64,000 nucleotides of DNA from an uncultured Pelagibacteraceae bacterium (GTDB taxonomy: Bacteria; Pseudomonadota; Alphaproteobacteria; Pelagibacterales; Pelagibacteraceae): NCBI GenBank assembly GCA_902519255.1, contig CABYIV010000001.1, positions 1 through 64,000 on the forward strand. Reading direction: 5' to 3'. The notes beneath the pieces were generated by a model. The model had not been told where the DNA came from. It made no database searches and was given only the letters and a program-made list of their open reading frames with translations. Position numbers and translations under genes: made by a program. Shown here piece by piece: positions 1 through 64,000 of the stretch (positions are counted from its first letter, which is position 1; the number at the start of each line of letters is the position of its first letter).

Positions 1-561
1 AAAAAAAAATATTACTGGTAATAAAAATATAGTTGTTGATAATAAATTTAATGAATAGGTGCCTATATAAGATAAAATTTGTAAAGAAGGTAAATTATTT
101 GAAAGACTGAAAACCACTAAATTCCACGGAAAACCACCAAAAATAAAACTTCTTAGAAACTCAACTCCACCAAAAATAATTGAAAAGATTAAAATTGATG
201 AGATTTTATTTTTTAAATTAAAAAAATTGCATAGAAAAGTAACTAAACCATAAAATATTCCCAAAAATAGAGGAAATAATATTAATGCAAATGGAATAAT
301 AAATTTAAAATTTACATCAAATGTCAAAGAATTTGCAATCCAATAAAGGTTAGAAATAAAATAACCAAATCCAAAGACCCAACCAACAAAAAATGATGTG
401 ATTTTTTTATTGGTATAATTTATTAATATATAAAGTAATGTTGGAAGTGATAAAAAATTAAGAAATACATAATTATATGGCGGTAAACTAAATGACGTTA
501 TTATACCTAAAAATAAACATATTAAATATAGATAAGCTTTATTTTCTAGAATAGATTTCAA
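1..561 (-). CDS. lnt: Apolipoprotein N-acyltransferase, N-terminal part (runs off the left edge)
   Basis: Reading the minus strand from TTG at 561 gives MKSILENKAYLYLICLFLGIITSFSLPPYNY...GFGYFISNLYWIANSL...GGVEFLRSFIFGGFPWNL, with Lnt-like motifs; lies directly after ybeY. Not in the ORF track because it is open at the edge. Confidence 0.88.
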   Translation of the reverse strand, partial: MKSILENKAYLYLICLFLGIITSFSLPPYNYVFLNFLSLPTLLYILINYTNKKITSFFVGWVFGFGYFISNLYWIANSLTFDVNFKFIIPFALILFPLFLGIFYGLVTFLCNFFNLKNKISSILIFSIIFGGVEFLRSFIFGGFPWNLVVFSLSNNLPSLQILSYIGTYSLNLLSTTIFLLPVIFFF

Positions 562-1004
562 TTTATTTTATTCAATTTTTTAAATATTAAATTTTCTTTT
601 TTCTTCATTAAAAAATAATCTTTATTTTTTTTATGATCATGTCCTAAGAGATGTAAATAACCATGTATCCACATTTTATCTAATTCATGATCAAAAATAG
701 ACGATTTTGATCTTCTATTAATTATTTCAAAAGAAATTGCAATATCTCCTAAATATAATTTATTTTTAAATTTAACTTTTAGAGGAAAAGAAAGCACATC
801 TGTAGAGATATTTTTATTTCTAAACTTTAAATTTAAATCTTTCATTTTTTTATTATTAGTAAGCATCACAGTAAATTCTTGATTTTTATTTTTAAAGAAA
901 CTTAATTTAGATAATTTGTTTAATTTCTTTTTAAAGTAAATCTCTGGTTTTTTTAATTTTTTTTCCCAAATTTTTTTGTCTATAACTATGTTGGCTTTAA
1001 TCAT
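558..1004 (-). CDS. ybeY: Endoribonuclease YbeY (rRNA maturation)
   Basis: HGYLHLLGHDH metal-binding motif; between phoH and lnt. Confidence 0.93.
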   Translation of the reverse strand: MIKANIVIDKKIWEKKLKKPEIYFKKKLNKLSKLSFFKNKNQEFTVMLTNNKKMKDLNLKFRNKNISTDVLSFPLKVKFKNKLYLGDIAISFEIINRRSKSSIFDHELDKMWIHGYLHLLGHDHKKNKDYFLMKKKENLIFKKLNKIN

Positions 1005-2011
1005 TAATCTGAATTTTTATCAGAATAAGCCTTAACTATCTTTGAAACTAGCGGGTGTCTTACAACATCCGTATGATCGAAATCTACTACAGATATCTCC
1101 ATTAAATGACCTAGTAATTTTTTTGATCTATTTAAACCTGACATTGTTTTATTAGGTAAGTCTATTTGGGAAGGATCACCGTTAATAACTATTTTGGAAT
1201 TTTCACCAATTCTTGTTAAGAACATTTTTATTTGAGTATCACTGGCATTTTGTGCTTCATCAAGAATTGCAAAAGAATTTTTTAAAGTTCTTCCCCTCAT
1301 AAAAGCAAGTGGTGCTATTTCAATATCTCCAACTTCTATTTTTTTTTGAATTTTTTCAAAATCTAATAGGTCATATAATGAATCGTAAAGAGGTCTTAGG
1401 TAGGGATCAACTTTTTCTCTCATATCTCCTGGTAAAAAACCCAATCTCTCTCCTGCTTCTACAGCAGGTCTAGATAAAATGATTCGCTCTATTTTTTTTT
1501 CAAGTAACATTGTTAAAGCAACTGCGACAGCTAAAAAAGTTTTACCAGTTCCTGCTGGTCCTGCAGAAATAACAATATCTGATTCTTTTAACGCTCTTAT
1601 ATAATTTTTTTGTTTCTCTGATCTTGGTATTACGGATTTTTTTGGAGTTTTTATTATGTATTCAACATTTTCACTTTTATTTGTAACCTTCTCATTAATC
1701 ATAAATTTATTTACTGATGACTCTATATCCTTTTTTTCTAATGTTCCATTATTTAAAAATTGATCTACGAGAAATTGAATTGCATTCTTTATTATTTCAT
1801 TTTTTTCAGGAGTATTTTTTAACAAAATTGAGTTTCCCCTAGAGTAAATGCTAGTATTTGTAATTTTTTCTAATTCTTTTAAGTTATTATTAAATTCTCC
1901 TAGAACACCTAAAAGTAACTCATTGCTTTGAAATACAATACTTAAGGCGTTATTTTCTGAATATACATATTTTAAATCAGCGTTAATTTTCGATTTTGCA
2001 AAATTTTTCAA
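1004..2011 (-). CDS. phoH: PhoH-like ATPase
   Basis: SAGPAGTGKTFLAVAVAL Walker A; SRPAVEAGERLGFLPGD; AILDEAQNAS. Confidence 0.95.
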   Translation of the reverse strand: MKNFAKSKINADLKYVYSENNALSIVFQSNELLLGVLGEFNNNLKELEKITNTSIYSRGNSILLKNTPEKNEIIKNAIQFLVDQFLNNGTLEKKDIESSVNKFMINEKVTNKSENVEYIIKTPKKSVIPRSEKQKNYIRALKESDIVISAGPAGTGKTFLAVAVALTMLLEKKIERIILSRPAVEAGERLGFLPGDMREKVDPYLRPLYDSLYDLLDFEKIQKKIEVGDIEIAPLAFMRGRTLKNSFAILDEAQNASDTQIKMFLTRIGENSKIVINGDPSQIDLPNKTMSGLNRSKKLLGHLMEISVVDFDHTDVVRHPLVSKIVKAYSDKNSD

Positions 2012-2012
2012 A

Positions 2013-3344
2013 TTACGCTGCTTTCATTTCATCTGTTACTTTGCCAAATAAAGAGTTTTGATTACTTTTTTCGATATTAACATTAATTAATTTGCCAATA
2101 TGACTTTCATTACCCTCAAAAATTACTGAATTTAAAAATTTATTTCGTCCAAAAAATTTGTTTTGGTTTTTAAGTTTATTTTCAACGAGTACCTCTAAGG
2201 TTTTGCCTTCTAAAGATTTATTCAATTCTATTTGATTACTAAATAATTTTTCTTGAATAGTTAACAGTCTATTTTTAAGTCTATCTTTATCAATAATCTC
2301 TAATTCTGCAGCTTTAGTTCCAGGTCTTGGACTAAATATAAAAGAGAATGAATTTATAAATTTAATTTTATTAACTAAATTTATAGTTTCTTTAAAATCA
2401 TTTTCTGTTTCTCCAGGATATCCAATAATAAAGTCACTAGAAAATTTTATATCAGGATTAATTTTGATTAATTTTTCATAAATATTTAAATAATAATTTA
2501 CAGTATGCTTTCTGTTCATCATTTTTAATATTCTGTCAGAACCACTTTGAATTGGTAAATGAACAAAAGGCATTAATTTCTTTGAATTTTTGTAACATTC
2601 AATAAGATCGTCTGTCATATCTCTTGGATGAGATGTGGTATATCTAATTCTACTTATTTCGTTATATTTGCTGAGTGTATTAATAAGATCTGACAATCGG
2701 TACTCACTGGATCCATCTTTATAAGAATATGCATTTACGTTTTGACCAAGAAAAGTTATTTCTCTAGATCCATTCTTTATCAATCTCTCAGCTTCATCAA
2801 TAATTTTATTGAATGGTCTAGAATATTCTGGTCCTCTAGTATAAGGAACAACACAAAAGTGACAGAACTTATCACAACCTTCTTGAATTGTTAAAAAAGA
2901 TGAAACATTGGTATTGTTATTTTTAATATTGTCGAAGTACCTAAACTTTGAAACTGAGTCAAATTCGGTTTCTTCAACTTTATTTTCTTCTTCAAAACTT
3001 TTTAAAATATTATTTATTTTTTGATAAGATTGAGGACCTATAACTAAATCTATATATTTCTCTCTATTAAGCATCTCAGTATTTTCAGCTTGTGCAACAC
3101 AGCCTGCAACAACCATTATTGGTTTTTTTTTATCTTTATATAATTTTTTAACCCTTCCAATCTCATGATAAACTTTATCTTTAGCTTTATCTCTAATGTG
3201 ACAAGTGTTTAAAATATAGCAATCAGCTTCATCTTGATTTTCAGTTTTGTTATAACCTATTGCCTTGACAGCATCATATATCCTGTTCGAGTCATACTCA
3301 TTCATTTGACAACCAAATGTCTTTATAAAAACCTTTTTATTCAT
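2013..3344 (-). CDS. miaB: tRNA-2-methylthio-N6-dimethylallyladenosine synthase MiaB
   Basis: FIKTFGCQMNEYDS; radical SAM motif CDKFCHFCVVPYTRG; C-terminal TRAM-like region. Confidence 0.96.
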   Translation of the reverse strand: MNKKVFIKTFGCQMNEYDSNRIYDAVKAIGYNKTENQDEADCYILNTCHIRDKAKDKVYHEIGRVKKLYKDKKKPIMVVAGCVAQAENTEMLNREKYIDLVIGPQSYQKINNILKSFEEENKVEETEFDSVSKFRYFDNIKNNNTNVSSFLTIQEGCDKFCHFCVVPYTRGPEYSRPFNKIIDEAERLIKNGSREITFLGQNVNAYSYKDGSSEYRLSDLINTLSKYNEISRIRYTTSHPRDMTDDLIECYKNSKKLMPFVHLPIQSGSDRILKMMNRKHTVNYYLNIYEKLIKINPDIKFSSDFIIGYPGETENDFKETINLVNKIKFINSFSFIFSPRPGTKAAELEIIDKDRLKNRLLTIQEKLFSNQIELNKSLEGKTLEVLVENKLKNQNKFFGRNKFLNSVIFEGNESHIGKLINVNIEKSNQNSLFGKVTDEMKAA

Positions 3345-3347
3345 GAA

Positions 3348-3767
3348 TTACTTTTTTTTGATTCCGTATAGTTCTAATTTATGATCAACGAGCTTATAGC
3401 CATACTTATCAGCAATTTTTTTTTGTAATTCTTCGATATCCTCATCAACAAATTCAATTATTTCTCCAGTTTTAATATCTATCAGGTGATTATGATCATC
3501 ATTTAGCTCATATCTTGCTTTGCCAGACTTAAAATCATGCTTTGTTAAAATTCCAGCTTCCTCAAAAAGTTTGACTGTTCTATAAACTGTAGCAATACTA
3601 ATTTTAGAATCTATTTGAGAAACTCTGTTATATAATTCATCAACATCTGGGTGGTCAGATTCTCCATATGTCTTTTTGGACTCGGATATTACTCTTGCGA
3701 TTATCCTTCTTTGATCTGTAAGTTTTACTCCATTTTTTTGACATTTTTCTTCAATAGTTTCTAACAT
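3348..3767 (-). CDS. Fur-family transcriptional regulator
   Basis: LTDQRRIIARVI, ISIATVYRTVKLFEEAGIL, HNHLIDIKTGEIIEF. Confidence 0.93.
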   Translation of the reverse strand: MLETIEEKCQKNGVKLTDQRRIIARVISESKKTYGESDHPDVDELYNRVSQIDSKISIATVYRTVKLFEEAGILTKHDFKSGKARYELNDDHNHLIDIKTGEIIEFVDEDIEELQKKIADKYGYKLVDHKLELYGIKKK

Positions 3768-3775
3768 AATATATT

Positions 3776-4153
3776 TTAACTCGAGTAAAGGGGTTTAATC
3801 AAATTAATATTTGTAAAATTTTTTTTATCGATTTTTACCAGCTGATCTACACTTTTTTTTGTTAAGTGTTCACTTAAAAATCCATATAAATCAATATTTT
3901 TTGCAAAAGCTATACCTTTGGCAATTGCTATTGAATTTCTAATACTCGAGATTTTGCCAGGACCTTGATTGACAAATATTTCACTTATTTTGTCTAAATT
4001 TGAATCGTGCTCTTTAAGGAAATTTAAAATTAATATCATTATTTTGTCAAAATTTTCCCTACTGTTTACATGAGCGGTAGTATAAGATTCTATGTTAGTT
4101 ATGAGAGAAAATAAAATTTTATCATCTGCAGCATTAATAACTAAAGTATTCAT
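3776..4153 (-). CDS. tsaB: Short TsaB-like protein (tRNA t6A biosynthesis)
   Basis: NQGPGKISSIRNSIAIAKGIAFA resembles the TsaB G.GPGSFTGLRIG motif; C-terminal IKPLYSS; only 125 aa; next to fur. Confidence 0.75.
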   Translation of the reverse strand: MNTLVINAADDKILFSLITNIESYTTAHVNSRENFDKIMILILNFLKEHDSNLDKISEIFVNQGPGKISSIRNSIAIAKGIAFAKNIDLYGFLSEHLTKKSVDQLVKIDKKNFTNINLIKPLYSS

Positions 4154-5153
4154 TTTTTCTATTATTTTTTTAAACGTTAAAGCTGAAGTAGTAAATAAAA
4201 AATATTTTAAAAATGAGCAAGGAATCTTAGCAATTATGTATCATAGATTTGAAGAAAATAAGTATCCATCAACAAATATAAGATTAGATGTATTTAAAAA
4301 ACACATTAATTTAATAAAAGAAAACAATTTAAATTTTTATAATCCTGGTGAATTTTCAGAAAGTTTTAAAAAAGTTAAGGAACAAAAGAAAATTTTACTA
4401 ACTATTGATGATGCATTCATATCATTTTATGAAAATGCGTGGCCAATCCTAAAAACAGAGAAAATTCCATTTATTTTATTTGTCTCAACAGAGTCTGTGG
4501 GAAATAAAGGATACATGAGCTGGAAACAAATAAAAGAGATAGAAAAAGAGGACTATGCGTACATTGGTAATCATTCACATTCGCACGATTATTTAGTTAA
4601 ATTTACTTTTCAAAAATTTGTAGAAGATATTGAGAAATCAATTAAAATTTTTAATGATAAATTAGGTTATAATCCTAGTTTTTTTTCATATCCATTTGGT
4701 GAATATAATTTAGAGCAAAAAAATTATATTTCAAATAATTTTGAATTTGCATTTGGCCAACATTCAGGCGTTATTGATTTAAACAAAGATAGATACGAAC
4801 TGCCAAGGTTCCCTATAAACGAAAAATATGGACAAATAAAAAGATTTAAAGAAGTGATATCTTATTTGCCACTTCAGTATAGAATTATTAAACCCGAAAA
4901 CAAATTTATGAATGATGAAGAAAACCCACCTAAAATGACAATAGAATTTTTTAAAGATCAAAAAAATTTAGAAAATATTAATTGTTTTTCAAATGAAGGC
5001 TCAAAATGGAGAAAAACAAAAATTGTCTTAATTGACAATATATTGAATATTAATTTTGCCGAAAAATTTACCGAAAGAAGAGGGAGAATTAATTGTTCTT
5101 TAAAGGACGAAAATGGGTGGAGATTTTCAGGTTTTCAATTTGTTCAAAATTAA
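4101..5153 (+). CDS. Polysaccharide deacetylase family protein with signal peptide
   Basis: AIMYHRFEENKYPSTN, LLTIDDAFISFYENAWPIL, GNHSHSHDYL, FSYPFGEYN; hydrophobic N-terminus ending VKAE. ORF track starts at 4092; ATG at 4101 also possible. Confidence 0.85.
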   Translation: MRENKILSSAALITKVFIFSIIFLNVKAEVVNKKYFKNEQGILAIMYHRFEENKYPSTNIRLDVFKKHINLIKENNLNFYNPGEFSESFKKVKEQKKILLTIDDAFISFYENAWPILKTEKIPFILFVSTESVGNKGYMSWKQIKEIEKEDYAYIGNHSHSHDYLVKFTFQKFVEDIEKSIKIFNDKLGYNPSFFSYPFGEYNLEQKNYISNNFEFAFGQHSGVIDLNKDRYELPRFPINEKYGQIKRFKEVISYLPLQYRIIKPENKFMNDEENPPKMTIEFFKDQKNLENINCFSNEGSKWRKTKIVLIDNILNINFAEKFTERRGRINCSLKDENGWRFSGFQFVQN

Positions 5154-6250
5154 ATTAATTTTTTAGTCTTATTACTTGTAGGCATTACATTTACATCATC
5201 AAAATCAGTTAGGGAATTTTGCTTTATAATTTGTTTTAACACATCAATATATTGTCGCCCTGTCTCCGCGTATTTATCTAAATAATTTGCCAACTTTAAA
5301 CTGTCTAATTTATCATCGTTGTCTCTTTGAATTGCTCTTTCTTTTCTAAATTCAATATAGCTGCTATGAGTATTTAAATTTCGTTGATATGCTCTCACTG
5401 ATGCCTTAAGAACTGCAAACTTTGCAACTTTGTGTTTTGCATCTTTGTCCACACCTGCTGGTCTTATTCCTTCGCCATTCCAAGTCCATTGTCCAAATAA
5501 TGCATTGCCTTCTTGAGCAAATCTCGATGTACCCCATCCAGTTTCTTTAGCAGCTTGAGCAAGTGCTAAGGAGACGGGTATTTCATCCATTCTTACTTTC
5601 AGAGAATAGAAATCTCCATCTCTTAAACCATATTGTTTAAACTTTTGTTTTAACCAATTTTTTTCTTTTTGAGTGTTAATATTTTTGCCCAATATTCTAA
5701 ATAATTCCCTTCTATCAAGTCGAATCTTAGCATTCTCTTCTACAATTAACGGTAAAACTATTTGGATAAATAGTTTTTTTCTTTTTTTTGAGCTCTCAAT
5801 ACTTTTAATCTCTTTTGGAAGATGGTCAATTTTATTACCTATATTTACTAACTTAGTCTCTCTAACTCTTTCAAGATTATAATTTGTATCTTTAAATAAT
5901 TGCTCTATTGTTCTTGCATCAAATCTAATTGAATTTTGTCCCTCTTCATCTGTGCTGAAAAAATCAATATCAGCAAATATATTTTTTAAACTCAGTTTAT
6001 TTGTTATAGTTTCTTTCTCTCCATCAAGGATTTTTTTTCTTTTTTCTAGTTCTTGGTCAAAATTTACACCAGCACTTGAGATTACTGATCTTTTAAAATT
6101 TAAATTTTTATCCAAAAAAATTTTTATAGAAGGTAATGTAAAAAATGAAAAAATCACTAAAAGACTGATTGCTGAAAATCTAAATATATTATTTTTCTTT
6201 TGCTTGAGTTTAATACTTTTATTATTTGTACGTCTGACCATTAGTTTCAA
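5150..6250 (-). CDS. Bax-like glucosaminidase-domain protein with N-terminal TM segment
   Basis: SLALAQAAKETGWGTSRFAQEGNALFGQWTW...KFAVLKASVRAYQRNLNTHSSY. Confidence 0.85.
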   Translation of the reverse strand: MKLMVRRTNNKSIKLKQKKNNIFRFSAISLLVIFSFFTLPSIKIFLDKNLNFKRSVISSAGVNFDQELEKRKKILDGEKETITNKLSLKNIFADIDFFSTDEEGQNSIRFDARTIEQLFKDTNYNLERVRETKLVNIGNKIDHLPKEIKSIESSKKRKKLFIQIVLPLIVEENAKIRLDRRELFRILGKNINTQKEKNWLKQKFKQYGLRDGDFYSLKVRMDEIPVSLALAQAAKETGWGTSRFAQEGNALFGQWTWNGEGIRPAGVDKDAKHKVAKFAVLKASVRAYQRNLNTHSSYIEFRKERAIQRDNDDKLDSLKLANYLDKYAETGRQYIDVLKQIIKQNSLTDFDDVNVMPTSNKTKKLI

Positions 6251-6269
6251 TATAATTATTATTTATTAT

Positions 6270-6812
6270 TTATACAGCTAAAACTTCTTTAACTTCAGGA
6301 ATATAATGACAAAGCAAGTTTTCTACACCTTTTTTTAAAGTAAGAGTTGAAGATGGACAGCCCGAACAACTACCTTTTAACAAAACTTTAACTTTTCCAT
6401 CCTTGAATTCTTGGAACTTTATATCTCCTCCATCTCTTGCAACTGCAGGTCTAATTTTAGAATCTAAAATACTTATTATTTTTTTTTCAATCTCTGAATA
6501 ATTATTGTTTTGCTCATCTTTATTTATTTTGTCTATAATGCAGGTATTACCATTTGCATAGTGCTCATTTACATAAGATATAACAATGTGTTGGATATCT
6601 TCCCATTTTTTATTCTCTTCTTTATTTATAGAAAAAAAATCTTCACCTAAAAATACTCCAATCACTCCATTTATTTGTAATAAGTTCTTTATCAATAAGT
6701 TATTTGTATCTTCCTGATTTAAAACCTCTAATGGACCATTATTAGAAACTTTTCTACCAGGTAGAAACTTTAATGAATTTGGGTTTGGTGTATTTTCTGT
6801 TTGTATAAACAT
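6270..6812 (-). CDS. NifU-family Fe-S scaffold (Nfu)
   Basis: N-terminal MFIQTENTPNPNSLKFLPG; C-terminal DGGDIKFQEF...LKGSCSGCPSSTLTLKKGVE. Confidence 0.93.
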   Translation of the reverse strand: MFIQTENTPNPNSLKFLPGRKVSNNGPLEVLNQEDTNNLLIKNLLQINGVIGVFLGEDFFSINKEENKKWEDIQHIVISYVNEHYANGNTCIIDKINKDEQNNNYSEIEKKIISILDSKIRPAVARDGGDIKFQEFKDGKVKVLLKGSCSGCPSSTLTLKKGVENLLCHYIPEVKEVLAV

Positions 6813-6849
6813 GTGATCTATATAATGTTTATTTCAAAATATTAAATGA

Positions 6850-7851
6850 TTAAAAACCAACAATTTCTTTTATTTTTTTAACTTTTTTAGATGAAATATT
6901 CTCAGCTTTTGCTGCGCCATCCTCTAAAATTTGATCTATATAATTTTTATCTGACAATAATTTTTGTATTTCTTTTGATATAGGTGACAGTTTAGACACA
7001 ATTATTTCTGATAGTTTATCTTTTAAATCAGAGTAATTTTTTCCCTCAAATTCATTTAATGTATCTGTAATATTTTGATTACTTAAGCTAGAGTAAATAC
7101 CCATCAAATTTTCCGCTTCAGGTCTGCCTTTAAGACCATTTTCATTTCCAGGTAAAGTATCATTGTCTGTTTTTGCTTTTTTTATTTTGTTAATAATTTG
7201 ATCCTCATTATCTGTTAGATTGATCCTACTTCCTTCAGCAATATCTGACTTACTCATTTTTTTTGTGCCATCTTTCAAACTCATTATTCTTGAGAAATGT
7301 TTTTGTATTAGAGGCTCAGGAGGTCTTAGGAAATCTGGACATTTATATTCGTTATTAAATTTTTGAGCTATATCTCTACAGAGTTCTAGATGTTGTTTTT
7401 GATCATCTCCAACCGGTACATGAGTAGCATCATACAAAAGGATGTCGGAAGCCATAAGAACTGGATAAATATATAAACCAACGCTAGCTTTTTCCTTATC
7501 TTTTCCAGCTTTCTCTTTGAATTGTGTCATTCTATTGAGCCATCCCATTCTAGCAATACATCCCAATATCCAAGAACCCTCGGTGTGAGCTGGAACTAAA
7601 GATTGATTAAATATTATACTATTTTTTGGGTCAATACCGCTTGCGATAAACGCAGCTGCTGTCTCTCTAATATTATTTTTTAATTCTATTGGATCTTGCA
7701 TTACAGTAATGGCATGAAGATCAACAACGCAAAAAATGCAATTGTTATCTTTATTGTTTTGTAAATCGACAAAATTCTTTATTGCACCTATATAATTACC
7801 AAGATGCAAATTTCCTGTTGGTTGCACTCCAGAAAAAATTTTTTTAGACAT
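6850..7851 (-). CDS. trpS: Tryptophanyl-tRNA synthetase
   Basis: [18 protein letters not shown] and KKMSKSD class I signatures. Confidence 0.97.
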
Positions 7852-7854
7852 AAT

Positions 7855-9381
7855 TTAATACTTTAATTTAATATCAGATATTTTAAAGGCCTTAATGAGT
7901 ATTGAAATCAACAAATAAAAAGTAAATGTTAAAAAAACTAATAATATAATCGCTAAAAATTTATAGCTATTTGAAAACACAAAATAATTACTAAAATAAT
8001 TTATTAAAATTTTAAAAGATCCCAGACAAATAAGATTTGAAATAAATATTTTAAAGAGCTGAGTAAAAAATGAACTGTTAAAATTAAAGTAATTTTTATT
8101 TAAAACAAATATCATCAATAAGAACCCATTTACCCATGAAGAAATAGTTGTTGCAATAGGAATTATAATAAAACCTAATTTACCAAATAAAGATAAACTA
8201 ATAATTATATTCAAAATTACAGAAATTAATGAAAAGTAAAAAGGTGTTTTAGTATTATTTCTAGCAAATATAAAACTTGAAAATATTTTTATCATCGAAA
8301 ATGCGGGGAGGCCCAATGCAAAATAAAATAATGCAAGGGCTGAATTTTTGACACTTTCTTCGTTAAAAGATCCATATCCAAATAGAGCAGAAACAATTTC
8401 TTCAGAAGCAAAAATTAATGCAAGTGTAGCCGGAAGACTTAAAAATAAACTTAATTCTAAAGACTTATTTTGTAAAATTTGCAGTTTTGATTTGTTTTTA
8501 CTTTTAACATATCTACTCAAGTTGGGTAAAATAATAATACCGATTGCAATCCCAGCTACTGCTAAGTTTATCTGATATATTCTGTCCGCGTAATACAAAT
8601 ATGAAACTGCATTTGCTTGGAAAGAGGCAATTATTGTTCCAACTAATATATTAATTTGAGTAACACCAGATGAAAATATACTTGGCAGTAGCTTTTTAAA
8701 AAAGAATTTTATTTTGCTATCAATTTGGAAGTTAAAATTAAAACTTGGATAAAAATATTTTCTAGTAAAAATAATTAGAAATACAAATTGTATAATTCCT
8801 GCTAATGTTATTGCGTAGCTTAGATAGTAAACTAAACCTGTTTCATTTTTTATAATAAGAAAACATATTATTAATAATATATTTAAAAAAAGTGGGGCAG
8901 CAGCGGCAGCGGCAAATTTATTATGAGAATTTAAGATTGCTGAAAAAAAAGAAGCTATACTTATGAAAAATAAAAATGGAAAAGTAATTCTTGTTAAATC
9001 AACTGCTAATTTAAACTTTTCTTCTACATCTGAAAAACCAGGAGCAAGAAGTTTTATAAAGCTGGGCATAAAAATCTCGACTAATATTGTCAGAATTAAA
9101 AGTGCTAAGACTAATAAATTAAATACCGAGTTTGCAAACTTTTGAGCTTTTTTTTTATTAGACAAATATTCTGATGTGTAAGATGGAACAAATGCTGCAT
9201 TAAAAGTACCTTCAGCAAATAATCTTCTAAAAGTGTTTGGTATTCTAAATGCTACAAAGAATGCATCAGCAATCGGTCCTGAACCAAGATAAATAGCGAT
9301 GAAAAAGTCTCTAATGTATCCAAAAATTCTGCTTAGTATAACAAACAGACTAAATGTGCCTGTTGACTTAATTAAATTCAT
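7855..9381 (-). CDS. murJ: Lipid II flippase MurJ (MviN)
   Basis: Multi-TM; SRIFGYIRDFFIAIYLGSGPIADAFFVAFRIPNTFRRLFAEGTFNAAFVP. Confidence 0.96.
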   Translation of the reverse strand: MNLIKSTGTFSLFVILSRIFGYIRDFFIAIYLGSGPIADAFFVAFRIPNTFRRLFAEGTFNAAFVPSYTSEYLSNKKKAQKFANSVFNLLVLALLILTILVEIFMPSFIKLLAPGFSDVEEKFKLAVDLTRITFPFLFFISIASFFSAILNSHNKFAAAAAAPLFLNILLIICFLIIKNETGLVYYLSYAITLAGIIQFVFLIIFTRKYFYPSFNFNFQIDSKIKFFFKKLLPSIFSSGVTQINILVGTIIASFQANAVSYLYYADRIYQINLAVAGIAIGIIILPNLSRYVKSKNKSKLQILQNKSLELSLFLSLPATLALIFASEEIVSALFGYGSFNEESVKNSALALFYFALGLPAFSMIKIFSSFIFARNNTKTPFYFSLISVILNIIISLSLFGKLGFIIIPIATTISSWVNGFLLMIFVLNKNYFNFNSSFFTQLFKIFISNLICLGSFKILINYFSNYFVFSNSYKFLAIILLVFLTFTFYLLISILIKAFKISDIKLKY

Positions 9382-9425
9382 AAATCATATTACTAACTTA
9401 ATCCTTTTGTATATCTAAACAAATA

Positions 9426-11714
9426 ATGAAAAAAAACAAAATTGAACATTATTCTGATAAAGAAGCTTTAGATTTTCATACTAATGATAAATCAGGCAAA
9501 ATAGAGATCATTTCATCTAAGCCTGTAACTACAAAGAGAGACTTGGCATTAGCTTATTCTCCTGGAGTGGCCGCTCCAGTAAAAGCTATAGCAGTCAATC
9601 CAGAGTTAGCATATGAATATACTACAAAAGGAAATCTTGTAGCTGTGATTAGTAACGGATCAGCAATATTAGGACTAGGAAATTTAGGTGCTATAGCATC
9701 AAAACCAGTAATGGAAGGAAAAGCTGTTCTATTCAAAAGATTTGCAGATATTGACTCGATAGATTTAGAGATAGACACTGAGGATACAAAAGAAATAATT
9801 AATTCAATAAAACATATAGCAAAAAGTTTTGGTGGTATAAATCTTGAAGATATTGCAGCGCCAAACTGTTTTATAATTGAAGAAGAATTAAAAAAAATTC
9901 TAGATATTCCAGTATTTCATGACGATCAACATGGTACAGCAATCATAACAACAGCTGCATTAATTAATGCAGTTGATATTGCAAAAAAAAACTTAAATAA
10001 AATTAAAATAGTTATTAACGGTGCCGGTGCTGCAGCTATGGCATGCGCAAAATTATTTAGAAGCAAAGGTGTTCCAAGAAATAACATCAAAATGTTAGAT
10101 TCAAAAGGTGTAATAAATAAAAATAGAAAAGATATTAATTCTTGGAAAAAAGAATTTGCAGTCGAAACAAAGGATAAAAATTTAGAAGATGCGATGAAAA
10201 ATGCAGATGTATTTTTAGGTTTATCTGCAGCAGATGTTGTAAAAAAAAGTATGGTAAAAAAAATGGCGAAAAATCCAATTATATTTGCCTGTGCGAATCC
10301 AGATCCTGAGATAAAACCAGAAGATATAGAAAAAGTGAGAAATGATGCAATTATAGCAACAGGTAGATCTGATTATCCAAACCAAGTAAATAATTTAATT
10401 GGGTTTCCATACATATTTAGGGGAGCATTAGATGTTAGAGCAAAAACTATTAATGAAGAAATGAAAATTGCAGCAGCTAATGCAATTGCTTCACTTGCAA
10501 GGGAATTTGTGCCTGACGAGGTCGCGGCTGCTATGGGTGGTGAAAGGCCTAATTATGGAAAAGAATATATTATTCCATCTACTTTTGATCCAAGATTGAT
10601 AAGTGTAATTCCAGTAGCAGTAGCAAAGGCTGCTATAAAATCTGGTGTAGCTAGAAAAAAAATAGAAAATTTTGATAAATACTCTGAACAGCTAAAACAA
10701 AGGCTTGATCCATCTGTAACTATTATGCAGGGAATAAATAACCAAATTAAAAAAACAAATAAAAAAGTTGTATTTGCCGATGGTGAAGATGAAAATACTT
10801 TAAAGGCTGCAATAGCATTTAAAAATAGTGGACTAGGCACGCCTATTTTAGTTGCCAAAGAAAAAGTGGTTAAAGAAAAACTAAGAGAGATTGGCTATGG
10901 AGAAAACTTTGATATTGAAATTGTAAACTCGACTTTGAGCGATAAACGAAAAAAATATGTAAATTATCTATTTAAAAAACTTCAAAGAACAGAGGGATTG
11001 CTTGAAAGAGATTGTGATAAGATGGTTAGAAATGACAGAGTTATTTGGGGTTCTTGCATGGTTGCATGTGGTGATGCTGATGCAATGGTTACCGGTAATT
11101 CGAGAAGGTATGGACAATCTCTGGATAAGGTAAAAAAGGTCATTGATGCTAGACCAGGAGAAATTATGTTTGGGTTAAACATGATTGTCAATAAAGGCAA
11201 AACTGTCTTTATCGCAGATACAAGTGTTCATGAGTATCCAACTTCTGCACAATTGTCTGAAATAGCCATTTCTGCGTCTAGAGTCGCAAAATTATTTGGT
11301 TTTGAACCAAAAGTCGCTTTTCTTTCACACTCAACATTCGGCCAACCAATTACTGCAAGAACTAGACATATAAGAGATGCAGTAGAAATTTTAAGAAATA
11401 AAAAAGTTAATTTTAAGTTTGATGGAGATATGCAGCCTGATGTAGCTTTAAGTGATGAGTATAAGGACCTTTATCCATTCTCTGAGATTGTGGGTAATGC
11501 AAATATATTAATTATGCCCGGACAACACAGCGCTGCCATAACATATAAAATAATGAAAACTTTAGGTGGTGCCAAAGTTATTGGGCCATTGTTAATTGGT
11601 TTGGGGCAAGCAATTGAAATTGCTCCTTTAAGGTCGTCGACTTCTGACATATTAAATTTAGCTTCTGTTGCAGCTTATTCGGCAGGTGTAATTAATTATA
11701 AAAAACCAAATTAG
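9426..11714 (+). CDS. maeB: NADP-dependent malic enzyme with phosphotransacetylase-like C-terminal domain
   Basis: LALAYSPGVAAPV, VFHDDQHGTAI, GAGAAAMAC; C-terminal PTA-like domain. Confidence 0.95.
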   Translation: MKKNKIEHYSDKEALDFHTNDKSGKIEIISSKPVTTKRDLALAYSPGVAAPVKAIAVNPELAYEYTTKGNLVAVISNGSAILGLGNLGAIASKPVMEGKAVLFKRFADIDSIDLEIDTEDTKEIINSIKHIAKSFGGINLEDIAAPNCFIIEEELKKILDIPVFHDDQHGTAIITTAALINAVDIAKKNLNKIKIVINGAGAAAMACAKLFRSKGVPRNNIKMLDSKGVINKNRKDINSWKKEFAVETKDKNLEDAMKNADVFLGLSAADVVKKSMVKKMAKNPIIFACANPDPEIKPEDIEKVRNDAIIATGRSDYPNQVNNLIGFPYIFRGALDVRAKTINEEMKIAAANAIASLAREFVPDEVAAAMGGERPNYGKEYIIPSTFDPRLISVIPVAVAKAAIKSGVARKKIENFDKYSEQLKQRLDPSVTIMQGINNQIKKTNKKVVFADGEDENTLKAAIAFKNSGLGTPILVAKEKVVKEKLREIGYGENFDIEIVNSTLSDKRKKYVNYLFKKLQRTEGLLERDCDKMVRNDRVIWGSCMVACGDADAMVTGNSRRYGQSLDKVKKVIDARPGEIMFGLNMIVNKGKTVFIADTSVHEYPTSAQLSEIAISASRVAKLFGFEPKVAFLSHSTFGQPITARTRHIRDAVEILRNKKVNFKFDGDMQPDVALSDEYKDLYPFSEIVGNANILIMPGQHSAAITYKIMKTLGGAKVIGPLLIGLGQAIEIAPLRSSTSDILNLASVAAYSAGVINYKKPN

Positions 11715-12304
11715 TTTTTTATTACTCTCAAGTCCTCAACTAAAAAAATACTTGTAATTACATCTTCGACATCAAGAACTTTTTTAGCCTCATTTATAAC
11801 TTCAGCTCTTTCATCCTCGTTTTGTGAAATACCATAAACATAAATTATTTTTTTGTATGTATCGATATCATAATTCGCAGACTTTATTTTTTTATTTGTT
11901 ATTAAAGCAGTTCTTAATTGTGAAGTTATCAGTACATCTTTTGCTGTCTGTGTGAAGTTAAACTTCTCTTTAATTTTTAAATCATTTTTTACTGATCTAG
12001 CTCCTTTTATTTCCCATCCTAGTTTTGTAATTTTGAGTTTTTCCTCTATTGTATCTACTTTACCTGTAATAAATATTCTTCCATCTAAAACTTTAGTTTT
12101 AACTTTTAATAAATAACTACTGTCTATTAATATTAATTTTGCCCTTAAATTTTTTTGCATTATTGAGTCATCTATTTGTGTGCCAATAGTTCTGGGATCC
12201 ATGGCAACTGAAACTCCTGTGCCTAAAACTCCGGTAGATGAATATCCAACACATCCTGAAATAAATATGAAAGTCATAATCAATATAATTTTTTTAAATT
12301 TCAT
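11711..12304 (-). CDS. BON-domain lipoprotein (DolP/YraP-like)
   Basis: Lipobox ISGCVGYSS; two BON-like repeats (VLDGRIFITGKVDTIEEK; YDIDTYKKIIYVYGISQNEDE); next to rsmI. Confidence 0.85.
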   Translation of the reverse strand: MKFKKIILIMTFIFISGCVGYSSTGVLGTGVSVAMDPRTIGTQIDDSIMQKNLRAKLILIDSSYLLKVKTKVLDGRIFITGKVDTIEEKLKITKLGWEIKGARSVKNDLKIKEKFNFTQTAKDVLITSQLRTALITNKKIKSANYDIDTYKKIIYVYGISQNEDERAEVINEAKKVLDVEDVITSIFLVEDLRVIKN

Positions 12305-13151
12305 TTTTTTTCTTCAAACAAAAATCGTAAACAATTTTTTTTGATATATTATTCTCCTTGCTAATTTTTGATGTAATATCTTTAATCGACATTTTTTTTA
12401 AAAGTTTAACTATTTTTTTTTTAACTGATTCTTCGATTACTTGTAACCTATTTTGCAAACTTGAATTTTCTGATATAACTACAGTAACCTCACCTTTTTC
12501 TGATATCTTAATATTATTGAGGTTTTTAACCTCATCTCTAATATATTCCTCATGAAATTTTGTCATTTCTCTAGTAATTAAAATATCTCTATCATTAAAA
12601 TATTTTTGGATTTGAGCTGTTACTTTTTTTATTTTTTTTGGTGAGATAAAAAAAACAATTGAATAATTTAAATTGGAAATTTTTTGAAAAAGTTGATCAA
12701 TTTGCAACTTTTTATCTGGCAAAAAACCACAAAAAAAGAAGTTGTTTGAAAACCCACTTATAGAAACAGCCGCTGTGGTAGCAGAGGATCCTGGAACTGG
12801 AAATATATCAATTTTATTCTTGATACATTCATTTATCAAAATTCCACCTGGATCTGAAATTGTTGGAGTACCCGCATCTGAAATGATAGAAATTATTTTA
12901 TTTTCTTTTAATAAATTTAAAACATTTTTTACATTTTTTCTCTCATTGAATTTATGATTAGGTAGTAATTTAGTCTTTATATTAAATTTAGATAATAGTT
13001 TACTTGAAACTCTAGTGTCTTCTGACAGAATAAGATGTGATTTATTTAGAATATCTATGGCCCTAAGAGTCATATCACCTAAATTTCCTATAGGTGTAGA
13101 AACACAATATAGCCCAGGTTTTAAAATATCATTTAATTCAAAATTATACAT
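12294..13151 (-). CDS. rsmI: 16S rRNA 2'-O-methyltransferase RsmI
   Basis: PGLYCVSTPIGNLGDMTLRAIDIL, SEDTRVSSKLL, ISDAGTPTISDPG. Confidence 0.96.
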   Translation of the reverse strand: MYNFELNDILKPGLYCVSTPIGNLGDMTLRAIDILNKSHLILSEDTRVSSKLLSKFNIKTKLLPNHKFNERKNVKNVLNLLKENKIISIISDAGTPTISDPGGILINECIKNKIDIFPVPGSSATTAAVSISGFSNNFFFCGFLPDKKLQIDQLFQKISNLNYSIVFFISPKKIKKVTAQIQKYFNDRDILITREMTKFHEEYIRDEVKNLNNIKISEKGEVTVVISENSSLQNRLQVIEESVKKKIVKLLKKMSIKDITSKISKENNISKKIVYDFCLKKKNEI

Positions 13152-13160
13152 TTAAAGGCA

Positions 13161-14312
13161 ATGAGAAAATTATATATCATATTTTTAAAAGTTTTTCTTA
13201 TAATCGTTTTAACTAATCTTAAAGCAATTTCAGATGAGAAAATTAAAATTGGTTTAATTGTACCTTTGTCTGGTGAATATTCATATATAGGTAAATCAAT
13301 TCTTAAGTCGACAAGAATGGCATTAGATAAAATAAATGATGAAAGAATTACAATAATACCAAAAGATACAAAAGCAAATCCAATAGACACACTTAAAGTT
13401 TCAAATGAGCTATACAATAATGGTATAAAAATAATTATTGGACCAGTATTTAATGAAAGCAATAAGTATTTAGATGAATTAAATGAAATAACATTCTTAT
13501 CTTTTACAAACAAAATTAGAAATAATCCAAAAAATGTAATTTCTGCAGGTGTAAATGCAATATCGCAAATAAATACAATTAAAAAATATTTAAGTGAAAA
13601 TAATTTAAAAAATACAATATTTTTGGTTCCAGAAACAGAGTATAAAAAAGAGATTATAGAAGCTATTGAGAAATCTAATTTAATATTAAAAGAAAAATTT
13701 ATTTATAGCAAAGACCCTACTTTGTTAACAAAACAAATAGAAGATTTAACTAGGTACCAACAAAGAAAACAAAATTTAGAAGACGAAATCAAAAGAATAG
13801 AAAATTCAAATACTTTTAATAAAAAGAAAAAAATTGACGAATTAAAAAAAAAAGATACGCTAGGTTTCATTAATTTTGACTCAGTAATAATTGCTGATTT
13901 TAGTGAAAGTCTGAAAAGTGTTGCCACATCGTTGTTGTACACCGATGTATCTTCAGAAAGAATAAAATATATTACATTAAATCAATGGTTTGATGAGAGT
14001 CTTTTAAAGGAAACTTCATTGCATCCAATTTATTTCCCATCAATAAATAAAGATAATTTTGAATTATTTCAAAGAGAATACATTCAAAACTTCAAAAATA
14101 CACCAAATCAAATTGCTTTTTTAAGTTATGATCTAATAGGGTTGGTATATTACTTGTTAATAAATAATGATTTAAAGACTAATGAAAATTTATTTATTAA
14201 GAAAAACAAATTTAAAGGAAAGATAGGCATCTTTGAAATAAACAATAAAACAATCACTCATCAATTAAACTTTTATGAAATACAAGATAAAAATTTTAAA
14301 AAAATTTTTTAA
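13161..14312 (+). CDS. Periplasmic-binding-fold protein, LpoA/LppC-like penicillin-binding protein activator
   Basis: Signal peptide; KIGLIVPLSGEYSYIGKSILKSTRMALD; divergent from rsmI as in the alpha/gamma rsmI-lpoA arrangement. Confidence 0.75.
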   Translation: MRKLYIIFLKVFLIIVLTNLKAISDEKIKIGLIVPLSGEYSYIGKSILKSTRMALDKINDERITIIPKDTKANPIDTLKVSNELYNNGIKIIIGPVFNESNKYLDELNEITFLSFTNKIRNNPKNVISAGVNAISQINTIKKYLSENNLKNTIFLVPETEYKKEIIEAIEKSNLILKEKFIYSKDPTLLTKQIEDLTRYQQRKQNLEDEIKRIENSNTFNKKKKIDELKKKDTLGFINFDSVIIADFSESLKSVATSLLYTDVSSERIKYITLNQWFDESLLKETSLHPIYFPSINKDNFELFQREYIQNFKNTPNQIAFLSYDLIGLVYYLLINNDLKTNENLFIKKNKFKGKIGIFEINNKTITHQLNFYEIQDKNFKKIF

Positions 14313-14898
14313 TTTTTTTAAAAGCTTTGGCTCGGTGGTCATTTTTAAATTTTAACTTTTGGCTCATTTGACCAAATGTTAATCTTTTATTAGCAGGAAT
14401 AAAAATTGGATCATAACCAAAACCTTTATTTCCAATTTTCTTTTTAGAGATTACACCATTGACAACTCCTAAAGACTGAATTGGTTTTTTTTTTAATCCA
14501 TAAATAGTCAATGCACAAATAAATCTTGCTTTAACTTTTTTTGACTGCCAGTTTTTATCTACCTTCGATAGCTTTTGATATACTTTCGATATTGCCAAAT
14601 TAAAATCACCTTTTTTTCCACCCCATCTTGCTGAGTAAATACCTGGTTGATTATTTAGCAAATCAATTTCAAGACCAGAATCATCTGCAATGCAAATTTT
14701 TTTTGTTTTTTTTGAAAAATGCTTCGCTTTGATTAATGAATTTTTTAGAAAAGTATCCCCATTTTCTCTAGGGCTTTTGAGATTATAGTCTCTTGGTGAG
14801 GTAATAATATAGTATTTGGGCAGTAAATCTTTTATTTCTTTTATTTTTCCTTCATTATTTGACCCTACGACTATTTCTTTATTTTTTTTTTTTAACAT
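14296..14898 (-). CDS. rdgB: XTP/dITP diphosphatase
   Basis: VVGSNNEGKIKEI, ADDSGLEIDLLNNQPGIYSARWGG, GFGYDPIF. Confidence 0.96.
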   Translation of the reverse strand: MLKKKNKEIVVGSNNEGKIKEIKDLLPKYYIITSPRDYNLKSPRENGDTFLKNSLIKAKHFSKKTKKICIADDSGLEIDLLNNQPGIYSARWGGKKGDFNLAISKVYQKLSKVDKNWQSKKVKARFICALTIYGLKKKPIQSLGVVNGVISKKKIGNKGFGYDPIFIPANKRLTFGQMSQKLKFKNDHRAKAFKKIKKFF

Positions 14899-14931
14899 CT
14901 AGAATTTTATAAATTTCTTACCATATAGTGT

Positions 14932-15573
14932 TTGATGGAAAAAGAAGAAACACAAAATATAAAAGATCAAAATTTAAAAGATGAAAATTCTGAGCCAAAT
15001 GCAGATAAAGAGGCTCTAGAAGAGACGAAAAAAACTGAGGAAGAGGAACAACTTTCACTCGAAGATGAAATAGCAAGTCTTAAAGATAAAGTTGCTAGAA
15101 CATTTGCTGAGATGGAAAATCAGAGGAGAAGATTTGAGAAAGAGAAAGATGAAGCTTTTGAATATGGTGGATTTTCATTTGCGAGAGAAACTCTTAATCT
15201 TCTAGATAATTTAGAAAGATCAAAACAAACTTTGGAAAGTGATGAAACTATAAAAGATAAAGACACTTTAAAAAAATTGATAGAACATATCGATATTATT
15301 AATAAAGATATGATTTCTATTTTCAGAAAAAATAACATTGAGCCAATTAAGGCAATAAACGAAAAACTGGATCCAAATTTACATCAAGCTATGATGGAAG
15401 TTGAAGATGATACTAAAGATCAAGGAACAATTGTTCAAGAAATTCAAAAAGGGTTTATGATGAAGGATAGGTTGTTAAGACCATCGTTAGTAGCTGTATC
15501 TAAAAAAAAAGTTGAAGAGAAACAAAATAACCAAAAAGACCAGGAAATTGAGGAAAAAGAGGTAAAAAATTAA
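14932..15573 (+). CDS. grpE: Nucleotide exchange factor GrpE
   Basis: RTFAEMENQRRRFEKEKDEAFEYG; LDPNLHQAMMEVE; RLLRPSLVAVSK; upstream of dnaK. Start uncertain (ATG 14932 or 14935). Confidence 0.95.
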   Translation: MMEKEETQNIKDQNLKDENSEPNADKEALEETKKTEEEEQLSLEDEIASLKDKVARTFAEMENQRRRFEKEKDEAFEYGGFSFARETLNLLDNLERSKQTLESDETIKDKDTLKKLIEHIDIINKDMISIFRKNNIEPIKAINEKLDPNLHQAMMEVEDDTKDQGTIVQEIQKGFMMKDRLLRPSLVAVSKKKVEEKQNNQKDQEIEEKEVKN

Positions 15574-15634
15574 TTATTTATTATGGTTGTAGTTGTAAAA
15601 TTAGCACTTATATGAGGATTGATTAGGTTAAATT

Positions 15635-17557
15635 ATGAGTAAAGTTATAGGAATAGATTTAGGAACAACAAATTCTTGTGTTGCAGTTATGGAAGGGGCA
15701 CAAGCAAAAGTATTAGAAAATGCTGAAGGAGCAAGAACTACTCCTTCTGTTGTTGCATTTACAGATGAAGGTGAAAAATTAATAGGTCAACCAGCAAAAA
15801 GACAGGCTGTTACAAATCCTGAAAACACAATATTTGCAGTCAAAAGATTAATTGGAAGAAATTTTGATGATCCAACAGTAAAAAAAGATGTGGAGACTGC
15901 ACCTTTTAAAATAGTTAACTCTGATAAGGGTGATGCATGGATAGAAGCAAAAGGCCAAAAATATTCGCCATCACAAATTTCAGCTTTCACGCTTCAAAAA
16001 ATGAAAGAGACAGCAGAAAAGTATTTAGGTTCTGAGGTGAAGCAAGCCGTTATTACTGTTCCAGCATATTTTAATGATGCTCAGAGACAAGCTACTAAAG
16101 ATGCAGGTAAAATAGCTGGTCTTGAAGTTTTAAGAATTATAAATGAACCTACAGCAGCATCACTTGCTTATGGTTTAGACAAGAAGGCAAATAAAAAAAT
16201 AGCAGTCTATGATTTAGGAGGAGGAACATTCGATGTTTCAATTCTTGAATTAGGTGATGGTGTATTTGAAGTTAAGTCAACCAATGGTGATACATTTTTA
16301 GGTGGAGAAGATTTTGATAATGCAATAGTTGAATACTTACTTTCAGAATTCAAAAAAGAAAATGGTATTGATTTAAAATCAGATAAATTAGCTTTACAAA
16401 GATTAAAAGAAGCTGCAGAAAAAGCAAAAATAGAACTTTCATCAGCGACCCAAACAGAAATAAATTTGCCGTTTATTACAGCTGACAAAACTGGACCTAA
16501 ACATATTAACTTGAAAATGACTAGAGCCAAACTCGAAGCGTTAGTAGAAGATTTAATTTCAAGAACAATACCACCATGTAAAACAGCATTAAAAGACGCA
16601 GGATTGTCTGCGAGTGAAGTGGATGAAATTGTATTAGTTGGTGGTATGACTAGAATGCCAAAGGTCATAGAAGAAGTTAAAAATTTCTTTGGGAAAGATC
16701 CTAACAAATCTGTGAACCCAGATGAAGTTGTTGCAATGGGTGCTGCGATTCAAGCAGGGGTATTACAAGGTGATGTAAAAGATGTATTGCTTCTAGATGT
16801 AACTCCTTTATCTTTAGGGATAGAAACTTTAGGTGGTGTATCTACGAAATTAATAGATAAAAATACGACAATACCAACCAAAAAAAGCCAGGTATTTTCC
16901 ACTGCCGAGGATAATCAACCAGCAGTATCAATTAGAGTTCTTCAGGGTGAGAGAGAGATGGCTTCAGATAATAAAGTATTAGGAAACTTTGAATTAGTTG
17001 GAATAGCTCCTGCGCCAAGAGGAGTTCCACAAATTGAAGTGACATTTGATATAGATGCAAATGGTATTGTCAATGTCTCAGCCAAAGACAAAGGTACTGG
17101 TAAAGAACAAAAAATTCAAATTCAAGCATCTGGAGGATTAAGTGACGAAGAAATTAATCAAATGGTAAAAGATGCTGAGTCAAATAAAGAGGAAGATAAA
17201 AAGAAAAGAGAAGCTGTTGATGCAAGAAATCAAGCAGATACATTAATTCATTCAACTGAAAAAAACTTAAAAGAACATGGAAGCAAAGTTTCTGATGCAG
17301 ATAAAAAAGCTATTGAGGACGCATCAGCAAACTTGAGAAATGCACTAAAAGGAACAGATGTTGAGGAAATTAAGAAAAAGACACAAGATTTAGTTCAGGC
17401 ATCTATGAAATTAGGTGAGGCAATCTATAAATCACAAAAAGGTGCAAAACCTGAAGATGCTCCAAAAGACGCGAAGAAAGAAGATACGAAAGACGATAAC
17501 GTTGTTGATGCAGATTTTGAAGAAGTAAAAGACGAGAATAAAGAAAAAAGCGCCTAA
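15635..17557 (+). CDS. dnaK: Chaperone DnaK
   Basis: [42 protein letters not shown]. Confidence 0.99.
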
Positions 17558-17585
17558 CAAAACAACTGTTTGTCTATAACATGTT

Positions 17586-18710
17586 ATGGCAAAAAGAGAC
17601 TATTACGAAGTTTTAGGTGTAAATAAAAGTGCTTCTGCAGACCAAATAAAATCAGCTTATAGAAAACTCGCAGTTAAATTTCATCCTGATAAAAATAAGG
17701 GTGACAAAGGTGCTGAGGAAAAATTTAAAGAAGCATCAGAAGCTTATCATGTACTATCTAATTCTGAAAGAAAGCAAAACTACGATAATTTTGGTCATGC
17801 TGCTTTTGAGAATGGAGGAGGCGGAAGAGGAGGATTTGGAAATTTCGATTTTTCAAATCATTTTTCTGATATTTTTGAAGACTTTTTTGGTGAGGGTTTT
17901 GGTGGAGGTCGTAGATCTAGAAGGTCAAATAACAGAGGCTCAGACTTGAGATATGATTTATCTATATCTTTGGAGGAAGCCTTTTCTGGAAAAAAACAAG
18001 ATATTAAATTCTCCACATCTGAAAAATGTGATACTTGTAATGGCTCAGGTTCAAAACCTGGGCATCAAGCTGGAGCATGTTCAATGTGTGGTGGTCATGG
18101 TCAAGTAAGATCAAGCCAAGGCTTTTTTACAGTCCAACAGACATGTCCTCAATGTGCTGGTGCTGGTGAAGAAATTACTCATCCTTGTACAAACTGCAAT
18201 GGTCAAGGAAAAAAACAGGCATCAAAAAGATTATCAGTTACTATTCCAAAAGGTGTGGATGATGGAACTAGAATAAGACTATCAGGAAAAGGTGAGGCTG
18301 GTTCGAGAGGCGGTAGTAGTGGTGACTTATATTTATTTATTAATGTTCATTCTCATGATCTATTTAAAAGATCGGATGAAAACTTATTTTTTGAATGTCC
18401 AGTTTCTATTGCAGATGCTGCTCTTGGAACATCAATTGAAATTCCAACAATTGATGGAGGAAAAGCTAAAATTAAAATTCCAGCAGGAACTCAAAGTGGT
18501 AAACAATTTAGATTAAGAGGAAAAGGTATGCCTTACATGAGAGGAAGTGATTTTGGAGACCTTTATGTACAAGTAAATACTGAAGTTCCAATATCACTAA
18601 ATAAAGAACAGAAAGAATTATTAGAAAAATTTAGAGAAATTGAAAATGAAAAATCTAACCCAAGTATTAAAAAATTCTTTCAAAAAGCCAAAAGTTTTTG
18701 GAAAAACTAG
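17586..18710 (+). CDS. dnaJ: Chaperone DnaJ
   Basis: J-domain with [11 protein letters not shown]-type zinc repeats. Confidence 0.99.
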
Positions 18711-18737
18711 CCAATAGTGCTAATCTAAATCTTTGTA

Positions 18738-19514
18738 ATGAGTAAAATTAATTTAGCCATAACAGGATGTATGGGGAGGATGGGTCAACAGCTCATTAAA
18801 TCCGCTAATAAAGATAGGACTATTAAGTTAGTTGCGCTTACAGAAAATAGGATAATAAATAAAAAGATTAATGGAATTAAACCTGAATTAAATACTGATA
18901 AAGCTTTAAGTAAAGCAAATGTCATAATAGATTTTACTATACCAAAATGTACATTCGAAGTTTTAAAAATAGCTACAAAACTAAAAAAAAAAGTTGTTAT
19001 TGGAACAACAGGCTTTACAAAAAAAGAGGAGGATTTAATTAAGAAGTTTTCTAAAAAAATCCCAATTTTAAAAGCTGGAAACATGAGCATTGGAATTAAT
19101 TTACTTATGTACTTAACCGAGATTACATCGGCATCCCTTGGCAATAATTATCTAAGTAAAGTTTTTGAAGTACATCACAAGCATAAAAAAGATCATCCTT
19201 CTGGAACAGCTTTAATGCTTGGAAAAGGCATAGCTATTGGGAAAAATAAAGACTTTTATAAATTAATGGGTAAAAAATTTTTAAATAAAAAAAAGTTTCC
19301 TTACGGAAAAAAAATTAACTTTAATTCAATTAGAAAAGGCGAAATCATAGGCGAACACGAAGTTACTTTTTCAAGCGGAAAAGAAATTTTAACACTAAAT
19401 CATGAAGCTTTCGATAGAGCTTTGTATTCAGATGGAGCAATAACTGCTGCAAAATGGTTAATAAATAAAAGGCCAGGACTTTATTCAATGAGAAATCTTC
19501 TGAACTTTAAATAA
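18738..19514 (+). CDS. dapB: 4-hydroxy-tetrahydrodipicolinate reductase
   Basis: ITGCMGRMGQQLI; EVHHKHKKDHPSGTA. Confidence 0.96.
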   Translation: MSKINLAITGCMGRMGQQLIKSANKDRTIKLVALTENRIINKKINGIKPELNTDKALSKANVIIDFTIPKCTFEVLKIATKLKKKVVIGTTGFTKKEEDLIKKFSKKIPILKAGNMSIGINLLMYLTEITSASLGNNYLSKVFEVHHKHKKDHPSGTALMLGKGIAIGKNKDFYKLMGKKFLNKKKFPYGKKINFNSIRKGEIIGEHEVTFSSGKEILTLNHEAFDRALYSDGAITAAKWLINKRPGLYSMRNLLNFK

Positions 19515-20167
19515 TGAATGAAGAAGAAAGAGCCAAAATAGTTCTAAAAATACTCAATAAAACCTATCCAACAACACCTATACCATTAAAACATAGAAAT
19601 ATATTCACACTATTAATATCTGTTTTACTTTCTGCTCAATGTACAGATGTGAATGTTAATAATGTTACAAAGAATATTTACCCAAAATACAATAAACCTG
19701 AACATTTTGTTAAGCTTGGAAGAAAAAAAATAGAAAAGTTAATAAGAAGTATTGGAATTTTTAGAATTAAAGCTAAAAGTGTTTACAATCTTTCAAAAAC
19801 TTTAGTAGAAAAATATAACGGTAAAGTACCTAAGACTTTTGAACAATTAGAAGAGTTACCTGGAGTTGGACACAAAACAGCAAGTGTCGTTATGTCTCAA
19901 GGTTTTGGTTACCCTGCGTTTCCAATTGATACACATATACATAGACTTGCACAAAGATGGGGTTTATCAAATGGAAATAATGTAATCCAAACAGAAAAAG
20001 ACCTGAAACGGTTATTCCCAAAAAAAAATTGGAATAAATTGCATCTTCAAATAATTTATTACGGAAGAGAATATTGTAAAGCAAGAGAATGTTACGGTAT
20101 TACTTGTAAAATTTGTACTTCTTGTTATCCTAAAAGAAAAAAACCAATTAAAACCAAGAAAGCATAA
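19514..20167 (+). CDS. nth: Endonuclease III
   Basis: LLSAQCTDVNVN; ELPGVGHKTASVV; CKARECYGITCKICTSC Fe-S motif. Confidence 0.97.
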   Translation: MNEEERAKIVLKILNKTYPTTPIPLKHRNIFTLLISVLLSAQCTDVNVNNVTKNIYPKYNKPEHFVKLGRKKIEKLIRSIGIFRIKAKSVYNLSKTLVEKYNGKVPKTFEQLEELPGVGHKTASVVMSQGFGYPAFPIDTHIHRLAQRWGLSNGNNVIQTEKDLKRLFPKKNWNKLHLQIIYYGREYCKARECYGITCKICTSCYPKRKKPIKTKKA

Positions 20168-20168
20168 T

Positions 20169-21098
20169 ATGAAAATTTTGGGAATAGGTAACGCAATTGT
20201 TGATGTTATATGTAGGGTGGATGAAAATTTTATTGCTCAAAATAATTTAACAAAGGGAACAATGAAATTAATTTTTGATAAGAAAGAGTTTCAATTATTA
20301 CTTTCTACTCTTACAATAGAGAAAACAGTATCAGGTGGATCAGTTGCCAATTCTATAGTTGGACTTTCTCAATTAGGAAATAAAGTAGGTTTTATAGGCA
20401 AAGTAAGTGATGACGAATTAGGTGACAAATATGAAGATGGATTGAGATCAGAAAATGTCGAATATTTTTATTCAAAAAAAAAAGAAGAATTACCGACTGG
20501 AACCTGTTTAATTTTAGTAACACCAGACTCAGAGAGGACAATGTGTACTTTTTTAGGAACAGCAGGAAAAATTAATGAAAATGATATAGATGAAAAAACA
20601 GTCAAAAGTTCAGAAATAATATTTCTTGAGGGTTACTTGTGGGATGAAGGTGAACCTAAAAAAGCGTTTGAAAAAGCAATAAATAATGCAAAAAAAGTTG
20701 CCATGTCATTATCAGATCAATTTTGTGTTGATAGACATAAGAAACATTTTTTAAATTTAGTTGAAAATAAATTAGATGTCACATTTGCAAACGAACAAGA
20801 AATTATGTCATTAATAGAAGCAAAAAATTTTGGCGAAGTTATAGAATTTGGAAAAAATTTAAGTAAATTATTAGTTATAACACGTGGAGAAAAAGGGGCA
20901 GTATCTATCTCAGGAAACGATGTTAAAGAAAATGGTGTAAAGGAAAATTTAAAGATAAAAGATTTAACAGGTGCAGGAGATCTATTTGCAGCAGGATATT
21001 TACATGGATATTTGAATAAATTTGATGAAATTGAATGTTTAAATAAAGGAAGAGAAATGTCCTCGAAAGTTATTCAACAAATAGGTGCTAGACTTTAG
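20169..21098 (+). CDS. PfkB-family sugar/adenosine kinase
   Basis: GNAIVDVICRVDENF; SGGSVANSIVGLSQLG; DLTGAGDLFAAGYLHG. Confidence 0.93.
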   Translation: MKILGIGNAIVDVICRVDENFIAQNNLTKGTMKLIFDKKEFQLLLSTLTIEKTVSGGSVANSIVGLSQLGNKVGFIGKVSDDELGDKYEDGLRSENVEYFYSKKKEELPTGTCLILVTPDSERTMCTFLGTAGKINENDIDEKTVKSSEIIFLEGYLWDEGEPKKAFEKAINNAKKVAMSLSDQFCVDRHKKHFLNLVENKLDVTFANEQEIMSLIEAKNFGEVIEFGKNLSKLLVITRGEKGAVSISGNDVKENGVKENLKIKDLTGAGDLFAAGYLHGYLNKFDEIECLNKGREMSSKVIQQIGARL

Positions 21099-21216
21099 AA
21101 TTTTTTCTACTGTAACTTCCTTTACCTTTTTTTGCTTTAACAATTCTTAATTTATACTTTGAAGAGAATAACTCTTTTGCAATCTTATTTTTCTTAGACT
21201 TTAATTTTGTACCCAT
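21088..21216 (-). CDS. arfA: ArfA-like alternative ribosome rescue factor (42 aa)
   Basis: Minus-strand ATG at 21216 gives MGTKLKSKKNKIAKELFSSKYKLRIVKAKKGKGSYSRKNSKV*; LF-x(n)-V.K.KKGKGSYxRK matches the ArfA core (E. coli [22 protein letters not shown]). Not in the ORF track. Confidence 0.75.
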   Translation of the reverse strand: MGTKLKSKKNKIAKELFSSKYKLRIVKAKKGKGSYSRKNSKV

Positions 21217-21775
21217 TTTTTTTACTAACTATGAATGTCTTATCTTTGAATATTTTTTCAACTTTTTTTCTGAGTCTATAAATGTGAGTTTCAACAGTGT
21301 GAGTCTCTAACTTAGATTTATATCCCCAAACTTCTGACTGCAGCTTATTTACATTTACAGGTCCTTTTGAATTATTTAAAAAATTTATGATTTTAATTTC
21401 TTTTTCTGTAAGTTGTATAGAACTTTTATCAGAACTCATAAACCTTGAATTTAAATTAACACGGTAATTACCAACTTTAACATCATTTTGCTCATTAAAT
21501 TTGTTTTTTAGAAATTGAATATTAATTATTTCAATTAATTTTTGAATATTTACAGGAAATTCATAAATATGAATTTGGTTTTCAAAATCTTTTTTTTTAC
21601 TTCCAGAAATTATCACTAAGTTTGATTCTTTTGGTATTTTTGTAAATTCTTCATTTTCAAAATGCTCAATTTTAAAATTTAAATATTTTTTTAATTCGTT
21701 TAGTACACCAAATAATACTGGAAATTTGTGAATAATTAAGGATTGGTTTATATTCATATATATACAATATGACAA
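21194..21775 (-). CDS. OmpR-type winged-helix DNA-binding protein with a non-canonical N-terminal domain
   Basis: LTEKEIKIINFLNNSKGPVNVNKLQSEVWGYKSKLETHTVETHIYRLRKKVEKIFKDKTFIVSKKNGYKI; N-terminus lacks clear receiver acidic residues. Confidence 0.85.
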   Translation of the reverse strand: MSYCIYMNINQSLIIHKFPVLFGVLNELKKYLNFKIEHFENEEFTKIPKESNLVIISGSKKKDFENQIHIYEFPVNIQKLIEIINIQFLKNKFNEQNDVKVGNYRVNLNSRFMSSDKSSIQLTEKEIKIINFLNNSKGPVNVNKLQSEVWGYKSKLETHTVETHIYRLRKKVEKIFKDKTFIVSKKNGYKIKV

Positions 21776-22263
21776 TTATTGTTAAAAATAAAGAAACACT
21801 AATATTTGATGAATTTATTTTCAAATGTTGTGTCGGAAAAAATGGATTTTCAAACAGCAAAATTGAAGGTGACAAAAAAACCCCTAAAGGGAAATTTTCA
21901 TTGGGGAACATTTATTACAGAAAAGACAGAAAAAAAAAACCTGCCACAGAATTAAAAGTTTTGGAAATAAAAAAAAACGTGGGTTGGTGTGATGATGTTA
22001 ATTCAAAAAGATTTTATAATCGTTTAATTAAATTGAACCCAAAAATAAAAAGTGAAAAATTATTTAGATTTGATTATAAGTATGATTTTTTTATACCTAT
22101 AAAATATAATTGGAAAAAAGTTAAAATTGGAATAGGAAGTGCAATTTTTTTACACTTAACAAAAAACTATAAACCAACCGATGGATGTATTGGACTAAGG
22201 GAAAAAGATTTTTTGATACTTATAAAATTAATAAAAAAAGACACAAAAATAAAAATTCTTTAG
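21769..22263 (+). CDS. L,D-transpeptidase catalytic domain (YkuD) protein
   Basis: SAIFLHLTKNYKPTDGCIGLREKDFLIL, the H-x(n)-TxGC(I/V)xL-type active site; GNIYYRKDR. Confidence 0.85.
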   Translation: MTIIVKNKETLIFDEFIFKCCVGKNGFSNSKIEGDKKTPKGKFSLGNIYYRKDRKKKPATELKVLEIKKNVGWCDDVNSKRFYNRLIKLNPKIKSEKLFRFDYKYDFFIPIKYNWKKVKIGIGSAIFLHLTKNYKPTDGCIGLREKDFLILIKLIKKDTKIKIL

Positions 22264-22922
22264 ACTCTCTCTCCAAAAATTTGAGATCCAATTCTTAAGT
22301 ATGTTGCACCATTTTCTGTTGCTTCTAAATAATCAGATGACATTCCCATGCTCAATTCATTGAGTTTAAGAAGTTTTTTAAAATGAAACATTTCAAGAAA
22401 GTATTTGTTCACTTCATCACCAAATGGAGGTATGCACATAAGTCCAATAATATCTAAATCTAAATTTTTACAATAATCATAAAATTCGAAAACTTCATTT
22501 TTTGGTATTCCTGATTTTTGACCTTCATTACCTATATTAACCTGAATAAATATTTTGGTTTTTTTATTTAATTCTTTTTCTGTCTTACATATTTTATCCG
22601 CGAGTCTTTTATTGTCTAATGAATGTATAAAATCAAATAAACTTAAAGCTAATTTAACTTTATTAGTTTGTAGTCTTCCAATTAGATGTAATTTTATTTT
22701 ATTATTATTTTTTTTTATTTTAGTCCATTTATCTGATGCTTCTTGAACCTTATTCTCGCCATAATGGGTATGACCATTATTTATAAGGGGCATTATATGA
22801 TCTAATTTAAATGTTTTTGATACTGCAATAATTTCAGGAGTTTTAATTAATTTCTCATTATTATCAAACTTACCCTTAACTTTTTCTTTAATTTTAAGTA
22901 AATTTTCCACTGTATTATGCAT
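22260..22922 (-). CDS. PLP homeostasis protein, YggS/PLPBP family
   Basis: IIAVSKTF, HYGENKVQEASDKW, LHLIGRLQTNKVK, GMSSDYLEATENGATYLRIGSQIFG. Confidence 0.95.
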   Translation of the reverse strand: MHNTVENLLKIKEKVKGKFDNNEKLIKTPEIIAVSKTFKLDHIMPLINNGHTHYGENKVQEASDKWTKIKKNNNKIKLHLIGRLQTNKVKLALSLFDFIHSLDNKRLADKICKTEKELNKKTKIFIQVNIGNEGQKSGIPKNEVFEFYDYCKNLDLDIIGLMCIPPFGDEVNKYFLEMFHFKKLLKLNELSMGMSSDYLEATENGATYLRIGSQIFGERV

Positions 22923-23474
22923 AACAATATTCCAAAAAAATTTTATTTTATAAATTCTTTTAATGAAAATATTATTAATAATTTGGATAATAATACAGGT
23001 GTTATTTATAGAAATTATACAAAAAAATTAGATATCAAAGAGATTATTAAAATTAAAGAGTTCTGTTTAAAAAAAAAGGTTAGGTTTTATTTGTCAAATA
23101 ACTTTAAAATTGCACTAAAATTAAGATTAGACGGTGCATATTTGCCATCGTTTAATAAAAATTATAGACATTTGAGCTATAAAATTAGACATTCATTTTT
23201 AATTTTAGGTTCTGCTCATAATATTAATGAAATTAGAATAAAGGAAGTTCAAAGAGTAAATTTTATATTCATCTCTTCAATATTCAAAAAAAATAAAAAC
23301 TATCTCGGGATTTACAGATTTAGAAAAATTAGAAAACTTACAAAAAAAAATGTTATAGCACTTGGTGGTATTTCACAAAAAAATATAAAAAAAATTAGAT
23401 TGCTAGATTGTAATGGACTTAGTGGAATATCTTATTTTGAAAAAAAAAGGCCCCAAAAAATGGGGCCCTTTTAA
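22917..23474 (+). CDS. Thiamine phosphate synthase/TenI-like protein, divergent
   Basis: TIM-barrel-like motifs [36 protein letters not shown]; next to yggS. Confidence 0.7.
   Translation: MHNNIPKKFYFINSFNENIINNLDNNTGVIYRNYTKKLDIKEIIKIKEFCLKKKVRFYLSNNFKIALKLRLDGAYLPSFNKNYRHLSYKIRHSFLILGSAHNINEIRIKEVQRVNFIFISSIFKKNKNYLGIYRFRKIRKLTKKNVIALGGISQKNIKKIRLLDCNGLSGISYFEKKRPQKMGPF
23449..23471. terminator. GC-rich hairpin with A/T tracts on both flanks, probable bidirectional terminator
   Basis: aaaaaaaaGGCCCCaaaaaatGGGGCCctttt between convergent genes; 6-bp perfect stem. Confidence 0.85.
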
Positions 23475-23491
23475 AGATTAAATTTTACAAA

Positions 23492-24472
23492 TTAGAATGC
23501 AAAACTTAAACCAAGTTGATAACCTTCTCTGTCATTAGATCCAGAGTGAGCTATATTGTCTACTTGGTTCATTGACAATGCGATACCTAATGATCCCATT
23601 GTGTATGATACACCAATAGCAGTTGACTCTTGGTCATCTGATCCAGTTTTCTCCATAGTGTTAGTACCATAAGAGATAGCTAAATCATCGTTTACTTGGT
23701 AAGATAAACCAATTCCAGTTGTTTCAACATCAGATGCACCATCGTTGTCTTTTTCAGATAACTGCATACCAACAGTTAAACCAAAACCATCGAATGCATA
23801 CTTAGCAAACATTGTGCTTTCTTCTGATTTAGTTCCAGTTGTTGACTCAACGTCACCTTCTCCGTAACCGATAGTTAAACCAGCCATACCAGTATAAGTA
23901 ACACCGTAATCACTGTATGATACGTCAGTTACTGTACCTGCATTGATGTAACTAGCTGTTAAGTTTAGACCTGAGTCATGGCTGTATTTGTAAGTGAACA
24001 TGTTGTCACCAGAAAAACCATTAACAACACCAGCATCAGCACCTGAGATTACATCCCATGGCTCTTCTGAAGCTGTTGGCATCACGTCATCGTTTGCACT
24101 CATGAAACCATCACCACCGTGACCAGCAAATACTAATGTACCTGCATCACCGAAGTCAAAAGTAATTGAGTGACTGTCAACAACGTTAGTAGCATTTGCA
24201 GATGAGTAACCTGTTGTTGCGTTAGATTTTTTTGACTGTGCGTCACCATCTAGCTCTATGCTTAATGTAACACCAATATCATTTACATCTCCTGAAGCAG
24301 AAAATGTTACTGAGTCAGCCATTGTCCAACCATTACCGTGGTTTGCTTTTTCATCACCACCTGTAAAAGTCATTGTAGCACTACCAGAAGCTGACATTTC
24401 AGCAGCTGAAACAGATCCAGCAACTAAAGAACCAGCAAGAGCTGTTAGTCCTATTTTTTTATATTTGTTCAT
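23492..24472 (-). CDS. Outer membrane porin
   Basis: Signal peptide LTALAGSLVAGSVSAAEMSASGSATMTFTGG; beta-strand pattern; C-terminal aromatic GYQLGLSFAF. Confidence 0.92.
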   Translation of the reverse strand: MNKYKKIGLTALAGSLVAGSVSAAEMSASGSATMTFTGGDEKANHGNGWTMADSVTFSASGDVNDIGVTLSIELDGDAQSKKSNATTGYSSANATNVVDSHSITFDFGDAGTLVFAGHGGDGFMSANDDVMPTASEEPWDVISGADAGVVNGFSGDNMFTYKYSHDSGLNLTASYINAGTVTDVSYSDYGVTYTGMAGLTIGYGEGDVESTTGTKSEESTMFAKYAFDGFGLTVGMQLSEKDNDGASDVETTGIGLSYQVNDDLAISYGTNTMEKTGSDDQESTAIGVSYTMGSLGIALSMNQVDNIAHSGSNDREGYQLGLSFAF

Positions 24473-24689
24473 ATTAAGTACTCCTTGTTATTGTTTAATA
24501 TTAAACAGTACCTATTTATCAAAATTCTTTAAAAACACATAAATTTATAGGGATTTTAGATTATTTAATGCAGAAGTGTTGCATTTTTGCATCATCTAAA
24601 TTGTATAAAAAATAGGGTTTTTTTTATTTTTTTGTATAAATGTCTATTGTTTTCAAATTATTCTAAATTCTTATATTTATAATTTAATT

Positions 24690-25220
24690 ATGCAAAAAAT
24701 TTTAAATTTTTCCATTTTAAAAGTTTTATTTTTAACCTTTTTTTTATCTTCTTGCGCTGATGGATTAAAGGGAGGAGATGCAAGGAAGACACCTGCAAAT
24801 ATGACTGAAAGACAGAGACAAAATATTGACGAAGGTAGAGGATTTAGTTTAGGAAAAACATTCGGCACAAATAGATCTGGAGAATTTGATTTTGCAAGTT
24901 CGAATGAGCTTTGGAGAGCATCATTGGACACATTGGAATTTATGCCACTGTCGTTAGCAAATTATAGTGGTGGTATTATTGTTACAGATTGGTACACCGG
25001 GCAAGGTATAGAAAATGAATCAGTAAAAATTTCAATAAGATTCTTAAGTAATGAAATTCGGTCAGATGCATTGTCAATTAAGGTATTTTATAAAAAATGT
25101 TCAATGCAAGACAATTGTGAGATTACAGACAAAACTAGTGCTTTGGCAAATGATATCGAAAAAAAAATACTTACAAAAGCTGTTTTGTATGAGAAAGAAA
25201 ACAAATCAAAAAAAAAATAA
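24690..25220 (+). CDS. DUF3576-type lipoprotein
   Basis: Lipobox FLSSCADG; SSNELWRASLDTLEFMPLSLANYSGGIIVTDWY; directly upstream of leuS. Confidence 0.85.
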   Translation: MQKILNFSILKVLFLTFFLSSCADGLKGGDARKTPANMTERQRQNIDEGRGFSLGKTFGTNRSGEFDFASSNELWRASLDTLEFMPLSLANYSGGIIVTDWYTGQGIENESVKISIRFLSNEIRSDALSIKVFYKKCSMQDNCEITDKTSALANDIEKKILTKAVLYEKENKSKKK

Positions 25221-25258
25221 CTTAAATATAAAAATATAAATTTATCAAAACATTCATA

Positions 25259-27802
25259 GTGGAACGTTATAATTTTAAAGAAGTTGAAGAAAGATGGCAA
25301 AAAAAATGGAATGATAATAAAATTTTTCAAACAGAAGTAGACAGAAAAAAAGAAAAGTTTTACTGCTTAGAGATGTTTCCTTACCCATCTGGAAAAATAC
25401 ACATGGGCCATGTAAGAAATTATACTATTGGCGATGTTTTATCTAGATATAAAAAACTAAAAGGATTTAATGTTTTGCATCCTATGGGCTGGGATGCATT
25501 TGGTATGCCCGCAGAGAACGCAGCTAGAGAAAATAATCTAGATCCTAAAGAGTGGACAAATAAAAACATAAAAACCATGAAAAAGCAGTTAAAGAGGCTC
25601 GGCCTATCAATAGATTGGGAGCGGGAAATTTCAACATGTAATGAAGATTATTATAAGCATCAACAAATTTTTTTTTTAGAATTATATGAAAAAGGCTTAG
25701 TTTACAGAAAAGAAAATTATGTAAATTGGGATCCTGTAGATCAAACAGTTTTAGCTAATGAACAAGTAATAGATGGCAAAGGATGGAGATCGGGTGCAAT
25801 AGTAGAAAGAAAAAAATTGAATCAATGGTTTTTTAATATTTCTAAATTTTCACAAGACCTGTTAGATGGTTTAAATAGGCTAGATAACTGGCCAAATAAA
25901 GTGAAAGTAATGCAACAAAATTGGATTGGAAAATCATTTGGCTGTGAGATTGACTTCAAAATTAAGGGAGATTTGCCCGTTAATAATATAAGATGTTTTA
26001 CTACGAGACCTGATACACTTTTTGGTTTTTCATTCCTAGCTTTATCAATAGACCATGAGGTTTCAAAATATTTTAAGAATGACAATAAATTTATAAAATT
26101 TAAAGAAGAATGTTCTAAGACTGGTACAACTGAAGAATCAATAGCTGTAGGAGAAAAAATTGGTTTCAAAACAAATTTGGAGGCATATAACCCTCTTAAC
26201 CCAAATCAAAAGGTGCCTGTATATTTCGCAAATTTTGTATTAATGGATTATGGTTTTGGTGCTGTATTTGGTTGTCCAGCTCATGATCAAAGAGACTTTG
26301 ATTTTGCAAAAAAATATAATTTAGAAATAAAAACAGTTGTTAGACCAAAAGATAAAAACAGTGATTATAAGGTTGAAGATGAAGCTTACTCTGGACCTGG
26401 GGTTATTATAAACTCAGATTTTTTAAACGGTTTAGAAGTACCTAACAAATCTGTTAGTGAAACTATCAAAATAATTGAGAAAAAAAAATTAGGAAAGAAA
26501 AAAACTAATTATAGATTAAAAGATTGGGGTGTATCCAGACAAAGGTATTGGGGTTGTCCTATACCAGTGGCTTACGACGAAAAGGGAAATGTACATGTAA
26601 TACCAAAATCAAAGTTACCCGTAAAATTACCAGAAAAAATTGACCTTTCGGTTAAAGGTAATCCTTTGGATAGTCAGGAAGACTGGAAAAATATAATAAT
26701 TGATGGAAAAAAATGCACGAGAGAAACTGATACTTTAGATACTTTTGTATGTTCATCTTGGTATTATCTTAGATTTTGCTCTCCTAATGAAAAAAGCTAT
26801 GGATTTAAAAAAGATGAAATAGACTATTGGATGCCAGTTGATCAATATATAGGCGGAATTGAGCATGCGATTTTACATTTGTTATATTCACGGTTTTTTA
26901 TGAGAGCAATAGATTATAAAAATATGAAATTTAACATAAAAGAACCATTTCAAAGTTTATTTACGCAAGGTATGGTATGTCATGAGACATATAAAGATGA
27001 AAATAACAATTGGTTAAGTCCTGAAGATGTAGAGAAAATTAACAATAATTATGTGCAGAAAAACAACCCAAATAAAATTGTAAAAGTTGGCCCCTCAGAG
27101 TCTATGTCCAAGTCAAAGAAAAATGTTATAGACCCTGAATTTATTGTTAATAACTATGGTGCTGATGCAGTAAGATTATTTATTCTATCAGATAGTCCGC
27201 CAGAAAAAGATGTACAATGGTCTGAACAGGGAATGACATCTTCTTACAAATTTATTCAAAAACTTTGGTTACTACACATCGATATTAAAAAGAAATTTTT
27301 ATCAGAAACTGAGGGACATATTGATTTAGAAATTCAAAATTTTACAAATCAATTAATTGCAAAATTTACAAATAATTTAGAAAAATTTAACTATAATGTA
27401 GCTGTAGCAAATATGTACGAAACATATAATTATTTAATTAAGATTACTAAAAACAAAAAAAATGTAAAAAACTTTATTGAAAACTATAAAAAAATACTGA
27501 TTTGTTTTACCCCATTCATACCTCACTTTGCAAACGAATGCCTAAATGACCTTGGATTTTACGAAGAAATTAAGTGGCCTCAATACGATAAACTAGCTTT
27601 AGAAAAAGAAGAAATTAAATTTGTTATTCAAATAAATGGAAAAAAAAGGGATATATTGAATGTAAAAAAAGATATTAAAGAAATTGAAGTAATGCAAGAA
27701 ATTAAAAATAAAAAAATCTTGAAAAAATATTTAAGCCAAAAAAATATTAAAAAAATTATATTTGTCAAAAACCGTTTAATAAATATATTAATTAATGAAT
27801 AA
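25259..27802 (+). CDS. leuS: Leucyl-tRNA synthetase (GTG start)
   Basis: [31 protein letters not shown]; editing domain TRPDTLFG. Confidence 0.98.
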
Positions 27803-28253
27803 ATTATTTGTCATTTTAATAACTTTTTTTCTATCATACGGCTGCTCTTATAAGCCTATATTATCTGTAAAGGAATATGATTTTAAATTTACAAACATTT
27901 ACTTTGATGAAAAAAGTAAAATTAATAATTTAATTAGAAATAAATTAATTAAAAACAGTAAAAAATCAAGCGAGGAAGAATATGATTTATCTTTTTCCAC
28001 TATAAAAAACAAAGAGGTAGTTTCATCAAATAAAAAGGGAGATCCTACTATTTTTAAAATTGAAATATTGCTTAATTATTCTTTGAAAAGAGATGGAGAA
28101 ATTATTTTAAATGACAAGATACGAAAACAAGTAACTTATAATAATATTAATGATAAATTTGAATTACTAAAATATGAAGAAAATGTATTAAATGATATTC
28201 TAGAAAATATTATTTCAGAAGTATTAATGTCTGTAACCTACTTTAATAAATGA
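27795..28253 (+). CDS. lptE: LPS-assembly lipoprotein LptE-like
   Basis: Lipobox SYGCSYKP; leuS-lptE-holA synteny; four-base-scale overlaps with both neighbours. Confidence 0.8.
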
Positions 28254-29227
28254 TAGTCAAACAATTTGAGTTAAATAAATTTGATTTTACAAAGTTTAAT
28301 ATTTATCTTTTTTATGGAAGAAATGAGGGTCTACAAAACAAAATAGCTGAGAAATATTTGATAAAAGATTTTGGTAATAATGTACAAAAATACGAAGAAA
28401 TAGAAGTTATTAATAATAAGGATATAATAATTGAAGAGATACTGTCAAAATCTCTTTTTGAAAATAATAAAATTATAATAATTTCCAGAGCTACAGATAA
28501 AATAGTAGAGTTTATAAGAGATATACTTGAAAGAAATATTAAAGATGTTTTAATTTTATTAAAAAGCTTATCTCTAGAAAAAAGATCAAAATTAAGAACA
28601 TTTTTCGAAAAAAATAAATCTTTGGCAGTTATTCCATTTTATGAAGACGATGAAAAAAACTTATCATCTATTATTTACGATTTTTTAAAACAAAATAATA
28701 TTAAATTGTCTAGAGAATCTATAAATTTACTGGTCAGTAGGGCTGGTGGTGATAGAAAAAACCTTAATATGGAACTTGATAAAATTCTTAATTATTCAAT
28801 TTCTAATAAAAAAATTGAATATTCAAATGTTGAAAAACTAACTAACTTAGTTGAAAATTACACTGTGAATGAACTGGCTAATTCTTATTTAAGTAAAAAT
28901 AAAAAAAATGTTACAAAAATTTTAAATGAAAACAATTACACTGATGAAGACTGTGTCTTAATATTAAGAACTATATTAAGTAAATCGAAAAGATTACTAA
29001 CAATTATGCAAGAATTAAAAAAATCAGAAAATATAGATAAAGCAATATCAGAGATAAGACCTCCTATATTTTGGAAAGAAAAAGATAGTGTAAAAAGACA
29101 AGTAATTTCATGGAAAACACAGGATTTAAAAAAAAAAATTTATGAAATAAATGATATAGAATTACTGATAAAATCAAATTCGAAGAATTCTTTAAACTTT
29201 GTATCAGATTTTATATTAAATTATTAA
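28250..29227 (+). CDS. holA: DNA polymerase III subunit delta
   Basis: NIYLFYGRNEGLQNKIAEKYL; SRAGGDRKNLNMELDKIL; leuS-lptE-holA synteny. Confidence 0.9.
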   Translation: MIVKQFELNKFDFTKFNIYLFYGRNEGLQNKIAEKYLIKDFGNNVQKYEEIEVINNKDIIIEEILSKSLFENNKIIIISRATDKIVEFIRDILERNIKDVLILLKSLSLEKRSKLRTFFEKNKSLAVIPFYEDDEKNLSSIIYDFLKQNNIKLSRESINLLVSRAGGDRKNLNMELDKILNYSISNKKIEYSNVEKLTNLVENYTVNELANSYLSKNKKNVTKILNENNYTDEDCVLILRTILSKSKRLLTIMQELKKSENIDKAISEIRPPIFWKEKDSVKRQVISWKTQDLKKKIYEINDIELLIKSNSKNSLNFVSDFILNY

Positions 29228-30075
29228 TAATTTCTCTTTATCGTATTGATTAGTCTGTCCAACTGATCTAAAGCCTTATATTCAAAAGTTAATGAACCTG
29301 AATTATTTTTTTTGTTATTTAGAATTACTCTCATCCCTATTTTTTCTGTAAGCTCATTTTCAGTAGCAATAAAATTTGGATCTTTGGAAAAATATTTTTT
29401 TTTCGAACCAGTTTTCAATATTCTTACAAGATTCTCGGTTTGACGAACTGACAATTTTTTTTTGATTATGTTTTCAGCCAAGAGTAAAGCATTATCTAAA
29501 CCAATCAATATTTTTGCGTGTCCTTGCGAAATTTTATAATTTCTAATCATATCAAGTATTTTATCTGGAAGAGAGAGTAGTCTAAGAGAGTTTGAAATAT
29601 GGGATCTGCTTTTTCCTATAAACTGAGAAACTTTATGATGGTCATATGAGAAATTATCAATTAGATTTTTATAACTTTCTGCCTCCTCGATTGGATTTAA
29701 ATCTTTTCTTTGAACATTCTCTATAATTGCTAACTCTAAAGATTTTAAATTATCAGCTTCTATGACTACAACTGGCACTTCATGAAGACCCGCGGACTGA
29801 GCTGCTTGCCAACGTCTTTCACCAGCAATTAGTTCAAATTTATCATCGTTATCTTTTGATTTCCTTACTATTAATGGTTGAATTATACCTCTCTCTTTTA
29901 TTGAGTTTGTTAGTTCCTCAAGAGCATCCTTTTCAAATATTTTTCTAGGTTGATTTTTGTTTGGTACTATAGAACTAATAGCAATGTTATCTTTTGCAGT
30001 TTTTATTTCATTGTCACCAATCAAAGATGACAGACCTCTTCCAAGACCTTTCTTGCTTTTAAAGGGATTAATCAT
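29224..30075 (-). CDS. parB: Chromosome partitioning protein ParB
   Basis: KGLGRGLSSLIGD; NQPRKIFEKDALEELTNSIKERGIIQPLIVR; GERRWQAAQSAGL. Confidence 0.97.
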   Translation of the reverse strand: MINPFKSKKGLGRGLSSLIGDNEIKTAKDNIAISSIVPNKNQPRKIFEKDALEELTNSIKERGIIQPLIVRKSKDNDDKFELIAGERRWQAAQSAGLHEVPVVVIEADNLKSLELAIIENVQRKDLNPIEEAESYKNLIDNFSYDHHKVSQFIGKSRSHISNSLRLLSLPDKILDMIRNYKISQGHAKILIGLDNALLLAENIIKKKLSVRQTENLVRILKTGSKKKYFSKDPNFIATENELTEKIGMRVILNNKKNNSGSLTFEYKALDQLDRLINTIKRNY

Positions 30076-30872
30076 GCGGCACTCTCAACCTGATTATCTT
30101 GTTCTAAAAATTCTTCTGTAAATTTGAAATATGCTTTACTACCTGGACATATCTTATCATACATAAGAACTGGTATACCGTGGGATGGTGCTTCGGATAA
30201 TCTTACATTTCTTGGGACAGCTGTAGAATATACTTTTTCTTTAAAATAGTTCCTCGCCTCTAGCTCAACTTGACCTGAAAGCTTATTTCTTTTGTCAAAC
30301 ATAGTTAGTAGGATGCCTCTAATCTCTAAAGTAGGGTTCAAATTAGATTTTATCCTTTCTATGGTTTTCATTAATTGTGTAAGTCCTTCTAAAGCAAAAA
30401 ATTCTGTCTGGAGAGGTACAACTATAGCTTCAGAGGCTACCAAAGCCATGATTGTAAGAAGACTTAGAGATGGAGGACAGTCTATTAGTATATAATCGTA
30501 TGATGCTTCAGAATCATTTAAAATAAGGGCTAATTCGTCCTTTAATTTATAAGCTCTACGACTATCTCCAGCTGTTTCAACCTCAAGACCTGACAAATCT
30601 ACATTGGAACTTATCAAATTAAGATTTACAAAACTTGTTGGCTGTATCACTTCAGAAATTTTTTTATTTCCGTTTAACACATTATAGATTGTTTTATCTG
30701 AGTTTGTATTGTTAGGAAGTCCAAGACCTGTAGTTGCATTACCTTGAGGATCTAAGTCAATAACAAGAATTTTTTTACCTTTAATAGTTAATCCAGCAGC
30801 AAGATTAATTACTGTGGTGGTCTTACCCACCCCACCTTTTTGATTTATGACTGAAATAATTTTTTTATTCAT
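30072..30872 (-). CDS. parA: Chromosome partitioning ATPase ParA
   Basis: VINQKGGVGKTTTVINLAAGL; DLDPQGNATTGLG. Confidence 0.98.
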   Translation of the reverse strand: MNKKIISVINQKGGVGKTTTVINLAAGLTIKGKKILVIDLDPQGNATTGLGLPNNTNSDKTIYNVLNGNKKISEVIQPTSFVNLNLISSNVDLSGLEVETAGDSRRAYKLKDELALILNDSEASYDYILIDCPPSLSLLTIMALVASEAIVVPLQTEFFALEGLTQLMKTIERIKSNLNPTLEIRGILLTMFDKRNKLSGQVELEARNYFKEKVYSTAVPRNVRLSEAPSHGIPVLMYDKICPGSKAYFKFTEEFLEQDNQVESAA

Positions 30873-31509
30873 TTTTTTTTTTTAAATTTGAAATTTTTAC
30901 TACAGAAGACTCATCACTAGTTAGACTTTTCATTTCTTCCACATCAAATTTCCATTTTGTAGAGACATCTTTTAAAATTTTTTTTCCACTCTTTCCTAAG
31001 TACATGACTATATATTTAAAGTTTTTGAAATTATTTGTTGCTATTTCAAAAATAACCGGCAAAGGTTTAAATGCTCGACAAATTATTACATCTGTAATTA
31101 AGTTTTTCTCCTCAAAAATATTTTTTTGATAAATTTTAGCTTCCAATTTGAATTTTTTTGCCATCTCTTTTAAGAAATTGCTTTTATGATAACTTTTTTC
31201 ATAAAAAATTAGCTTAAAACCTTGTTTTTTAGGTTTCATCAAAATACCTAAAACTATACTAGGAAGCCCCGCGCCTGATCCAAGATCAGTGCATACTTTG
31301 ATATCATTTTTATCAATAAAATCAAATGTTTGCGCACTATCGTAAATATGTCTTGAATTTATTGACTTTTCTGTACTTGAGCTTATTAAATTAATTTTCC
31401 TATTTGTAATTAAAATTGACTGCGAATAGTCTTCAAGCTCCATTAATGTTTCACGTGAAACATTTGGAAGATAAATTTTCTCTTTTTTTATTATTTTCGA
31501 ATCAATCAA
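30865..31509 (-). CDS. rsmG: 16S rRNA m7G527 methyltransferase RsmG (GidB)
   Basis: [32 protein letters not shown]; between mnmG and parA. Confidence 0.95.
31447..31462. promoter_or_regulatory. parS: parS site (perfect palindrome) inside rsmG
   Basis: TGTTTCACGTGAAACA, identical to the canonical bacterial parS 16-mer. Confidence 0.95.
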
Positions 31510-33377
31510 GCTATATGCTTAATAGACTTTCTTTTAACGTGAGACAACAAAATATATACTGCAGCTGGAGTAATCCCATCTATTCTAAGTGCTTGACCAA
31601 GTGTTTTAGGCTTTATTTTTTTAAATTTTGACTTAACTTCATTTGATAATCCAGAAAATTGATCATAATCTAGATTTTCCGGTATTTTAAGATTCTCATC
31701 TCTTTTAAATGCTAAAATATCTGCATTTTGCTTTTTTAGATATCCTTTATAATGGGCTTTTATCTCAATTTGCTCATCGATTTCACGTGAAACATATTTA
31801 ATTTCTGGCCAAATTTCCCTAATTTTAATCATATTTACTGACTTTTGACACAGTATTTCTAATGCATTTCTTTTAACTCCATCTTTAGCAATATTAATTC
31901 CAAATTTAGATGCTTTTGAAGGGGAAATAAAAGAATTTTCCATATTTTTAAGACTTTTTTCTAATTTAGACGCTTTCTCTTTATATATACGTTTCCTATC
32001 ATCTAATATTAAACCAATATCAATTCCTTTTTGGGTAAGTCTTATATCTGCATTATCAGCTCTCAAAGATAGCCTGTATTCTGCTCTTGAGGTGAACATT
32101 CTATAGGGTTCTGCAACTCCTTTTGTAACTAAATCATCTATCATGACACCTATGTATGCCTCAGATCTATCAAGTATAAATGGTTCATTACCTTTAATAG
32201 TGAGAGCTGCATTTATTCCAGCTATCAAACCTTGAGCTGCAGCTTCTTCATAGCCTGTAGTTCCATTTATTTGTCCTGCGAGGTAAAGATTTTTAATTTT
32301 TTTTGTCTCTAGAGTTAGGAATAGCTCGCGCGGATCAACAAAATCATATTCAATTGCGTACCCAGGCCTTAAAATTTTTACATTCTCTAAACCATTGATA
32401 TTATTGCATATTTCTTGCTGTATTTCAGATGGTAAAGAAGTTGAAATCCCATTAGGGTAGATTGTTTTATCATTAAGACCTTCTGGCTCTAAAAATATTT
32501 GATGTTTTTGCTTATCAGCAAACTTAAAAATTTTATCTTCTATTGAAGGACAATATCTAGGACCGACACCTTGTATACTTCCTGAGTACATAGCACTTCT
32601 TTTTATATTTTTAGATATGATCTCATGAACTGCTCGATTGGTATAAGTCATCCTGCATGAAATTTGTCTATTGATATTTTTTTTTGTCAGGAAAGAAAAA
32701 AAATAAGGATCTTCATCTGCTTGCTGCTCTTCAAGTTTTTCGAAATTAATTGTCGTTGCATCCAATCTTGGTGGTGTTCCTGTTTTTAATCTTCCAATTT
32801 TAAAATCATATTTTTCTAACTGTTCACTTAGACCTGTTGAAGGTTTTTCATTAAATCTTCCTGCAGGTGTTTTTTCTTCACCAATGTGAATTAAACCATT
32901 TAAAAAAGTTCCAGTTGTTAAGATTACTTTAGATGATAGTACTTTTTTACCTGCTTGTGTAATAAAACCAATTATATTGTTTTTTTCAAAAATAAACTCT
33001 ATTACAGGATCACAAAAAATGCTTAAATTACAATAGTTTACAAGTTTTTCTTGCATATATTTTTTATATAATGATCTATCACTTTGAGTACGAGGTCCAC
33101 GCACTGCAGGGCCTCTACTTCTATTTAACAATCGAAATTGTATTCCTGATTTATCTGCAACTTCCCCCATTACACCATCTAGTGCATCTATTTCTCGAAC
33201 GAGATGGCCTTTACCTAATCCTCCTATAGCAGGGTTACATGACATCTCACCAATAGTATCAAATTTATGAGTAAATAAGGCAGTGTTTACACCTAATCTG
33301 GCAGATGCAGCTGCTGCTTCACATCCTGCGTGACCGCCTCCAATTACTACTACATCAAAAAATAGCTCGTTTTTCAT
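31506..33377 (-). CDS. mnmG: tRNA uridine-5-carboxymethylaminomethyl modification enzyme MnmG (GidA)
   Basis: [38 protein letters not shown]. Confidence 0.98.
31779..31794. promoter_or_regulatory. parS: Second parS-like site inside mnmG
   Basis: GATTTCACGTGAAACA, 14/16 match to TGTTTCACGTGAAACA. Confidence 0.85.
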
Positions 33378-33453
33378 GACTATAATTTATTATTGATCTT
33401 AAAATTTACAAGAAAACACTTAAAAATGTCTAAAAAGCTATTAAAATTAACAT

Positions 33454-34785
33454 TTATTTGCCTATACAGAAATCATTAAAAATGGAACCTATTATTTCCT
33501 CAACATCTACTTTTCCAACAATCATGCCCAAGTGTCTCGTTGCTAACCTTAAATCCTCTGCAGCTTTATCAAAATCTTCTTGGGAATTTTTTTTCTCAAA
33601 GTGTTTTAAATTTTCAACACAAGCTTCTAAACTTTGCCTATGTCTTTCTCTCGTAATTAAAGTTTCGTTCGGACTCACAAATTTATTATTTAGTTTATCT
33701 TTAATTCTATTTATTAACTCATCTAAATTTGTTTCATTTTTTATTGATAAGAAAATTGGATTAAACTTTTCAATTTGTTTATTTATATTTTTATAACCTT
33801 GGTCTATTTTATTGATTACAATTATTGATTTATCACTAACTAAATTGTTTAAAAATCCAGTAAAATCAACATTTTTTGGCTCTATTACAATAATGTTAAG
33901 ATCAGCATCTTCAGCTCTTTTAAGTGCTAATTTAATTCCTTTTTTTTCAATCTCATCTTGAGACTCTCTAATTCCAGCTGTGTCAGAAATTACAACTGGA
34001 TAGCCATCTAAATTTAAATGAGCTTCAATAACATCTCTAGTCGTACCTGCAATTTCTGAAACAATTGCAACATCACGATTAGAAAGATAATTTAATAAAG
34101 AGGATTTTCCTGCGTTAGCTGGTCCAATTATCGCAATTTTAAAACCCTCTCTAATTCTTTCCCCAACTTTTTGATCATCTAAAATTTTTTCAATTTCTTT
34201 TCTTATTTTTTCTGAGTCAATTTTAATATTTTTAATTATATCAGCTGGAAGATCTTCTTCTGGAAAATCAATTTTTGCTTCAACATTTGATAAAATTTTC
34301 AAAAGTTTTTCTCTAAGTGAATTAAATTTATCTGAACTTTTTCCACTCATTATTTTTAATGCTTGTTGTCTTTGAATCTCAGTTTCTGAGGAAATTAAAT
34401 CAGAAATGCTCTCGGCTTTTAACAAGTTGATTTTTCCATTTTGAAAAGCAATTTTAGTAAACTCTCCGGGTTCGGCTAATCTGCAACCACCAATTTTTGA
34501 AATTGATAAATGAATTTCTTCTATTACTGATTTGCTACCATGGACGTGTAATTCTGCCATATCTTCCCCTGTATAGCTATTTGGGCCGGGAAACCATATT
34601 AAAATACCCTCGTCAATTAACTCATTATTATCGATTTTGCTGAATTTTCTGATGGTTGCTACTCTCGGGCTTGGTATTGGCAAATTAGTTAATTTCTTTA
34701 TAACATTTTTTGTTTTTGACCCAGATACTCGAATAACAGCTATTCCTGAAACTCCTTGACCTGAAGATAGTGCATATATAGTCAT
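33454..34785 (-). CDS. mnmE: tRNA modification GTPase MnmE (TrmE)
   Basis: IYALSSGQGVSGIAVIRVSG; GPANAGKSSLLNYLSNRDVAIVSEIAGTTRD; C-terminal FCIGK. Confidence 0.98.
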   Translation of the reverse strand: MTIYALSSGQGVSGIAVIRVSGSKTKNVIKKLTNLPIPSPRVATIRKFSKIDNNELIDEGILIWFPGPNSYTGEDMAELHVHGSKSVIEEIHLSISKIGGCRLAEPGEFTKIAFQNGKINLLKAESISDLISSETEIQRQQALKIMSGKSSDKFNSLREKLLKILSNVEAKIDFPEEDLPADIIKNIKIDSEKIRKEIEKILDDQKVGERIREGFKIAIIGPANAGKSSLLNYLSNRDVAIVSEIAGTTRDVIEAHLNLDGYPVVISDTAGIRESQDEIEKKGIKLALKRAEDADLNIIVIEPKNVDFTGFLNNLVSDKSIIVINKIDQGYKNINKQIEKFNPIFLSIKNETNLDELINRIKDKLNNKFVSPNETLITRERHRQSLEACVENLKHFEKKNSQEDFDKAAEDLRLATRHLGMIVGKVDVEEIIGSIFNDFCIGK

Positions 34786-34831
34786 ATTTTTAAATATAAT
34801 TGATATAATAATTAAATATACATATTGTTAT

Positions 34832-35668
34832 ATGATAATTTGGATTGCTTCATACCCTAAAAGTGGAAACACATATATCAGATCATTTTTATCAGCATAC
34901 TATTTTTCTAAAGATGGAAATTTTAATTTTGAACTTTTAAAAAATATAAAACAATTCCCCAATGTAGAGTTTTTTGAAGAACCTTTCGAAGGAGCAGAAC
35001 AAGCGTCCAAAAATTGGTTAATAGCCCAAAAAATGATTAAAGATAAAAAGAAAGTATTTTTCCTAAAAACACATAGTTGCCTTGGTTTATTTAAAGGTAA
35101 GCCGTTTACTACACCAGAATACTCGCTAGGAGGCATATATATTGTGAGAGATCCAAGAAATGTAATAACATCTGTTAAAAATCATTTTTCCTTAGATGAA
35201 GAAGGTGCTTACAAATTTATTACAGACATAAATACGAATGCTAAAGAGCTTTATTCAAAAGATTACAGAACTTGGGTACTTTTAAGTAATTGGTCTAATC
35301 ATTACAGGTCTTGGGTTAAATCAAAAAATTTTAGGAAATTATTAATCAAATATGAAGATTTTGAGGATAACAAATACAGAACATTTAGAGATATAATAAT
35401 TTTTGTTAACACTTTAATGAATAATACTGAAAGGGTAGATGAAGCAAAATTAGAAAAAGCAATTGAAAGTACTAATTTTAACGTTCTAAAAAATAAAGAA
35501 AAAAACGAGGGTTTTGAAGAGGCTGCTTATTCAAAAGATGAACAAAAGAAAAAAGTTTTTTTTAATCTTGGATTTAATAATAGATGGAAAAATTTGTTAA
35601 ACGATGACATGCGTAAGAAAATAGAGAATGAGTTTAATAGTGAAATGAAAGAATTAAATTATTTATAA
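34832..35668 (+). CDS. Sulfotransferase-domain protein
   Basis: IIWIASYPKSGNTYIRSFLSAY (5'-PSB-like loop); GGIYIVRDPRNVITSVKNHF (3'-PB-like motif). Confidence 0.9.
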   Translation: MIIWIASYPKSGNTYIRSFLSAYYFSKDGNFNFELLKNIKQFPNVEFFEEPFEGAEQASKNWLIAQKMIKDKKKVFFLKTHSCLGLFKGKPFTTPEYSLGGIYIVRDPRNVITSVKNHFSLDEEGAYKFITDINTNAKELYSKDYRTWVLLSNWSNHYRSWVKSKNFRKLLIKYEDFEDNKYRTFRDIIIFVNTLMNNTERVDEAKLEKAIESTNFNVLKNKEKNEGFEEAAYSKDEQKKKVFFNLGFNNRWKNLLNDDMRKKIENEFNSEMKELNYL

Positions 35669-35682
35669 TTAAATAAGCAAGC

Positions 35683-37617
35683 GTGTTAATAAATCATTTA
35701 AAAGATAACTTTGATAAAGCTAAAAAATTACATCAAAAAGGTGATTTAATTTCAGCAATCAGTATTTACCTAGAGATATTAAAAATTGATAAAAATAATT
35801 CAATAATTAATTTTTATTTGGGTACTGCTTATTTACAGAGTGGAGCATTTGAAAATTCAATTAAATATTTAGAAAAATCTCTAAGTAGTAAATCCACAAA
35901 TCCAATGATTTATAATAATTTAGGGATCTCTTTTATGGAAATATTTGAGTTTGAAAAAGCTAAAGAAAATTTTGACAAAGCTTTAAAAATAAAGATAGAT
36001 TTTCCTGAAGTTTACAACAATCAAGGAATAATTTTCAGAAAATTAAAAGATTTTGATCAGTCATTAAAATACCTTAAAAAAGCGATTGAACTTAAACCAT
36101 ATTACTCAGAAGCTTATAACAATACAGGAAACACTCTTAATGATATTGGTGAAAAAGAAAAAGCCATTATAAATTACAAAAAGGCAATCCAGCTAAACCC
36201 AAAATATATAGAAGCTTATCTAAATATAGGAACATGTTATCAGGAATTGAAAAATTATGAGGAAGCAAAAAAAAATTATCTTAAAGTTAAGGAATTAGAT
36301 CCATATTATGACTTTATAAATGGAAAAATTTTACACCTCAATATGAGCATTTGTAATTGGGAAACTTTTGATAATGAAAAAAAAATTATTGAAAACTCTG
36401 TATCTAGTAAAAGCATTACCGATCCGTTTTTATTCTTAAGTGTATCCGACGATCCAGAAATTCAAAAAATAATATCTGAGAATTATATAAAAAAAAGTTA
36501 TAGCAAATATTCGAGCAAGATTAATAAAACTAAAAATAAAATACCAAAAATAGGTTATTTTTCACCAGATTTTTCAAATCATCCTGTTTTACATTTAATG
36601 CAGGATACTTTTAAAAACCACGATAAGAAAAATTTTGATATTTATGCGTTCTCTTTTGGATTAAAAACTAGAAGTGAAAGCCATTACAAAATAAAAAAAT
36701 ATTTTAAAAAATTTAATTATATTGACAATATTTCTGACAAAAATGTTGCTACTCTTTGTAGAGAAATTGGTATTGATATTGCTGTAGATCTATGTGGACA
36801 CACAGCTGAAAACAGGATGGGATTATTTGCAGAAAGGGTAGGTAAAAAACAGATAAATTATTTAGGATATCCTGGGACAACAGGCGCAAAATTTATGGAT
36901 TACATTATAACTGATAAGTTTATTATTCCTGAACAAGATCAAAAAAGTTATACTGAAAAAGTTTTATACTTACCAAATTGCTATCAATCAAATCCAAAAA
37001 ATGATTCGGCCTCAAAAAATAATTATAGTAAAAGTGATTTTAATTTACCTGAAAATAAATTTATTTACTGTAGTTTTAATAATCACAATAAAATAACACC
37101 AGAAATTTTTCTATCTTGGATGAAAATATTAAAAAGAGTAAAAAATAGCGTGTTATGGTTATACTTAACAAATGAAACTGCAAAGAATAATATTTTACTT
37201 GAGACAAAAAAAGTTAACATCAGTGCTGATAGGATAATTTTTGCATCCAGTATTGAGCACAGCGATCATCTTAAAAGGTTAAATCTAGCTGATTTGTTCT
37301 TGGATACATTTCCTTACAATGCTCATACTACAGGAAGTGATGCATTTAGGATGGGACTACCAATGATAACTTTAAAAGGTAAAAGTTTTGCTTCTAGAGT
37401 TTTAGCGAGTATTTTAAACACAAACGGACTTAATGAGCTAGTAACCGAGGATTTAAAAGATTATGTGAATCTAGCAATAAAATTAGGGTCAGATAACAAT
37501 TTTTATCTAAATTTAAAAAAAAAAGTACAAGAAAAAAGCTTAAACAGTGTACTATTCGATAACATAAAATTTACTCGAGATTTAGAATTTATTTATACAA
37601 ATATCCTAAAATCTTAA
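35683..37617 (+). CDS. TPR-repeat glycosyltransferase, O-GlcNAc transferase/SPINDLY-like (GT41) (GTG start)
   Basis: Several TPR repeats then [88 protein letters not shown]. Confidence 0.93.
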
Positions 37618-38885
37618 GATGGCTTGTTCATCGAATTAAAAAAATCAGAATTATTTTTTGTATCTTTCAGTTTTGAATTAATAAACTCAATTGCATCCAT
37701 AGAACCCATGGGTGCAATTATTCTTCTCAAAACATTCATCTTTTGAAGATCATTTTTTTCAAATATTAATTCTTCTCTTCTAGTTCCAGATTTGGTGATA
37801 TCTATTGCTGGAAATATTCTTTTTTCAGAAATTTTTCTGTCTAATATTGTTTCGCTATTTCCAGTTCCTTTGAACTCTTCAAAAATTACTTCATCCATTC
37901 GACTACCTGTATCTATTAATGCTGTTGCTATAATTGTTAATGATCCACCTTCTTCGATATTTCTTGCGGCACCAAAAAATCTTTTTGGTCTTTGAAGGGC
38001 ATTCGCATCTACTCCCCCAGTCAAAACTTTACCAGAACTTGGTACAACTGCATTATATGCTCTTCCCAATCTAGTTATGGAATCTAAAAGTATCACTACA
38101 TCTTTTTTATGCTCCGTTAATCTTTTGGCTTTTTCAATTACCATTTCGGCTACTGCTACGTGTCTTTGGGCTGGTTCATCAAAAGTTGAGCTTATTACTT
38201 CTCCCTTAACAGTTCTTTGCATATCTGTAACTTCCTCTGGTCTTTCATCTATTAAAAGAACCATCAGGTAACACTCTGGATGATTTGCCGTAATTGAGTT
38301 GGCTATACTTTGTAATATCATTGTTTTTCCGGCCTTCGGTGGAGATATAATTAAAGATCTTTGACCTTTTCCTATTGGACTTACTAAATCTATTAATCTC
38401 GGGGTTAGATCTACTTTCTTTTCCACTTTATTTGTTTCAACTTCCATAACTAGTTGTTTGTTTGGGTAAAGAGGGGTTAAGTTATCAAATGCTATTTTAT
38501 GTTTGAATTTATCTGTTTCCTCAAAATTAATTTTACTTACCTGAAGAAGTGCAAAATATCTTTCACCTTCTTTCGGTGACCTAATTGGACCTTCAACCGT
38601 ATCTCCAGTTCGAAGTCCAAATCTTCTAATTTGATTTGGGCTTACATAGATATCGTCGGCACCAGGTAAATAATTTGACTCTATAGCTCTAAGAAAACCA
38701 AAACCATCTTGAAGCAATTGAAGGACTCCACCCCCAGTAATTTCTTCTCCCTTTTCGGCTAATTTTTTTAAAATTGCGAAATAAATTTCTTGTCTCCTTA
38801 GAGTGCTAGCGTTCTCGATTCCTAAATTTTCAGCTTCAGTGATAAGTTTTTCGGAGCTTTTTTCTTTTAATTCTTGAATGTTCAT
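37614..38885 (-). CDS. rho: Transcription termination factor Rho
   Basis: [65 protein letters not shown]. Confidence 0.99.
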
Positions 38886-38946
38886 AGTGTGGGGAATTTG
38901 ATATTAGATATTTATATTATAGTAATCTGTTTAAATTATTTCAAGC

Positions 38947-39381
38947 CTATAAAGGCTTAAATATTACAACAAAAACAATCAAAATAAGCAATATTGTGGG
39001 TATTTCATTAATTAATCTATAAAATTTATGAGAACGGTTATTTTGATCGGTTTTAAACTTAATTAAAGTTTTCCCTAAGTATAAATGATAAATGGTAAGT
39101 AATATTACAAATACAATTTTTAATAACATCCACGTTTGACTTAATTGTTGAAATCCTATGGAATGTATCAAAAGCAAGCCAAACACCCATGATAGTATCA
39201 TGGCAGGGGTCATTATGTAGAAATATAATTTCCTCTCCATAACCTTAAATACTTCTGACGTATTGTTATTATTTTTATTTTCAGCATGATAAACGAATAT
39301 TCTTGGGAGATATAATAAACCAGCCATCCAAGAAATAACTGAAATGAGATGTAAAGATTTAAAAAGAAGGTAAATATTCAT
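38947..39381 (-). CDS. hemJ: Protoporphyrinogen oxidase HemJ
   Basis: LLFKSLHLISVISWMAGLLYLPRIFVYHAE; between rho and hemH. Confidence 0.95.
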   Translation of the reverse strand: MNIYLLFKSLHLISVISWMAGLLYLPRIFVYHAENKNNNNTSEVFKVMERKLYFYIMTPAMILSWVFGLLLIHSIGFQQLSQTWMLLKIVFVILLTIYHLYLGKTLIKFKTDQNNRSHKFYRLINEIPTILLILIVFVVIFKPL

Positions 39382-39384
39382 TTA

Positions 39385-40377
39385 TCAAATATTACTTTTA
39401 ATCAAACTATTAAGTAATTTTATATGATCATCGTTGTCATTTAGACATGGTATCATATCAAAATTTTCGCCACCTGCCTCCATGAAGCTTTCTTTACCTT
39501 GGATCAATATTTCTTCTAACGTTTCTACACAATCAGATGAAAACCCAGGGCATATCGCAAGAACATTTTTCATTCCCTCCTTTGGCAAATTTTCTAATGT
39601 TTTATCGGTGTAAGGTTGTAGCCATTCTTGTGGTCCAAATCTTGATTGAAACGTAGTTTTAATCTTAACTGATTTAAACTTCTCCGAAATTAATCTGGTA
39701 GTCTTGTGACAATAACAATGGTATGGATCTCCTTTATCAAAATATTTTTTTGGTATACCATGATAAGATGCTAAAATTAAGTCTGGTTTCCAATTTATCA
39801 TTTCCAACTTGGCATTAATAGAATTTACCAAAGCTTCAATATACAAAGGCTCAGATTCATAGTGAGGTATAATTTTTAAGGAAGGTTGCCATCGCATATC
39901 CATTAAGGTTCTATAAACTTCGTCACAAACTGTAGCCGTAGTTGCGGCTGCGTATTGAGGATATAGTGGTAAAATTACCAGATTTTCACAACCATTTTCA
40001 TGTAATTTTTCAACTTTACTTTTGATGCTAGGATTTCCATATCTCATAGCAAAATCAATTATAAGGTTTTCATTTGAAAGTATATTTGAAAGTTTTTGAG
40101 CTTGTTTTTTTGTGTAATACAGTAGTGGTGAAATATTTTCATCTTTCATCCATATTTCTTTATAAGCTTTCGCTGTTTTTGAGGGTCTTAAATTTAAAAT
40201 AAAGATATTTAATATTATTTTCCACAAAATTGGGTTTACTTCTATTACTCTTCTATCTGATAGAAATTCTTTTAAGTATTTTCTAATATCTAACCAACCT
40301 GTCGAATCAGGTGTACCAAGATTAATAATTAATACACCCGTTTTCCCAAATTTGATTTTTGGATGATTTTCTATCAT
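39385..40377 (-). CDS. hemH: Ferrochelatase
   Basis: GVLIINLGTPDS; LYPQYAAATTATV; ASYHGIPKKYFDKGDPYHC; CPGFSSDCVETLEE. Confidence 0.98.
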   Translation of the reverse strand: MIENHPKIKFGKTGVLIINLGTPDSTGWLDIRKYLKEFLSDRRVIEVNPILWKIILNIFILNLRPSKTAKAYKEIWMKDENISPLLYYTKKQAQKLSNILSNENLIIDFAMRYGNPSIKSKVEKLHENGCENLVILPLYPQYAAATTATVCDEVYRTLMDMRWQPSLKIIPHYESEPLYIEALVNSINAKLEMINWKPDLILASYHGIPKKYFDKGDPYHCYCHKTTRLISEKFKSVKIKTTFQSRFGPQEWLQPYTDKTLENLPKEGMKNVLAICPGFSSDCVETLEEILIQGKESFMEAGGENFDMIPCLNDNDDHIKLLNSLIKSNI

Positions 40378-41375
40378 TTGTATTCTCTAACTATTTTTAC
40401 AAGCTCTGCTACCATTTCAATTTTTGTCTGAGGAAGGATTCCATGACCTAAATTAAATACATAAGGATGACTTTTAAAAATTTCCAAATAGTTTGTTACT
40501 TGTTTTCTTAAGTTATCTTTATCTGTTAATAAAACTTTTGGGTCTAATCCACCCTGAACTGGAATTTGAATATTTTTTATCAATTCTTTTGGATTTATAT
40601 TATAATCAATGTTAATCATATCTGGATTTACAATTTTACAATATTCGGCGTAATTAGATATACCTCTTGGAAAACAAATAACTGGGACACCAATCTCTTT
40701 TGTATAATTAACTAAAGATGCAGTAGGATTATATAGATATTTGTCGAAATCTTTTGTAATCAAACCTGCCCAACTATCAAATATTTGTATTAACGTTGCT
40801 CCAGCTTTTACTTGGTTCCTAATGTGAACCTTAATAAACCTATCAAGAATTTTCAATAGATCGCTAATTAAATTTTTGTCAGAAAAAAAATTTTCAGATA
40901 AACCGTTTTTTGGGGAGACTCTATTAATCATATATACAAGCAAGGTCCAAGGAGCTCCAACAAAACCTATTAGATCTTTATTTTCTAATTTATTATTTTT
41001 ACTTAAATTTTGTAAAAGTTTATAAATTGACGACAACTTATCTGTAAAAATATTTTCTTCTGTCTCTAAAATTTTAGCTGCATTTATTTTTCCAAGACTA
41101 GGTCCAAAATCTTTCTTAAATTCTACTTGTTGCCCAAGCCCATAAGGTATCATTAGGATATCAGAGAATATAATAGCAGCATCAAAATCAAATCGATCTA
41201 TTGGTTGTATTGTTATTTCTTCCGAAAGATTAGAGTTTAAACATAAGTCTATAAAGTTAGTATTATTCTTTCTTATTTCCCTGAATTCAGGTAAATATCT
41301 TCCTGCTTGCCTCATTAACCATATAGGATTGAGATTTGTTTTATTATTTATCAAGCACTCTTTTATTGGTGTCAT
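40374..41375 (-). CDS. hemE: Uroporphyrinogen decarboxylase
   Basis: PIWLMRQAGRYLPEFREIR; GFVGAPWTLLVYMI; NLGHGILPQT. Confidence 0.98.
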   Translation of the reverse strand: MTPIKECLINNKTNLNPIWLMRQAGRYLPEFREIRKNNTNFIDLCLNSNLSEEITIQPIDRFDFDAAIIFSDILMIPYGLGQQVEFKKDFGPSLGKINAAKILETEENIFTDKLSSIYKLLQNLSKNNKLENKDLIGFVGAPWTLLVYMINRVSPKNGLSENFFSDKNLISDLLKILDRFIKVHIRNQVKAGATLIQIFDSWAGLITKDFDKYLYNPTASLVNYTKEIGVPVICFPRGISNYAEYCKIVNPDMINIDYNINPKELIKNIQIPVQGGLDPKVLLTDKDNLRKQVTNYLEIFKSHPYVFNLGHGILPQTKIEMVAELVKIVREYK

Positions 41376-41656
41376 TTATAATAAGATAATTATATTTGGA
41401 TTTATTATTAGTATGAATTGTTGATAACGTAAATTACTCAATTTCAACAGTTTATCCACTTTTTATTAATATATATGAAAAGAAAATCCTTTAAATATTG
41501 GGGTATTTTATCACTCTAATAAATACTTGAATTGTTAATAAGTTATTCACATTTACGAAAATGTTGAGAAAATAATTATAAATTTAAAGAAATACCATAA
41601 AATTAATATATCAACTGTTTTTCTTATTCTTTAATTAATTTATATTCAAGTTATAC
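41376..41656. other. oriC: Candidate chromosomal replication origin (oriC)
   Basis: 281-bp AT-rich intergenic region between divergent hemE and ppsR (the Caulobacter/Rickettsia origin context); DnaA-box-like TTATCAACA (419-427 on minus), TTATCCACT (452-460), TTATTCACA (543-551), all as 41xxx. Confidence 0.8.
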
Positions 41657-42478
41657 ATGAAAAATACACACCAAGTTTTCCTAATATCAGATTCAACGGG
41701 CGAAACTCTTGATAGAATATTTATGGCCTTAAAAGCCCAGTTTAATAATTTCAATTATGATCTAAGTCAGTATTCATTTACAAGAACTGAGAACCAAATT
41801 TCAACAATTTTAAATAATGCAAAAAAACAAGAAAGTCCAATAATTTTATATACTGTTGTTAACAGCAAACTTGCTAAATTTCTTGCAGAAGAAGCTAACA
41901 AAAAGAAAATTCCATGCTTTGGGGTTTTAGGTGACCTTATTTTAAATTTTTCTAAAATTTTAAATCAAAAAGCAACCCATCAGCCAAGTGCCCAACATGT
42001 TTTAGATGATGATTATTACAAAAGAATTGAAGCAATACAATTTACAATGAACCATGATGATGGAAATAGTACTGAAGATATAAAAGAGTCTGATATCATT
42101 CTAATTGGTGTTAGTCGTACTAGCAAAACACCTACTTCAATTTATTTAGCTAACAAAGGTTTAAAAACATCAAATATTCCTTTGGTTAATGAAATGAATA
42201 TTCCTTCAGATGTTATTAATTCCAATACTTTATGTGTAGTAGGTTTAGTCACTGAAGCAGAAAGACTTTTTGATATTAGGAGAAATAGGCTCAACTCACT
42301 TAAAGAAAATGAAGCATCTGATTACACAAATTTAGAGAAAATTAGAGATGAAGTAGATCAATCAAAAAAAATATTTAAAAAAAACAAATGGCCAGTCATT
42401 GATGTAACAAGAAAATCTGTTGAGGAGACAGCCGCATCGATAATTAAGATATTTGAAATACGGAACAAAAATGGCTGA
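41657..42478 (+). CDS. ppsR: Pyruvate, phosphate/water dikinase regulatory protein (kinase-phosphorylase, DUF299)
   Basis: VFLISDSTGETLDRI; ILIGVSRTSKTPTSIYLANKGLKTSNIPLV. Confidence 0.96.
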   Translation: MKNTHQVFLISDSTGETLDRIFMALKAQFNNFNYDLSQYSFTRTENQISTILNNAKKQESPIILYTVVNSKLAKFLAEEANKKKIPCFGVLGDLILNFSKILNQKATHQPSAQHVLDDDYYKRIEAIQFTMNHDDGNSTEDIKESDIILIGVSRTSKTPTSIYLANKGLKTSNIPLVNEMNIPSDVINSNTLCVVGLVTEAERLFDIRRNRLNSLKENEASDYTNLEKIRDEVDQSKKIFKKNKWPVIDVTRKSVEETAASIIKIFEIRNKNG

Positions 42479-43055
42479 AATAATACTAGCTTCTAAGAGT
42501 AAGGTTAGAGAAGAAATATTAATTAATCATAATATAAGTTGCTTAGTTAAACCATCCAATGTAGATGAGGATCCTATAAAATATAGCTTACTCAAAGAAG
42601 GGGCTTCTCCTGAAATAATTTCAAAAAATTTAGCAGAGCTTAAAGCGAATAAAGTGAGCAATAATATTCATGATGCCTTAGTTTTAGGAGCTGATAGCGT
42701 TATTGATTTAAATGGTGAATTAATTTCTAAACCAGAAAATAGGGATGAAGCCTTAAATATATTAAAGAAATTAAATGGTAAAAAGCATTCCCTTATAAGT
42801 TCTGTTTGCATATCTAAAAACGGTTCCATGATATGGAATTACACGGACAAAGCTTTCCTAACAATGAAAAATTTTTCAGATCAAGATTTAAAGGATTACT
42901 TAAAAAAAATTTCGGACGAAGCTTTATATGCTTATAATGTTTATCAAATAGAGGGTGAAGGTAGAAAATTGTTTACAAAAATTGATGGAGATGAGAATAC
43001 AGTAATGGGGCTCCCAGTTAAAAGAATAAAAAATTATTTGGAAAGTTATAAATGA
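42471..43055 (+). CDS. maf: Maf-like nucleoside triphosphate pyrophosphatase
   Basis: IILASKSKVREEIL; VLGADSVIDLNGELISKP; ATG at 42471 preferred over the track start at 42453. Confidence 0.93.
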   Translation: MAEIILASKSKVREEILINHNISCLVKPSNVDEDPIKYSLLKEGASPEIISKNLAELKANKVSNNIHDALVLGADSVIDLNGELISKPENRDEALNILKKLNGKKHSLISSVCISKNGSMIWNYTDKAFLTMKNFSDQDLKDYLKKISDEALYAYNVYQIEGEGRKLFTKIDGDENTVMGLPVKRIKNYLESYK

Positions 43056-43864
43056 AAAAATTTCTAGTAATAGGAAATCCTATTGATCACTCATTATCAC
43101 CTAAATTACATAATTATTGGATAAAAAAAAATGGGTTGAAATCAATTTATGGGAAATTGGCAGTTAAAGAGAATGAATTATCCGAACTATGCAATAATTT
43201 AAGACAAGGCGAACTAAATGGCATAAATGTAACTGTACCATTTAAAAAAGCAATAATACCTCATGTCGACATTTTAAGTGGTCATGCATTAAGGACAAAT
43301 TCAATTAATACTATTTCTGTAGATAATGGAAATTTGGTTGGACATAATACTGATATTGAAGGATTTGAACTTAGTATAAAAAAATCAAATTATGATGTCA
43401 GTAATAAAAATATAATTATTTTAGGTGCAGGAGGAGTTGTACCATCAATAATATATGCTTTAAAAAGAATGAATGCAGATAAAATAATTTTGAGCAATAG
43501 AACTAGAGAAAAAGCTGAAGAGTTAAAAAAATTGTATAAAGATTTAATTATTTTGGATTGGGGTGAACTAATTGAGTTTGATATGATAATAAATGCAACA
43601 AGTATTGGGCTCAATGAAAACGACAATTTTGAGATAGATTTCACAAAGGTTGGAAATAATAAATTTTTTTATGATGTAATTTACAAGCCGTATAAAAATA
43701 ACTTCTCTAAAGCAGGCAATCAAAAAGGCAACATCTTTAAAAACGGTCTAAATATGTTTTTATATCAGGCCCAAAAAGCTTTTAATATATGGCATAAAAT
43801 TGAACCTGTTATTGATGAAGAAGTTTTAGATTTTTTAGATAATAATAATGAGATTAAAAAATAA
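43052..43864 (+). CDS. aroE: Shikimate dehydrogenase
   Basis: VIGNPIDHSLSPKLHNYWIKK; NGINVTVPFKKAIIPHVD; GHNTDIEGFE. Confidence 0.97.
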   Translation: MKKFLVIGNPIDHSLSPKLHNYWIKKNGLKSIYGKLAVKENELSELCNNLRQGELNGINVTVPFKKAIIPHVDILSGHALRTNSINTISVDNGNLVGHNTDIEGFELSIKKSNYDVSNKNIIILGAGGVVPSIIYALKRMNADKIILSNRTREKAEELKKLYKDLIILDWGELIEFDMIINATSIGLNENDNFEIDFTKVGNNKFFYDVIYKPYKNNFSKAGNQKGNIFKNGLNMFLYQAQKAFNIWHKIEPVIDEEVLDFLDNNNEIKK

Positions 43865-44588
43865 AATTGCAATAATTACTGGATCGGCATCCGGATTTGG
43901 AAAAGGAATAGCAAAAAAATTTTCACAAGAAGGTGCTAAATTAATTATGGTAGATATAAATTCAAAATTATTAAAAAAGATTTCTAAAAATCTATCTCAA
44001 GATTATTTTGTTGCAGATGTATCAAAAAGTTCAGATTTTAAATCTTTGAAAAATTTTGCATATAAAAAATATGGGAATATAGACATAGTAGTTAACAATG
44101 CAGGAGTAACACATAAGCCAAAATTTATGGAGTCAGTAGATGAAAAAGATTTTAATAGGGTTTTTAATGTGAATGCTAAATCAGTCTATTATTGTGCAAA
44201 GTATTTTATACCAAGGATGAAAAAAAATAGAAAAGGTGTTATTTTAAATGTTGCTTCAACAGCAGGCATATCACCTAGACCTAAGTTAAATTGGTACAAT
44301 GCAACCAAAGGATGGATGATTACAGCTACTAAAGCAATGGCTATTGAGTTAGCTACCTTTAATGTAAGAGTTAATGCAATAGCTCCAGTTGCAGGTTTGA
44401 CGCCACTATTAAAATCATTTATGGGCGGCAATACTCCAAAAAAAAAACGCTCATTTTTGTCTACAATTCCAATAGGCAGATTTTCTACTCCTGAAGATAT
44501 GGGAAATGCTGCATGTTTTTTATGTTCTGATGAAGCAAGCATGATAACAGGAACCATTTTAGAAGTAGATGGGGGAAGGTGTATATAG
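43848..44588 (+). CDS. Short-chain dehydrogenase/reductase
   Basis: IAIITGSASGFGKGIAKKFSQEGAKLIMVD; NNAG; YNATKGWMITATKAMA; ITGTILEVDGGRCI. Confidence 0.95.
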   Translation: MRLKNKIAIITGSASGFGKGIAKKFSQEGAKLIMVDINSKLLKKISKNLSQDYFVADVSKSSDFKSLKNFAYKKYGNIDIVVNNAGVTHKPKFMESVDEKDFNRVFNVNAKSVYYCAKYFIPRMKKNRKGVILNVASTAGISPRPKLNWYNATKGWMITATKAMAIELATFNVRVNAIAPVAGLTPLLKSFMGGNTPKKKRSFLSTIPIGRFSTPEDMGNAACFLCSDEASMITGTILEVDGGRCI

Positions 44589-44594
44589 AAAATT

Positions 44595-45182
44595 ATGATT
44601 AGAATAGGGGTTATCGGAGGAATAGGTTCTGGTAAATCATTTATTGCTAAATTATTTAAATATCCAGTTTTTAATGCTGATAAAGAGGTTAATTTAATTT
44701 ACAGAAATAATAAAGAATGCTTTAAGAAGCTAAAAAAACGCCTACCAAATTATATTAAATCTTACCCAGTAAAAAAAGATGAGTTAATAAGAGCTATATC
44801 TTCAAATAATAAAAATTTAAAACTCATATCTTCTATAGTGCACCCAATCGTAAGAAGAAAAATGAAAAAATTTTTAAAAGAGAAAATTAAGTCAAAAATT
44901 GTTATTTTAGACATTCCATTACTTATAGAAAATAAACTTTACAGAAAGGGAGATATCTTGGTTTTTGTTAATTCAAACAAATCAAAAATTATTTCCAGAT
45001 TAAAAAAAAGAAAAAATTTTAATAAAAAGATATTTAAAAGTTTAAAAAATAACCAAGTAACACTGTTAAGAAAAAAAAAATTAGCTAATTATCTAATAGA
45101 TAATAACTATTCTCCTAATATAATGAGGAAAAAAATTAAAATATTAAAAAACAAAATTCTGAATGAAAGAAATAGTACTTGA
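44595..45182 (+). CDS. coaE: Dephospho-CoA kinase
   Basis: RIGVIGGIGSGKSFIAKLF; VILDIPLLIENKLYRKGD. Confidence 0.93.
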   Translation: MIRIGVIGGIGSGKSFIAKLFKYPVFNADKEVNLIYRNNKECFKKLKKRLPNYIKSYPVKKDELIRAISSNNKNLKLISSIVHPIVRRKMKKFLKEKIKSKIVILDIPLLIENKLYRKGDILVFVNSNKSKIISRLKKRKNFNKKIFKSLKNNQVTLLRKKKLANYLIDNNYSPNIMRKKIKILKNKILNERNST

Positions 45183-45828
45183 TACAGAGACAACAGGCCT
45201 TTCGGTTAAGGATGGACATAGAATTGTTGAGATAGGGTGTATTGAATTGGATGATTTAATACCAACAAAAAAAATCTTTCATTGTTATCTAAATCCAGAG
45301 AGAAAGGTATCTGAAAGCGCTCTAAAAGTACATGGCTATACTGATAATTTTTTATCAGACAAAAAAAAATTCTCGGACATTGCTGATGATTTTCTTAAAT
45401 TTGTAGATGGAAAAAAAATAATTATTCATAATGCTGAATTTGATATTGCACATTTAAATAACGAGTTATCATTAATTAATAAAAATCTTATTTCAAAAGA
45501 TAATGTCATCGACACCCTTGAAATTGCAAGAAATAAATTCCCAGGATCAAGCATTAGTCTTGATGCACTTTGTAAAAGATTTAAAATTGATAATTCTAGA
45601 AGAGTTAAACATACAGCAATAATAGATTGTGAGTTGCTTTCCAAAGTATACATAAATCTAATTGATCAAAAAGCGCCTTTATTCCAATTTCAAAACGAAA
45701 ATGAAAATAGTAATATAATTTCAACTAAACCTAATAGCTATTCAAAAAAAATTATTAGAATTACCCAAGATGAATATGAGAAACACAGAAATTTTTTAAA
45801 AACTGATTTAAAAAAAAACTTTTTTTAA
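45163..45828 (+). CDS. dnaQ: DNA polymerase III epsilon subunit (3'-5' exonuclease)
   Basis: EIVLDTETTGLSVKDGHRIVEIGCIEL; HNAEFDIAHLN. Confidence 0.95.
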   Translation: MKEIVLDTETTGLSVKDGHRIVEIGCIELDDLIPTKKIFHCYLNPERKVSESALKVHGYTDNFLSDKKKFSDIADDFLKFVDGKKIIIHNAEFDIAHLNNELSLINKNLISKDNVIDTLEIARNKFPGSSISLDALCKRFKIDNSRRVKHTAIIDCELLSKVYINLIDQKAPLFQFQNENENSNIISTKPNSYSKKIIRITQDEYEKHRNFLKTDLKKNFF

Positions 45829-46256
45829 TTTAACCTTTGTTGGTATAATTTTTCAAAATCAACTTTTTTTTCTAATTTCAAGTCAGGAAATCCCGAATCT
45901 TTAACAACATTCAAAAAAATTTTTTCTAAACCTGGATATATTTCATTTTGAACATCACAAAGAATAATTCTCTCTAGTTCTTCTTTTTTAAGATTTTTAT
46001 CTTTGATTTTTATTATAGTTGCGTAGAGTATTTCAAAATAAGATTTTCTTTTATTTTCTGTTGGATCTTTATAATTAACTTTTGTAATTACTTCTATCAT
46101 TTCATCTTTTAATGGCTTTGTGGTTATATTTATTCCTAACGAATATTTAGTAATATATTCCCTGCTGAATATGAAAGTCTCGGCATTTGGGATCTCAACA
46201 GATAGATCTTTTATATATTTTAATACTATTTCATATTTTTTTGTCATTATCGTCAC
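45825..46256 (-). CDS. secB: Protein-export chaperone SecB
   Basis: YIKDLSVEIPNAETF; next to dnaQ. Confidence 0.9.
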   Translation of the reverse strand: MTIMTKKYEIVLKYIKDLSVEIPNAETFIFSREYITKYSLGINITTKPLKDEMIEVITKVNYKDPTENKRKSYFEILYATIIKIKDKNLKKEELERIILCDVQNEIYPGLEKIFLNVVKDSGFPDLKLEKKVDFEKLYQQRLN

Positions 46257-46656
46257 TTAAATCTTCATAATCTCCGTCAATATAATTTTCATCAATCTTT
46301 TTTTTATAATTCGTCTTTTTTACAAATCTGTTAAGTATAATTTTTCTTGAAAAAGGAACAACTAACAAAACACCAATAAAGTCAGTTGCAAAACCAGGAA
46401 AAATTAATAATAAAGCTGCAAATGCAAGTGTTGCACCAGAGATTAATTCATAAATAGGTAATTCATTTTTAATTAATTGTCTCATGCCTGCTTTTAGAGT
46501 GTTAAAGCCCTCGTATCTAGCATACGCAACTCCAACCACTGCCGTAAGCAAAATTAACAAAACCGTGTTAAAAGCACCAATTTGAGAACCTATCTTTATA
46601 AATAAGTAGATCTCGATAAGAGGCACACCAATGATTAAAATTAGTACTGTGTTCAT
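46231..46656 (-). CDS. fxsA: FxsA family membrane protein
   Basis: GVPLIEIYLFIKIGSQIGAFNTVLLILLTAVVG; LLIFPGFATDFIGVLLVVPFSR. Confidence 0.92.
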   Translation of the reverse strand: MNTVLILIIGVPLIEIYLFIKIGSQIGAFNTVLLILLTAVVGVAYARYEGFNTLKAGMRQLIKNELPIYELISGATLAFAALLLIFPGFATDFIGVLLVVPFSRKIILNRFVKKTNYKKKIDENYIDGDYEDLSDDNDKKI

Positions 46657-46714
46657 TTGTCTATAATTTAATTACCAGGTTGAAATTTATCAACTTAGTA
46701 AATATTATACATAT

Positions 46715-47302
46715 ATGAGTTATAGTTTTGAATATATAGATATTATCCTCCTTGCAATGATAGCTGGATTTATTTTCTTAAGATTAAGAGGTATTTTAGG
46801 AAAAAAGACAGGTTTTGAAGAGGATATTAATTCTAGTTTCCCGCACGAAGCACCACCATCAAAACCAGTAGTTGATTTAAATGCTACTACATTTGATGAT
46901 AATGCTAAAAAAGAGTTTGTTAAAGGAGCTAAGATTGCATATGAAACAATTATAACTAATTTTGCTAAAGGAAAGCTAAAAGATGTTAAATTATTGCTTG
47001 ATAAAAGTGTATATCAGCAATTTGAAGAAGCTATAAAAGATAGAGATCAGAAAAAATTTTCTTCAGAAACCACTTTTATAGGAATAAATTCTGCAGAAAT
47101 AAAAGAACATCAACAAAATAAAAATATGCTTGAGGTTACTGTAGAATTTGTAAGTGAAATTATTTCATGCGTAAAAGATAAAGATAACAAAATAGTTTCT
47201 GGTGATCCAGAAAAAATTAAAAAAGTATTAGATACTTGGAAGTTCTCAAAAGATAGCAGATCGACAAATCCTAACTGGCTTTTAATTGACACACAAGCTT
47301 GA
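46715..47302 (+). CDS. Tim44-like domain protein (TimA-like)
   Basis: N-terminal [69 protein letters not shown]. Confidence 0.9.
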   Translation: MSYSFEYIDIILLAMIAGFIFLRLRGILGKKTGFEEDINSSFPHEAPPSKPVVDLNATTFDDNAKKEFVKGAKIAYETIITNFAKGKLKDVKLLLDKSVYQQFEEAIKDRDQKKFSSETTFIGINSAEIKEHQQNKNMLEVTVEFVSEIISCVKDKDNKIVSGDPEKIKKVLDTWKFSKDSRSTNPNWLLIDTQA

Positions 47303-47712
47303 CAGATAAATTATCAGAAAAAGATAAAAAAGACTGGCATAAATTTGTAAATAGCGACGAAAAATTAGAAATCAAAGATAATGAGTTTTTGAAACAAGAT
47401 AGATTAAATGAGAAATCTATTGATCTCCATGGTTTCACTTTAGATGAAGCTAATGATAAAATATTTAAATTTATTTCCTACTGTTATCACAATAAAGTTA
47501 AAAAAATAAATGTTATTACTGGGAAAGGTATGAGATCAAAAAATTTGACTGATCCATATAAATCAAGTGATTTAGGTATACTAAAACATTCCGTTCCTGA
47601 CTATATTAAAAACAATTCAGAACTAATGAAAAAAATTATTAAAATAGACTTTGAGGCAGTCAATAGTCCTTCAAGTGGTAATTTTGATATTTTTTTAAAA
47701 ACTATAAAATAA
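47299..47712 (+). CDS. Smr-domain protein (TTG start)
   Basis: [36 protein letters not shown]. Confidence 0.92.
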
Positions 47713-49069
47713 ATTTAGAAAGGTCAGTATCTTTTACTAATTCACCAATATTATCTTTTATATACTTTCCATCTACAGTTATTTTTTCTCCAGCTCTATC
47801 TGTAGCTGTAAAACTTATCTCGTCCAAAACCCTCTCAATTATCGTGTGTAGTCTTCTTGCGCCTATGTTTTCAACTGAGGAATTTACTTCACTTGCAATG
47901 TGAGCAATTGTATTAATACCATCTTCTGTAAATTCTAAATCAACATTTTCAGTTTTTAAAAGAGCCTTATACTGCTTAATTAAACTATTATCTGGCTCTT
48001 TTAATATTCTAATAAAATCATCACTATTTAATGCATCAAGTTCAACTCTTATCGGAAGTCTACCTTGTAGCTCTGGTAAAAGATCCGATGGTTTTGCTAA
48101 CTGAAATGCACCAGAAGCTATAAATAGAATGTGATCTGTTTTAACAGGTCCATATTTAGTACTAACAGTTGTACCCTCTATTAATGGCAATAAATCTCTT
48201 TGAACACCTTCTCTTGAAACATCACCACCAACCCTATCTGTTCTTGCAGAAATTTTATCTATTTCATCTAAAAAAACTATTCCGTTATTTTCAGTTGAAT
48301 CTTTTGCGGATTTAATAATTTTATCTTGTTCAATAAGTTTGTCTGACTCTTCATTTATTAAAATGTCGTGAGATTCTTTTACTGTCATCTTCTTTTTTTT
48401 AGCCTTTTGACCCATAGATTTACCAAGCATGTCTGAAATATTAATCATTCCAACATTTGCACCAGGCATTCCAGGTATCTCAAATGATGGCATTTGATTA
48501 GACTCACTTACAGCTATTTCAATCTCATTATCATCTAGATCTCCATCTCTTAGTCTTTTTCGAAAACTTTCTCTTGTTGCAACACTTGCTTTATTACCAA
48601 CAAGTGCATCTAAAACTCTGTCTTCAGCCAATTTTTGTGCTTGAGCGTGAACTTCTTTTCTTTTCTTTACTTTCTCCATTGCAATTGCAATTTCTAATAA
48701 ATCTCTTACGATTTGTTCTACATCACGTCCCACATATCCTACTTCAGTAAATCTTGTTGCTTCAACTTTTACAAACGGTGCTTCTGCTAATTTTGAAAGT
48801 CTTCTGGAAATTTCTGTTTTACCAACACCAGTTGGTCCAATCATTAAAATGTTTTTTGGAAGAACTTCATCTTTCATATTATCTTCTAATGCTTGCCTTC
48901 TCCATCGATTTCTTAAAGCGATCGCAACAGCTCTTTTAGCTTTATTTTGTCCAACAACAAATCTGTCTAACTCTGAAACAATTTCTCTTGGTGATAATGA
49001 ATTTGCTATTGTAGTTTTTTCTTTTGTAACTTTGCCTTTTGGAAACGATGTAACATTTGATTTTTCCAT
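47702..49069 (-). CDS. hslU: HslUV protease ATPase subunit
   Basis: [54 protein letters not shown]. Confidence 0.98.
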
Positions 49070-49584
49070 TATATTTTCTCCATACTCAAATTGTCGTTAG
49101 TAAATACACAAATATCGGAAGCAACTTTAATAGACTTTTTAGCAATTTCTTCTGCAGTCATATCAGTATCCATTAATACCTTTGCAGCTGCTAAGGCATA
49201 GTTTCCGCCCGAACCAATTCCTATTACATCGCCTTCTGGTTCTAAAACATCGCCAGTCCCCGAAATTATAAAACTTTTTTCTTTATCACCAATTGCCATT
49301 AAAGCTTCTAATCTTCTTAAATATTTATCTGTACGCCAATCTTTTGCTAATTCTACAGCAGCTCTTGTCAGATTACCTGCATGTTTTTCAAGTTTTGACT
49401 CTAATCTTTCAAACAATGTTAAAGCATCTGCTGTTGACCCAGCAAAACCTGCAATTACATTTCTTTTCTCAATTTTACGAACTTTGATTGCAGTTTTCTT
49501 AATTACAGTATTACCCATACTAACTTGACCGTCACTGGCCACAACTACGTCATTATTCTTTCTTACAAGTACAATTGTTGTCAT
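49069..49584 (-). CDS. hslV: HslUV protease peptidase subunit
   Basis: [49 protein letters not shown]. Confidence 0.98.
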
Positions 49585-49674
49585 GAACTATAGATGGATA
49601 TGAATTTAAATAGTTCAAGCCCAGGTTTAGTATTATTGATATAATCAAAAATACCTATATACCTAATTTAAATT

Positions 49675-50265
49675 ATGAAAAGAAAAGCAAAAATAGCTAG
49701 AAAAACAAAAGAAACCAATATCAGCGTCGACATTAATATTGATGGAAAAGGTAAGTACAAAGTTGACACAGGAATAGGTTTTTTAGATCACATGCTCGAG
49801 CAGTTATCTAAACACTCATCTATGGATTTAACTGTTAAAGCTAAAGGTGACACACACATTGATCTTCACCACACAACTGAAGATACCGGAATAGCTATTG
49901 GAGAATGTTTAAAAAAAGCATCAAAAAAATTTGTAGGCATCAAAAGATATGCTCACATTCTTTTACCGATGGATGAAACACTAACAAGAGTTGCAATAGA
50001 TGTTTCAAACAGACCTTATTTAATTTGGAACGTAAAATTAAAAGTTGAAAAACTTGGTGAAATGGACACGGAATTGTTTAAAGAGTGGTTCCAAGCCTTT
50101 TCACAAGCTGCTGGAATTACTTTGCACGTTGAAAATATTTACGGTGATAATAGTCACCACATCATAGAGTCTTGCTATAAAGGCTTAGCAAGAACTTTGA
50201 GAGCTGCATTAGAATTGGATCCAAGAAACAAAAGTACAATTCCTTCAACAAAGGGCTCTTTATAA
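49675..50265 (+). CDS. hisB: Imidazoleglycerol-phosphate dehydratase
   Basis: [47 protein letters not shown]. Confidence 0.98.
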
Positions 50266-50270
50266 GATTA

Positions 50271-50897
50271 ATGGACGTCACAATTGTTGACTATAAATCG
50301 GGCAATATTAGTTCTGTAATTAACTCCTTTAAGGAAGTTGCCAAAGATAAAGTTAATATCGAGGTAACCTCAGATTTAAATAAAATTAAATCAAGCGACA
50401 AAGTAGTTTTACCAGGGCAGGGCTCCTTTAAGAGCTGTATAGATGGTTTAAATGGCATAAATGGTTTGATTGATACTTTAAGTGAATTTGCATTAAATAA
50501 CAAAAAACCACTTCTCGGTATTTGTGTAGGCCTCCAAATGTTTGCAGATGTTGGTTATGAAGAAGTTGAAACCAAAGGTTTAGGATGGATTTCAGGCAAA
50601 GTTTCTAAAATTGATAATCAAGATGGAAAATATAAACTTCCTCATATTGGTTGGAACCAAATAAATATTGTTAAGGAAAGTAAAATTTTTAAAGATATAG
50701 AAAATAACTCACATATGTATTTTGTTCACAGTTATGAATTTATTCCAAATGATAAATCAGTCACCGCTGCTACAACTGATTATTCATCAAATATTGTGTG
50801 TGCCATTGAAAAAGACAATATATTTGGAACGCAGTTTCACCCTGAAAAAAGTGATAAGACTGGTCTAAAAATAATTGATAATTTTATAAACTTATAA
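50271..50897 (+). CDS. hisH: Imidazole glycerol phosphate synthase subunit HisH
   Basis: VDYKSGNISSV; LGICVGLQMFADVGYEE; FGTQFHPEKSDKTGLKI. Confidence 0.97.
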   Translation: MDVTIVDYKSGNISSVINSFKEVAKDKVNIEVTSDLNKIKSSDKVVLPGQGSFKSCIDGLNGINGLIDTLSEFALNNKKPLLGICVGLQMFADVGYEEVETKGLGWISGKVSKIDNQDGKYKLPHIGWNQINIVKESKIFKDIENNSHMYFVHSYEFIPNDKSVTAATTDYSSNIVCAIEKDNIFGTQFHPEKSDKTGLKIIDNFINL

Positions 50898-50898
50898 A

Positions 50899-51810
50899 AT
50901 GAAAAAATATATTTTAATTTTAAGTTTAATTTTTATTTCAACAAAATCCTTTACAAAAGAGTTAGATCTAGGAATGCACAAAATAATTTTTCCTAAAAAA
51001 TTCAATGTAATTAATTGGAATAATACAAGTTTTGGCTCTTCTCTTTGTCAAGAATTTTCAACTTGTTTTGGCTTAATTGATAATAAAGCTCTTGAAATTG
51101 TTAATCAGTTAGAAGCTGGAAAAAATTTTGAAGAGATAAAAGCTATAAAGCCAATAATAACTAAATATAATAAAATGATAGATTCGTTCAGTGATACCAA
51201 GGTTAAAAGTTTGTTTAAGACTACAAAAAATATTTTAAAAAAAAATAAATCTGGAACATTTTTTACATATTTTAGAACTGATGAAAATATAAATGATAAT
51301 GATATATTATCTGAATATGGGATTAATATTGATGAACTAAGAGATATGTCTTCACAAGAACTACAAAAATTCTCTAATGAAATTAAAAACGAAATAACAT
51401 CTGGCAAAGATTATTATATGTTCATGGATGGTTTATTTATAAATTTTGAAAAATTTACTGTATCAAAATATTCAAATAATAAGCCTTATCTTAAAATAAA
51501 TGGTGATATTACATATCTACTTACTTCGTCAAAGATTAAGTTGGGTAACATTGCTTACTATATTTCGGAAATCGATGATAAATTATTTGTCATGGACGGT
51601 TATTGTGCGGTCAATTGTAAAAACTTCTTCTCAGATTTTGACCAAATAATAGATGATTCTTTTAAATCGAAAAGTAAATCTATTAAAATTGAGAGTTCGA
51701 ATAAAGATACTGATTTTATAAATCAGATACAGGATTTAAACGAACTTTACAAATCTGGTGTATTATCAAAAGAAGAATTTGAAAAAGCTAAAAAAAAAAT
51801 ATTAAATTAA
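50899..51810 (+). CDS. Secreted protein of unknown function with C-terminal SHOCT domain
   Basis: Signal peptide; C-terminus DLNELYKSGVLSKEEFEKAKKKILN. Confidence 0.85.
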   Translation: MKKYILILSLIFISTKSFTKELDLGMHKIIFPKKFNVINWNNTSFGSSLCQEFSTCFGLIDNKALEIVNQLEAGKNFEEIKAIKPIITKYNKMIDSFSDTKVKSLFKTTKNILKKNKSGTFFTYFRTDENINDNDILSEYGINIDELRDMSSQELQKFSNEIKNEITSGKDYYMFMDGLFINFEKFTVSKYSNNKPYLKINGDITYLLTSSKIKLGNIAYYISEIDDKLFVMDGYCAVNCKNFFSDFDQIIDDSFKSKSKSIKIESSNKDTDFINQIQDLNELYKSGVLSKEEFEKAKKKILN

Positions 51811-52467
51811 ATGTTTACGAATTTTAAAATATTAATTTACTTACTGATTGCATTAGTTTTTACCTCTAATAGTTATGCTGTTAAGATTTATAAAAAAGGT
51901 AAAGGTCCTTTAAATCTGTCAGAAAATACAGCGCATGTTTTGGAATATTATTTTAGTGGTGGTACAAAAGGAAAGTGGGCTGAACCAGAAAAAGCAGATT
52001 GGAATCCTTATGTTATTGCTATATCAGAGGATGGACATTATTTTGGTATCATAAGACAACCAAAAAAATTTGCTTCTCATAATGTAGATCAAAAAAACTA
52101 TTCAGCATTAGCCATAGGAGATTGTAAAAAAATGGCAAAAAATGATGGTTACCCTCAAGAATGTTTTTTGTTTGCTGTGAAAACAAAAATTGTTTGGGAT
52201 AATGGAAGTGATAAAAAAAGAAGAAAGCTTAAAAAGTCCGAAATTAAAGCAGGCAAGACTTTTTCAATTTTAAAAGAATTAGATTTTTATAAAGGTGAAA
52301 GTCAAAATTTAAATACAAATAAAAGTAATAATACTTCTTCAAATAATAATTCTAATTCGTCAAATAGCGAACTAGTAGAACAAATTAAATCTTTAAAAAA
52401 GTTATATGATGATGGTGTTTTGTCAAAAGAAGAATTTGAAAAAGCTAAAAAGAAAATTTTAAATTAA
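51811..52467 (+). CDS. Secreted protein of unknown function with C-terminal SHOCT domain
   Basis: Signal peptide ending SYAVK; Asn/Ser linker then SLKKLYDDGVLSKEEFEKAKKKILN. Confidence 0.85.
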   Translation: MFTNFKILIYLLIALVFTSNSYAVKIYKKGKGPLNLSENTAHVLEYYFSGGTKGKWAEPEKADWNPYVIAISEDGHYFGIIRQPKKFASHNVDQKNYSALAIGDCKKMAKNDGYPQECFLFAVKTKIVWDNGSDKKRRKLKKSEIKAGKTFSILKELDFYKGESQNLNTNKSNNTSSNNNSNSSNSELVEQIKSLKKLYDDGVLSKEEFEKAKKKILN

Positions 52468-53187
52468 GTGAAAATTTTTCCAGCAATAGATATTAAAGAT
52501 AAAAAATGTGTAAGACTAATTAAAGGAGACTTTGAAAACAAAACTGAATATGAAATGTCTCCAGTAGATCAAGCTGGAAAATATAAAGACAATGGATTTA
52601 AAAATTTACATATAGTTGATCTAGACGGTGCATTAACTGGAGATCCGATTAATATTGATATTATTCATGAAATTGTTGGAAAAATTGATCTTAAAATAGA
52701 AATAGGAGGTGGGATCAGAAATTTTGAGACTATTCAAAAATATATTGATGCTGGTGTTGAAAAAGTAATTTTGGGAAGTGCTGCCATAAAAGATAGAAGA
52801 TTTTTAGAAGAAGCTTGTAATAAATTTCCAAACCAAATTGCATTAGGTTTAGATGCTAAAGATGGTCATCTTGCAATTTCAGGTTGGACAGAAGAGTCGG
52901 ATAAACTGACAACCGAATATCTAAAAAAAGTAAATGATTATGGCGTAAGCAGAATTATTTACACAGATATTAATAGAGATGGAACTAAGCAAAGTCCTAA
53001 TTTTGAAGAAACTCAAAAAGTGGCGAATATTTCAAATTGCCCAGTCGTTATATCTGGTGGTGTTTCTTCAATTAGTGACATTAAAAGAGCTAAAAATTTA
53101 AATAATATCGAAGGTGTAATAGTTGGAAAAGCGATATACGATGGAGATATAAAGTTAGATGAACTTGCAAAAGAAATAGATGCTTAA
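52468..53187 (+). CDS. hisA: HisA (ProFAR isomerase; GTG start)
   Basis: [35 protein letters not shown]. Confidence 0.98.
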
Positions 53188-53932
53188 AAATAGAATTATA
53201 CCTTGTTTAGATGTTAAAAATGGGCGTGTTGTAAAAGGTATTAACTTTGTTGATCTTAAAGATGCAGGAGATCCTGTAGAACAAGCAAAAATTTATAGCG
53301 ATGGCGGTGCAGATGAAATTTGCTTTTTAGACATCACTGCTTCAAATGAAAATAGAGATACTATTTATGAAGTGGTAGAGAAAACTTCTAAAAAATGTTT
53401 CGTTCCTTTAACAGTAGGTGGTGGTGTAAGGAGTATTGATGATATTAATAAATTACTTAATTGTGGCGCTGATAAAGTGTCAATAAATACAGCAGCTGTT
53501 CAAAATTCAAAAGTTGTTGAAGATAGTTCTAGAAAGTTTGGATCACAGTGCATTGTTGTTGCAATTGATGCAAAAAGAAAAGACGATGGTTGGGAAATCT
53601 TCACTCACGGTGGAAGAAATCCTACAGGTTTAAATGTATTAGAATTCGCTTCTAAAATGGAGAAATGTGGTGCAGGGGAACTTTTAGTTACTTCAATGGA
53701 TAAAGATGGAACTCAATCTGGATATGATAATGAATTGATGCAAAAGATATCATCCATGGTCAACATTCCAGTTATTGCATCAGGTGGAGTTGGGACTTTA
53801 GATCATTTAGTAGATGGAATAAAATCAGGTGCTAGTGCTGTTTTAGCAGCATCTATATTTCATTATGGGACTTATTCAGTTAGTGAAGCTAAGCAATATT
53901 TGGCTTCGAAAGATATACCTGTTAGGATTTAG
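53180..53932 (+). CDS. hisF: Imidazole glycerol phosphate synthase subunit HisF
   Basis: [40 protein letters not shown]. Confidence 0.98.
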
Positions 53933-53933
53933 T

Positions 53934-54206
53934 ATGTTAAAGATTTTAGAAGATCTCGTTACCCTTGCAAGAGAGCGAAAAAGTAACCCTGTTGAAGGCT
54001 CATATACTAATAAGCTTTTAGAAGATAAATCTTTAGCAAAAGAAAAAGTCCTAGAAGAAATTAATGAACTTATAGAAGCTGTAGAGCAAGACTCTAATAA
54101 AATCCACGAAGCAGCAGATGTTTTATATCACTTAATCATGTATCTTGAAAAAAGTGGCATAAAAATTGAAGATGTAATGGATGAACTAAATAGTCGTAAG
54201 AAATAA
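53934..54206 (+). CDS. hisE: Phosphoribosyl-ATP pyrophosphatase
   Basis: ATG at 53934: MLKILEDLVTLARERKSNPVEGSYTNKLLEDKSLAKEKVLEEINELIEAVEQ...HEAADVLYHLIMYL. Confidence 0.95.
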   Translation: MLKILEDLVTLARERKSNPVEGSYTNKLLEDKSLAKEKVLEEINELIEAVEQDSNKIHEAADVLYHLIMYLEKSGIKIEDVMDELNSRKK

Positions 54207-54208
54207 TT

Positions 54209-54361
54209 ATGATGCAAGGTTATATTAATTGGGAAAAAAAACAAATTCAGTGGTGGAAGAAAAAACTAGGACTTTCTGAACATGGACTTGCGTGGGTATC
54301 TTTTATAAAGGGAATTTTGGTTGGATTATTAATTTATCATTTCTTTTTTTTAGCAAAATAA
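54209..54361 (+). CDS. Small (50 aa) predicted single-TM protein after hisE
   Basis: ATG at 54209: MMQGYINWEKKQIQWWKKKLGLSEHGLAWVSFIKGILVGLLIYHFFFLAK*; 2 bp after the hisE stop; not in the ORF track. Confidence 0.6.
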   Translation: MMQGYINWEKKQIQWWKKKLGLSEHGLAWVSFIKGILVGLLIYHFFFLAK

Positions 54362-54372
54362 CAAACTTCATC

Positions 54373-54413
54373 AGAGCGCGGGACTCATAAGCCCGAGGTC
54401 AGTGGTTGAATAG
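54373..54413 (+). pseudogene. tRNA(CAU) fragment: anticodon arm plus degenerate variable/T-arm region, no 5' half
   Basis: agagcgcgggactCATaagcccgaggtcagtggttgaatagcc resembles tRNA positions ~22 to the T-loop with CTCATAA anticodon loop; acceptor stem and D-stem 5' side missing, T-arm not foldable. Confidence 0.7.
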
Positions 54414-54452
54414 CCTTAATACACAATCATTATTTGCAAACAATAAAATATT

Positions 54453-54470
54453 GATCACACATAGATCACA
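54453..54470 (+). repeat. GATCACA heptamer pair, left
   Basis: GATCACAcataGATCACA, 11-bp start-to-start spacing. Confidence 0.7.
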
Positions 54471-54489
54471 GTGATAGAGTCTGTCTGTC

Positions 54490-55728
54490 ATGAAAAATAA
54501 TTGGATCACAAAAATATTAAGCCTAATTGTTCTAATTATATTTTGTCCATATTCTGCAAATGCTGCAAAAATAATGAATAATAGTGACAACGTATTTACA
54601 ATTTCGTGTGAAGGTAAAATAAATTCTGTCAATAGTGGAAGCTGGGGTACCGAAACAACATCTGATAGATTTTCTGAAGATTTAAAAATTATAGCTTTAG
54701 ATAATAAAAAAATTTTTTCTGTAGAGATTGAGGATAGCACAGATTATTACGCAAGAGATATGATATATTTTTTTGGAGCAAATTTAAAAACTGTCTCAAA
54801 TGGAAAAACATTAATTATGAAATCCAAAGAAGTAGTATCTGATGATGGTGATTTAATAAGAAAAAATACAAAAATGAGGTTATCAATTACTAATGGCACT
54901 TATAATGGAGAATTCGATATTATATGGAAAGATGGATCAGCAAAAAGATTTAAAACAATTGATGCGGTATGTTCAGGCACCGATAGACTATTAGCATATA
55001 TAAATGAAGAAAAAGAAATAGATCCACTTCCAAAAATTAAAGATGAGGAAATAGTACCTGCATCTTCAGGTACAGGTTTTTTTGTATCAAAAAAGAGTCA
55101 TATCATAACAAATTTTCATGTGATTGACAGTTGCTCGAAAGTAAAAGCAGTAACTAAAGGCAATGAATATGATACAGAAATTTTAGCTGTAGATAAAGTA
55201 AATGATCTTGCAATTTTAAAAACAAATTTTGTGCCAAAAAAAGTTTTTTCAATTTCTGATGAAGATGGTCAACTTTTAGAAGAAGTGATTGTAGCAGGAT
55301 ATCCTTTGGGAAAAAAAATTAGCGCGTCAATTAAAGCCACTAGCGGAACAGTAACAGCTTTAGCTGGTTTAGGAGATAATTATGCAGAATTCCAAACAGA
55401 TGCTGCGTTAAACTCAGGTAACAGTGGAGGACCTATAATAAATGAGTATGGAAATGTTATAGGGGTCGCTGTTTCAAAAATTCAGCAAGAGGGAGTTGAA
55501 AGTTTCAATTTTGGAATTAAATCATCAGTCTTAAAAATATTTGCAAACGCAAATGGTTTGAAATTCTTCCCACCAAATAACAGGGAAATGAAAAAAAAAG
55601 ATTTAGGATCACTTATAACTGAAGCAACAATATATTTAGATTGTTGGATGACAGGTAAAGAAATAAAAAGACTAATCTCACAAAATCAAAAATCTCAGAA
55701 AGCTTTTTATAGTAAGTTTATTAATTAG
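54490..55728 (+). CDS. Trypsin-like (S1C/HtrA-type) serine protease without recognisable PDZ domain
   Basis: Signal peptide; ASSGTGFFVSKKSHIITNFHVIDSC (His), NDLAILKTN (Asp), QTDAALNSGNSGGPIINEYGNVIGVAVSK (Ser). Confidence 0.9.
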   Translation: MKNNWITKILSLIVLIIFCPYSANAAKIMNNSDNVFTISCEGKINSVNSGSWGTETTSDRFSEDLKIIALDNKKIFSVEIEDSTDYYARDMIYFFGANLKTVSNGKTLIMKSKEVVSDDGDLIRKNTKMRLSITNGTYNGEFDIIWKDGSAKRFKTIDAVCSGTDRLLAYINEEKEIDPLPKIKDEEIVPASSGTGFFVSKKSHIITNFHVIDSCSKVKAVTKGNEYDTEILAVDKVNDLAILKTNFVPKKVFSISDEDGQLLEEVIVAGYPLGKKISASIKATSGTVTALAGLGDNYAEFQTDAALNSGNSGGPIINEYGNVIGVAVSKIQQEGVESFNFGIKSSVLKIFANANGLKFFPPNNREMKKKDLGSLITEATIYLDCWMTGKEIKRLISQNQKSQKAFYSKFIN

Positions 55729-55765
55729 ACGCGGGACAAAGCTTAATTTTTACCTTTAAAAAAAG

Positions 55766-55783
55766 GATCACAATCTGATCACA
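55766..55783 (+). repeat. GATCACA heptamer pair, right
   Basis: GATCACAatctGATCACA, same 11-bp spacing as the left pair. Confidence 0.7.
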
Positions 55784-55854
55784 CTCAGGTTGGAAATTAC
55801 ATAAATCTTGTTTGCATCAAAAAATAAAAGTAGTATAAACCAACAATTATTTAC

Positions 55855-55897
55855 GGCGGGGTAGCTCAGTTGGTTAGAGCGCGGGACTCATAAGTCC
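55855..55897 (+). pseudogene. tRNA(CAU) 5' half: acceptor strand, D-arm, anticodon arm; 3' half missing
   Basis: GGCGGGGTAGCTCAGTTGGTTAGAGCGCGGGACTCATAAGTCC; no CCCCGCC acceptor complement downstream; shares 19 bp with 54373-54391. Confidence 0.85.
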
Positions 55898-55916
55898 AAG
55901 TTTAGCTTTTCTTCCC

Positions 55917-57182
55917 TTATAATTTCCCAGGTAACCAGGTTGAGAATATTGGAAAGAGTATCATTAGTATTCCATAAATTATTCCAACGATTGTAAATAG
56001 AGGAACTTCTTTGAAAGCTTTGGCTGGATTTTCTTTGATCACACCTGCGGCTGTGTAAATACCAACGCATACAGGGGGTGTGATCATTCCTATTCCCGCA
56101 AAGGCAACGAATACCACATAAAGATGAAGTAAGCTTTGATTAAATGATAATGTGATTGCTGCAAAAATTGGAACCGTTAAATAAAATACAGGAACTATTT
56201 CAATAAAGGTTCCAAGTATTAAACAAATTGCTCCAAGCATTATCCAGAACAGATTTACGCTAACACCTTTGTCTGTGAAGAATGTAATAATTTTTTGAGG
56301 AGCCTGAGTGTAAGTTAAAACGACACTTAAAAATGTTGCAGTAGCTATAATTGCAAAAATAACTGCTGTTATGATTGCAGTTTCTCTTAAACAGCTCATC
56401 AAAGAAGAGAATGTAAGTTCACGGTAAATTAAAAATCCTATAAGAACTGCATAGACACCCGCAACAGCAGCTGACTCAGAGGGAGTTAGTATCCCTGCAT
56501 AAATTCCACCCAAAATAATCACTGGAGTGATCAATGCTGGTAACGCAGCGATGAAAGAACTTACTCTTTCCTTCAATGATGCCTTCTCATCTGTTCTAAT
56601 ATGCCTGCATTTAAACAAAACTAGAAGGACCATCAAAACTAAGAGAACTAAGCCTGGAATAACCCCTGCTGCAAAGGTTTTAGAAACTGGGACGTTAGTT
56701 AGAGCACTAAATAGAATTGCTGCATTGGATGGAGGTATCAATGCCTCTAATAGAGCCGCAGAGGCTGCTAGGACTACCACAAATGGGGTTGGATAACCTT
56801 GTTCAATCATCTTTGGCATCATAATTGTACCAACTGCAGTAATAGCGGCTAAGATTGAACCGCAAAAAGCTGCAAAGAAACCCATCGCGATAACCATAGC
56901 AACACCCAACCCACCTGGCCAATGACCAACTAGTGTTGTTGTAAACTTAACTAATCTTGATGCTGCTCCACCTTTTAACATAGCCATTCCAGTAAAAATA
57001 AATAATGGAACGGCGATTAGAACATGTTTAGTTAATGCACCAAACGAAACTTGAATTAGAACTGACCAAGGTAAATTTAATCCAGCGATTGCAGCTAAAG
57101 AACTTCCTAAGCCAAAAACTAAAAAAATTGGAACTGAAATAACTAATGTTATAAGAGAAATAATAAAAGCCAATCCAAACAT
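55917..57182 (-). CDS. dctM: TRAP transporter large permease (DctM-like)
   Basis: Multi-TM; PLFIFTGMAMLKGG; FFAAFCGSILAAITAVGTIMMPKMIEQGYPTPF; AALLEALIPPSNAAI. Confidence 0.95.
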   Translation of the reverse strand: MFGLAFIISLITLVISVPIFLVFGLGSSLAAIAGLNLPWSVLIQVSFGALTKHVLIAVPLFIFTGMAMLKGGAASRLVKFTTTLVGHWPGGLGVAMVIAMGFFAAFCGSILAAITAVGTIMMPKMIEQGYPTPFVVVLAASAALLEALIPPSNAAILFSALTNVPVSKTFAAGVIPGLVLLVLMVLLVLFKCRHIRTDEKASLKERVSSFIAALPALITPVIILGGIYAGILTPSESAAVAGVYAVLIGFLIYRELTFSSLMSCLRETAIITAVIFAIIATATFLSVVLTYTQAPQKIITFFTDKGVSVNLFWIMLGAICLILGTFIEIVPVFYLTVPIFAAITLSFNQSLLHLYVVFVAFAGIGMITPPVCVGIYTAAGVIKENPAKAFKEVPLFTIVGIIYGILMILFPIFSTWLPGKL

Positions 57183-57677
57183 TTATTCTTTCCCTAAAAG
57201 TTTTTTAAAATTATCTAAAATTAGCTCTAATGAAGTTAAGGCTAAAATTAAAAAACCAACTGGAAAAGCTAAAAACATCCACCAGATAGGAATGTTAATT
57301 TCTAATTCCATCATCTGTCCTAAATTGTAATACATTGTAGTTGCATCAACTCCTGCTTTAAAGAAGACGCAAGCAGAAATTAAAGCAATTAAATTTACTA
57401 TTGTTCCAATAATATTTTTTGATTTTTCTGATAAATAGTGACTTAAAAAATCTACTTTAATGTGTTGTCCTTGTTTTAGTAAAGGACCAAGTAATGGGAA
57501 AACTAACCAACTCACCATTACAGGTGGTAATTCAATAAACCACGCAAATCCTGTACCTGTAATAAATCTTGTTGTGGCGCTTAAAGCTAAAGCTGCCACC
57601 ATTAAAAAGACGATGAACATTGCGAGCGAAATTGCAGCTTTTGCTAGCAAATTGTTAATAGCTCGCAATGCCCTCAT
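57183..57677 (-). CDS. dctQ: TRAP transporter small permease (DctQ-like)
   Basis: Four TM segments; LIALISACVFFKAGV; between dctP and dctM. Confidence 0.93.
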   Translation of the reverse strand: MRALRAINNLLAKAAISLAMFIVFLMVAALALSATTRFITGTGFAWFIELPPVMVSWLVFPLLGPLLKQGQHIKVDFLSHYLSEKSKNIIGTIVNLIALISACVFFKAGVDATTMYYNLGQMMELEINIPIWWMFLAFPVGFLILALTSLELILDNFKKLLGKE

Positions 57678-57704
57678 AATCTTTTTAGAAAAAGTTAACT
57701 TCTT

Positions 57705-58721
57705 CTAATTGCTCTTAGCATATGCTTGTGCTGCCTCTAAGGCGTCAGCATCAATCATTTTAGCCATTGCTGGCATTACTTCATCTTTCATAAGCTTATC
57801 AAACTTAGCTTTTTCAGCTCCTGAAAGCGTAGTAACAACCCCACCTCTTTCTTGGAATTTTTTAAGAGTACTTTCTCCAGTATCCATAATTAAGTCAGTT
57901 GATCTTTTTCCTACTTCCTTACCAACATCCATTATGATTTTTTGTAAGTCTGGAGATAAACTATTAAACCAAGTTGAGTTAGCCATTATATATGCATCAG
58001 CATAATATTGATAAGGCTTTTGAGCGTATTTTAAAAATTCCCACCAGCTATATGCCTCAATACTTCCCGGAGGACTGTTAATCGTATCAATCATTCCAGT
58101 TTGTAATGAAGTATAAACTTCACCGGTAGGTAAAGACACTCTATTTGCTCCTAAAGCGTCCCACATAGGCTCTTCACTTTTTAAAAGTCTTCTAGCTTTT
58201 AGACCTTTCATAGCATCAATACCTGTTAATTCTTTAGCACTTGAAAAAGTCATTACAGGTCCAACTGGGTTATACATTACTAATGTTGAATTAGTTTTTT
58301 TAGTTAACTCACCCCAAATTTCTTTTCCTTTAGGTGAGTTTTGGAAAAATCCTCTTTGCTGTTCCCACGAATTAAATAATCCAGGAAATGAGGCAACATT
58401 GAAGTTCTTATTGATTGGTGGAAAACTTACCACTCCAACAATTCCTCCAAGTTCAACTGCACCAGAAGTTACCGCTCCCATTACTTCTCTAATTCCAAAT
58501 AATTGTTTAGATGGATAAACTTCGATTTTTAATTTTCCTTTTGCTCTTTTATTTACTTCATCTGCAAATATTTGCGCATGTTTTGCACTATGATGTTTCG
58601 GACTCCAGTGAACAGATAATCGTCCAACTATCTCCGAAAAAGCAGCTGTTGAAGTAAGAACAAATGAAAAAATAAATGTTAAGCTAATAATAGCTTTATA
58701 AATTGATTTAAATTTATTCAT
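57705..58721 (-). CDS. dctP: TRAP transporter substrate-binding protein (DctP-like)
   Basis: Signal peptide; HSAKHAQIFADEVNKRAKGKLKIEVYPSKQLFGIREVMGAVTSGAVEL; GLKARRLLKSEEPMWDALGANRVSLPTGEVYTSLQTGMID. Confidence 0.95.
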   Translation of the reverse strand: MNKFKSIYKAIISLTFIFSFVLTSTAAFSEIVGRLSVHWSPKHHSAKHAQIFADEVNKRAKGKLKIEVYPSKQLFGIREVMGAVTSGAVELGGIVGVVSFPPINKNFNVASFPGLFNSWEQQRGFFQNSPKGKEIWGELTKKTNSTLVMYNPVGPVMTFSSAKELTGIDAMKGLKARRLLKSEEPMWDALGANRVSLPTGEVYTSLQTGMIDTINSPPGSIEAYSWWEFLKYAQKPYQYYADAYIMANSTWFNSLSPDLQKIIMDVGKEVGKRSTDLIMDTGESTLKKFQERGGVVTTLSGAEKAKFDKLMKDEVMPAMAKMIDADALEAAQAYAKSN

Positions 58722-58813
58722 TTTTCCTCTCTTTTTTTAAAAGTTGATCTTATTAGTTGCATATATTTTAACAATGCAAAAATTTAAAAAATTAACTAAT
58801 ATATATTTTTAAT

Positions 58814-59317
58814 ATGAACCAAAAAGGTTTTACACTTATTGAACTTTTAGTCGTTGTGGCCATCATTGGTATCTTGGCAGCAGTTGGTGTTGTTGCTTAT
58901 AGTGGTTACACAACAGGTGCCAAAGCTTCTGCAACAAAATCTTGTTATCAATCAACCATAAAGTATATTGAAAGTGAATTATTGCTTTGTAGTATTGGAA
59001 ACACAACAGTAATGGATGGTCAATTGAGTTGCTCAGGATACAACACTCATACAGGCGCATTTAATACTATGCAGGCACTAGCTAATGTTAGATCCTTAAG
59101 AGGTTCAGTTACACCAGGTGTCGATGAGGGTGTTTTGAAATCATATAGAAATCCTTATGATACCTCACTTCCTTGCATAAGATCAAGAACAGGTTTTACT
59201 GCAGGTCAAGTGAGTATAGCTGTAAATAATACAACGTTGCAAATTAGGGCATGTTTCAAAGAAAGTTGTAACGGCAGCAATATAGCTAGTAAAGATATAG
59301 ATGTGAGTAAGAAATAA
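58814..59317 (+). CDS. Type IV pilin-like protein 1
   Basis: Class III leader MNQKG^FTLIELLVVVAIIGILAAVGVVAYSGYTTGAK. Confidence 0.95.
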   Translation: MNQKGFTLIELLVVVAIIGILAAVGVVAYSGYTTGAKASATKSCYQSTIKYIESELLLCSIGNTTVMDGQLSCSGYNTHTGAFNTMQALANVRSLRGSVTPGVDEGVLKSYRNPYDTSLPCIRSRTGFTAGQVSIAVNNTTLQIRACFKESCNGSNIASKDIDVSKK

Positions 59318-59322
59318 TATTA

Positions 59323-59808
59323 ATGTTAAAACAAAATGGTTTTACACTTATTGAACTTTTAGTTGTAGTAGCAATAATCGGTATATTGGCGGCAGTAGGT
59401 GTTGTTGCATACAGCGGATATACTTCTGGTGCAAAGAAATCTGCAGCCAAGTCTAATCATAACGCTATTGTTAAATATATTATGAGTGAATCAATGAAAT
59501 GTTCGTTGGGTGAAGCTAATGCAATGAGTGGTGAATTAGATTGTTCAAAACAAAGCCAAGCTGATTGGAAAGATGTTGTAGCAAAAGCAACAGAAAAGGC
59601 ACTTGTTGATTTTAAAAATCCATACAATAGCTCAGAAAAAGCAGTAACTCACGGGGGAGGTGTTTCAAACGACACTGATGTTGGATTTAATAGAATGAGG
59701 TCACCTGGAACCACTATTAAAGTTATGACGTGTATCACAACTCCTTGTACAGGAACCATGTGTACCGTTCCAAATCATCTTTGTAGTAAAGATATAACAA
59801 TTAAATAA
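59323..59808 (+). CDS. Type IV pilin-like protein 2
   Basis: MLKQNG^FTLIELLVVVAIIGILAAVGVVAYSGYTSGAK. Confidence 0.95.
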   Translation: MLKQNGFTLIELLVVVAIIGILAAVGVVAYSGYTSGAKKSAAKSNHNAIVKYIMSESMKCSLGEANAMSGELDCSKQSQADWKDVVAKATEKALVDFKNPYNSSEKAVTHGGGVSNDTDVGFNRMRSPGTTIKVMTCITTPCTGTMCTVPNHLCSKDITIK

Positions 59809-60353
59809 TGAAACAAAAAGGTTTCACTTTAATTGAATTACTTGTTGTTGTAGCAATTATTGGTATTTTAGCTGCAGTAGGTGTTGTTGCGTACAGCGGT
59901 TATACTAAAGGCGCAAAGCAAAATGTATTAAAATCAAATTTTGCAAATATTGAAAAAAAAATCAAATTAGCAGCAACAGGTTGTTTTAGTGGAATTGAAA
60001 TAAAATTTGGCCCATATCAAGATGGAAGATCACCAAATACTCATACATGCAATACTCCTGGCTTTTCTAGCAATATGTTAAGCGCTGACTCAATTACATA
60101 TAAATTGTACTTAGAAAATTTTGGTATGAAAAACCCTATTAACAGCTCTCAACTTGGAATAAATTGGAGTAATGGAACTTGTCCACCTCAAAGTGTTGCT
60201 CAAGGTCAAATAGTTATGGGATATGCACACAAAAATAATACATGCGGAATGGCTGGTAATATGTCTTGCCTTAAAGTAAATTTAGGTGATATCGATGGAA
60301 ATGGATCAGATGATTTTATATCTGAAGAAATTAATTTTTGTGATTTTAGATAA
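59808..60353 (+). CDS. Type IV pilin-like protein 3
   Basis: MKQKG^FTLIELLVVVAIIGILAAVGVVAYSGYTKGAK; C-terminal DIDGNGSDDF. Confidence 0.95.
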   Translation: MKQKGFTLIELLVVVAIIGILAAVGVVAYSGYTKGAKQNVLKSNFANIEKKIKLAATGCFSGIEIKFGPYQDGRSPNTHTCNTPGFSSNMLSADSITYKLYLENFGMKNPINSSQLGINWSNGTCPPQSVAQGQIVMGYAHKNNTCGMAGNMSCLKVNLGDIDGNGSDDFISEEINFCDFR

Positions 60354-60477
60354 ATAAAATACATAAATGATAATATATTATCCTAAATACTAAGCGGTAA
60401 AATTTTTTTTAAAACAAATGAGTAGGTTTTTATTGATCCGTCTGCAAACTTTAAATAATAATTTAAATATTTAATAA

Positions 60478-60780
60478 ATGTTAAAGTTATCTTTAATTAT
60501 TGCTGCAATTATATTTAGCATACTTACTTGGGCAACTGCTAATGTATGCAGTTATAATTATGTTATCAAAAAAAAAAGCAATATAATTGAGGAATTGAGT
60601 AAAGAGATTGATATTTCATTGGGTAATACGAGAGTATATTATTTTAGAGAGTTAAATTGTAAAAAAGCTGATTTAAGTTTTGATATGATTAGAATGATGG
60701 AAAATATAGAAGTAATATCTGTTATGTTTTATCAATACTTCACTACAGATATAACTGGAAAACCCTTGGGAGATAAATAA
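60478..60780 (+). CDS. Hypothetical small protein with N-terminal hydrophobic segment
   Basis: Open frame MLKLSLIIAAIIFSILTWATANVCSYNY...; follows the pilin cluster. Confidence 0.6.
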   Translation: MLKLSLIIAAIIFSILTWATANVCSYNYVIKKKSNIIEELSKEIDISLGNTRVYYFRELNCKKADLSFDMIRMMENIEVISVMFYQYFTTDITGKPLGDK

Positions 60781-60786
60781 TAATCT

Positions 60787-61152
60787 ATGAAATATGATGA
60801 GAATAATATATTTGCAAAAATCTTAAGAGGCGACATACCTTGCAATAAAATTTATGAGGATGATTTTGTGCTATCCTTTTATGACATCAATCCTCAAAAA
60901 AAAATTCATGCTCTAGTTATTCCAAAAGGAAAATATATTGACTTAGACGACTTCAGCACGAATGCATCCAATGAAGAAATAATTGGTTTAATGAAAGGGA
61001 TTACTATCGTTGCAAAAAAATTAGGTATATCCTCAATCGATGGCAAAGGTTATAGAGCTCTCGCTAATATAAGTGACTATGGCGGACAAGAGGTGCCACA
61101 CTTACATTTCCATTTATTCGGGGGTGAAAAAGTTGGAAAAATGGTTTCGTGA
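60787..61152 (+). CDS. HIT-family protein (HinT-like)
   Basis: IFAKILRGDIPCNKIYEDDFVLSFYDINPQ; HIT triad HLHFHLFGG. Confidence 0.96.
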   Translation: MKYDENNIFAKILRGDIPCNKIYEDDFVLSFYDINPQKKIHALVIPKGKYIDLDDFSTNASNEEIIGLMKGITIVAKKLGISSIDGKGYRALANISDYGGQEVPHLHFHLFGGEKVGKMVS

Positions 61153-61661
61153 TAACTAAAGTAGACAGAAAATACTTAGAGATTAATTCACTGGATGAAA
61201 TTAATGTATCAGAAAAACCAAAAAGTGGTTGTAAAGTAGAAAAAAAAAATCCACCAGATTTTCAAATCAATAAATTTTTTTATAAGCAGATAGGCAAAAG
61301 TTACCGCTGGATCGACAGATTAATATGGAATGACGCTAAGTGGATGGATTATACTAACAATTCAAATTTAGAGACTTATATTCTTACCGAAAATGATGAT
61401 TTAATTGGTTTTTTCGAACTTTTGTTTCATCCAGAGACAAGTAAATGTGAAGTAGCTTATTTCGGTATTCTCGATCAATTTATTGGAAAAAAATATGGTG
61501 CATATCTTCTATCTGAAGCATTAAAGTTAGGATTTAGAAAAAATACTAAAAATGTTTGGTTGCATACTTGCTCGCTTGACCACAAACATGCACTTAAAAA
61601 TTATTTAGGAAGAGGAATGAAAATTTTTAAATCTGAAACTATTAATTTGGATATTAGTTAA
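61149..61661 (+). CDS. GNAT-family acetyltransferase (GTG start)
   Basis: VAYFGILDQFIGKKYGAYLLSEALKLGFRKNTKNVWLHTCSLDHKHALKNYLGRGMKI. Confidence 0.88.
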   Translation: MITKVDRKYLEINSLDEINVSEKPKSGCKVEKKNPPDFQINKFFYKQIGKSYRWIDRLIWNDAKWMDYTNNSNLETYILTENDDLIGFFELLFHPETSKCEVAYFGILDQFIGKKYGAYLLSEALKLGFRKNTKNVWLHTCSLDHKHALKNYLGRGMKIFKSETINLDIS

Positions 61662-62208
61662 TATAATTTTGAACTCTAAATATTCTTTCATTAATCATTA
61701 TATTTGTTTCTACATTAGACAACTTGGTTTCAACTTGGTTAAGATAAATGTCAGTTGTAGTCCAACCTTTTATTTCATAACTATTTTTATCAAAAAAAAT
61801 ATTTAACAAATTATTGTTATGTGCAATTTTAAAAGAGAAAGTTTCATCATTCTCTTCAATTGTTTTCGCCTGATCTATTTTATCTAGTAGAAATTTTTTA
61901 TCTAAAATTAAATCAAGAGGAGTGTCTTTAAGTTGGTATCTTAAATAATTTTTAATTTTTTTACTGTTTATCACGAGTGATCTTCCGTTAGATACTAAAA
62001 CTTTATTAAAAATGTCATCGTATTTACAAAAAATTTTTTTTGGATACGAAATTATACAATCTCCCTGCTCAGTTTTTTTTCCAATTTTTTGTATAAAATT
62101 AAAAGATATATTTTCCGTTTCTTCCAATTTATTTTTTATTAATTGCTTTGAAGATGCAAAAATATTTAATGGATAAAAAAAAATTAAAATAAAAATTAAA
62201 TACTTCAC
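61654..62208 (-). CDS. lolA: Outer-membrane lipoprotein carrier protein LolA-like
   Basis: Signal peptide; ISFNFIQKIGKKTEQGDCIISYPKKIFCKYD; downstream of ftsK. Confidence 0.88.
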   Translation of the reverse strand: MKYLIFILIFFYPLNIFASSKQLIKNKLEETENISFNFIQKIGKKTEQGDCIISYPKKIFCKYDDIFNKVLVSNGRSLVINSKKIKNYLRYQLKDTPLDLILDKKFLLDKIDQAKTIEENDETFSFKIAHNNNLLNIFFDKNSYEIKGWTTTDIYLNQVETKLSNVETNIMINERIFRVQNYIN

Positions 62209-64000
62209 TATTTTAAAACTTCTCTTTTACCTACATGATTAGCTTTACTTACTTCACCATTTAATTCCATTTGATCAATGATCCTCGCAGCTCTATTATA
62301 TCCTATTTGTAGTTTTCTTTGCAAAAATGAGGTAGACGCTTTTCTTTCTGATTTAATTATTTCCAATGCTTCATTATACAATTCATCAGTATCAGAATTA
62401 TCTTTATTTTTTTCACCAATTTCTTTCTCGTCAGCAAAATTCAAAATTTCATCAACATAGTCTGGCTCTGCCTGATTTCTTAAAAAGTTATTTACTTTAT
62501 CTATTTCAATTTCTGAAACGTAGGGCGCATGTATCCTTGTGATTCTATTTGCTGAAGACATATATAGCATATCTCCTTTCCCCAAGAGTTGCTCAGCTCC
62601 TTGCTCTCCTAAAATTGTTCTACTATCAATTTTAGAGGTTACTTGGAATGAAATACGAGTAGGAAAATTAGCTTTTATTGTTCCAGTTATTACGTCTACG
62701 CTCGGCCTCTGTGTGGCCATTATTATATGAATTCCAGCTGCTCTAGCCATTTGTGATAGTTTTTGAATATAGTTTTCAATTTCTTTTCCAGCTACCAACA
62801 TGAGATCTGACATTTCATCAACTATTACAACAATGTAAGGCATCTTAACTTTATGCTTCTCGTTATATCCATTAATGTTCCTCACACCCACTTTTGTCAT
62901 TAACCTGTATCTACTTTCCATTTCTTTAACTACCCAACCCAAAACAGATGCTGCTTTTTTTGCTTCAGTAATAACAGGACATAATAAATGCGGTATCCCT
63001 TCATAGGTTGAAAGTTCAAGCATTTTTGGATCGATCAAAATAAATTTACAGACGTCTGGTGTATGTTTGTAAATGAGTGATAGGATAATTGTATTAATGC
63101 ATACTGATTTCCCTGAACCAGTAGTTCCCGCTATTAATAAATGAGGCATTGAACTTAAATCACTAGTTATTGGTTCTCCAGATATACTTTTACCAAGAGC
63201 AATAGGTAATTTAATTTCTCTTTTTTTAAAATTCTTATCTGAAATTATTTCTCTTAAAAAAACATTTTCTCTGGATATCTTTGGTAGTTCAATACCAACA
63301 GTATTACTTCCAGGTATCGTGGCTATTCTTGCAGATTCTGAACTTGTATTTCTAGCAATATCTTCTGCTAAATTTATTATTTTGGAAACTTTAACCCCAG
63401 CCGCAGGCTCAAATTCATTAAGCGAAACAACTGGTCCATGACTTATTTTTTTTATTTTTCCTTCTACACCAAAATCTAGAAGTATTTTTTCTAAACCTTC
63501 TGAATCTATTTTAACATCATCCTTTTTATTAGAGCCTTTTTCTGGTTTTTTTAAAAAATCGATTAATGGTAATTTAATTTTTACATCACTTAAAACTGAT
63601 TTGTTATTAGAAAACAAATCTTCTTGAACAGGAGGTTCCTTAGATCTTTCAATTATAGTATTTCCTTTAAAAGTATTTTCTTGAGAAATTAAATTGTCTT
63701 GTTTTGATGAAAACAGTTTTTTTATCATAGTTAACGAACCTAAAATATGAGTAATTTTGAAATTACTGCTTAGCAAAAAAAATAATAAAATAAAAAATAT
63801 TAATAAATAGTAACTCACTGTTTGATTAATTTTCAAAAAATCCGTAATTACAGTTTCTGACATTAAATCACCAACAAAACCGTTGTTCCCATTTATTATT
63901 AACCAATAGGTTTCCTTATGAAAAATACTAAAGAAAAATGTTGCAATAATAGTGTAAAGAATTATGAAAAAAGTATTTTCTATAATAATAATAAATTTTT
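62208..64000 (-). CDS. ftsK: DNA translocase FtsK (runs off the right edge)
   Basis: PHLLIAGTTGSGKSVCINTIILSL; MATQRPSVDVITGTIKANFPTRISFQV; gamma domain. The frame stays open upstream of 63863 (...FFSIFHKETYWLIINGNNGFVGDLMSETV), so the track start is internal. Confidence 0.97.
   Translation of the reverse strand, partial: KFIIIIENTFFIILYTIIATFFFSIFHKETYWLIINGNNGFVGDLMSETVITDFLKINQTVSYYLLIFFILLFFLLSSNFKITHILGSLTMIKKLFSSKQDNLISQENTFKGNTIIERSKEPPVQEDLFSNNKSVLSDVKIKLPLIDFLKKPEKGSNKKDDVKIDSEGLEKILLDFGVEGKIKKISHGPVVSLNEFEPAAGVKVSKIINLAEDIARNTSSESARIATIPGSNTVGIELPKISRENVFLREIISDKNFKKREIKLPIALGKSISGEPITSDLSSMPHLLIAGTTGSGKSVCINTIILSLIYKHTPDVCKFILIDPKMLELSTYEGIPHLLCPVITEAKKAASVLGWVVKEMESRYRLMTKVGVRNINGYNEKHKVKMPYIVVIVDEMSDLMLVAGKEIENYIQKLSQMARAAGIHIIMATQRPSVDVITGTIKANFPTRISFQVTSKIDSRTILGEQGAEQLLGKGDMLYMSSANRITRIHAPYVSEIEIDKVNNFLRNQAEPDYVDEILNFADEKEIGEKNKDNSDTDELYNEALEIIKSERKASTSFLQRKLQIGYNRAARIIDQMELNGEVSKANHVGKREVLK

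Follow-up and report, generated by a model that had tools for sequence, protein, structure and literature searches.

A protease gene between two tRNA-Met pieces

The window, by which we mean the whole 64,000-nucleotide stretch analysed here (positions 1 to 64,000 of contig CABYIV010000001.1, from an uncultured Pelagibacteraceae bacterium), carries between hisE and a TRAP transporter operon a single protease gene bracketed by two incomplete pieces of a tRNA(CAU) gene (Table 1). An earlier note on this DNA had placed these pieces at 54373 and 55855 with a 19-bp core in common, and both points are confirmed by the 19-mer AGAGCGCGGGACTCATAAG, present in each. When the 1.07-Mb genome to which the window belongs was searched with up to two mismatches permitted, the 19-mer was found three times, exactly in every case: in the two pieces and in the one intact tRNA-Met gene (C4:26302-26378), which lies on a contig other than the window's and is the kind of intact copy that the note had proposed to look for elsewhere in the genome; the reversed pattern gave no match there. 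The name tRNA-Met follows an ARAGORN call (CAT), which does not separate the elongator Met and Ile2 types. Neither piece is a tRNA, with none called by ARAGORN across the whole window and none by Rfam between 40 and 64 kb, even at E<=5. An Rfam lncRNA match in the window was rejected as chance.

The extent of both pieces differs from what had been described. The left one is real, and identical to the intact tRNA for 35 bp (54373-54407), but it is unrelated beyond that point and does not reach 54413. The right one is indeed a 5' half, yet it holds more than parts of the tRNA: its match to the intact locus begins ~50 bp upstream, within the promoter region, such that about 55803-55900 is 91% identical to G000:C4:26249-26347 (mostly 91-98% against the upstream region and 5' half of intact tRNA-Met loci in the closest genomes), and diverges from the tRNA after CATAAG. 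The mismatching G after CATAA, taken previously as a sign of the common descent of the pieces, is native to the tRNA and not damage, since the intact tRNA-Met carries the same G within CTCATAAGCCCG; it is uninformative on shared decay.

Table 1. Coordinates of the cassette, its ends and its flanks in the window, with the two pilin-joining cores of G146.
Feature	Position	Strand	Remarks
Host left flank of attachment site (...aataacaaacttcatc)	54346..54372		near-identical beside the solo core of G109/G392
Left 25-bp core (attL core), tRNA-Met anticodon arm, AGAGCGCGGGACTCATAAGCCCGAG	54373..54397	+	identical in the intact tRNA, the G109/G392 solo cores and both G011 cores
Element-borne tRNA 3' side (GTCAGTGGTT), 10 bp, then divergence from tRNA	54398..54407	+	35-bp exact tRNA match in all
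Left arm-type repeat 1, GATCACA, +74 from core (CGGGACTCATAAG)	54453..54459	+	same offset in GATCACA elements checked and G210
Left arm-type repeat 2, GATCACA, +85	54464..54470	+	same offset in elements checked and G210
Third left repeat, GATCACA, +125, within cargo codons (MKNNWIT)	54504..54510	+	same offset in other GATCACA cassettes; missing in G210
Cargo gene, 412 aa, N-terminal signal-like segment and trypsin-like peptidase domain	54490..55728	+	PF13365, E=3e-26
Right-end motif TAGACGCGGGACA, conserved, gives stop codon	55726..55738	+	same position in most other GATCACA cassettes
Right arm-type repeats, GATCACA	55766-55772, 55777-55783	+	-116 and -105 from right core; same offsets in G100, G329
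Copied tRNA-Met upstream/promoter region	55803..55854	+	part of the 55803-55900 match to intact loci
Element-carried tRNA-Met 5' half (acceptor 5' strand, D-loop)	55855..55875	+	same half rebuilds the intact tRNA in tRNA-inserted relatives
Right core (attR core) AGAGCGCGGGACTCATAAGTCCAAG	55876..55900	+	two substitutions past CATAAG; G011, G109, G392 read CCCGAG
Host right flank (tttagcttttcttccc), running into TRAP transporter gene	55901..55916		identical in G109/G392 empty sites
G146 pilin-joining cores	L233 (G146:C2:43000-55000) position 6344; L234 (G146:C21:1-9000) position 3462	L233 minus	tRNA core and left-end-like sequence

Empty sites and the solo core

In two relatives (G109, G392), hisE is followed by a small ORF, aataacaaacttcatc, one core AGAGCGCGGGACTCATAAGCCCGAG, tttagcttttcttccc and the TRAP operon, with flanks near-identical to the window's and the protease absent: this is the product expected from recombination between the window's two cores. 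The earlier reading of a footprint of site-specific integration at a tRNA attachment site is upheld by these empty sites, and the arrangement is clearly not fixed in all relatives. The comparison downstream of hisE that the note had proposed does reveal an empty site, though it holds a solo core (G109 and G392, among the relatives examined) rather than the intact tRNA that had been anticipated. Nor does the order of the pieces call for repeated events, as had been supposed; if an element bearing the promoter and 5' half of the tRNA enters a solo 25-bp core just once, the 3' piece comes to lie before the 5' piece, as the empty sites indicate.

We therefore hold with considerable confidence that 54373-55900 is a ~1.5-kb, non-autonomous integrative cassette bearing a protease, the two pieces being its attL and attR. 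The protease is its single gene; an integrase of its own is absent, and PF00589 found none in the genome to which the window belongs (84% complete).

Other relatives vary at this site. G010 has the small ORF and no cassette, whilst G011 is without the small ORF and holds the window's cassette at this position; to judge from its sequence, the left flank of G011 could be derived through a deletion between two AAATAA repeats. The small ORF of the window (54210-54362) matches that of G109/G392 at 99% identity, though hisE is 94% identical; it is 87% identical in G010 and missing from G011 and G018. Further downstream (58814-60353), three tandem pilin-like genes share a near-identical N-terminus (GFTLIELLVVVAIIGILAAVGVVAYSGYT), and their copy number seems variable among relatives.

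Where the 25-bp solo core at hisE came from is left unexplained by the cassette model. A tRNA-Met gene that once stood at hisE, decayed and was split by an insertion into the two present pieces could be its source, and on inspection the right flank of G011 (CCCGAGTTCAGCTTTTC...) is loosely like a tRNA 3' side. Against this, the empty sites hold the 25-bp core alone, with no recognisable 5' half, and the 5' half and promoter belong to the right end of the element, as they do in other cassettes; we consider such a decayed gene unlikely.

Evidence that the cassette moved independently of its flanks

Comparison of the window with G011 bears directly on movement of the cassette. Divergence amounts to 8.1-8.9% in hisF, hisE and the TRAP genes and to 0.16% in the protease (2/1239 sites), with no substitutions in the right end as far as the core and one single-base gap; it resumes at 54368, just outside the left core, and at 55895, inside the right core. 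SAR11 bacteria recombine often, and the two copies do lie at the same locus, such that the cassette could have passed between the window's genome and G011 by homologous recombination through the flanking genes rather than site-specifically. Such exchange is disfavoured because the low divergence ends at the cores on both sides, the flanks being 8-9% divergent right up to them, and the same ends are found at tRNA-Met loci elsewhere; we judge it distinctly improbable.

The cassette is also the only thing that the cores enclose. The earlier note had taken the pieces to mark the entry to a larger island (protease, TRAP transporter and pilins) built by repeated integration and excision, and the spacing between hisE and the HIT gene does vary: HIT directly follows hisE in G012, and ~6.5 kb separate them in the window. 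Yet the sole core pair spans 1.5 kb, the empty sites retain the TRAP genes and are missing the cassette alone, and in G018 the TRAP and pilin genes adjoin hisE with the core absent, so that an island of this size is very improbable and the pieces do not mark its entry.

A family of cassettes at tRNA-Met

The single-gene cassette proposed above has relatives with the same ends and different cargo, which lie within tRNA-Met itself in seven Pelagibacter genomes (G265, G329, G391, G100, AH-287-G19, AG-337-E19 and AG-916-P21). In all seven, the right end makes a complete tRNA-Met in which the promoter and 5' half of the element are joined to the 3' half of the host, and the host 5' half remains upstream as a displaced fragment. 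The window copy, by contrast, sits in the solo core at hisE and forms no tRNA. The host tRNA of AG-916-P21 has a compensatory variant (GCGCAGG...CCTGAG), with GCGCAGG...CCCGAG at its left junction, which would locate the exchange of strands in GGACTCATAAGCC, a segment made up of the anticodon loop and its margins. AG-337-E19 has a second right end directly upstream, and we read it as two such cassettes in tandem, apparently by accretion.

How common are such elements? In a genus sample of one genome per species, most of them incomplete assemblies of uncultured cells, both ends were present in 6 of 399 genomes and the exact 22-bp core pattern in 249/399, with no matches to the control for this pattern among those listed. 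A degenerate arm pattern found 13 loci in a 257-Gb genome collection, all in Pelagibacteraceae assemblies; arm matches in G407 (an ordinary tRNA locus) and G403 (core absent) were weak and judged to be noise. Two or three copies of the core occur in 30 genomes, mostly on the same strand and 0.9-6.7 kb apart, and most of the multi-core elements examined are of the 5'-restoring type, the ordinary 3'-restoring type being seen in G020, G183, G300, G270, G124, G132 and G232. Chimeric assembly of amplified single-cell DNA, conceivable since the related public records are assemblies of uncultured cells, is hardly credible given matching junctions in independent genomes and consistent geometry over >20 elements, including a related cassette in the one-contig, 1.2-Mb genome G321.

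Several loci depart from the standard form. A left end fused to the tRNA right end with zero cargo was seen in L092 (G244; 6598-6804, minus strand) and L190 (AG-915-O08), apparently a deletion derivative common to two genomes. In L236 (G396:C3:68000-74086), a minus-strand core at 1524 is accompanied by a decayed tRNA 5' half and left end, a small lipoprotein-like gene and the truncated N-terminus of an integrase; this is probably a dead relative that bore an integrase. In G146, at each of two separate loci, a pair of type IV pilin-like genes is linked by a core with left-end-like sequence; the upstream pilin has its stop codon inside this core (GAT-TAG-AGCG), and no second core was found nearby. 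These two extra cores are not explained by the mechanism that we propose below.

Arm repeats and candidate helper integrases

Left-end GATCACA repeats stand at +74/+85 in all GATCACA elements checked, one of the repeats being degenerate in G265; the cassettes among them add a third left copy at +125 and, at the right end, one or two near -116 and -105. Most cassettes contain 5-6 copies of GATCAC (3 in G265, 4 in AG-337-E19) against shuffle means of 0.13-0.28. Their position and number suggest that GATCACA repeats are putative integrase arm sites.

The repeats point to a possible source of the integrase. A 5.5-kb element in G210, with GATCACA at +74/+85 and many right-end copies (9 of GATCAC in all, against a shuffle mean of 1.2), encodes a 329-aa PF00589 integrase that begins just past the left arms, as well as an AAA_25 ATPase weakly similar to phage primases. 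Because the same repeats lie at the same distances, an element of the G210 type is a probable helper, supplying the integrase in trans. The evidence for a GATCACA-type helper is this one element, and in no sampled genome was a G210-like GATCACA helper seen together with a GATCACA cassette.

Other arm types follow the same plan. G245 has a PF00589 integrase at its left end, 71% identical to that of G210, and arms of GGGCACA at +74/+85; these two elements measure 4.5-5.5 kb and pair the integrase with an ATPase/primase-like gene. Cassettes devoid of integrase carry GGTCCAC (G276, G147, G008, G321, G402, also G036, G179 and G386) or TGAC[AT]CA or GCTCCA (G215, G020, G183, G300, G270), such that four arm types besides GATCACA hold the 73-74/84-85 spacing. 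The more distant G412 differs, with arms at +103/+114; its tRNA-Met element (L179) is 6.7 kb long, with an integrase at the right end and a type I restriction-modification set. A common core with type-specific arms at fixed spacing would be expected if related integrases each served passengers of their own.

G210-like integrases occur in 18 genus genomes, beside tRNA-Met in 7, tmRNA in 2 and tRNA-Leu in 1, whilst most genus PF00589 matches are probably of the Xer type, judging from their size (~325 aa). In L183 (AG-439-E07), GATCACA arms (minus strand, at 7034) lie beside the end of an apparent tmRNA gene, and such arms may also serve a different target. IMG/VR viral contigs gave no match to the arm pattern and no relatives of the G210 integrase, which shares only ~31% identity with GenBank phage proteins. 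A pelagiphage attP as the origin was rejected, the tRNA having no near match in GenBank phages, as was a jumbo-phage origin of the core, since both IMG/VR matches are ordinary phage tRNAs in the tRNA clusters of large phage contigs.

Cargo

In several cassettes, the start codon (ATGAAAAATAATTGGATCACA) comes from the conserved left end, and the stop codon from the right-end motif (TAGACGCGGGACA, which looks like a degenerate core and is likewise conserved). A PDZ/trypsin-like protein is the cargo of G100 and, by sequence similarity, G270 carries a third trypsin-like protein. Other cargo comprises a restriction-helicase-like protein (G321), an HNH-like protein (G008) and, in the integrase-bearing G412, the type I restriction set. 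Among these proteins, the likeness to defence RT-protease models, in their protease portion, is probably at the level of the fold only.

In the minus-strand element of L096 (G276:C2:1-12000), a promoter-like leader, TTGGTCCACTGGTGGTCCACTGATAAAGT, recurs slightly altered ahead of several internal genes, as if several single-gene cassettes had fused. Many cargo ORFs of L089, L088, L090, L107 and L098 begin with near-same signal-peptide DNA (MKKLLGIVVLxLL), which may represent an exchange point.

A model for cassette movement

Taking the ends, arms and empty sites together, we infer that a helper tyrosine integrase would bind the GATCACA arms, excise the cassette and join it into a circle. The attP of this circle would consist of the tRNA-Met promoter and 5' half, the 25-bp core and the first part of the 3' side, flanked left and right by GATCACA arms, and the integrase, acting in trans, would recombine its core with a chromosomal one, strand exchange presumably taking place in the anticodon-loop part. 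The usual target would be the anticodon arm of tRNA-Met, where the host 3' half would be joined to a fresh promoter and 5' half from the right end of the element; the tRNA would thus be preserved, with its former 5' half remaining upstream as a fragment. In the window, the target would have been the solo 25-bp core between hisE and the TRAP operon, which is not a tRNA, so that neither end makes one. A vehicle for transfer, and a role for the protease, are likewise presumed.

Perhaps a broader economy of cassettes operates in SAR11, a picture we offer tentatively, as conceivable rather than probable: standard shells, with a promoter and start codon at one end and a stop codon and tRNA-repair half at the other, between which single cargo genes are swapped, and which could be moved in trans by several integrase types with different arms but one tRNA-Met core, landing also at solo cores such as those at hisE and in pilin arrays.

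Relation to known mobile elements

The cassette shows several features of tRNA-targeted integrative elements, namely a direct-repeat core at both ends, an empty site and arm-type repeats flanking the core. The window copy lacks insertion in a rebuilt tRNA gene and an integrase of its own, both of which are seen among relatives, the former in the tRNA-Met insertions and the latter in G210, G245 and G412. The 5'-fragment class of tRNA-fragment islands in the Islander catalogue is alike in its anticodon-arm core, tyrosine integrase, and rebuilt tRNA and displaced fragment at the ends (PMC4383910). That catalogue retains only integrase-bearing islands, whereas most elements here are integrase-less and carry one to a few genes; its 5'-fragment class is rare (159 islands, against 3760 with a 3' fragment) and yet is the more frequent of the two among the elements examined here, and the window copy, unlike the Islander islands, lies outside any tRNA. 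It is said of recombinant bacterial tRNA genes that, bar very few exceptions, they retain the promoter they had originally (PMC8371274). The pTN3-like elements, which also integrate in the tRNA 5' half, are archaeal, much larger and equipped with their own integrase (PMC8371274).

CIMEs, described as decayed ICEs or IMEs mobilised in cis after accretion (PMC5704250), resemble the cassette in retaining attL and attR, functional-looking sites, whilst integration and transfer genes are absent, and in tandem accretion (AG-337-E19). The cassettes differ in their standard ends, varied cargo and many insertions, which point to mobility in trans. As regards an origin by decay, no conjugation remnants were seen in the cassette (ORFs, domain search), and the relative that shares its ends, G210, is an integrase/ATPase element. 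CALINs and MITEs are similarly recombinase-less units moved in trans by a helper (PMC11389934); here, by contrast, the ends are a tRNA core and arm repeats and the target is a tRNA gene or solo core. As for an integron cassette with its attC, the tRNA core accounts for the ends.

The tycheposons of Prochlorococcus and Methylophilaceae, as far as the available description goes, are alike in their marine streamlined hosts, tRNA-Met border, tyrosine recombinase and cargo (PMC10872708). They are described there as 4-200 kb long with a recombinase, unlike the cassettes, which span ~0.9-4 kb (1.5 kb in the window) and are recombinase-less; by the same description, G210 and G245 stand nearer to tycheposons. 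Small elements of the G210/G245 type, with an integrase and primase/ATPase, could also be phage satellites (PICI, PICMI, VEIME) that give integrase as well, though no capsid, packaging or helper-phage link was found, and IMG/VR yielded neither an arm-pattern nor an integrase match.

Implications for SAR11

The streamlined genomes of SAR11 are often described as poor in mobile elements, and how these bacteria gain accessory genes is an open question. Integrase-less cassettes of ~1-4 kb at tRNA-Met offer a concrete and testable route and, in a bacterial group that ranks among the most abundant in the sea, expose a small system for swapping genes. The fixed arm geometry common to cassettes and integrase-bearing elements makes mobilisation in trans testable and, because some of the cargo resembles restriction or defence proteins, the system may bear on phage resistance.
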